Source: Hyphomicrobiales bacterium
Lineage (GTDB): Bacteria; Pseudomonadota; Alphaproteobacteria; Rhizobiales; Xanthobacteraceae
Assembly: GCA_019243195.1 (NCBI GenBank)
Contig: JAFAUQ010000239.1
Span: 1-36,575 of the forward strand
Length of the DNA stretch: 36,575 nt
Direction: 5' to 3'
Shown one piece after another: positions 1 to 36,575 of this stretch. Position numbers and translations under genes: made by a program. The notes under the pieces were generated by a model. The model saw nothing but the letters and a program-made list of their open reading frames with translations, did not search any database and was not told the DNA's origin. The first letter of the stretch is position 1, and each line of letters starts with the position of its first letter.

Positions 1-99
1 AATCATGTCGTACCGCTATAAATTATGGTAGCGGACATCGCGGACGGCAGCGACGTGCCATTTATGGTATCTTCCCCTGTAGCTTTGAAGGAGGGCGTT

Positions 100-561
100 A
101 TGGCTGAAGCGAAACTCGCGCCGAACCTGCCGGACTGGATGGTCGAGCACGCGAAGCGCTATCTCGCTAGCGGCGGAACCGACGGGCACATGTACAAGAT
201 AAATGTGCCCAAGCGAGGTGAGATCACGGCGCCGGCGCTGCTGCTGACCACCACCGGCCGCAAGTCCGGCGACAAGTTCATATTCCCGCTGTTTTACGGG
301 ACCGACGGCGGCAGTTACTTCGTCGTCGCCTCAAAGGGAGGCGCGCCCGAACACCCGGGGTGGTACCGCAATATTCTGGCGAACCCCGACGTCGAAGTGC
401 AAGTCGGGACCAAGAAGATCAACGCCCGGGCGAGGACAGCGGCCGGCGAGGAACGTCTCCGACTTTGGAAAAAGGCGCTCGAATTTTGGCCGCCCTACGC
501 CGACTATCAGCTCAAGACCGAGCGCGAGATACCGGTGGTCGTGCTGGATCCGGTCCATTAG
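100..561 (+). CDS. Nitroreductase/deazaflavin-dependent (DDN/DUF385-like) oxidoreductase family protein
   Basis: ORF 25-561, internal ATG at 100 (MAEAKLAPNLPDWMVEH...). Motifs PALLLTTTGRKSG...PLFYGTDGGSYFVVASKGGAPEHPGWYRNILANPDVEVQVG are typical of the family. Confidence 0.85.
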   Translation: MAEAKLAPNLPDWMVEHAKRYLASGGTDGHMYKINVPKRGEITAPALLLTTTGRKSGDKFIFPLFYGTDGGSYFVVASKGGAPEHPGWYRNILANPDVEVQVGTKKINARARTAAGEERLRLWKKALEFWPPYADYQLKTEREIPVVVLDPVH

Positions 562-661
562 AGCACGATGCCGAAAAGTGGGTACCGGTTTTCGGAAAAC
601 ATCGTGCTCCAACAATAACCTAAAGCGGGATGGCGATTCGAAGAAAAGCCATCACGCTTTA
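559..661. repeat. Dispersed palindromic (REP-like) repeat, family C copy 1, two hairpins
   Basis: gagcacgatgccgaaaagtgggtaccggttttcggaaaacatcgtgctc followed by taaagcgggatggcgattcgaagaaaagccatcacgcttta. Same family as 2482-2584 (opposite orientation) and 8574-8613. Confidence 0.75.
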
Positions 662-684
662 CGGCCGGCCGCCGCAGCGACGGC

Positions 685-1293
685 ATGACGCCGGTGAAAC
701 GGCGCCGTGCTGCACGTTTTTTGATGTCGCGCAAGCTCTTGCTCTTCGCGGTCGCGTTCCTCCTCATCGCTCAAGCGAGCATTCTCTATTTTTTTGGACA
801 ACCGCCTATCTGTACGTGCGGCTACGTGAAAGTGTGGGAAGGCAATGTCTTGAGCTCGGGGAATTCGCAGCACCTCACTGACTGGTACACCTTCTCGCAC
901 ATCATCCACGGATTCGTTTTCTACGGAATTTTGTGGGTGCTCTTCCCGGGGATGAGCGTTCTGCAGCGCTTCGTCTGCGCGCTTGGCATCGAGGTCGCGT
1001 GGGAGGTCATGGAGAATACGCCAATGGTCATCCAGCACTATCGTGAGCAAGCCCTGGCGCAGGGCTACACCGGCGACAGCATCATCAATTCTGTCTCCGA
1101 CTCGCTCGCGATGGTCGCGGGTTTTCTTCTCGCGTGGCGCCTTCCCGTCATCGCCACGTTTGCACTCGCGCTTGCTCTCGAGGCCTTCCTCGCATACGAA
1201 ATCCGGGACAACTTGACGCTCAACGTCATCAATCTTATCCACACCTTCCCGGCTATTCACGACTGGCAGAGCGGTTTGCTGCCGTCGCGCTAA
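685..1293 (+). CDS. DUF2585 / UPF0314 family membrane protein
   Basis: MSRKLLLFAVAFLLIAQASILYFFGQPPICTCGYVKVWEGNVLSSGNSQHLTDWYTFSHIIHGFVFYGILW...ALGIEVAWEVMENTPMVIQHYREQALAQGYTGDSIINSVSD is characteristic of UPF0314. An alternative ATG start lies at 724. Confidence 0.9.
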   Translation: MTPVKRRRAARFLMSRKLLLFAVAFLLIAQASILYFFGQPPICTCGYVKVWEGNVLSSGNSQHLTDWYTFSHIIHGFVFYGILWVLFPGMSVLQRFVCALGIEVAWEVMENTPMVIQHYREQALAQGYTGDSIINSVSDSLAMVAGFLLAWRLPVIATFALALALEAFLAYEIRDNLTLNVINLIHTFPAIHDWQSGLLPSR

Positions 1294-1347
1294 AAATATC
1301 GCCTTCGGCTCGTCTCGATCCGCCTCCCCAACCAAACCGGTGACCTC

Positions 1348-2355
1348 ATGCGTACCGTCGCCCTGGAAGAGCATTTCTCCGTCCCGCACCTCGCCCGCCG
1401 CATCGATCCGTCGATCGTCAGCCGGCGCGGTTACCGGCCGCGCTCCGCGCCCCCGGACGGACCGAATCCGCTCGAGTTGATGACGGAGATCGGCGAGCGG
1501 CGGCTCAAATCCATGGACGAGGCGGGCATCACGGTGCAGGTGCTCTCGATCACCGGCCCCGGTCCCGACCTTTTGCCGGGCGCCGACGGGGTCGCCATGG
1601 CGCGCGAGATCAACGACTATCTCGCCACCTCAATCGCGAGACATCCCGACCGCTTCGCCGGCTTCGCGGCGCTGCCGATGCAGTCGCCCGACGCCTGCGT
1701 GGAAGAACTTCGGCGCAGCGTGCGCGACCTCGGTTTCCACGGCGCCATGGTCAACGGCACCACCGAGGGCCGCTTCCTCGACCACCCGAGCTATGACGGC
1801 CTGTTCGCGGCGGCGGTCGAGCTCGACGTGCCGATCTACGTCCATCCGCACATTCCGCCTGAGCCGGTCCGCCAAGCCTATTTCTCCGACCTGCCGGCGG
1901 GCGCGAGCCGCGTACTCGAGACCGCCGGCTGGGGCTGGCACTCGGAGACCGCGGTGCACCTGCTGCGCATGGTGCTCGCCGGTACCCTCGACCGCCATCC
2001 GGGGCTGAAATTGATCATCGGTCACATGGGCGAAATGCTGCCGATGATGCTTGACCGCGCCGATAATGTGTTTCGCAACGATATCGGCCACCTCAAACGG
2101 TCGGTCATGCGCGCCATCCTCGACCAGGTGTGGATCACCACCAGCGGCATTTTCACTGAGCCGCCGTTCCTCGCCACCCTGCTCACCTTCGGCATCGACC
2201 GCATCATGTTCTCGGTCGACTACCCTTACGCGCCCAACGCCGCCGGCCGCAAATTCCTCGACCGCCTTTCGCTTTCGCCCGCCGACATGGCGAAGCTCAC
2301 GCACGGAACCGCCGACGCGCTGCTCAAGCTTAATGTGGGCGGCAAGGCGAAGTGA
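1348..2355 (+). CDS. Amidohydrolase family protein (ACMSD/2,3-dihydroxybenzoate decarboxylase-like)
   Basis: MRTVALEEHFSVPHLARR...VPIYVHPHIPP...LKLIIGHMGEMLPMMLDR...IMFSVDYPYAP: amidohydrolase-2 metal-site motifs (EEH, HPH, GHMGE, SVDYPY). Confidence 0.9.
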   Translation: MRTVALEEHFSVPHLARRIDPSIVSRRGYRPRSAPPDGPNPLELMTEIGERRLKSMDEAGITVQVLSITGPGPDLLPGADGVAMAREINDYLATSIARHPDRFAGFAALPMQSPDACVEELRRSVRDLGFHGAMVNGTTEGRFLDHPSYDGLFAAAVELDVPIYVHPHIPPEPVRQAYFSDLPAGASRVLETAGWGWHSETAVHLLRMVLAGTLDRHPGLKLIIGHMGEMLPMMLDRADNVFRNDIGHLKRSVMRAILDQVWITTSGIFTEPPFLATLLTFGIDRIMFSVDYPYAPNAAGRKFLDRLSLSPADMAKLTHGTADALLKLNVGGKAK

Positions 2356-2481
2356 GCGCGTCGTCAGAAAATTTCTACATGGAAGATCGCCTTGGTCTCC
2401 GGCGCCGCGCGGGATCCCGCTCAAAGCCGCCTCCCACGGCGAATCCCGCGCGTCGGGGTCGACGAAAGAGCCGCGAACGCT

Positions 2482-2584
2482 CTAGAGCGATTTCCGCTTC
2501 AAGTGAATCGGAAAGCGCTCTGGCTTTTTGATTTGTCGCATTTTCTTACGGAAAACCGGTTCCCACTTTTCCGGAAAATGCTCC
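2482..2584. repeat. Dispersed palindromic (REP-like) repeat, family C copy 2
   Basis: ctagagcgatttccgcttcaagtgaatcggaaagcgctctgg...ttttcttacggaaaaccggttcccacttttccggaaaatgctcc. Inverted relative to copy 1. Lies between convergent genes. Confidence 0.75.
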
Positions 2585-2593
2585 AAGCCGCGT

Positions 2594-3643
2594 TCAACGG
2601 AACGCCGACTTGACCTCCCGCGCCAGTAGCCGGATCGCCTCTCGTTCCGCCGCGTGGTCGGCCAGGCCCGCGCAATTCGTTTCCAACTGCACGCCCGACA
2701 GCCCGATGTCGCGTTGCAGGTCTTGCAACTTCGCGACCACCGTATCGGGTGAGCCAATGAACACCGAACCACGCAATGTTTCCTCGAGCGTGATTTCAGT
2801 GAGGCGCTGCGCGGTTTTCCAGCGCGGGTGGTCCGGCGGGCTGTTTTGTCGGCGAGAGGAGTCGGCAAGCAGGCGGCTTTGGTTCTGGAAATGCCGCATC
2901 AGCGTCGGCCCGTAGGCTTCCTGGGCCGCCGCATCGGTTTTTGCAACGAAACCGGGGCAACGCAGATAGACCGGTGCCTCTCCGGCATGTCCGGCGTCGG
3001 TCCAGGCTTTGCGGTAGACGTCGATGTGCTTCTTGAACATCCGCACATCCTCGTGCCGCACCGACAGGAACAGGCCTTGGCCCGCTTGGCCGGCCGCCGG
3101 GAATGTTTCGACGCTCACCGCCGCGATGCGGATTTCGGGCGTCGGTTTTTGCACCGGCTGCGGCACGACCGTGACGTCGTGGATGTCGTAAAACTTGCCC
3201 TTGTAGGAGAAATTGTCTTGCTGCCAGGCACGCTGGATGATTTCGAGACACTCAACCTCGCGGTCCTTGCTTTCGGAATAGGCGATGTTCAGCGCCTCAT
3301 AGGTCTTCACGACGCCGCTGCGCCCGACGCCGAAGATCAGCCGGCCCTTGGAGACGTGATCCAAGATCGCGGCTTCCTCGGCGATGCGAAGCGGATTAGC
3401 CAGCGGAAGCACTTGCACGCTGGTCCCGATCCTGATCCTTTCGGTGCGGGCCGCGACCGCGGTACCAAGGACCAGCGGGCTGGCGGCAAGCGCGCGCCGT
3501 TTGTCGAAATGCAGTTCCGCGAGCCACATCACGTCGAGGCCGTATTCCTCGCTGGCGTCGACGATATCGAACCCGGCCGCAAAGCATTCAGCTTGGCTGC
3601 GGCCAGGCAGCACTGGAAACTCGTGATAGATACCTAATTCCAT
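2594..3643 (-). CDS. LLM class flavin-dependent oxidoreductase (luciferase-like monooxygenase)
   Basis: MELGIYHEFPVLPGRSQAECFAAGFDIVDASEEYGLDVMWLAELHF...RIRIGTSVQVLPLANPLRIAEEAAILDHVSKGRLIFGVGRSG. Confidence 0.92.
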   Translation of the reverse strand: MELGIYHEFPVLPGRSQAECFAAGFDIVDASEEYGLDVMWLAELHFDKRRALAASPLVLGTAVAARTERIRIGTSVQVLPLANPLRIAEEAAILDHVSKGRLIFGVGRSGVVKTYEALNIAYSESKDREVECLEIIQRAWQQDNFSYKGKFYDIHDVTVVPQPVQKPTPEIRIAAVSVETFPAAGQAGQGLFLSVRHEDVRMFKKHIDVYRKAWTDAGHAGEAPVYLRCPGFVAKTDAAAQEAYGPTLMRHFQNQSRLLADSSRRQNSPPDHPRWKTAQRLTEITLEETLRGSVFIGSPDTVVAKLQDLQRDIGLSGVQLETNCAGLADHAAEREAIRLLAREVKSAFR

Positions 3644-3652
3644 TGAAGCCCA

Positions 3653-4693
3653 TCATTCCGGGACTAAGTTCGTCCGTTCGGCGGCGGCGGTGGCCGTGTA
3701 TTTCGAATAGAAATGGGCAACCCGCTCGCGCCACATTTCGACGAACGCCCCCGATGTCAGGTTATCGACCGATTTCCACGCGCGTTTGACGGCTGGAACG
3801 GTATTCTGCCAGATCGCGCGTTTGCACCATTTTTTCCCTTTCTCCATGCCTTCGCTGGTGGCGCACATCGATTTCCAAGCGATGCGATCAGGTTTGCTGA
3901 TGTGCTCGGCGGCGCCTTCCCAGCCTTGTTGATGGATCAAGTAAAGGTCGCTCAAGCTCGGCTTCTTGTGCGTCACCCACTCGAATAGAATGCCTTCAGT
4001 AATGATCTTGTAGGCCGCCGCAACGGCATTGTCGCGTGGATTACGAATCTGCCCGGAGCCGAATTTGTTGAACTCGTATTTGCTCAGTTGGAAGAGCCCG
4101 ATATACGACCCCGTGCGTTGCTTGGGGTCGAAATTGGACTCGATCCTGGCGACCGCTTTCATGTAGTTGAAATCGAGACCGAAAGCGTCGGAAGCGCGCT
4201 TGATCTCCTCGACCGGCGTTCCGATCGGGATGTCCTTGAGTGAGCTTAAGACGATGTCCGCCGGTTTCTCGGCAGGCGGCAGTTCGGACCAGACGTAATA
4301 GATAAGATAGCGGAAATCATGCGTCACCGGCGCCGCGTCGGAGGCACCGCGCGTTGCCGGCACTGTTTGGGCGGCATCATGGCGGCCCAAGTCTACTGAT
4401 TTTGTCTCGATAGAAGCCTCGCCGATTTCGGCTTTGGCCGTCAACGACGGTCCGGAAACCGCCGCGGGCACCGAGCCATGCTCTGCACCAAGCTCTGTTT
4501 CCGGCCTGGGCGAGACCGCCGGCACGGCCGCGGAGAGCGCGGGCGCACCGGGCATCTCGGCGCTTACAGGCGCTGCCGGCATTGCGTCCGGCACGGTCGC
4601 GCCTGGCGTTTTTCCGCCAACGTGATGGATCATCCCCGTGAATGTTATGGCACCCACGGCACAGATGGCCTGCCAGGCTTTCATTCCCCCCAA
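3653..4693 (-). CDS. Lytic transglycosylase (SLT-domain) family protein
   Basis: MKAVARIESNFDPKQRTGSYIGLFQLSKYEFNKFG...AAYKI is an SLT-like catalytic core; N-terminal signal/anchor region and Ala/Pro-rich linker. Confidence 0.8.
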   Translation of the reverse strand: MGGMKAWQAICAVGAITFTGMIHHVGGKTPGATVPDAMPAAPVSAEMPGAPALSAAVPAVSPRPETELGAEHGSVPAAVSGPSLTAKAEIGEASIETKSVDLGRHDAAQTVPATRGASDAAPVTHDFRYLIYYVWSELPPAEKPADIVLSSLKDIPIGTPVEEIKRASDAFGLDFNYMKAVARIESNFDPKQRTGSYIGLFQLSKYEFNKFGSGQIRNPRDNAVAAAYKIITEGILFEWVTHKKPSLSDLYLIHQQGWEGAAEHISKPDRIAWKSMCATSEGMEKGKKWCKRAIWQNTVPAVKRAWKSVDNLTSGAFVEMWRERVAHFYSKYTATAAAERTNLVPE

Positions 4694-5017
4694 CTCCGCG
4701 GCACGGTCCCCGAAAGGACGCTAGGCGCATGTTCCCGGTAGTCCAAGGCGATTCCGGCACGCTACATTTTTTTATTGGAATGACCCAAGCGAGGCGACGG
4801 ACAAGATTGCGGTTGGGTCACATTTAACGGAACTGTTGCCTAAATGTGACATCCTTATCGCCGCTCGGGCTCTTGGCCTCGCAGCAACTGGTCCGCTTAT
4901 CCTCGAATAACCATCATTCGGGCAGACGCCGCGGGCGGCAGAGAAGTGTCACAAGGCGAACAACTCAAACTGAGAAATCCTGTCCGATTTTCCGCCGATG
5001 ACGGACATCGAACAAAG

Positions 5018-5227
5018 CTAATTCCTGATGCGCGGCCCGCGCCAGGACAGCACGCGATCGGCGGGCGTCAGCGTGTCCTGCGCCGCCCTCTCGACGACGC
5101 CGTTGATCTCACTCGGGACCGGCCACAACGGCAGGGATCCCGTCACGAAAAGGCTCAACAGGCCCAGCCAGAACGCCGTGCGCACGAAGAACCAGGCGAG
5201 CCTGAGCACGGGTCGGCCCTCGACCAT
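5018..5227 (-). CDS. Small membrane protein, DUF5330-like (C-terminal DTLTPADRxxxWRG motif)
   Basis: MVEGRPVLRLAWFFVRTAFWLGLLSLFVTGSLPLWPVPSEINGVVERAAQDTLTPADRVLSWRGPRIRN. The N-terminal hydrophobic helix and tail motif recur at 24.95 kb. Confidence 0.55.
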   Translation of the reverse strand: MVEGRPVLRLAWFFVRTAFWLGLLSLFVTGSLPLWPVPSEINGVVERAAQDTLTPADRVLSWRGPRIRN

Positions 5228-5432
5228 GTTTGGGCAACAGCGGCTCTAATGGATGGACTCAGGATACGGCGCCCACGCTCCGGCCGCACGCGGATCCTTA
5301 ACCTAGCGTTAACGCCCGGGGGGTGATCGCCACGCGGCAACACACGCTCCACGTGGTCGGCTGCAGCCAAAAAGTTTTCGGTCCGCGCGGGGGGACATGT
5401 TACAGTCGGCGCGGAGCGGGGGTGATTCAGCC

Positions 5433-6068
5433 ATGAGCGAGAGCGACGGGATTGACACCGTCTTGAGGCATCTCGGCAGTGGTCACGACCTGCAGGAGTT
5501 CCCAGGCACGACAGCCGAAAAGCTCGGACTGATCCGAACGGCTGGCGCCCGCAGGCTGATCGCGTGGAACAAGGCGCGCGGCCGCTACGAGCTGACCTCC
5601 CGCGGCTGGCAGCGAATGGCGCCGAGGCGAGGGTTGGGATTAGCGCCCCTCTTGATCAGCGTGACGATAGGAGCGGCGATCGGGGCCGGTGCACTTGCGG
5701 TCCTATGGCCCTCGGCCGACGCTTCGCATCGTTCTGTTGCGGGGGATGCCGGCGTTGCAGTGTCAGGGCCGGTCGTCACCCACGTCGCGCGAGGCACGCC
5801 GGCTCCCGCTCCACAGTTGGCGAGCACGCTTGAGGCTGCACCGCCGGCCCAAAGTGATCCACCGCCTCAGGAACAAGTTGGCACTCCCGCAGAGCCGGTG
5901 AAGGTGGCCGACCGACCGGTAGAGCAGGAACCCGGCACCGAGCCTCCCGCGACCGTGAGGAAGCAAGCTGCGGCCAAGAGACACCGTCACCACAGAACAA
6001 GCAGAGCACGGGTTCGCCGGATGTGGGCCTGGGCTAATCGCGACGAGCGATACCCGCGTTTCCGATAG
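5433..6068 (+). CDS. Hypothetical membrane protein (small N-terminal domain, one TM helix, Pro-rich/basic tail); paralogue of 23817-24494
   Basis: Start ATG 5433 (MSESDGIDTVLRHLGSGHDLQEFPGTTAEKLGLIRTAGARRLIAWNKARGRYELTSRGWQRMAPRR...). Conserved with the 23.8-kb protein. Confidence 0.7.
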   Translation: MSESDGIDTVLRHLGSGHDLQEFPGTTAEKLGLIRTAGARRLIAWNKARGRYELTSRGWQRMAPRRGLGLAPLLISVTIGAAIGAGALAVLWPSADASHRSVAGDAGVAVSGPVVTHVARGTPAPAPQLASTLEAAPPAQSDPPPQEQVGTPAEPVKVADRPVEQEPGTEPPATVRKQAAAKRHRHHRTSRARVRRMWAWANRDERYPRFR

Positions 6069-6212
6069 GGGCACTTCGCCATCTCGCTCTAAGCGTTGTA
6101 AACGTCGAGGATCTGACCTGCTGCTGTAATTCTCGATGGCGCCCTCGGTTCGGCGGCGTACAAGTGGCTCACCTTAGCCGCGGCGCACCTTCCCGAAGTG
6201 GGGGGATCGCGA

Positions 6213-7253
6213 TCAGCTGTTCGGTCCGCGCGCCATCGAGACCGGTTGCCAGCGGCGAAGGCCTGACTTCGCAAGCACCTCCGGGTTGACGCAACTCATC
6301 GGCCACCGGCCGGTGAGCGCCAGGGCCAGCTCCTGACCGACGCGGCGCTTGCGCGCGGGGTCGAAGCGGGCCGACGCCGAGGCGACATGGGCGGTGAGCG
6401 TCACGTTGGGCATGCGCAGTAACGGATTGTTGTGGCCGGGCGGCTCCTGTTCGAGAACATCGAGCGCCGCATGGGCGATCCAGCCTTCCTGCAGTGCCTT
6501 GATCAGCGCCGCCTCATCCACGGTCGGGCCGCGCCCGGTATTGATGAACACCGCGTTCGCCTTCATCTGGCGGAAATGTTTCTCTTTGAGCATGCCGTGC
6601 GCTTCGGCCGTTGCCGGCGCATGCATCGAGACGAAGTCGGACTGCGCGAGCACCTCGGAAAGCGTTGCCGGCAGCACGCCGTGCTCGAGCATCACCATCT
6701 CTTCGATGTAGGGGTCATAGGCCATCAAGCGCAGCCCGAAAGGCGCGGCACGCAGCGCGACGGCGCGCGCGACATGCCCAAAGGCGATGAAGCCTAGCGT
6801 CTGGCCGCGCAGCCGCTCGATCTTCGCCAGCATCGGGCGGCCCTCTCGCCACCGGCCCTCGCGCACGATGCGGTCCTGCTCGACCAGGCGGCGGAAACCC
6901 CCGAGGAGCAGCGCCATCGCATGGTCGGCCACCTCCTCGATGAAGGTGTCGGGGCAGTTGGTGACCGGAATCCCGCGTGCGGTCGCCGCTGCGACATCGA
7001 CCGAGTCGACACCGACGGTGCCGAGTGAGATGACCCGGCATCGCTCGAGCCCATCGATGATCTTTTTGGTAATCCGCATGCCCTTCGCATACATCGCGTC
7101 GGCATCACGCGCGGCGGCGATGAAGGCGTCCTCGTCGAGCGGTCCTTCGACGATCTCGGCCTCGACGCTCTCGAGCGCCTCCATCTCGAGGTCATAGCCG
7201 GTGCTGGTCGTGAAACTCGCAGCGGCCGGCGTGATGATCTTGAATTTCGCCAC
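6213..7253 (-). CDS. D-2-hydroxyacid dehydrogenase / C-terminal binding protein-like NAD-binding dehydrogenase
   Basis: Probable GTG start at 7253 (VAKFKIITPAAASF...). VISLGTVGVDSVDVAAATARGIPVTNCPDTFIEEVADHAMALLLG...LRGQTLGFIAFGHVARAVALRA...FINTGRGPTVDEAALIKAL...AALDVLEQEPP. Confidence 0.88.
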   Translation of the reverse strand: MAKFKIITPAAASFTTSTGYDLEMEALESVEAEIVEGPLDEDAFIAAARDADAMYAKGMRITKKIIDGLERCRVISLGTVGVDSVDVAAATARGIPVTNCPDTFIEEVADHAMALLLGGFRRLVEQDRIVREGRWREGRPMLAKIERLRGQTLGFIAFGHVARAVALRAAPFGLRLMAYDPYIEEMVMLEHGVLPATLSEVLAQSDFVSMHAPATAEAHGMLKEKHFRQMKANAVFINTGRGPTVDEAALIKALQEGWIAHAALDVLEQEPPGHNNPLLRMPNVTLTAHVASASARFDPARKRRVGQELALALTGRWPMSCVNPEVLAKSGLRRWQPVSMARGPNS

Positions 7254-7446
7254 GTCATTCTCCTGGCAAAGCCACCCGCGCTGTTGCGGGTGACGGCGGG
7301 GTGGTCCCATTATGCAGTTCTCATGCGACGCGCGAAACCGGGCCAGAGGTTGCGTCGGTCGTGCTAGGATGGCGCGCCGGGCGGCTCCGGCCCTCATGCC
7401 CACGGGTGGCTGGCGGTTGCCGCACCATTGAGCATGGAGCCGACCC

Positions 7447-8439
7447 ATGCGCGGGCGAACCTTGCTGCGCGATGCGATTGCGATCGCGGTCGTACTTTGC
7501 GCCCTCGTGCCGCTGCGCACGATGGCGCAGGAGTGGCCGACTCGGCCGCTCACCATTGTCGTTCCCTTCGCCGCGGGCGGCGCGGCCGACGGCACCGCGC
7601 GGGTAGTGGCGATAGGATTGTCGGAGGTCCTGGGCCAAAACGTAATCGTCGAGAACTTCACCGGCGCGGGCAGCACGATCGGCGCCAACCGCGTGGCGAA
7701 GGGGCCGGCCGACGGCTATCAAATCCTGCTCGGCTCCACCGGCACCTTCGCGCAGAGCCAGTTTCTCTACAAGCGCCCGACCTACGATACCCTCAAAGAC
7801 TTCGCGCCGGTCGCGCTCATCAGCCGGCAGGCGCTCGTGCTGGCGGTCCGCAAGGATTTGCCGGTGAACGACCTGCCGACGTTCATCGCCTATGCCAAAG
7901 CCAATCAAGCCAACATGCAGTTCGGTTCCGCCGGCGCCGGCTCGGGGATCCATCTCGCCTGTGCGGTGTTCAATGCGGCGATCGGGGTCCATACTACCCA
8001 CGTGCCGTATCGCGGGGGAGCGCCGGCGCTGCAGGATTTGATCGGCGGCAGGATCGATTATCTGTGTCTGACCGACCTCACCTCGCGGGCGCAGATCGAA
8101 GGCGGCACGATCAAGGCCATCGCGGTGCTCGGGGCCGACCGCTCGCCGCACCTGCCGGACTTGGCGTCCGCGCGGGAACAGGGACTTGCCGATTTCGACG
8201 TAGGGATCTGGTATGCGCTCGCCGCCCCCAAGGCCGTGCCGGCGCCGATCATGCGCAAACTCCAGGCCGCCACCGTCGCGGCAATGGAGCTCCCCATCGT
8301 GCAGACTCAGACGCAAAAGATGGGAGCCGATCTGGTTCCAGCCAACGAGCGCTCGTCGGAATATTTGCAGAAGTTTCTGGAAAGCGAGATCGCGACGTGG
8401 GGGAAGACGATCAAGGCCAGCGGGATTACGCTCGATTGA
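7447..8439 (+). CDS. Bug/TctC-family (tripartite tricarboxylate transporter) periplasmic substrate-binding protein
   Basis: Signal peptide then WPTRPLTIVVPFAAGGAADGTARVVAIGLSEVLGQNVIVENFTGAGSTIGANRVAKGPADGYQILLG...HVPYRGGAPALQDLIGGRIDY. Confidence 0.93.
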   Translation: MRGRTLLRDAIAIAVVLCALVPLRTMAQEWPTRPLTIVVPFAAGGAADGTARVVAIGLSEVLGQNVIVENFTGAGSTIGANRVAKGPADGYQILLGSTGTFAQSQFLYKRPTYDTLKDFAPVALISRQALVLAVRKDLPVNDLPTFIAYAKANQANMQFGSAGAGSGIHLACAVFNAAIGVHTTHVPYRGGAPALQDLIGGRIDYLCLTDLTSRAQIEGGTIKAIAVLGADRSPHLPDLASAREQGLADFDVGIWYALAAPKAVPAPIMRKLQAATVAAMELPIVQTQTQKMGADLVPANERSSEYLQKFLESEIATWGKTIKASGITLD

Positions 8440-8573
8440 AGGGACAATGCCCAAAACGAGCCCGCGCGGTCAGGATTGCGAGCCGGCGCCGAAGATGGGC
8501 GGGTTGCTCGACGATGCCCCGACGATGCCGGCGCCGCTGATCGGCGGAGTGGGCGCTCGCGGTCAATTTACCG

Positions 8574-8613
8574 CTAGAGCGCGATGACTTTTATTGGAAT
8601 CGTCATCGCGCTC
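8574..8613. repeat. Single-hairpin palindromic repeat, family C (second-module type)
   Basis: ctagagcgcgatgacttttattggaatcgtcatcgcgctc. Between convergent genes ending at 8439 (+) and 8603 (-); it overlaps the last codons of the minus-strand gene. Confidence 0.65.
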
Positions 8614-9493
8614 CGAGGGTCTCATCGACGCAGTCCGCATAGACTGGGGTGCGGGAAATATAGCCGCCCGAGAGCAGGCTTGCGCCCAACCGGGCGAACC
8701 CCTGCCGGGAGACGTCGGTCGATTGCGACCACAGGCCGCCCCGACGATACCGGTCCATCGCGCTCGTCAGAACGTCGCGTTCGACGTCGGGGTAGAACGG
8801 AGCGACGGACTCGGCGAGCTTTGCCGCGTCGTTTTCGCCGAGCCATTGCAGCATGTGCCCCATGGCGCGTGTCAGCGCGGCGAAGGCGCCATGATGCCGT
8901 GCTATCCCGGCGCGCGTGGCGAGAAATGTCGTGTACACCGTCGGTCCGCGCGAACTCGCCGCATAGAGAACCTTGGCGCCGTCCCGCACGGCGAGCGAGG
9001 CGTAGGGTTCGAACACCTGGATCGCATCGAGGCTTTTCTCGCGCAGCGCGGCGAGGTTCTCGCCGATGGTGCGGTCGGTGACGCGGGCGAGTTTCGTGGG
9101 ATCAATGCCGCGTTCGCGCAAATCGTGCTGCAGGCATAGCCACGGCGTCGGCACCTCGGAAACGGTGGCGAACTTCAGCCGCGGCAAATCCTCGAGGCGG
9201 AAGCTCTCCGCATCGCGATTGCCGACGAGAAAGAACGGATCGCGCCCGACGACCTCGCAGAAAGAAACGAGCGGCGAGGCGGGGTCCTCGTCGTGCGCCT
9301 TCATCACCCGCAGCGGTCCGCCCCAGGTGAGATCGGCGCTGCCGTCGGCCATCGCCGTCGGCCCGCCGCCTGGCGCCGACGAGGTGATAAGTTCGACCTC
9401 GACGCCTTCGCGTGCGTAAAAGCCCAACGCCTGCGCGGCGTAGAACGGCGCGTAGAACACGGCGCGGAAATTTTCAGCCATCCTGATGCGCAT
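8603..9493 (-). CDS. ABC transporter substrate-binding protein (NMT1/THI5-like, SsuA/TauA type)
   Basis: Probable start ATG 9493 (MRIRMAENFRAVFYAPFYAAQALGFYAREGVEVELITSSAPGGGPTAMADGSADLTWGGP...). The longer ORF start is probably not used. Confidence 0.82.
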   Translation of the reverse strand: MRIRMAENFRAVFYAPFYAAQALGFYAREGVEVELITSSAPGGGPTAMADGSADLTWGGPLRVMKAHDEDPASPLVSFCEVVGRDPFFLVGNRDAESFRLEDLPRLKFATVSEVPTPWLCLQHDLRERGIDPTKLARVTDRTIGENLAALREKSLDAIQVFEPYASLAVRDGAKVLYAASSRGPTVYTTFLATRAGIARHHGAFAALTRAMGHMLQWLGENDAAKLAESVAPFYPDVERDVLTSAMDRYRRGGLWSQSTDVSRQGFARLGASLLSGGYISRTPVYADCVDETLGAR

Positions 9494-9500
9494 CGTTTTC

Positions 9501-10523
9501 TCACTCGATGATTGCGCCGCTTTGTTTGATCGGGGCGGCCCACTTGGCGATCTCGCCGGCGACGAAAGTTTGCAGATACGCCGGCGTGCGCCGCTCAGGC
9601 GGAGGGAGTTCCGCGCCGATGTCGCGCATGCGTGCCTGCAGCGATGGCGTGTCCATGGAGGCGGAGATTGCCGCGCGCAGCTTCTCGACGACCCCCGCGG
9701 GCGTTCCTTTCGGACAAAAGATGGCGAACCAGTTCGATGCAACGACCTCGAGGCCTTGTTCGCGCGCCGTCGGGACGTCGGGGAGCCGCCCCGAGCGCTC
9801 GGCGGTCAGCACCGCGAGCGCCTTGACGTTCCCGCCCTCGATCTGCGCGACCGAGGTCGGGCTGTCCGGACATTGGTAATCGATGCGGCCGGCGATCAGG
9901 TCCTGCATGGCCGGCGCGGCGCCGCGATAGGGCACGTGCGTGACCTTGATCCCCATCGCGAGATTGACCAGCAGGCAGGCGAGGTGGCTCGCCGAGCCCG
10001 CGCCGCCCGAGCCGAACTGCATCTTCACCTGGTTCGCGCGCGCGTAACTGACAAACTGCGGCAGGGTATCGGCCGGAAACGCCTCGCGCGTGAGCAACAA
10101 CAGCGGCGTCTCAGCGACCAGGGTCACCGGGGCAAAATCGCTCGCAGCGTTGTAGAGCGGAGTTTTGTAGAGTGTCTGGTTCGCCGCATGCGTTCCCATG
10201 TTGCCGAGCACGAACTGATAACCGTCGGGCGCAGCGCGTGCGACGCGGGCGCCACCCAGCATGCCGCCCCCGCCGCCGACGTTCTCGACCACGACTTCCT
10301 GGCCGAGCACGTCCGACAGATGCGAGGCGAGGATGCGGCCGACCGCATCGGCCGGCCCGCCGGCCGCAAACGGCACCACCATGGTGACCGGCCGCGTCGG
10401 CCAGTCTTCGGCCTCCGCAAGCGCGGCGCTTGCGAGGAGAGCGCCGACAGCCGCCGCTAGGCGCAATATTAAAAGCATTTGATGCAAAGGATTCCCGACC
10501 TGTTGACGCTGCTCACAATGCAC
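9501..10523 (-). CDS. Bug/TctC-family periplasmic substrate-binding protein (second copy)
   Basis: EDWPTRPVTMVVPFAAGGPADAVGRILASHLSDVLGQEVVVENVGGGGGMLGGARVARAAPDGYQFVLG...VTHVPYRGAAPAMQDLIAGRIDYQCPD. The start could be the internal Met preceding LLILRLAAAVGALLAS. Confidence 0.92.
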   Translation of the reverse strand: MHCEQRQQVGNPLHQMLLILRLAAAVGALLASAALAEAEDWPTRPVTMVVPFAAGGPADAVGRILASHLSDVLGQEVVVENVGGGGGMLGGARVARAAPDGYQFVLGNMGTHAANQTLYKTPLYNAASDFAPVTLVAETPLLLLTREAFPADTLPQFVSYARANQVKMQFGSGGAGSASHLACLLVNLAMGIKVTHVPYRGAAPAMQDLIAGRIDYQCPDSPTSVAQIEGGNVKALAVLTAERSGRLPDVPTAREQGLEVVASNWFAIFCPKGTPAGVVEKLRAAISASMDTPSLQARMRDIGAELPPPERRTPAYLQTFVAGEIAKWAAPIKQSGAIIE

Positions 10524-10582
10524 CGCGGCGTGCGGCGAGTGCAGGTGTCGCGTTAAGGGGGCGATTACGCGTCCTCTTCAAC

Positions 10583-10825
10583 ATGCCCGCAATGATGCAA
10601 ACGAGGGCCATGCAGATGCTGCGCGCACCAAATATCGCCGTCTTTGTCATTTCCGGATGTCTGGCGATGATCGGAGTTCTCTCCGCCCTGCCGATCGAGC
10701 TCCCAATCCCGGGTCTCAACCAATACAACGCCGGTTGGTACATTTTCCTCGGCTGGTTCATCTTGGCGGCAGGGTCCGTGCTGCCGGAACGCTCCGGCGA
10801 ACAGGCGCAGACCCCGGCCAGTTAA
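10583..10825 (+). CDS. Small membrane protein, hypothetical
   Basis: MPAMMQTRAMQMLRAPNIAVFVISGCLAMIGVLSALPIELPIPGLNQYNAGWYIFLGWFILAAGSVLPERSG: two hydrophobic helices, no competing better ORF. Confidence 0.5.
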   Translation: MPAMMQTRAMQMLRAPNIAVFVISGCLAMIGVLSALPIELPIPGLNQYNAGWYIFLGWFILAAGSVLPERSGEQAQTPAS

Positions 10826-12156
10826 GCTCGCCTGACGTTGGCGCTCTGCGCCGGAATACCGGTCTGCTCGTAACAGACCCGCGCGAGCGCCGCGATCCCG
10901 TCGCGGATCTCGTTCTTCGAGGGAAGTGCGAAGCACAGCCGCATGTGCGACGTGGCGGCTTCCGGCCGGCACGCCCACTCCGGTCCGGGATTGAACACGA
11001 TTCCCGCAGCCGCCGCGGGCTCGATCAGTTTGCGCACGTCGATCGCATCGGGCAGCTTGATCCAAAGAAAGATGCCGCCCTGCGGCCGCCACGGCTCGAC
11101 CGCCGTGCCGAACTCCTTTGCCAGCGCCTCGACCATGGTGTCGAGCTTCTCGCGCAGCACGCCCGAGAGCTCGCCGACGTGACGGGCGAAGTTGGGCGCG
11201 AAATATTCCGCGACCATCATCTGCTCGACCGCGCCGGTGCCGCTGTCGGCCTCGCGCTTGAGCGCGACGAGCCGGCTCATCGCTTCCCAGTCGGCCACCA
11301 GGTAGCCGAGGCGGAGCGCCGGCGCCAACGTCTTCGAGAACGAGCCGATGTGGAGGACCTGCTGCGGGTCGAGCGCGAACAGCGAATGCGGCGCCTCCGG
11401 ATTCCACAGCAAGTCGGCGTAGCACTCGTCCTCGAAAATCGGCACGCCGTGCTTGCGCGCGAGCGCAAGTAACGCGCGCCGCCGCTCGAGCGGAAGGATC
11501 GAGCCGGTCGGATTCTGGATGGTCGGGATGGTGTAGATGAGTTTCGGCACGATACCGTTGCGGCCGAGGTCGTCGAGGATATTGGTAAGCGCGTCGATGC
11601 GGATGCCTTGATCGTCGAGCGGCACCGGGACGATTTTCGCGGCGAGCCGGCGCAGCTTGTTGATCGTTCCCTGATACGAGAACTCCTCGACGAGGACCGT
11701 GTCGCCCGGTTCGATCAACAGCCGATGCACCAGATCGAGCCCCTGGCCGGAACCGGACGTGATCAGCACGTCGTCGGCGGTGCATTTGATTCCGGCGCGG
11801 CCGGCGACCTTCGCCACGACGAAATCGCGCAACCCGCGGAAGCCTTGCGGACCATCGGAATTATAAAGCGCCAAGTTGGCGCCGCTGCGCTTGAGCACCG
11901 TGGCCGCCGCATCGGCCAGTGCGGACGCGGGAATGCGGGTCGGGTCGTTGTGGCCGCCGATGAAGTTGTATTTCGCAAAGCCCGCCCAGCGCGGCGCCGG
12001 CGGCGGCAGGTCGCGGGCGAAGCGACCCGCGTGAGCAAAACCCGTAGCGGTCATGATCGAACCCCATAACAATGGAAGGGGGCGAGGATAGGAAGCGGTG
12101 GCAAGCGCCGTCAATGCTAGTGCCGCGAACCCGAAGTTCGCCCAATATTGCCGCAA
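10822..12156 (-). CDS. PLP-dependent aminotransferase, 2-aminoadipate/MocR-type class I-II
   Basis: NFIGGHNDPTRIPASALADAAATVLKRSG...ALYNSDGPQGFRGLRDFVV...DDVLITSGSGQGLDLVHRLLIEPGDTVLVEEFSYQGTINKL...IPTIQNPTGSILPLERR...HIGSFSKTLAPALRLGYLV (PLP Lys). The true start may be at MTATGFAHAG near 12054. Confidence 0.92.
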   Translation of the reverse strand: MRQYWANFGFAALALTALATASYPRPLPLLWGSIMTATGFAHAGRFARDLPPPAPRWAGFAKYNFIGGHNDPTRIPASALADAAATVLKRSGANLALYNSDGPQGFRGLRDFVVAKVAGRAGIKCTADDVLITSGSGQGLDLVHRLLIEPGDTVLVEEFSYQGTINKLRRLAAKIVPVPLDDQGIRIDALTNILDDLGRNGIVPKLIYTIPTIQNPTGSILPLERRRALLALARKHGVPIFEDECYADLLWNPEAPHSLFALDPQQVLHIGSFSKTLAPALRLGYLVADWEAMSRLVALKREADSGTGAVEQMMVAEYFAPNFARHVGELSGVLREKLDTMVEALAKEFGTAVEPWRPQGGIFLWIKLPDAIDVRKLIEPAAAAGIVFNPGPEWACRPEAATSHMRLCFALPSKNEIRDGIAALARVCYEQTGIPAQSANVRRA

Positions 12157-12280
12157 GCCCGGTTGCGAACTTCGGGTTCAAAGCGGCACTAGAATCATAA
12201 CGTCGCTAGTGTCTTTCGATTCCGAAGTTCGCTTCCGAACGTGCGGCAAACTAAGGCGAACTTCGGAATCGGGACACTAG
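12117..12280. repeat. Composite two-module palindromic element, copy 1 (module A 12117-12192, module B 12206-12280)
   Basis: ctagtgccgcgaacccgaagttcgc...gcgaacttcgggttcaaagcggcactag, 13-bp linker, ctagtgtctttcgattccgaagttcgc...gcgaacttcggaatcgggacactag. Near-identical inverted copy at 30883-31046. Confidence 0.93.
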
Positions 12281-12366
12281 CTGGCAGGCGCGCCAGCCAT
12301 ACCTATATTACTCGGCGACGATAGGGATCGCCGCATAAGCGGCGGCCCGGAGGCGGGAGATTTCCC

Positions 12367-12615
12367 ATGATCCTCGTTGAACTTCTGTTCGGGCTGATGC
12401 TCGCCGGCATGGTGCTGCTAGTGCTGCCGTTTCTACTGTTCATGGCCGGCGTTGCCGGCGCCGTGCTGCTGGCGATCCTCGCGCCGGCGGCGCTGGTCGC
12501 GCTGTTGATCTTCTGGCTGGTGTTCCCGGGCATGCACGGGCTCGCGCTGCTGCTCCTCGTTCTGGTGATCGGCTTGATGCTGGTCGAGCACCGCTCACGC
12601 CGCCGCACGGTGTGA
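12367..12615 (+). CDS. Small hydrophobic membrane protein, hypothetical
   Basis: MILVELLFGLMLAGMVLLVLPFLLFMAGVAGAVLLAILAPAALVALLIFWLVFPGMHGLALLLLVLVIGLMLVEHRSRRRTV; preceded by a GGCGGGAGA RBS-like sequence. Confidence 0.7.
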   Translation: MILVELLFGLMLAGMVLLVLPFLLFMAGVAGAVLLAILAPAALVALLIFWLVFPGMHGLALLLLVLVIGLMLVEHRSRRRTV

Positions 12616-12778
12616 TCGGTAATTAGGCGCTCCATCGTCTCGCTACGTAATGGGGCGCGACATTTGTCCCGCGCCCAACAACGCAACGGATTAACGCAAC
12701 TATCTGCGCCGATTGGCGTTTACTGCTGGGCCGTTCGTTCGGCGTGGCCCGCGGTCGCGATCGGGTGCGGGGTTGCTC

Positions 12779-15154
12779 ATGCGGGAAATGCCTTCCGATT
12801 CGGTGCCGTCGGAGGAGACGGACGCCGCACATCAAACGGCGCCTGATCCGTCCCCAGCGGAGGAGGGCAGTCGGACTCTGGCCTCCGGCCGCGCCTTTGT
12901 TACAGCGCTCGGCGCCGATCTGGCGGTGGTCGGGCATCGCGTCGCGCGGTCGTTCCGAGCGTTCACCCGGAGAACACCGCGACCATCGCTGCCCCCGCGG
13001 CGCGTCGGCGCGTCACAGCGCGTCGCCACCGGCCTCCTGCGTGGAATTATTGCCGTCGTGGTAGCCGGGCTTGTGACTTTCGCCGGCATGATGGTTTGGG
13101 CGTTGCACGATCTGCCGCCGGAACGCCCGGTCGGGGATGGGAACGCGCCCTCTTTCATCCTCGAAGCATCGAACGGAACCTCGCTCGGCCGGGTCGGCGC
13201 GCTCAAGATGCCGGATGCGAAGCGCAAGGATTTTCCTGACGTACTGGTAAAAGCGGTGATCAGCATCGAGGATCGCCACTTCTACAGTCACTGGGGCTTC
13301 GATCCGCAGGGGATGGTTCGGGCGCTCCGTCGCAACTTCGCCGCCGGCACGATCGTTCAAGGCGGCAGCACGATCACCCAGCAGGTGGTGAAGCTGCGCA
13401 TTCTTGGACATGAGCGCACGCTCACGCACAAACTTCGCGAAGCGCTGGTTGCGATGTGGCTCGACATGCATCGCTCGAAGGACGAAATCCTCACCGAATA
13501 TCTCAACAGCGTTTATCTCGGGAACGGTGTCTATGGCATGGCCGCGGCCGCACGGCTCTATTTCGACAAAAGCCTTGCCGACCTGACGCTGCCGCAAGCC
13601 GCGATGCTCGCCGGCATGATCCAGTCGCCCTCGCGCACCAATCCGTTGCAGAATTTGCAAGGCGCGCAGGCGCGCGCCGCAATGGTGCTCGACGCGATGC
13701 GCGAGACCGGCGCGGTCGATGCCACGGCGGCCCAGGAAGCCAAGGCGCATCCGGCGGTGCCCCATTTGTCGGAAGCGGCGTTGCGCGCCGGCTCGTGGTT
13801 TGCCGACTGGATCGCCAGTGAAGCCGGCGGGGTGACCGGCTCGGATTCAACGAGCATGCGGCTGCGCACGACGCTTGATCCCGGTCTGCAGCAGATCGCC
13901 GAGCAGGCGGTCGCGCGCGTGCTCGATGCCGAAGGTGCGCGGCGCCACGTCTCACAAGCGGCGCTCGTCGCGATGCGGAAGGACGGCGCGGTCGTCGCGA
14001 TGGTCGGGGGGCGCGACTATCAGGCGAGCCAATTCAACCGCGCGGTGAATGCCCAGCGCCAGCCGGGCTCTGCCTTCAAGTTGTTTGTTTATTTCGCGGC
14101 GCTGCGCAATGGATTGACGCTCGATGATACGGTCGACGCCCGGCCGCTCGAGATCAAGCACTGGGAACCGGAGAACTACGGGGGCCGGCACTACGGCCGC
14201 GTGCCGCTCACCGAAGCCTTCGCCGAATCGATCAACACCGCGGCGGTGCGCCTCGCCCAGCAGGTCGGATTGAACCAGGTGATCGCCGCCGCGCGCGATC
14301 TCGGCATCACCAGTCGGCTGCCGGCGGTGCCGAGCCTGCCGCTGGGCACTGCCGACATGAACCTGCTCGAGCTGACCTCGGCCTATGCCGCTGTCGCGGC
14401 CGGCAAGATGCCGGTCAAGCCGTGGGGCATTTCCGGGCTCGGTGTCGAAGGCCAACCCCGGCTGCAATCGATGGGCGCGCCGACCGTCGCCACGCGGCCG
14501 TTGCAGCCCTATCAGCAGCCGCTCGTTGAATTGTTGGAGGAGGTGGTGCGGCACGGCACCGGCCGCGCCGCCGCCCTCGACGGGATTGCCGCCGGCAAGA
14601 CCGGCACCTCGCAGGATTATCGCGACGCCTGGTTCATCGGCTTCAACGATGAGCTGGTCGTCGGCGTCTGGGTCGGCAACGACGATCACAGCCCGATGAA
14701 TCGCGTCACCGGCGGTTCGTTGCCGGCGGCGATCTGGAAGAATTTCATGACCGCCGCGACAAACGTGGTGGCGCGCGAGGAGCCGCCGGCCGAAGCGACC
14801 GCGCCGCAGCCGCAAGGACACGCCGAGCAGAATCCGCCGGCGAGCGCGCAGGCGCCTCAAGCTGCCGAGTGCGATTACCAAGCATGCGCGCGCACTTATC
14901 AATCGTTTCGCGGGTCGGACTGCACCTATCAGCCCTATGGCTCTTCGGAGCGGCGGGTATGCGACAAGGCTTCAAAGCGACGGACGGTCCAGTTCCCGTT
15001 CTCGCCGGATTCGCTGTTCGCGCCGCGGCGGGAACAGCAGGGGAGGGCGGGATGCAACGTCGCCGCCTGCGAGGCCACTTACCAGTCGTTTGATCCGAGC
15101 GATTGCACTTATCAGCCCTACGATGGCGGTCCGCGCCGCGTCTGCTCGAAGTAG
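12779..15154 (+). CDS. Class A penicillin-binding protein (PBP1A family transglycosylase/transpeptidase) with duplicated Cys-rich C-terminal tail
   Basis: GT51 motifs VISIEDRHFYSHWGFDPQGMVRALRRN...GGSTITQQVVK; transpeptidase motifs RQPGSAFKLFVY (SxxK), SIN (SxN) and AGKTGTSQDYRDAWFIGF (KTG). Start is ATG 12779 or 12713. Confidence 0.93.
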   Translation: MREMPSDSVPSEETDAAHQTAPDPSPAEEGSRTLASGRAFVTALGADLAVVGHRVARSFRAFTRRTPRPSLPPRRVGASQRVATGLLRGIIAVVVAGLVTFAGMMVWALHDLPPERPVGDGNAPSFILEASNGTSLGRVGALKMPDAKRKDFPDVLVKAVISIEDRHFYSHWGFDPQGMVRALRRNFAAGTIVQGGSTITQQVVKLRILGHERTLTHKLREALVAMWLDMHRSKDEILTEYLNSVYLGNGVYGMAAAARLYFDKSLADLTLPQAAMLAGMIQSPSRTNPLQNLQGAQARAAMVLDAMRETGAVDATAAQEAKAHPAVPHLSEAALRAGSWFADWIASEAGGVTGSDSTSMRLRTTLDPGLQQIAEQAVARVLDAEGARRHVSQAALVAMRKDGAVVAMVGGRDYQASQFNRAVNAQRQPGSAFKLFVYFAALRNGLTLDDTVDARPLEIKHWEPENYGGRHYGRVPLTEAFAESINTAAVRLAQQVGLNQVIAAARDLGITSRLPAVPSLPLGTADMNLLELTSAYAAVAAGKMPVKPWGISGLGVEGQPRLQSMGAPTVATRPLQPYQQPLVELLEEVVRHGTGRAAALDGIAAGKTGTSQDYRDAWFIGFNDELVVGVWVGNDDHSPMNRVTGGSLPAAIWKNFMTAATNVVAREEPPAEATAPQPQGHAEQNPPASAQAPQAAECDYQACARTYQSFRGSDCTYQPYGSSERRVCDKASKRRTVQFPFSPDSLFAPRREQQGRAGCNVAACEATYQSFDPSDCTYQPYDGGPRRVCSK

Positions 15155-15228
15155 TGCCTTCGGTCACAAGCCCCTTGCCGTGTCGGCCCGTTCGGCCCGA
15201 TGCTGACCGACCGAGGGGAGTTCGTCGC

Positions 15229-16485
15229 ATGCCGGCCATGGCCGCCCCGAGCGCGCGCAATGATTTTGTCGGCACCTTGCCGCAGAAGGTGCGGCGCGAT
15301 TTCTCGTCCGTCGGCTACGACGAGGCGATGCGTCGCGCGCGCGAGATCGTGCCGGTCCTGCGCGAGCGCGCGCAAGCGGCCGAAGACGCGCGCATGCTCA
15401 TCCGCGAGAACGAGCAGCTGCTGCACGAAACCGGGCTGTTTCGGTTTCACCAGCCGAAGGCGTTCGGCGGCATGGAGCTCGCCTTCGTGGCGCTCGTCGA
15501 CATCGCGGCGGAGGTTGCCCGCGGATGCCCCTCAACCGCCTGGAACATCGGCAATCTCGCCTGCCATCACTGGATCCTCGGCTATTACGAACCCGAGACC
15601 CAGCATGAAGTCTGGGACGCCAATCCGGACGCGCTGATTGCTTCCTCGATTGCGCTTGCCGCCGGCCGCGCCCGAGAGGCGCCGGGCGGGTTCATCGTCA
15701 ACGGCCGCTGGCCGTTCTCCTCGGGGGTCGACAACTGCGATTGGAACATGCTCGCCGTCACCGTTTATGACGACGATGGCAAGACCGCGGTCGATTGGCG
15801 GCTGTGTTTGGTTCCGAAGTCTGACTACGAAATTATCGATACCTGGTTCGCCATGGGGATGGCGGCGACGGGCAGCAAAGACATCAAGGCGTCCGAAGTC
15901 TTCGTGCCCGAGCGCCGGGCATTGGCGCTGGCGCGCTGCCGCGGCGGGCTCGAGCATCCCGGCGCGGCGCTCAATCCGGGCCCATTGTTTCGCATCCCGA
16001 TCGTCGCTGCCTCCAGCCACCCGCTCGCGCCCGCGGCGGTGGGCGCGGCCGAAGGCGCCTACGAACTCTTTCTTGGCTCGATGGCCAAGCGCCTCGGCAC
16101 CTACACGGGCGCGCGGGTGGCCGACTTCCAGGCGGTGCAGATCAAGCTCGCCCGCGCGCGCTGCCTCATCGACTCGGCGCGCCAGCTGCTGCGTGACTCG
16201 GCCATCGCATTCCAGGCGGCGGCCGAGCGCAACGAAGTTCCCGACCTCGCAACCAAGCTGCGGTTTCGCGCGCAGTCGGCATTCGCGGTCAATCAGGCGC
16301 GCGAGGCGGTGGAAACGCTGTGGTCATGCTACGGCGCGCAGGGACTCTACACGCGCGATCCGCTGCAGCGGCACCTGCGCGACGTGTTTGCCATGAGCCA
16401 GCACTTCTCGTTCAATTTCGACATCGCCGGTTCGGCCTTCGGCCTGCACGCGCTCGGCGGGCCCTATGCGAGTCCGACGATGTGA
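15229..16485 (+). CDS. Acyl-CoA dehydrogenase family protein (HsaA/DszC-like flavin monooxygenase subgroup)
   Basis: Start ATG 15229 (MPAMAAPSARNDFVGTLPQKVRRD...). LHETGLFRFHQPKAFGGMELAFVALVDIAAEVARGCPSTAWNIGNLACHHWILGYY...HLRDVFAMSQHFSFNFDIAGSAFGLHALGGPYASPTM. Confidence 0.9.
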   Translation: MPAMAAPSARNDFVGTLPQKVRRDFSSVGYDEAMRRAREIVPVLRERAQAAEDARMLIRENEQLLHETGLFRFHQPKAFGGMELAFVALVDIAAEVARGCPSTAWNIGNLACHHWILGYYEPETQHEVWDANPDALIASSIALAAGRAREAPGGFIVNGRWPFSSGVDNCDWNMLAVTVYDDDGKTAVDWRLCLVPKSDYEIIDTWFAMGMAATGSKDIKASEVFVPERRALALARCRGGLEHPGAALNPGPLFRIPIVAASSHPLAPAAVGAAEGAYELFLGSMAKRLGTYTGARVADFQAVQIKLARARCLIDSARQLLRDSAIAFQAAAERNEVPDLATKLRFRAQSAFAVNQAREAVETLWSCYGAQGLYTRDPLQRHLRDVFAMSQHFSFNFDIAGSAFGLHALGGPYASPTM

Positions 16486-16486
16486 G
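16411..16486 (+). repeat. 76-bp direct repeat, left copy (3' end of acyl-CoA dehydrogenase-like gene)
   Basis: ttcaatttcgacatcgccggttcggccttcggcctgcacgcgctcggcgggccctatgcgagtccgacgatgtgag; 70/76 identical by eye to 18888-18963. Confidence 0.95.
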
Positions 16487-16543
16487 CTCGGCTTATTGCA
16501 ACTAGAACACTAAACAGTCCCCCTAAAGGTATTATAGAACCAG

Positions 16544-16572
16544 TTGACGCCTACGTTTATGTTTCATATGAT
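16544..16572 (+). promoter_or_regulatory. Sigma70-type promoter of the RES/Xre cassette
   Basis: TTGACG (16544-16549), 17-bp spacer, TATGAT (16567-16572), upstream of ATG 16606. Confidence 0.6.
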
Positions 16573-16586
16573 GTGCTGCATGAAAC
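16561..16586. promoter_or_regulatory. Candidate operator: inverted repeat GTTTCAT-N12-ATGAAAC overlapping the -10 and start region
   Basis: gtttcat (16561-16567) and atgaaac (16580-16586) form a perfect 7-bp inverted repeat centred just downstream of the -10. Confidence 0.45.
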
Positions 16587-16605
16587 TATAACGTAAGGAC
16601 CTCCC

Positions 16606-17931
16606 ATGGCAGCTCAAATTCTGCCGATGCCCGGCATAAAGGCGCCGAGCACCCCGATAGGGCACTTTGTTCGACTGGGCGAGACTGGACATCGTCAGTT
16701 GTCCGATCTGCACGCGCAGGGCCGCTTTTCCCCGAAACGCGTCGTGGTCGATGCGTCCCGCTTCCATCATCAAAAAGAGCTAATAGGTGCGTTGCGCTCA
16801 GCGGGCACTCAAATCGTATTGGATACCAAAGCGGCGGAGCTATCGGCCGCCTCAAAGTTCTCTGGATTTGCTCAAGGTGCCCCTTGGGCATCAGCAGCAA
16901 AAGATAAGCCGTTAAGCCCCGATCATTTTCGGCATGATGCCCCAGGCGATGTCATTGGTCAGATTGCGCGATTTGCAGTACAGAACAGGGTGCATGCGGT
17001 ACTGTCACCGAGTCATTTTCTCAGCAAGGGTTCGGCGACAGACTGGTTTCGAATTGATCTTAGAGCTTGCTGTGCGCTACGAGAGGCATTGGACCGTGCC
17101 GGCGGACGGCACATCGGGATTGATTACCTAGTTCTAATTCCGCATGTGGCGCTTGACGATCTCGCCGAGCGTGGCCAGATCCTTGCGTCGGTGAAGAATT
17201 TGCCCTTCGACAATCTTTGGATTCGGGCTTCTGGTTTTGGGGCTGATTCCGGCCCACTCACAACGAGACGGTACATCAATTCGCTTTCAAGAATGAATAA
17301 CTTGGGTAAGCCGATTGTCGCGGACTATCTGGGTGGGCTAGTCAGTCTAGCCGCGGAGGCGTTTGGCTCAATAAGCGGCTTCGCCGAGGGAGTTGGTGAA
17401 CGCGAGCGATTCGATGCACGAGAATGGCACAAGTCGCCGAAACCGCGCGACGACGATGATGTATTCGGACATGCGAGACGTGTGACAATCGCTGGCTTCG
17501 GACGCACAGTTACGTGCGCTGAATTGGCGAAGCTCTGTGAAGCGAAGGGTGGTCGTCGGCTCGTGGCATGCACTAATAGATCGTGTTGCCCGCATGGGCT
17601 GTCTGACGTGTTAGTAAACCCCAAGAGACATAGTTTAAATTACCGCTCAATTCAGATTCGTAGTCTTGAGCAAACGCCAGACTTAAGCCGCCCGCAGCAT
17701 TTTTTGGACGGCGAGATGACGCGCGCAGATCGCCTTTCACGACAGATAAAAGAGTTGAAAACCGGAGATGATCTGCTCACGAAGCGATTGACGGATCATA
17801 GCCATCGTATGGAAAAGCTTCGGGCAACTTTGGAGCATTTCCAAGAGACGAGAGGAGCCAATCATCCTCGTGCGCTGCCGATCGTCGAACGAGGGAACGT
17901 GGCGGAGCATCAGGGGGCAGACAGCGCATGA
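16606..17931 (+). CDS. Uncharacterised 441-aa protein, first gene of the RES/Xre cassette
   Basis: MAAQILPMPGIKAPSTPIGHFVRLGETGHRQLSDLHAQGRF...VDASRFHHQKELIGALRSAGTQIVLDTKAAELSA..., Cys cluster ACTNRSCCPHG, C-terminal helical/coiled region. ATGA stop-start overlap with the next gene. Confidence 0.85.
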   Translation: MAAQILPMPGIKAPSTPIGHFVRLGETGHRQLSDLHAQGRFSPKRVVVDASRFHHQKELIGALRSAGTQIVLDTKAAELSAASKFSGFAQGAPWASAAKDKPLSPDHFRHDAPGDVIGQIARFAVQNRVHAVLSPSHFLSKGSATDWFRIDLRACCALREALDRAGGRHIGIDYLVLIPHVALDDLAERGQILASVKNLPFDNLWIRASGFGADSGPLTTRRYINSLSRMNNLGKPIVADYLGGLVSLAAEAFGSISGFAEGVGERERFDAREWHKSPKPRDDDDVFGHARRVTIAGFGRTVTCAELAKLCEAKGGRRLVACTNRSCCPHGLSDVLVNPKRHSLNYRSIQIRSLEQTPDLSRPQHFLDGEMTRADRLSRQIKELKTGDDLLTKRLTDHSHRMEKLRATLEHFQETRGANHPRALPIVERGNVAEHQGADSA

Positions 17932-18275
17932 ATGCGAAGCGAGATACTGTCGTTCGATATATTGATGAACTTGAGAAGGTTGGTGGCCTAAAGGGCACCG
18001 ATATAGCCAACATCGCTCAAGTATCAAAAGCGACTGTGTCAAGGTGGGTGAACGGCGCAATGAAGCCGCGCCCGCACATGCAACTTATTTTGTCGGATTT
18101 GCACTACATCGTCGGCCGACTTCAGGAATATTATTCCGCTGATGAAATTCGTATCTGGTTATATGCGCGCCATCCGCAGCTTGAGGGCAAACGCGCAATT
18201 GATATCATCAACGAGGGTGAGTCAGAACGCGTGTTGAATGTCCTCGATCGCCTTGACGCAGAGGCATATCTCTAA
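17928..18275 (+). CDS. Xre/MbcA/ParS-type antitoxin (HTH plus DUF2384-like C-terminus)
   Basis: MNAKRDTVVRYIDELEKVGGLKGTDIANIAQVSKATVSRWVNGAMKPRPHMQLILSDLHYIVGRLQEYYSADEIRIWLYARHPQLEGKRAIDIINEGESERVLNVLDRLDAEAYL; HTH plus WLYARHPQLEGKRAIDII. Confidence 0.88.
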   Translation: MNAKRDTVVRYIDELEKVGGLKGTDIANIAQVSKATVSRWVNGAMKPRPHMQLILSDLHYIVGRLQEYYSADEIRIWLYARHPQLEGKRAIDIINEGESERVLNVLDRLDAEAYL

Positions 18276-18278
18276 CAT

Positions 18279-18857
18279 ATGGTTGCACCACACCGAATTC
18301 GCGACAAGCTCCTAATCGATGCATTAGAGGGAATTACTCCAGTGCCATTCGATGGAATGGCGTGGCGCGTGGTCCGCCAAGGGCGCGACGTGCTGATGGG
18401 TAGTTCGGCGGGCGGGCGCTGGGACGATGGCACTTTCGATGTCCTTTACGCCTCCCAAAAAGCCGACGGTGCCGTTGCTGAAAGATATTTTCACCTCAGC
18501 CGGGGACTTCCAGTATTCCCGTCCCGACCAGTCTATCACCTGTTTCAGTTGCGAGTCTCGATGAAACGAGCTCTTCATCTCGCAGATATGACCGCCATTG
18601 CACGGCTAGGTGTGGACACGGCGCGATACGGCGCGCTTTCATATGCCGATCGAACGGATGAATATCCGCGCACACAGGATATCGGAGAAACAGCTCTGTT
18701 TGTCGGGTTTGATGGCCTGATCGTTCCAAGCGCAAGATGGGACTGCGCCAATATTGTCCTATTCTGTGACCGCGTTCCTCCCGATAAATATGAAGTCAGC
18801 CGAGATCACGGTCCGCTTGATTGGAGTGAATGGCAAACGAAGCCATTCGGGTTTTGA
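18279..18857 (+). CDS. RES-domain toxin (NAD+-targeting RES family)
   Basis: AWRVVRQGRDVLMGSSAGGRWDDGTFDVLYASQKADGAVAERYFHLSRGLPVFPS...FDGLIVPSARWDCANIVLF carries R..., E(RYFH) and S(AR) positions typical of RES domains; follows its antitoxin by 3 nt. Confidence 0.9.
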   Translation: MVAPHRIRDKLLIDALEGITPVPFDGMAWRVVRQGRDVLMGSSAGGRWDDGTFDVLYASQKADGAVAERYFHLSRGLPVFPSRPVYHLFQLRVSMKRALHLADMTAIARLGVDTARYGALSYADRTDEYPRTQDIGETALFVGFDGLIVPSARWDCANIVLFCDRVPPDKYEVSRDHGPLDWSEWQTKPFGF

Positions 18858-18887
18858 CCCGTCGATCTTACACTTTGCTCGGCACTG

Positions 18888-18963
18888 TTCAATTTCGATA
18901 TTGCGGGCCCGGCCTTCGGCCTGCACGCGCTCGGCGGGCCCTATGCGAGCCCGACGATGTGAG
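18888..18963 (+). repeat. 76-bp direct repeat, right copy (displaced 3' end of acyl-CoA dehydrogenase-like gene)
   Basis: ttcaatttcgatattgcgggcccggccttcggcctgcacgcgctcggcgggccctatgcgagcccgacgatgtgag; encodes FNFDIAGPAFGLHALGGPYASPTM-stop. Confidence 0.95.
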
Positions 18964-19030
18964 GGCAGGGCGGCCCGCGCCGGTCAACACGCGGAACAGG
19001 TGGCCGTGCCGTAAGGCGAACTCAAAGCGA

Positions 19031-19471
19031 TCAGGCGACCTTGAGACTGGCCGGCACGGTGCCGCCGCCTTCAGCCAGTTTGGCCATGACTTGCTTGTGA
19101 AGCCAGACATTCATCTCCGCCGAGCCGTCGAGGGCACCGGTGTAACCGAGTTCCTGGGCCAGCTGTTTGCGCGCTGCCAGGCTGCTGTCCAACTTCAGCG
19201 CCTTCATGAGATCGACGATAGACTGCCTCCAATTCAGATCCTCGCCTTGTGCGCCGACCGCCTTCTCGATCATCGCGACGACTTCCGCCTGCGACATCGG
19301 CTTTGGGGCGGCGGCGCCAGTGGGCGTCGCCGGCGCAGCCGCGGAAGGTGCCGCTGCCGATGCTGTGGGCGATGACGTTGTTGCTGACGATGTTGCCGGC
19401 GCAGAAGTCGTTGCTGCCGATGCGCTCTTATGCCCGAAGATTGCCGATACGATGCTTCCGAAGATACTCAT
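19031..19471 (-). CDS. DUF3597 family protein
   Basis: MSIFGSIVSAIFGHKSASA... (Ala/Ser/Thr-rich linker) ...AEVVAMIEKAVGAQGEDLNWRQSIVDLMKALKLDSSLAARKQLAQELGYTGALDGSAEMNVWLHKQVMAKLAEGG. Confidence 0.93.
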   Translation of the reverse strand: MSIFGSIVSAIFGHKSASAATTSAPATSSATTSSPTASAAAPSAAAPATPTGAAAPKPMSQAEVVAMIEKAVGAQGEDLNWRQSIVDLMKALKLDSSLAARKQLAQELGYTGALDGSAEMNVWLHKQVMAKLAEGGGTVPASLKVA

Positions 19472-19622
19472 GGCCTACCTCCCTGAGTTTGGGAATGCCG
19501 CTCTGGCCTCCCAGATAACCTTGGAAACGCCGATCTTTGCCCGAACTCACTCCGCGGCCGCGGATGACTGACCTCCATCGACCGCCCTAGTCGGCGCGAA
19601 CTCAATCTTGTGGTCCGGCCCT

Positions 19623-19904
19623 TTAGGGACCGCTGCCGGGATCCGGAATCTTCCGTGCCGCGACAAGTCTGTTCCAGATAAAGAGAACGACGATCGCCCC
19701 GATCGTTGCGGTGATAAATCCGGCTCCCTGGTCGGGGCCGTAATGGCCGACGGCCTGCCCGATGAACGTTGCGAGAAAGGCGCCCGCAATGCCGAGGATG
19801 GTCGTCAGAATAAATCCGGACGGGTTGTTCGCCCCAGGCGAGACCATCCGTGCAATGATACCCGCAACGAAGCCGACGACGATGATCCAGATAATGCCGC
19901 TCAT
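19623..19904 (-). CDS. GlsB/YeaQ/YmgE family stress-response membrane protein
   Basis: Start ATG 19904: MSGIIWIIVVGFVAGIIARMVSPGANNPSGFILTTILGIAGAFLATFIGQAVGHYGPDQGAGFITATIGAIVVLFIWNRL. Confidence 0.93.
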   Translation of the reverse strand: MSGIIWIIVVGFVAGIIARMVSPGANNPSGFILTTILGIAGAFLATFIGQAVGHYGPDQGAGFITATIGAIVVLFIWNRLVAARKIPDPGSGP

Positions 19905-20013
19905 TTCTGCCTCCGTTGATGACAAACCAACGCAACGCACGCAGAGTCGCTCTCCGCGCGCATGGGTTCGAGTTGATCGGCACGGGCACAAGTTCCCGTG
20001 CCTGCTCCGGACG

Positions 20014-20580
20014 TTAGACGAGACGAGCCGCTTCGTGCTCGTTCGGCACGCGCCCGTTCGGCGTCAGCTGGTCGACGACGTCGGGAAGTTGCTGGCTCAG
20101 GCCATCCAGCAGTTCCTCACGCGACATTCCCGACTGCGCCATCATCGTGTTGATCCGGTCCGCCCCGAGCGCATTCGCCAGATCGTTGGGAGCGATCGTC
20201 TTGTTCGGGCCTGAGCCGACCCAGGAATCAGCGGCCTCGCCGTGCCCACTTTGCTGGAGTTGCTTGAGCAGGTCGTTGAGGCCGCCGCTCAAAACGCTGC
20301 CGGCATCACGGCCGCCGAACAGGCCGCCTAGCCCGCCCGGCAGCAAGCTGCCGAGCCCACCGGCGCCGCCCGGCACGCCGGCATTGACGTTGCCCGGCGG
20401 CACGCCGGGGCTCGCTGGACCAGCCGTCTGGCCGCCGGTGAAGCTTTTGACCGCCTTGTAGGCAAGCAGGCCGAGGATCGCCATCGTCATCGGCGACATG
20501 CCTCCGCGGCCGCCGGCACTTGGCGTGCTGGGTCCGCGCGGGCCCTGCTGCATGCCGTTGAGGACATCAAGTAGTCCCAT
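20014..20580 (-). CDS. YidB/DUF937 family protein
   Basis: MGLLDVLNGMQQGPRG...GLGGLFGGRDAGSVLSGGLNDLLKQLQQSGHGEAADSWVGSGPNKTIAPNDLANALGADRINTMMAQSGMSREELLDGLSQQLPDVVDQLTPNGRVP. The start could be 20586. Confidence 0.92.
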   Translation of the reverse strand: MGLLDVLNGMQQGPRGPSTPSAGGRGGMSPMTMAILGLLAYKAVKSFTGGQTAGPASPGVPPGNVNAGVPGGAGGLGSLLPGGLGGLFGGRDAGSVLSGGLNDLLKQLQQSGHGEAADSWVGSGPNKTIAPNDLANALGADRINTMMAQSGMSREELLDGLSQQLPDVVDQLTPNGRVPNEHEAARLV

Positions 20581-20959
20581 GTTCATCTCCCAGTTGTTCC
20601 TTCGTTGCGACCTGCGCCCGTCTGTCTTCAACGTTCTCGCTCCGAGGTGGTTCATCGAGGCGCATGGCCCACACTCGTTACCAGGTAGCGAATGGCAATA
20701 GACGGACCCGCAATCGCCAACCAAATATTGGAAAAGTAACTCTGCCCGTCCGAGCGGCTTCAATCGGGCAATTGCACCCGGCCGGTGAAGAATGCCGCTC
20801 GAGCAAGACCGACTGCACGGAAAAAAGTTCCCGTCCGCGCCGTCTGCCGCTGAAACCGATGGGTGAGCGTATCTCCGAATTTGCCTCGCAAGCCACTATC
20901 CTTAGGGATGAGTGACGGCAGGGCGGTTTAGCATCACGACCTTGTGAAATGGCGCGTAA

Positions 20960-21745
20960 ATGGATGTCCTGGGCACCTTGCCGCTCAGCTGGAGGGCGCG
21001 GCTCGCCGGAAAGATGATCATTCCGGTCGCCGCCGGAATGAGCGGTGCGGCCGTATTCCGTGTCGTCAGCGGGCGGGGGATCGACCACTACCTCAAGATT
21101 GGGACCGGAACAGTCGCAGATATCCTGAAGCGGGAGATCGAGAGGACCAAGTGGCTGGCCACGGCCGGGATCCGTGTTCCCAGGATTCTCGAGCGTTTCG
21201 CCGACGAGAATGTTGTTGCCGTGGCAATGACCGCTCTCAGCGGACAAACTGGGGAAACCATCGAACGAGCCGATTGGCGATCCGCGGTTGTGGCGATTGC
21301 GCGGGCCTTCGCGCATTTGCATTCGCTCCCGCTCGCGACCTGTCCGTTCGATGAGAGGCTCGACATTCGTCTCGCCCGCGCACGCGAACTCGTGCGCGCA
21401 GGCGGCATCGATCCCGCCGATTTCGACGAGCGCAACGCCGGGATTGCGCCCGAACACCTTTATGACCGCTTGGCTGCCCGTCTGCCGTTGCCCGAAGATT
21501 GCGTGGTGACACACGGCGACGCAACTTTATCGAACCTGATTTTGGGCGACGACGGCCAAATCGGGTTCCTGGATTGCAGCCACTGCGGAAGAGCCGATCG
21601 CTACGTCGACTTGACGCTTGTGGTGGGCGAACTTGAAGATCGGCTCGGCCCGCAGGCACGCGAGACCTTCGCCGCGGCGTACGGCGGCCTGCCGTGGGAC
21701 GAGAGGAAAGCGGAATACTACCGCGACCTTTATGAATTATTTTGA
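20960..21745 (+). CDS. APH(3') family aminoglycoside O-phosphotransferase-like kinase
   Basis: MSGAAVFRV, HYLKIG (ATP-site Lys), VVTHGDATLSNLIL (catalytic HGDxxxxN), GFLDCSHCGRADRYVDLTLV, C-terminal KAEYYRDLYELF. Confidence 0.88.
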   Translation: MDVLGTLPLSWRARLAGKMIIPVAAGMSGAAVFRVVSGRGIDHYLKIGTGTVADILKREIERTKWLATAGIRVPRILERFADENVVAVAMTALSGQTGETIERADWRSAVVAIARAFAHLHSLPLATCPFDERLDIRLARARELVRAGGIDPADFDERNAGIAPEHLYDRLAARLPLPEDCVVTHGDATLSNLILGDDGQIGFLDCSHCGRADRYVDLTLVVGELEDRLGPQARETFAAAYGGLPWDERKAEYYRDLYELF

Positions 21746-21849
21746 CCGATCTAATTTGCTAAACTCCGCGCCAGATTTCCGCCTGTCGGGCGACCGTAGT
21801 CCTGATGCCGATCCAGCTTCAGTATCCGGCATTGTGATTTCTTCCGTTC

Positions 21850-23265
21850 TCATGCAACCGGTTGTTTGCCAGGTGCCTGCGAGCGTTGGGATAACGCTGC
21901 GAGCGTTGCCACCAAGTCGTCGATGAGCGCTTCCTGGTAACGATAGAACATTTCGTCACCCATCGGCGTGACAATTGACCTCGCGTAACGTTGGGAGCGT
22001 GCTCGCAAATCCGTGAGTTGGCGCACAATATCCCGGGCAGTTGCGCGGGAAACGGATTCTGTCAGCACATTTTCGGGTAAAGCGGCGTGTATTTGCTTAC
22101 GCGTGAGACCCGAACCGGTCAGCTCGCCGAGTCGAGCCTCGAGCTTTTCACGCGCTGAATCAATGCGCCAAAGTTGAAAACGGCTGATGCCTCTCATCGC
22201 ATTGAATAAGAGCGTCACTGCCATCAACAGGTAGACCCAGTACGCCGGCGACATCAGGTCGACCAGCCACGGGAAATACCGGTCGGCTATCGCGGGCTCC
22301 CCCGAAACAAAGAACTGTCGCGCCTCGGCCGCGAGCGGAATTGCGGACGAGGAGCCGGTCGACGTGGGCGGGTTGCCGCGTACGAAACCCGGAAGCTCTG
22401 CTGTGAGCAGTGTAAGCAACGCCACCCGTTCGGCTCGTCCCACGCAGGAGTTGGCCACTATCAGGGTATCGACAGAAGCGACGGGCTTGTCCGCGGGAGG
22501 CGCAGGACGCGTCAGTTCGTAGAGGCCGGCTGGGACGCGCCCGAGGCCCAGCCACCGATGCCGTTTCACCAAGCCCTCGATGCCTTTTGGCGCCGCAATG
22601 TCGAGATCGTGTTCTCTGACCGCGTTCTTCACAAGTTCTGCATCCGCGGCAATCACGATCGCGGCAAGATCCAGCCGGCCGGTTGCCAGCAGTTCAATCT
22701 GCTCCGGCAGTTCATGGTAGGAGAGGCGGACGTTCAGACCGGCGAGGTCCGGGTCCGTGAAAAGCTGCCGCACGAGATACGCCGTACCCGAATTTTCAGG
22801 ACCTATCCCGATCGATGCTCCTCGCAAGTCAGCGAACGTGGCAAAGGCGCGGTCGCGTCGACCCAGCAGCAGAAGGGACTCGGATTCCGGCAGTCGACCT
22901 AATGCTTCAACCCCGGCCCCGGGAGGCGCGGGTATGCCATCCTGCACAAAGGCGAATGTCGCGGTGCAGCGCTCCTGTTTTGCCAAGCGATTAACGTTGT
23001 CGATTGAGCCCTCGGTCGGCACCACTGTAATGCGACCATGTCCGCTGCTCGCACGCGCAGCCAGGCTCGTCGCCAGCGCGTGATACTTGCCTGCAGGATC
23101 GCCTGACAAAAAGGTCGCATGAAGGTAGCTGTAATCCCGTGCAACACCGAAGAATGAGGCGAGCGCGGCAATCGCGACAGCCGTGCTAACAAACAACGAG
23201 ATGCGCAACAAACCTTTGCCGCGCCAGTTGGTTGGTCGGATGGCAATGCGCTTTGGTAATTGCAT
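21850..23265 (-). CDS. TAXI family TRAP-transporter solute receptor with C-terminal membrane segment
   Basis: ATFLSGDPAGKYHALATSLAARA...VVPTEGSIDNVNRL...DLRGASIGIGPENSGTAYLVRQLF...ELLATGRLDLAAIVIA; TM helix SPAYWVYLLMAVTLLFNAM. Confidence 0.85.
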   Translation of the reverse strand: MQLPKRIAIRPTNWRGKGLLRISLFVSTAVAIAALASFFGVARDYSYLHATFLSGDPAGKYHALATSLAARASSGHGRITVVPTEGSIDNVNRLAKQERCTATFAFVQDGIPAPPGAGVEALGRLPESESLLLLGRRDRAFATFADLRGASIGIGPENSGTAYLVRQLFTDPDLAGLNVRLSYHELPEQIELLATGRLDLAAIVIAADAELVKNAVREHDLDIAAPKGIEGLVKRHRWLGLGRVPAGLYELTRPAPPADKPVASVDTLIVANSCVGRAERVALLTLLTAELPGFVRGNPPTSTGSSSAIPLAAEARQFFVSGEPAIADRYFPWLVDLMSPAYWVYLLMAVTLLFNAMRGISRFQLWRIDSAREKLEARLGELTGSGLTRKQIHAALPENVLTESVSRATARDIVRQLTDLRARSQRYARSIVTPMGDEMFYRYQEALIDDLVATLAALSQRSQAPGKQPVA

Positions 23266-23437
23266 CGCCAGTACTATCGCTTCAAGCTTCGCCCGAGGAT
23301 CAGCCGGAGTACGGCCGTGACGGCGAGGGTACCGGACAAAGCCGAACGAGAGCCTTCTCGCAGGTTTGCGGTGATGAATCTTGCCGCCTGTTTGTTACGT
23401 GCCATGGCTTTGGCGTAGCTGTCCTGTCCGAGCACCG

Positions 23438-23527
23438 GCAACTCTATTATTCTAGTGCCGCTTTGAGCCCGACGTTCGCCATTGGAATCGCAACAATTGT
23501 GGTGCGAACTTCGGTTTCGCGGCAGTG
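23438..23527. repeat. Partial/degenerate copy of the composite element (linker plus module A)
   Basis: ggcaactctattattctagtgccgctttgagcccgacgttcgcc...ggtgcgaacttcggtttcgcggcagtga resembles linker and module A of 30958-31046. Confidence 0.75.
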
Positions 23528-23816
23528 ATCACGTTTGAGTTTCGCTCAGCTCTCGCGAGCTCAACCGGATCGGCCGACGTTGAGGAGCGTAATCCGGCAG
23601 CGCATCCGGGTACAGGTGGTGGGGCGACAAGCGCGCCGGGCTTGTCGGTTTGCGTCCGGTTGGATTCCAACCGGCGAAGGCGCCGATCCTGTGACCATGT
23701 CATCTCTGCTCGGGTAATTCATCGATTTTTTTATGTAGATAATCCTTAAGGATAGTAGCGCCGAGATCCATGGGGCGTGAGGATGGCCGAGTAGTGCGAC
23801 TGAGAGTTTGTATTTT

Positions 23817-24494
23817 ATGGACCGGAAGGACGACGGATCCAGGATCGATGCCATGTTGCGGCATCTAGGCTGCGGTCGCGATCCTTGGGATTTCCCCGGA
23901 ACGGCGTCGGAACGACTTGCGCTCGTTCGGACCGCGGACGCACGCGGGCTGATCGCATGGAGGAAGGCGCCGGCGCGTTATCAAGTGACCGCCGCTGGGT
24001 GGAGCAGACTCACGCCAAGACGGCATTTCGGCCTTCCGTCGCTGCTGGCCGGCACGGCCATCGGGGCAGTGGTCGGCGCTGCCTCACTGGCGATCGTTTG
24101 GCTACCGGACGGTAGATCGCACCGCCCTAGTCGCGCGCAATGGTCGGCATCGGTGTCGCGCCTGGACAAGCCCAGTGTGACGCAAACCCCAAGGCCTGAA
24201 GCCGGCCACCGAAACTCAGTGCTTCCATCGACGGACAGAGCGGTGGTCGTGGCTGATGCGACTCCCATGCTCGAACTTGTGAAAGCTGATCAGCCTGCCG
24301 CACGCGAGCCTAGCGCCGAGCCTGGGCCCACTGCCGTCAAGCAGGCCGCGACCAGAAAACCTCGGCACAAGACCGTCCATCGTCACAGGAGAGGGCAAAT
24401 CGGCCCGGCCTGGGCCAACGCCAAGCCCTGGAGCACTCAGCCCTTCAGATATGCCGGCTATGGCGGTCAGGGCGCTTGGCTCGGCTATAGATGA
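23817..24494 (+). CDS. Hypothetical membrane protein; paralogue of 5433-6068
   Basis: MDRKDDGSRIDAMLRHLGCGRDPWDFPGTASERLALVRTADARGLIAWRKAPARYQVTAAGWSRLTPRRHFGLPSLLAGTAIGAVVGAASLAIVW aligns along its length with the 5.4-kb protein. Confidence 0.7.
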   Translation: MDRKDDGSRIDAMLRHLGCGRDPWDFPGTASERLALVRTADARGLIAWRKAPARYQVTAAGWSRLTPRRHFGLPSLLAGTAIGAVVGAASLAIVWLPDGRSHRPSRAQWSASVSRLDKPSVTQTPRPEAGHRNSVLPSTDRAVVVADATPMLELVKADQPAAREPSAEPGPTAVKQAATRKPRHKTVHRHRRGQIGPAWANAKPWSTQPFRYAGYGGQGAWLGYR

Positions 24495-24842
24495 TGGCGG
24501 CTCGATAGGGGCAGACGGCTGAGCGGATGGCAGGTCGGAGGGGCGTTGATCGGATTGTTGTGCCCGCGGCGACTAGCGAGAGTCGTTTATCCGACAAAGT
24601 GCCGGACGCATGGCGTGGGTTATCACACAACGTTGAAAATGAACGATCCCAGCCAAGAATTCTGATTTAGAACATTCAGTTGGAGGCGCTTCTTTATCTG
24701 AACAGATGAAAATTGCTCGTGAGCTCGACAGAAATCTGTGTGCAAACGAATTGTTGCCACCTATGGGCCACGGGCTTGCCCCAGCCGGAGCGGACTATCG
24801 GCGCGCTCGGGTGACTTGAGCATCTCCCACCTCGACCAAGGC

Positions 24843-24887
24843 GGCCCCGATCAGCATTTTAAGGGGCAACTTGATGCTGATCGGGCC
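24843..24887. repeat. Hairpin-forming inverted repeat in intergenic DNA
   Basis: GGCCCCGATCAGCAT...ATGCTGATCGGGCC (one bulged base), 16-nt loop tttaaggggcaacttg. Confidence 0.6.
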
Positions 24888-24948
24888 GTCTGGTTGAAGC
24901 CATCCGGTTCGCGGAGCCGTTCGGATTTTTTATGTTCGTTGCATGCCC

Positions 24949-25002
24949 GCGCCAGGACGCGACGCGATCTGCTGGCGTCAGGGTATCCTGCGCCGTCCTT
25001 TC
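24949..25002 (-). pseudogene. Remnant of the DUF5330-like gene at 5018-5227
   Basis: cgcgccaggacgcgacgcgatctgctggcgtcagggtatcctgcgccgtcct versus cgcgccaggacagcacgcgatcggcgggcgtcagcgtgtcctgcgccgccct at 5037 onward. Encodes TAQDTLTPADRVASWRG without the membrane-helix N-terminus. Confidence 0.55.
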
Positions 25003-25383
25003 TGTGAGAATTCCGGCGTGACCATCAGTGGTCGCCCCGCGCGCCATGAGGCCGGGCACGCGTATGTCATTTATCGAAAGAGCGTCGGGGCACCCTTGGC
25101 TCGTCTCGTAATTTCGCGCATGGCACTACCTTAATGTCGAGTTCGCGACACAAACCCCATGTCGCGCGGATATCCCTGGAGGTCCGAGTCGTGTCAGAAG
25201 GTTGCCTTCCGCACGACCGGAACCACTTTTGACTATACCTAAGGCCAATATCGCTCCAACCATCTGGAGGTTCAGCATCGCGGGGTCCCGGTCTTGAGTG
25301 GCGACGTCATAAGGCGCCTACCGTTAGTCTCTTTTCTCGCGCCACAGGGACTCGCTGCAGGCCCTTGGTACGTTGAGTAAGAG

Positions 25384-26007
25384 GTGCGTGTCGTGATTCA
25401 AACATTGATGTTTTTCTCACTTGGTTTTCTCACCGCAATCCTGCTAACGCTCGCGGTCATTCCGCTGGTTCACAATCGCGCCGAACGCCTCACTCTACGC
25501 CGGCTTGAAGCGTCAATCCCGCTGTCCATCGCGCAAGTTCATATCAGGAAAGACGAATTGCGCGCCGAGTTTGCAATGGCGACGCGACGTCAGGAAATGC
25601 GTATCGAGCAGCTTCGGGTGAGGACAGCGAGCCTCTCTGCGGAACTCGCCAAGAAGGACGCCGCCACGAATCGTCTCAAAGTCGAGCTTGCAGCCAAGAG
25701 GGCTGCTCTTTCCAAGGGAAACGAGCAGGAAATAACGTTCGCGCCTGGAACAAACAATGGATTTTTCGCGAACGCCAAGCCATCGATGGGCGCGTCCACT
25801 CTCGTCGGCCCGCAGGCGGAGATCGTCAGGCTCAATGCCGAACTTGACGAGCGGTCGCGCACCGCGGACAGCCAACGTATCGAGATCGTGGCACTGAAGA
25901 TTCAGATCGAAGCGCTCAATGAACGGATTGCCAATCCTCGCAAGGCGGCCGATCAGCAGCGGATCGAGCTGGACGGCAGGCGCACGGGATTACGGTTGGC
26001 GAGCTAA
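25384..26007 (+). CDS. Hypothetical membrane-anchored coiled-coil protein
   Basis: MFFSLGFLTAILLTLAVIPLVHNRAERLTLRRLEASIPLSIAQVHIRKDELRAEFAMATRRQEMRIEQLRVRTASLSAELAKKDAATNRLKVEL...: TM helix then heptad-rich region. Confidence 0.72.
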   Translation: MRVVIQTLMFFSLGFLTAILLTLAVIPLVHNRAERLTLRRLEASIPLSIAQVHIRKDELRAEFAMATRRQEMRIEQLRVRTASLSAELAKKDAATNRLKVELAAKRAALSKGNEQEITFAPGTNNGFFANAKPSMGASTLVGPQAEIVRLNAELDERSRTADSQRIEIVALKIQIEALNERIANPRKAADQQRIELDGRRTGLRLAS

Positions 26008-26152
26008 ACACCACCGCAGCGGCGACCAACAGCATCTCGTTAGTAGTGCGCCAAGGACGGCGCCGCCACACTTGCCCCCTAAACTCCCCATTTTCAGTCA
26101 CGCTTGGGTCCAAAATCGATGCTACGCGCTATCGCGCGTCGTCCCTGGCACG

Positions 26153-26476
26153 ATGGCCGAGTGCGGCGCGTTCTTAATGGGGTATCGGATGGTCGAGTGG
26201 CATCGCAGCGTCAGCTGGTGTCTGGAAAGAGCGGCCCACTACGAAAAAAAGGCCGAACGAGTCGTTGATCCCGCGGCACGACAGAGCTTTCTCGATGCAG
26301 CGAGTAGATGGCGGCAGTCGGCGGAAATCTACCAATCCATGCAATGGGGCAAGGGCGACCCTTCCGGTGCGAATGGCGTCCCCGAACAATCACATCAACA
26401 GGCGAGCTTCGCGCAGATTGTTTTGGGCAGGCTCGGCAATTGGTCAAAGCGGCTGCGATTAAATCGCGCCGCTTAG
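26153..26476 (+). CDS. Hypothetical small protein
   Basis: MAECGAFLMGYRMVEWHRSVSWCLERAAHYEKKAERVVDPAARQSFLDAASRWRQSAEIYQSMQWGKG...; plausible helical protein, start uncertain. Confidence 0.5.
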   Translation: MAECGAFLMGYRMVEWHRSVSWCLERAAHYEKKAERVVDPAARQSFLDAASRWRQSAEIYQSMQWGKGDPSGANGVPEQSHQQASFAQIVLGRLGNWSKRLRLNRAA

Positions 26477-26643
26477 AGGGTATCCCTCACGTTATCGTGC
26501 CGCGACAACGGCCCTGTCCACCGACACCCTGAGCGGTACATCGCGATGCGGAGCGCGGTTGAGCACGTGCCTGCAGATCAAAGACAGTCGAGGGGCGCGC
26601 GAAGTCGCCCCCCGACTGAGAGATAGCCGCTATTCCGGTGACG

Positions 26644-28458
26644 TTATTCCGGACAAATCCTGAAGATCACGCCGGTACCGGGAATTTGCACCAGGGGAGC
26701 GTCGGCGGGAGTGACAAACTTGGTGTCACCGCCGCCCTGGCCGAAGTCGCGGACCGCGCCGTAATCGGTAACCCAGGCGCAGCCGTCGGGCCCGAATCTG
26801 AGTTGTGTCGGCCGATTCCACCCGTGCGAGCCGTCGATGAACGCCTGGTCGCCCGACTTGTTCTTGGCAAACCGCTGGATCTTCAGCGCGAGCGCGTCTC
26901 CCTGCTTGCTGAAGTTGATGAGCTTGACCTCATGCCCGATTTCGTCACTGGCGGAGTTCGGTGCGGAGAAGCCGAAATCGCCTTCCAGCGCGTAGAGCGC
27001 AGCCCCACGCCCAACCGGCCCGCGCGCAAACGAGTCGGGTACGAAGTCGATGCCGGTGAACGAGGAGTCAGCCGCCTCGATCGCCAGCGGCGAGGTGATC
27101 TGCTGCGGCGGATGATCCAGAACGTCACGGATCGGCACATCCTCGGACAGGATCTGAGCGAGGCTCCCCGGCGTGCAGTTGCTCGGCGGGTTGTTGGCAC
27201 CGACGCACAGATCGTCGCCCGGTCCGCCAATCGGGTTGTAAACCGCCTGGCTGGTCGGCAGGAAGCCGTAGCGATCCGGCCAGCCGTGATAATCGGGGGT
27301 TCCGTCCGCGTTTTGCTGCGCCAGATGCAGCGCGTCGGGCGCATTATTCGAGGGCCGCGCACCACGTTCGTCCGGGCCGTCCTCGCCCACCAGCAACCCG
27401 CCCTGCAGCACGTGATCCTGGGGCGCGAAGCGAATGGCGTAGCCGTTGCGATATCCCCATGAGAACGGTTGGATCGTGGCACTCGGATCCCGCGCATTGA
27501 GCTGGGCGCGCAAGATCGCGCCGTCGCAAACGCCGTGATGACTGGCGCCTTCGAACGCAGGCACAGTGGCTCCGGGGCGCGTCGTGCCGAAGCGGGAGTA
27601 GCCGCTCGTAAACACTCCTCCACCGGAGTCGAACACGTTGTGGCTGAGCACGATGTCCTGGCAGGGGATGTCGGCTTGATTCTGTCCGCCTCCGTTGTCG
27701 CGACCGACGACGCCGCTGTTGGTCGTCGAGCCCTGTGACCAGTAGATCCAACCGTCCTTGAAAGCGAGTTGCTCGGTTGGATGATCGCCGGTCGGCAGAT
27801 TGGTGATGAAGGGTGTGACCGTCCCGGTTCCAGCATCGACGGTGACGATGCGAGAACTGTTGTTTTGCCCATTATGAGCGTGGGTCGCCTGGTTCGAGTC
27901 GGTTGCGAACAGACGGCCTCCCTGCAGACCGTTCTCGAACGCGATGTCGACCGCCGGGCCGTGCGGTTGGAAGACACTGTTTCCGCCGGTCTCGGTCGAC
28001 GCGGTCGTCGGCTTGCCCAGCGTGCGCTGCAGGACCGCATTCTGGTCGAACACGAGGATGTCGGGCGTGAACGGATTCGGTTTGCCCGGAAATTTCGTTT
28101 GAAACGCCGCTTCATCGTTGCACTGGCTGGGCAGCCCATGCCCGGATTCGAGGACGAAGACCTCAAATCGGCGCGGACCCCCGCCCTTGCCATCGTCGTT
28201 GCCTTGATTGCCAATCCGGCGAAAGGCAATACCAGTCGGGAAGTTCAGTCCGGACGCGAAAACCGAGACCTTAAACCCCCTCGGCACAACGATGTCTTGC
28301 CCTTGCCCGGGATCGAATTTGACCGTTTCAGTCGGGCACAGCGGGTTTGCAACGGTCGCCGCTCCGGCGGCACCCGGCAAAATCAATACAACGACGCCGC
28401 CGGCCAAGCACCCGAGAAGTCTGGCTTTGGTTTTTGACAAGGCAGAGAATTTACGCAC
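26644..28458 (-). CDS. PQQ-dependent sugar (glucose/L-sorbosone) dehydrogenase-like beta-propeller protein
   Basis: GTG start at 28458 with GGGAGG RBS; signal peptide (LLGCLAGGVVVLILPGAAGA); QDIVVPRGFKVSVFASGLNFPTGIAF...NRPTQLRFGPDGCAWVTDYG. Confidence 0.8.
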   Translation of the reverse strand: MRKFSALSKTKARLLGCLAGGVVVLILPGAAGAATVANPLCPTETVKFDPGQGQDIVVPRGFKVSVFASGLNFPTGIAFRRIGNQGNDDGKGGGPRRFEVFVLESGHGLPSQCNDEAAFQTKFPGKPNPFTPDILVFDQNAVLQRTLGKPTTASTETGGNSVFQPHGPAVDIAFENGLQGGRLFATDSNQATHAHNGQNNSSRIVTVDAGTGTVTPFITNLPTGDHPTEQLAFKDGWIYWSQGSTTNSGVVGRDNGGGQNQADIPCQDIVLSHNVFDSGGGVFTSGYSRFGTTRPGATVPAFEGASHHGVCDGAILRAQLNARDPSATIQPFSWGYRNGYAIRFAPQDHVLQGGLLVGEDGPDERGARPSNNAPDALHLAQQNADGTPDYHGWPDRYGFLPTSQAVYNPIGGPGDDLCVGANNPPSNCTPGSLAQILSEDVPIRDVLDHPPQQITSPLAIEAADSSFTGIDFVPDSFARGPVGRGAALYALEGDFGFSAPNSASDEIGHEVKLINFSKQGDALALKIQRFAKNKSGDQAFIDGSHGWNRPTQLRFGPDGCAWVTDYGAVRDFGQGGGDTKFVTPADAPLVQIPGTGVIFRICPE

Positions 28459-28805
28459 GCTAACCTCCCTAGCTGTCGCCCATTGAACGTAGGCGGGTTG
28501 CACCTTGCATCGGCCGCAAGAGCGCAAGGAGGTCGTGCGTGATCGCCGCGTCGTCACACGCGTGGCGCACGTCAGATGGCAGCAAAGTATGTGTCGGCGA
28601 GAGAACCTTCCTCGCGCTCTCCGGCAATAGGAGCCTAAAGCAGGAAGCTGTCTGCATTAGGGCGCAATTGTGCAGGATAGCCGAAGAGATAATTGTTTGT
28701 TGGAATGTTAGCTGCTTGGAATTTTTTCGCCGCGCCGTGGACAGGAGCGACCAAACCATTCGCGGCCTTCGAAGGTGACGCAGAACGGTTCGACGTTTCC
28801 GCCCA

Positions 28806-29672
28806 TTGATCGGTGCAACCGCGCCGAAAAAACTTTCATTCGGCTGCGGAGAGCGTATGCTCTCTCATTACGGTCGCACTGGCGGGTGGGTCATGACGGC
28901 GGATCGGCGGGCAGGGGGCTTTGCCGGCTGGCCGATTTGGCGCGTGAGTGCACTCCTGGCCGCGGCATTTTTAATTTTCGGCATTGCCCGGGCGGAGGCC
29001 GGTTCGCAGCCGGGCGAGGTCATGGCCGTCGCGCCGGATGCAAACCTCGATCGGCGACCCGCTGATCCGGTGCCGATAGCTCGTGCGGCAAGGACAGAAA
29101 GTTCATTGAGGGGCAACCCGTTGTGGGCGGTTCCTCTCGCGGCGCTGGCGGAAACGCGGGCGCGCCCGATATTCTCTCCGTCGCGCCGGCCGCCGTCGCC
29201 ACCCGTCGTCGCCTCTCAACCGCCTCCGCCGCCGAAGCCGTCGCCTCCCAAAGAGCCGGACCGCCTGAGGCTTACGCTTCTCGGAACGGTCATCGCGGAA
29301 ACCGAAAGCATCGGCGTCTTCCTCGACGAGACCTCAAAAGAAGTGATCCGCATCAGAACCGGCGCAAGCCATGAGGGTTGGAGGCTGAGTTCGCTCCAGC
29401 GCCGTGCAGCAAGCTTTGAAAAAAATAGTCAGGAGACGACGATTATGCTGTCGCCCCCGGGCTCCGAACAGCCGGCTTCGGGCGCCGGCGTCCTGGCCGC
29501 GCGATCAGGCGGCAGCAACGTTCCTGGAAATCACGGTGCTGCGGATTCGGCCGAGAATCGGGCGCGCCCGGTCGCGCTCACGCTTCCTGCGCCCGTGCCC
29601 CCCACGCCAAGCAGTCATAACCTACGACGTGAGATCCGGCAGGATATCTTGTCAATCGGCGCGCAAAATTAA
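28806..29672 (+). CDS. Type II secretion GspC/GspN-like periplasmic-linker protein, orphan
   Basis: TM/signal then NPLWAVPLAALAETRARPIFSPSRRPP...RLTLLGTVIAETESIGVFLDETSKEVIRIRTGASHEGWRLSSLQRRAASFEKNSQETTIML. Start may be the internal Met at MTADRRAGG. Confidence 0.65.
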   Translation: MIGATAPKKLSFGCGERMLSHYGRTGGWVMTADRRAGGFAGWPIWRVSALLAAAFLIFGIARAEAGSQPGEVMAVAPDANLDRRPADPVPIARAARTESSLRGNPLWAVPLAALAETRARPIFSPSRRPPSPPVVASQPPPPPKPSPPKEPDRLRLTLLGTVIAETESIGVFLDETSKEVIRIRTGASHEGWRLSSLQRRAASFEKNSQETTIMLSPPGSEQPASGAGVLAARSGGSNVPGNHGAADSAENRARPVALTLPAPVPPTPSSHNLRREIRQDILSIGAQN

Positions 29673-29751
29673 GCCGCGCACATGGATCCGGCCGTGCAGC
29701 CTTATGGCCGGAACCGGGGATGCGTGGCTGCTTATTTTCAGCTGGAGTATT

Positions 29752-29828
29752 TGGTCGGAGTGGCAGGATTTGAACCTGCGACCCCCTCGTCCCGAACGAG
29801 GTGCGCTACCAGGCTGCGCTACACTCCG
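29752..29828 (-). tRNA. tRNA-Pro (anticodon CGG)
   Basis: Reverse complement CGGAGTGTAGCGCAGCCTGGTAGCGCACCTCGTTCGGGACGAGGGGGTCGCAGGTTCAAATCCTGCCACTCCGACCA: full cloverleaf, encoded CCA. Confidence 0.97.
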
Positions 29829-29918
29829 ATGCGGCGCGCTTATAGCGGCGCGCGTAAGGCCCGGCAAGCGCGGGCGTTGATCGCGTGACGCGCCGCCGCT
29901 ATCGTCCCGCGCGCTCGG

Positions 29919-29993
29919 TGGGGCGTAGCCAAGTGGTAAGGCAGCGGATTTTGATTCCGCCATTCCCAGGTTCGAATCCTGGCGCCCCAGCCA
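29919..29993 (+). tRNA. tRNA-Gln (anticodon TTG)
   Basis: TGGGGCGTAGCCAAGTGGTAAGGCAGCGGATTTTGATTCCGCCATTCCCAGGTTCGAATCCTGGCGCCCCAGCCA: full cloverleaf, encoded CCA. Confidence 0.97.
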
Positions 29994-30014
29994 ATTCGGA
30001 AGAATTCTCCCGTC

Positions 30015-30524
30015 CTAGGCCGCCGCGATCAGGAACTGGTTCAACGGCCGGCGCGGTCGATAGGCGAGGCGGGCATGGCCCGCGCAATAGGAAAAGCCGT
30101 CGAGCGAAGGATTGGCGCAGAAGGCGAAATCCGCCGCGTCGGGTTCGCTGATCGGCCAGCGGCACTGCGCTGGCCTTAGCTCGAGCAGCGAGCATTTGTG
30201 CGGACTCTCGATCGCCGTTTCATGGACCGCCGAGCCGGGGTAGGCGGCCCGCAGCGCTTCACGCTGCGCGCTGATGCTCAGCCCGCGCAATTTCGGGCGC
30301 AATGCTTTCGGCCGCCATGTGTCGCTCGGCGCGCGCCGCGGCTTGATCCGATCGGCAAACATATTCTTCGGTCGCGACAGTCCGAGGCGATGCATTTTGC
30401 CGATCACGGCATTGCGGGTCGTGCCGATTTCGCAGGCGATCTGGCTGCACGACAGCCCCGCGTCGAAGAATTTCTTGAGCAGTTCGACGCGGTCGGACGT
30501 CCAGCCCTGCTGGATATGACTCAT
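30015..30524 (-). CDS. gcrA: GcrA family cell-cycle regulator
   Basis: GWTSDRVELLKKFFDAGLSCSQIACEIGTTRNAVIGKMHRLGLSRPK; C-terminal HKCSLLELRPAQCRWPISEPDAADFAFCANPSLDGFSYCAGHARLAYRP. Confidence 0.9.
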   Translation of the reverse strand: MSHIQQGWTSDRVELLKKFFDAGLSCSQIACEIGTTRNAVIGKMHRLGLSRPKNMFADRIKPRRAPSDTWRPKALRPKLRGLSISAQREALRAAYPGSAVHETAIESPHKCSLLELRPAQCRWPISEPDAADFAFCANPSLDGFSYCAGHARLAYRPRRPLNQFLIAAA

Positions 30525-30882
30525 GGTGATGGCCTCCTCATGGAAGCCGATCGCCGTCTTTCCTTTGCCGCCGGCAATCGGCTTCGATCACGGCTTGCGC
30601 TCGTGCGACAAGTCGATCGGCCGAGGCACAGGTACGCGTTCGCGCGCGCGCAAGCGGGCGCGTTCATCCCGGCTCGGCCGCGCGCATGTCGGCGCGAGGC
30701 GAGCACAGTTGTGGAACGGAAGACTGATGAGCGGTGCACACCGCCGCGTGTGCCTGAGGGAAGGGCTTGGAATCCCGTCCCCCGACTGCTCACCAGCACG
30801 GACGGCCCAAACGGGGCCGGTTCTTAACCGTAGCCCGAATTCGATTCGCCAATCAAGGGTTAAAATGCCATTATAACCTTGG

Positions 30883-31046
30883 CTAGTGTCCCGATTCCGA
30901 AGTTCGCCTGAATTTGCCGCACGCCCGGAAGCGAACTTCGGAATCGAAGGACACTAGCAACTCTATGATTCTAGTGCCGCTTTGAACCCGAAGTTCGCAA
31001 TCGGACTTGCGGCAATGGGGTGCGAACTTCGGGTTCGCGGCACTAG
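30883..31046. repeat. Composite two-module palindromic element, copy 2 (module B 30883-30957, module A 30971-31046), inverted relative to copy 1
   Basis: Reverse complement aligns across all 164 bp with 12117-12280, roughly 150/164 identical by eye, no gaps. Confidence 0.93.
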
Positions 31047-31056
31047 GAGGTAATTA

Positions 31057-31266
31057 ATGGCCAGACCTGAAAACCGGTCAGACGCGCGCGCCCTGAACCT
31101 GACCTTGCCCCGGGAGGCATTTGATTACCTCGTGCTGCTGGCAACCTTGGGCAAGCTCGGCCGCACCGAAAACGAGGTCGCCACACACATCCTGGTGCGG
31201 GAGGTCTACGGCATGTTCGAGCGCGGCTTCCACGAACAGCGGATTCCGGCTGCGGATCAGGAGTGA
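31057..31266 (+). CDS. Hypothetical 69-aa protein
   Basis: MARPENRSDARALNLTLPREAFDYLVLLATLGKLGRTENEVATHILVREVYGMFERGFHEQRIPAADQE; RBS aggaggt directly after the repeat. Confidence 0.65.
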   Translation: MARPENRSDARALNLTLPREAFDYLVLLATLGKLGRTENEVATHILVREVYGMFERGFHEQRIPAADQE

Positions 31267-31366
31267 GCGTACTAACGAGCGAGGCTGGCCGCTGCGTGAG
31301 CCCGCTTGCTGGATTGTAGAAATGTCCTCACTATTGCGCCTAGCCCCTCATGGCCGAGGACATCGC

Positions 31367-31696
31367 ATGATAACCGCCACCGTCAGATACAAACTGCCGC
31401 CGCACATCGATTACGTCGCGTGCCGCGAGCACTTTCATAAGATTGCACCGGGCTTTCGCGAGGCGAGGGGGCTGATCAGCAAACATTTCATCTGGAGCGA
31501 GAGCGGTTGGGCGGGCGGCGTATACCAATGGGAACGTATCGAGGACGCGAAAGCCTTCTACAGCGGCCCCTGGCTCGACGGCATCGTGGAACGCTACGGC
31601 ATGAAGCCGCAAATCGAGTTTTATGAGGTTTTCGCGGTGACCGACAACGCGCGCGGCACGGTCGAGCTGTTCAAGGAAACCATGCCCGCCAAATAG
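31367..31696 (+). CDS. YdhR-like/ABM-type small monooxygenase family protein
   Basis: MITATVRYKLPPHIDYVACREHFHKIAPGFREARGLISKHFIWSESGWAGGVYQWERIEDAKAFYSGPWLDGIVERYGMKPQIEFYEV. Confidence 0.82.
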   Translation: MITATVRYKLPPHIDYVACREHFHKIAPGFREARGLISKHFIWSESGWAGGVYQWERIEDAKAFYSGPWLDGIVERYGMKPQIEFYEVFAVTDNARGTVELFKETMPAK

Positions 31697-31740
31697 TGGA
31701 CGACAACTGAAGCAACGGCCGGATGCCAATGCCCCGTACC

Positions 31741-32772
31741 TCACGAAGGGGAGCTGTTATTTGTAGCTGCAGTAAGCTGTGGGACTAAGTCTCTCAACGC
31801 CCTTGGCAGGGCCTGGAGTTCTTGGCTGTCAAAGGAGAGCCGCAGATATTGGGTTGCGATCGTAGCAGCTGCTTTAGCCTGCTCTAAATCGCGTTTGACC
31901 TTCAAAGGCTCTCGATCTGGCCGCGCGGATAGCCAAGCTTTGTGGAGGGCAAAGCTGCGTGGATCAATAACGACCAGTCGAACTGGTGCGCCGCGCTCGT
32001 CTATCGCGACAGCGTCCAATTTTGGCGAATTAAGAAGCCATGACAGGCCAAAGATGGCCGCTCCCTCCAGATCATCCGGTAAGTCAGACAATGACGCCGG
32101 CAGTCGGTCGCGAAAAACGTCCTTCGCTTCCGGGCGAATCAAATCGACGAGATAACCATCTCGGTTGGTTGCTCGGTAGCCACGGCGGTGCGTGACAGTG
32201 AATGATTGATCTGCTTTCCGAAGGAGCCCTATCAGGCCGTCCGTTCGAATGCCTTTCAGGGCCAAGCTTAAATGCTGCCGCGCGTCATAGAGAAGGTCGA
32301 TATCGCCGGTCGCAATCAGATCGCTTTGGGTTTGAACACCGGCTAAAGCCTCGTACGCAAAGAGCGCGTTGGTACCAACCACGATAAGATGTTCACCTAA
32401 CAGATGATGTTCGTCACACTGGTGCAGGATGCGAGCCGCAATTCTTGGAACCCGGCCGAGCCCCATGGCGCGATTAACAGGCGCAAGCTTCTCTAACCGG
32501 ACCTTAAGCCCTTCTAGTCGGTCTTGATTCTCCCTACGCTCCTCCATGAAAGCGTCGTAGGTGGCCTCAGTCTGTTCATTGCGAGACCCCAGCGAAATTT
32601 CGGAGCGACCTGTTTTTCGAAGCAGGTAGTCCGTTCCGTGCCGCGCTCCCCATCTCATGCTGCCGGCATAGCGATTGACGCTGGCTTCGTTCGCTGAGCG
32701 CCAAGCTTCATAGACCTGCTGGGTATCTATGAACTGGCGCCGCTGTTCTCCGGTTAAGTCTTTGAGAGACAA
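31741..32772 (-). CDS. GSU2403 family nucleotidyltransferase-fold protein
   Basis: LLGEHLIVVGTNALFAYEALAGVQTQSDLIATGDIDLLYDARQHLSLALKG (G-N...DxD signature) ...RGYRATNRDGYLVDLIRP...AIFGLSWLLNSPKLDAVAIDERGAPVRLVVIDPRSFALHKAWLSARPDREPLKVKRDLEQA. Confidence 0.85.
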   Translation of the reverse strand: MSLKDLTGEQRRQFIDTQQVYEAWRSANEASVNRYAGSMRWGARHGTDYLLRKTGRSEISLGSRNEQTEATYDAFMEERRENQDRLEGLKVRLEKLAPVNRAMGLGRVPRIAARILHQCDEHHLLGEHLIVVGTNALFAYEALAGVQTQSDLIATGDIDLLYDARQHLSLALKGIRTDGLIGLLRKADQSFTVTHRRGYRATNRDGYLVDLIRPEAKDVFRDRLPASLSDLPDDLEGAAIFGLSWLLNSPKLDAVAIDERGAPVRLVVIDPRSFALHKAWLSARPDREPLKVKRDLEQAKAAATIATQYLRLSFDSQELQALPRALRDLVPQLTAATNNSSPS

Positions 32773-32775
32773 TGC

Positions 32776-32926
32776 TTTTCCACCCTTTAGCTTCTGCGCC
32801 CTCAGTATAGTGGAAAACTGTGCATTTGCAATAACTTATACCTTGTCGAACGACGCTACCAGTTAACCCATTGATTTGGTTTTCCTTTCCACTACCGAGG
32901 ACGGGGAGCGGTGCAGTAGTGGAAAG
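32776..32926. promoter_or_regulatory. Cluster of four TTTCCAC(TA) boxes upstream of the GSU2403 gene
   Basis: TTTTCCAC 32776-32783, GTGGAAAA 32810-32817, CTTTCCACTAC 32885-32895, GTAGTGGAAAG 32916-32926, in alternating orientations. One box abuts a TTGCAA-16-TATACT minus-strand promoter-like sequence. Confidence 0.45.
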
Positions 32927-32997
32927 CGCCTTCGATTCAATACGTTGCAGCTCATTGATTTTGGCACCAGCTCCAATCCTGCCGCCTGCCGCAATCC

Positions 32998-33744
32998 TCA
33001 CAGCGCCAGATATCCGCCGTCGACCGGCAAGGTGACGCCGGTTATGTAGCCCGCCAGATCTGAGGCGAGGAACACCGCCGGCCCGGCGATGTCGTCCGGC
33101 GTGCCGATGCGGCCCATCGGAATGCGGCCTTCGAAATTCTTCATGTAATCCGGGTTCTGGCGCGCCCTGGCGTTGAGCGGCGTCGCGATCATGCCGGGGC
33201 CGATCGCGTTGACGCGGATGCCGAGCGGGGAGAGTTCGATCGCCAGCGCCTTGGTGAGCGCGCGCACGCCGCCCTTCGAAGTCGTGTAGGCGGCGGAATT
33301 CGGCAGCGCCACGAAGGACTGGATCGAGCCGATGTTGATGACCGCGCCCTTGGTCTCGCGCAGATGGGCGAGGAACGCGGTCGTCACGTTGTAGGGGCCA
33401 TCGAGGTTGACGGCGAGCGTCGCGTCCCAATCGGCGCGCGCGTTCGGATCACCGATCTTGCCGCGCCGGATGATGCCGGCGTTGTTGACCAGCACCGAGA
33501 TCGATCCGACCTCGCGCGCGATCACGCCGGCAAGGGTGTCGCAGGCGGCGCGGTCCGTCACGTCGCAGGCGTGATGCGTCGCGTTACCCCCGATCGCTTC
33601 GGCCGTGCGCTTCGCCGCGATCCCGTCGATGTCGACGGCAATCACGCGCGCCCCCGCCTCGGCCATCGCGAGCGCGATGCCTTCACCGATGCCCGAACCG
33701 GCGCCGGTCACGAGGGCCACGCGGCCCCTCAGCAAGCCTTCCAT
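32998..33744 (-). CDS. SDR family NAD(P)-dependent oxidoreductase
   Basis: GRVALVTGAGSGIGEGIALAMAEAGARVIAVDID...LVNNAGIIRRG...YTTSKGGVRALTKALAIELSPLGIRVNAIGPGMIATPL...GYITGVTLPVDGGYLAL. Confidence 0.96.
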   Translation of the reverse strand: MEGLLRGRVALVTGAGSGIGEGIALAMAEAGARVIAVDIDGIAAKRTAEAIGGNATHHACDVTDRAACDTLAGVIAREVGSISVLVNNAGIIRRGKIGDPNARADWDATLAVNLDGPYNVTTAFLAHLRETKGAVINIGSIQSFVALPNSAAYTTSKGGVRALTKALAIELSPLGIRVNAIGPGMIATPLNARARQNPDYMKNFEGRIPMGRIGTPDDIAGPAVFLASDLAGYITGVTLPVDGGYLAL

Positions 33745-33751
33745 GCTCCGC

Positions 33752-34258
33752 TCACTGCGCCCGATTGAGAGCGATGGTGAATTCCGGGATCCATGCGCCC
33801 GGCGATTCCATCGTGAAGGTCTGGCGGGTGCCTTGCGTCTTCACGTTCAGCAATGCCGTGAACGTCTGGCCGGACGCGCGGACATTGACTTCATCGCCCG
33901 CCGCTTTGCCGGAAATTTGTCCGCCGACGCGCCGCGTTCTTTCGAACCAATTTCCCGACAGCGACCCGCCGCTCTGAACGATGCTGCTTGTGAACTCGAC
34001 CTTGTAACTGTCGGTCGCGCAGCGCAAATCGAGTTGCACGCCGTTGCCGGCCTTTTCCGAGACGTATTTGGCAAGGCACTTCACGCGCTCGTGCGTTCCG
34101 TCCGAGGTGTTGACCATGCCGCTGCCCGACCACGAGCCCGCCATGACTTCGAAAGGGCCGGCAGCCTGTGCCAAGTCGGCCGACGCCGCGAGCAGGAGCA
34201 CCGCCAGCGCGGCCAGCGCGAGCCTTCCATAGGCGGCCGTGTTCGGTCGCAACCGCAT
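33752..34258 (-). CDS. Secreted hypothetical protein
   Basis: Signal peptide (LALAALAVLLLAASADLAQA) then AGPFEVMAGSWSGSGMVNTSDGTHERVKCLAKYVSEKAGNGVQLDLRCATDSYKVEFTSSIVQSGGSLSGNWFERTRRVGGQISGKAAGDEVNVRASG. Confidence 0.8.
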   Translation of the reverse strand: MRLRPNTAAYGRLALAALAVLLLAASADLAQAAGPFEVMAGSWSGSGMVNTSDGTHERVKCLAKYVSEKAGNGVQLDLRCATDSYKVEFTSSIVQSGGSLSGNWFERTRRVGGQISGKAAGDEVNVRASGQTFTALLNVKTQGTRQTFTMESPGAWIPEFTIALNRAQ

Positions 34259-34393
34259 GATCGTGACCTCGTGCCCCGGATCGGGCGATTCCTTATTATC
34301 GGCCGCTGCGGTGCGTCAAGCATGAGTCTTCGATCCTGGCCGGTCCGTGGTCCTCTCCTTTATTATCCCGGTTTAACAGGGGCATAACGCGCA

Positions 34394-36487
34394 ATGGCGT
34401 GGCGGATCGGGGTCGATATCGGCGGAACCTTCACCGACGTGGCGCTGGTCGACGACGCCAGCGGCCGCATCGGCGTCGCCAAGGTGCCGACCACGCCGGC
34501 GGATCTGGCCGACGGCGTGTTGGCCGCGCTGGGCACCGCGATGGAGCGCTACGGCGTCGCGGCGGCCGACGTAGGTCTTTTGTCCCACGCCACCACCGTC
34601 GTCACCAACGCGATTCTCGAGGAACGCGGCGCGCGCGCGGCGCTGGTGACGACGCGCGGCTTTCGCGACGTGCTCGAGCTGCGGCGCTCGGCGCGCGCGG
34701 ACCTTTACGACCTGTTTCAGGACGGGCCGTCGATCCTCATCCCCCGCCGCCGGCGGTTCGAGATCACCGAGCGGATCGGTGCCGACGGCGCGGTCGTCAT
34801 CCCGCTCGCCGAGGAAGAAATCGACGACCTCATCCCCGCGCTGCGCGCCCAGCGGGTCGAGGCGATCGCGGTGTCGCTGCTGTTCAGCTTTCTTAATCCG
34901 CAGCATGAGCGCCGCCTCGGTGAACGGCTGCGCGCGGGGCTTCCTGAGGTGCCGGTTTATCTGTCGTGCGAAATTCTTCCCGAGATCAAGGAATTCGAAC
35001 GGTCGAGCACCACATCGGTATGTGCCTACGTCGGGCCCATTCTCGCGTCCTACCTGCGCCGGCTCGAGGCGAGCACCAAAAACAAAGCGCTGCCGTCGCT
35101 TTATCTGATGGGCTCGAACGGCGGCGTGCTCGAAGCGGCCGAAGCGGTGGCCATGCCGGCGATGGCGGTCGAATCCGGGCCGGCGGCCGGCGTGGTCGCC
35201 GCGGCGCTGGTCGCGCGCCAGACCGGCCGCGGCGACATTATTTCCTTCGATATGGGCGGCACCACCGCCAAGGCGAGCCTGATCCGCGGCGGGAAGTACG
35301 AGACGACCCCGGACTACGAGGTGGGCGGCGGCTCGAGCCGTACGCGCTGGATGAACGGTACCGGCCATCCGATCCGCGTGCCGGTGATCGACTTGGCGGA
35401 AGTCTCCGCCGGCGGCGGCTCGATCGCCTGGGTCGACCGCGCTGGCGCGCTGCGCGTGGGTCCGCAAAGCGCGGGCGCCGATCCCGGTCCTGTTTGTTAC
35501 GGGCGCGGCGGCACCGAGCCCACGGTGACCGACTGCAACCTGCTGCTTGGCTATCTCGACCGGAGGTCGCTGCTCGCGGGTGACCTTCCGGTCGATCACG
35601 CGGCGGCTGAAGCCGCGGTGCAGCGTAGCCTCGCCGCGCCGCTCGGCGTCGACGTGCGCACTGCGGCGGCCGCCGTGATCGACGTGGTCAATCATGCGAT
35701 GTCGGAGGTGCTGAAGATCGTCTCGGTGCAGCGCGGCCATGATCCGCGCGATTTCGGGCTTGCGGCGTTCGGCGGCGCCGGGCCGCTGCACGCGGCAGCG
35801 CTGGCCGCCGAGCTCGGCATCGCCGAGGTGATCTGTCCGCCGATTCCCGGCGCGTTCTCGGCGCTCGGCCTGATCGGCAGCAACCTCAGGCGCGACTATG
35901 TGCGCACCGTCTATGTCACCACCGCAAGCGCCGATCCGGCTGCGCTCGAGGCGGCGTTCGCGGGGCTCGAGCGCGAGGGCGCTGCCATGCTCGATCGCGC
36001 CGGCGTGGCGCCGCCGCGCCGCCGCCTCGCCCGCGCCGTCGATGCGCGCTACGAGCGGCAGTCCTACGAGCTCGCCGTACCGGTGCCGTCCAGCCGGCTT
36101 GACGCGGCGACGCTCGGCGCAATCGCACAGTCGTTCCACGAGCGCCATCGGCGCACCTACGGGCACGACAATCCGGCCGAGCCGGTGCAGATTGTGAGCA
36201 TCCGGGTGACGGCGGTCGGCGTCATCCCGCAGCTCGGCATTCACGACCGGCCGCAGGCGAGCGGCAACGGCGCGATCAAATCGCGGCGCAGCGTCTGGTT
36301 CCGCGAGAGCGGCGCCGTCGAGGCCAACGTCTACGACCGCGCCCGCATGCCGGCCGCGCTCGCGGTGGCGGGACCGGCGGTCATCGAATCGCTGGAGTCG
36401 ACCATCCTGGTGCCGCCCGCATGGCTGGCGCGCATGACCGAGGATGGTTTCGTGCTGCTCACGCGCAGCGATCGGGGGGAGCCATGA
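34394..36487 (+). CDS. hyuA: Hydantoinase/oxoprolinase family protein, HyuA-type subunit
   Basis: MAWRIGVDIGGTFTDVALVDDASGRIGVAKVPTTPADLADGVLAAL...LSHATTVVTNAILEERGARAALVTTRGFRDVLELRR...ISFDMGGTTAKASLI...GGGSIAWVDRAGALRVGPQSAGADPGPVCYGRGGTEPTVTD. Confidence 0.95.
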   Translation: MAWRIGVDIGGTFTDVALVDDASGRIGVAKVPTTPADLADGVLAALGTAMERYGVAAADVGLLSHATTVVTNAILEERGARAALVTTRGFRDVLELRRSARADLYDLFQDGPSILIPRRRRFEITERIGADGAVVIPLAEEEIDDLIPALRAQRVEAIAVSLLFSFLNPQHERRLGERLRAGLPEVPVYLSCEILPEIKEFERSSTTSVCAYVGPILASYLRRLEASTKNKALPSLYLMGSNGGVLEAAEAVAMPAMAVESGPAAGVVAAALVARQTGRGDIISFDMGGTTAKASLIRGGKYETTPDYEVGGGSSRTRWMNGTGHPIRVPVIDLAEVSAGGGSIAWVDRAGALRVGPQSAGADPGPVCYGRGGTEPTVTDCNLLLGYLDRRSLLAGDLPVDHAAAEAAVQRSLAAPLGVDVRTAAAAVIDVVNHAMSEVLKIVSVQRGHDPRDFGLAAFGGAGPLHAAALAAELGIAEVICPPIPGAFSALGLIGSNLRRDYVRTVYVTTASADPAALEAAFAGLEREGAAMLDRAGVAPPRRRLARAVDARYERQSYELAVPVPSSRLDAATLGAIAQSFHERHRRTYGHDNPAEPVQIVSIRVTAVGVIPQLGIHDRPQASGNGAIKSRRSVWFRESGAVEANVYDRARMPAALAVAGPAVIESLESTILVPPAWLARMTEDGFVLLTRSDRGEP

Positions 36488-36575
36488 ACGACCCGGCAAT
36501 GCGCGGCGATCCGGCCACGTTCGAGATCGTCAAGAACAGCTTCTACAAGATCGCCGAGGAGATGCGGGTGGTGCT
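36484..36575 (+). CDS. hyuB: Hydantoinase B/oxoprolinase family protein, HyuB-type subunit (partial, runs off the window)
   Basis: ATGA overlap with hyuA; MNDPAMRGDPATFEIVKNSFYKIAEEMRVVL... matches HyuB N-termini. Confidence 0.85.
   Translation, partial: MNDPAMRGDPATFEIVKNSFYKIAEEMRVV

Follow-up and report, generated by a model that had tools for sequence, protein, structure and literature searches.

The window analysed here, a 36,575-nucleotide stretch of DNA from a Hyphomicrobiales bacterium, carries on its forward strand a compact group of three genes. The first of them, orf1 (16606–17931), starts with an ATG codon preceded by an AAGGA ribosome-binding-like site and encodes a 441-aa protein, ORF1, for which a beta/alpha barrel resembling that of tRNA-guanine transglycosylase (TGT), a Cys3-His set and C-terminal helices are predicted. 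It is followed by xre (17928–18275), which encodes an antitoxin of the Xre/MbcA/ParS type, and by res (18279–18857), which encodes a RES-domain toxin of 192 aa. The stop codon of orf1 (TGA) and the ATG of the antitoxin overlap within the sequence ATGA at 17928–17931. The antitoxin stop codon (TAA, 18273–18275) and the toxin ATG at 18279 are separated by 3 nt, giving the pair an operon-like layout. The coordinates thus bear out the overlap and the short gap noticed in the original prediction. Elsewhere in the window, an ORF at 12713–15154 resembles penicillin-binding proteins and carries, twice near its C-terminus, the Cys-rich motif SFxxSDCTYQPY...RRVC.

RES-Xre toxins form a large family. In Pfam, the window toxin matches PF08808 (RES) with 81.8 bits for a cut-off of 23.2 (E 7e-23), and the antitoxin matches PF09722 (Xre_MbcA_ParS_C) with 25.7 bits for a cut-off of 24.5. 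In the PDB, the antitoxin matches MbcA (6fkg_C, E 1.6e-10) and the toxin weakly matches MbcT (6fkg_A). The NCBIfam profiles of the ParT/ParS subfamily, NF049844 and NF049845, give 17.8 and 25.9 bits, far under their curated cut-offs of 110 and 90 bits, respectively. Residues R30, Y57, and E68 of the RES protein are invariant across 33 homologues, and the toxin is a probable NAD+ phosphorylase. A RES family search in the window genome, a draft that is 66% complete, finds seven RES-domain genes and one ORF1. Hence, ORF1 goes with the RES clade of the window toxin rather than with RES genes at large.

Upstream of orf1, the promoter-like sequence reported earlier is indeed present, as a sigma-70-like TTGACG-17-TATGAT arrangement (16544–16572, forward strand) with 10 of 12 consensus matches. 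Promoter-like sites are found three times in the region for 1.7 expected, so that this one is weak evidence if considered alone; a TTGAC box resembling a -35 element is also found upstream of many homologues. The -10 element is overlapped by an operator-like palindrome, GTTTCA-N14-TGAAAC (16561–16586). In its general form, RTTTCA-N(10-18)-TGAAAY, this motif occurs upstream of 27 out of 32 cassettes (4.2 kb of sequence) and a single time in the remaining 364 kb of these loci; the motif was defined from these same upstream regions, so the count reflects conservation rather than a blind test, even if the contrast is still large. A second GTTTCA-N14-TGAAAC palindrome, seen in the window only, lies inside res (18542–18567), consistent with the single copy counted outside the cassette upstream regions. 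It may be due to chance or may be a secondary operator. In Pseudomonas putida, the Xre-RES complex represses its own promoter via a palindromic repeat (PMC12204516). In the window, the palindrome at 16561–16586 is a probable target of the Xre antitoxin complex, and the three-gene module is probably autoregulated.

Homologous loci were collected using ORF1 as a query. A tblastn search of plasmids gave 16 records, all below 60% identity, and GTDB genomes, scanned by an alignment-based method, yielded 19 loci. The tabulated set is made up of 33 loci, namely 13 plasmid loci, 19 genome loci, and the window, several of which are closely related to each other and are not independent counts. The 32 loci other than the window were retrieved by ORF1 alone, so the linkage with Xre and RES is not built into the set. 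The homologues show 21–50% identity and belong to Rhizobiales, Rhodobacterales, Acetobacteraceae, Sphingobium, and Gordonia. One apparent homologue (L041) was rejected, as reading of its ORF revealed a LeuD-like protein.

The proposal of a three-component system turned on the neighbourhood of these homologues. Rather than being mostly devoid of a toxin-antitoxin partner, orf1 is adjoined by xre and res in 33/33 tabulated loci, window included, and the antitoxin-toxin pair is kept in all of them. Two further loci with an intact orf1 (L038 and L039) also contain xre and res sequence, res being split in L039. The linkage persists down to about 21% identity, from Alphaproteobacteria to Actinomycetota. 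The association goes beyond a frozen gene order, since orf1 and the Xre-RES pair are divergently arranged in Gordonia bronchialis. Moreover, pairwise identities of ORF1 correlate with those of RES (r = 0.95) and of Xre (r = 0.87), with a Mantel p of 0.001, the minimum for 999 permutations. The reverse search, tblastn with the window RES protein, gave 16 plasmid records, among which the RES-matched plasmids without an ORF1 match are two Pannonibacter plasmids only, both retaining an orf1 remnant. Recurring at every homologous locus tabulated, the gene neighbourhood is not due to chance, and orf1-xre-res is a conserved operon-like module, a three-gene variant of RES-Xre. The three-component system is therefore well supported by the linkage, the shared operator-like palindrome and the co-divergence of ORF1 with RES.

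RES-Xre modules have been described as two-gene systems (PMC2701414, PMC12457610). The cassettes considered here resemble type II systems such as MbcT-MbcA, ParT-ParS, NatT-NatR, and the Xre-RES pair of P. putida in having an adjacent pair with the antitoxin first, a palindromic promoter site and a frequent plasmid location. In contrast, they have a third gene in every intact cassette. A two-gene organisation was not encountered as such among these loci, as the two-gene forms that were found keep remnants of orf1.

The window cassette is flanked by two 77-bp direct repeats that are 92% identical and occur nowhere else in the genome. The left one (16410–16486) corresponds to the 3' end and stop codon of an acyl-CoA dehydrogenase gene, and the right one (18887–18963) is a duplicate of this 3' end. 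Five of the six codon differences between the copies are synonymous, so that a functional gene seems to be the source of the second copy. Across the cassette, the GC content is 0.53 instead of about 0.67, and GC3 is 0.52 instead of about 0.8. No integrase gene is seen between the repeats. The arrangement resembles an integration at the 3' end of a gene, and the window locus is horizontally acquired. A relative (G013) has the acyl-CoA dehydrogenase gene without the cassette, its downstream DNA being too diverged to define an exact empty site. Flanking repeats of the 77-bp type are not seen at other cassettes. Looser direct repeats (71–74% identity) flank those of a Mesorhizobium huakuii plasmid (L005, 3058–3452/6224–6611) and of the Roseivivax THAF30 plasmid (L008, 3730–3914/6352–6529). 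Many copies are located on plasmids, and some adjoin plasmid replication genes (repABC in certain cases), a TniB/TniQ cluster or integrases.

These features raise the question of a plasmid-addiction or mobile cassette in which RES-Xre works alone, ORF1 being a selfish or metabolic passenger outside the toxin circuit. The plasmid location of many copies, some of them near repABC, the foreign GC3 of the window cassette between its 77-bp repeats and the loss of orf1 in several lineages, described below, all fit such a passenger. However, a linkage maintained in 33/33 loci across such divergence, the co-divergence of ORF1 with RES and the pocket-like residues conserved in ORF1 argue against it, and we consider it improbable.

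What ORF1 may do is best approached from its predicted structure. No family match is found for ORF1 in Pfam, NCBIfam, PHROG, or PADLOC, in agreement with the earlier view that it could not be assigned to a named family; searches of the same collections with ORF1 and 13 homologues give nothing convincing. In an AlphaFold2 model built from 19 sequences (mean pLDDT 84.7, pTM 0.86), beta and alpha elements alternate to form a barrel, after which come helices. The alternating N-terminal half and the Cys cluster had both been described from the translation and are present. When the model is compared with the PDB using Foldseek, the best match is TGT (E 9e-6), with TM-scores of at most 0.53 on the query and 0.62 on the target. 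Among the first 50 PDB matches, in which TGT entries are redundant so that ranks are not independent, the only other proteins are pyruvate kinase and xylanase, with TM-scores of about 0.3 and similar E-values. A second AlphaFold2 model was obtained for L029, a homologue 41% identical to ORF1 and devoid of the Cys cluster (pLDDT 82.1). Its first 29 PDB matches are all TGT, with a best E-value of 9e-7 and target TM-scores of at most 0.57; both predictions were built on the same homologue set and are not fully independent. Hence, structure prediction followed by Foldseek, the check suggested for this protein, places TGT at the top for both models. Hits in the viral library also include queuine tRNA-ribosyltransferases of phages and of archaeal viruses.

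At the sequence level, homology between ORF1 and TGT is undetectable: there is no match to PF01702 or to any other Pfam or NCBIfam family, and HMMER against the PDB gives no TGT. HHalign comparisons with TGT, with one archaeosine-type TGT and with AP_endonuc_2, URO-D, and Beta_protein (PF14350) show no sequence-level relationship, TGT scoring no better than the three other families, which served as TIM-barrel controls. An identity with the PF14350 'beta protein' was dropped on this basis. A TGT-like fold of ORF1 is thus supported at the level of predicted structure, and a TM-score of 0.5–0.6 at about 10% identity fits either a remote or a convergent similarity. As a separate observation, the window genome encodes, besides the housekeeping Tgt, an archaeosine-type TGT homologue (L073, contig C231, 6547–7437) that scores below the cut-off of TIGR00432 and above that of TIGR00449.

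The original prediction saw in ORF1 a TIM-barrel-like protein with a metal site. The barrel holds in both models and is now sharpened to a TGT-like fold, while the putative site is present in 27 homologues and absent from five, so the Cys3-His set is not universal to the ORF1 family. Its codons, C322, C327, C328, and H342, lie at 17569–17631 and would encode a zinc site. All four residues are kept in 27/32 homologues and all four are lost in the other 5/32; being kept or lost as a unit, the set behaves as a putative metal site would. TGT also uses three Cys and one His. Other conserved residues, D73 (32/32), R207 (31/32), and D240 (30/32), suggest by their conservation a ligand pocket. From a by-eye mapping of strand order, D73 would occupy the place of a conserved Asp of TGT, and the position of the nucleophilic Asp, in the last strand, would correspond to E260. 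This last position varies among homologues, being occupied by H, Q, S, N, or another residue, and classical TGT chemistry has probably been lost in ORF1. To summarise the relationship, ORF1 resembles the Tgt superfamily, DpdA included, by its predicted barrel, by the Cys3-His set placed before C-terminal helices and by its best PDB match. It differs by the lack of a match to PF01702, to TGT profiles, or to DpdA, by the C-x4-CC-x13-H spacing of its Cys3-His set, which is unlike that of TGT, and by a nucleophile position that is not conserved according to the strand-order mapping.

These residues bear on the idea that ORF1 would be an active enzyme, catalysing a TGT-like base exchange or glycosidase reaction on tRNA, DNA, or a nucleotide and acting as a second effector, a self-marker or a processor of the RES product rather than as a sensor. 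A TGT-like fold with a Cys3-His set would suit such an enzyme, and the conservation of D73 (invariant), R207 and D240 (both near-invariant) agrees with an active site. Furthermore, Dpd systems use homologues of TGT to modify DNA (PMC12839542). However, the variable position E260 argues against classical chemistry, and no dpdB/dpdC or 7-deazaguanine gene is annotated among the neighbours of the homologues in plasmid loci. We therefore regard an active enzyme as unlikely.

Natural losses of orf1 provide another angle. In L002, L033, L035/L036, and L040, orf1 is mostly deleted, with break points that differ, and xre and res are open and full length. Thus, most of orf1 has disappeared from at least four lineages with Xre-RES intact, and the palindrome is still present in L002, L033, and L036. 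The reverse case is found in L039 (G367, contig C62), where res is in two pieces next to an intact orf1 and an intact xre. If ORF1 were an antidote or an essential chaperone, cells without it should not survive except with an inactive toxin, which makes a regulator, a sensor, a second enzyme, or a passenger likelier. Hence, ORF1 is probably not the antitoxin, and the deletions suggest that it is not needed to neutralise RES. The same observations weigh on an accessory role in which ORF1 would stabilise the antitoxin or act as its co-repressor, like the chaperone of three-component toxin-antitoxin-chaperone (TAC) systems. In favour of such a role, orf1 is the first gene of the operon, overlaps the xre start and lies behind the same promoter and palindrome, and the cassette resembles TAC by its extra gene. 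In contrast with TAC, ORF1 is naturally dispensable and has no chaperone family match; were it a chaperone that the antitoxin cannot do without, its loss should set the toxin free. Such a stabiliser appears distinctly improbable.

A regulatory role is compatible with the company kept by the cassette. In a Celeribacter plasmid (L010), qatA and qatB adjoin it; at L010 6232–8963, the qatA start overlaps the end of res, Qat being directly downstream. A Dinoroseobacter locus has GajB as a neighbour, Acetobacteraceae loci have a Type IIG restriction enzyme, and Rhizobiaceae loci have a retron-type reverse transcriptase, L023 carrying in addition a gene weakly like GapS1, under its cut-off. These defence neighbours describe the loci and are not an enrichment test. 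A precedent comes from type IV CBASS, where Cap10, a protein of the TGT family, has been remodelled to bind a protein partner (PMC11996544). ORF1 would share with Cap10 the reuse of a TGT-family fold in a conflict system, and differ from it in having RES-Xre as a partner. No CD-NTase or Cap9/QueC is found among the neighbours of plasmid homologues as annotated in the deposited records. Literature joining TGT, RES, and toxin-antitoxin was not found in open-access PMC text, consisting mostly of titles, abstracts and passages.

Taking these data together, ORF1 is most likely a regulator of RES that has a TGT fold and binds a ligand or RNA. The Xre-RES complex would bind the palindrome and repress all three genes, Xre would neutralise RES, presumed to act as an NAD+ phosphorylase, and the ORF1 barrel would bind a nucleobase, a nucleotide, or an RNA. 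Upon a signal, possibly phage infection, ORF1 would modulate the Xre-RES complex and RES would then deplete NAD+. ORF1 would thereby be a regulator or a sensor and not an antidote. The linkage, the operator-like site, the TGT-like fold, the dispensability of orf1, the defence neighbours, and the Cap10 precedent speak for this role. The lack of sequence homology with TGT and, for the window model, the other TIM barrels lying near TGT in E-value speak against it, as do the phage-related results given below, and a costly passenger would likewise explain why orf1 is lost in nature. The whole reading, that of an acquired and autoregulated module in which ORF1 modulates Xre-RES as a regulator or sensor, is accordingly a tentative one, to which we give slightly less than an even chance.

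Participation of the module in phage defence, for which the original prediction saw ORF1 as a possible trigger, is plausible, some loci lying next to defence genes. The more specific scenario, in which a TGT-fold trigger sensing a nucleobase or RNA frees RES from Xre during phage infection and produces a RES-based abortive infection, is rather doubtful. Searches of phages and viral contigs found no homologue of ORF1. In addition, a published screen of one RES-Xre system, NatRT, gave no phage phenotype (PMC11535050). According to this 2024 study, no RES toxin-antitoxin system had until then been linked to immunity.

Beyond the earlier reading of the sequence, the present analysis adds the TGT-like fold, the operator-like palindrome, and the 77-bp flanking repeats. 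With ORF1, the TGT fold gains a possible use other than base exchange and, if the abortive-infection scenario is true, ORF1 would be, after Cap10 of CBASS, another case in which this fold has been recruited to control an effector of defence. The natural deletions of orf1 offer ready comparisons, and the operator-like site is amenable to biochemical test. For the RES family, a strictly linked protein with a recognisable, if predicted, ligand-binding fold gives a handle on what might switch the toxin on.
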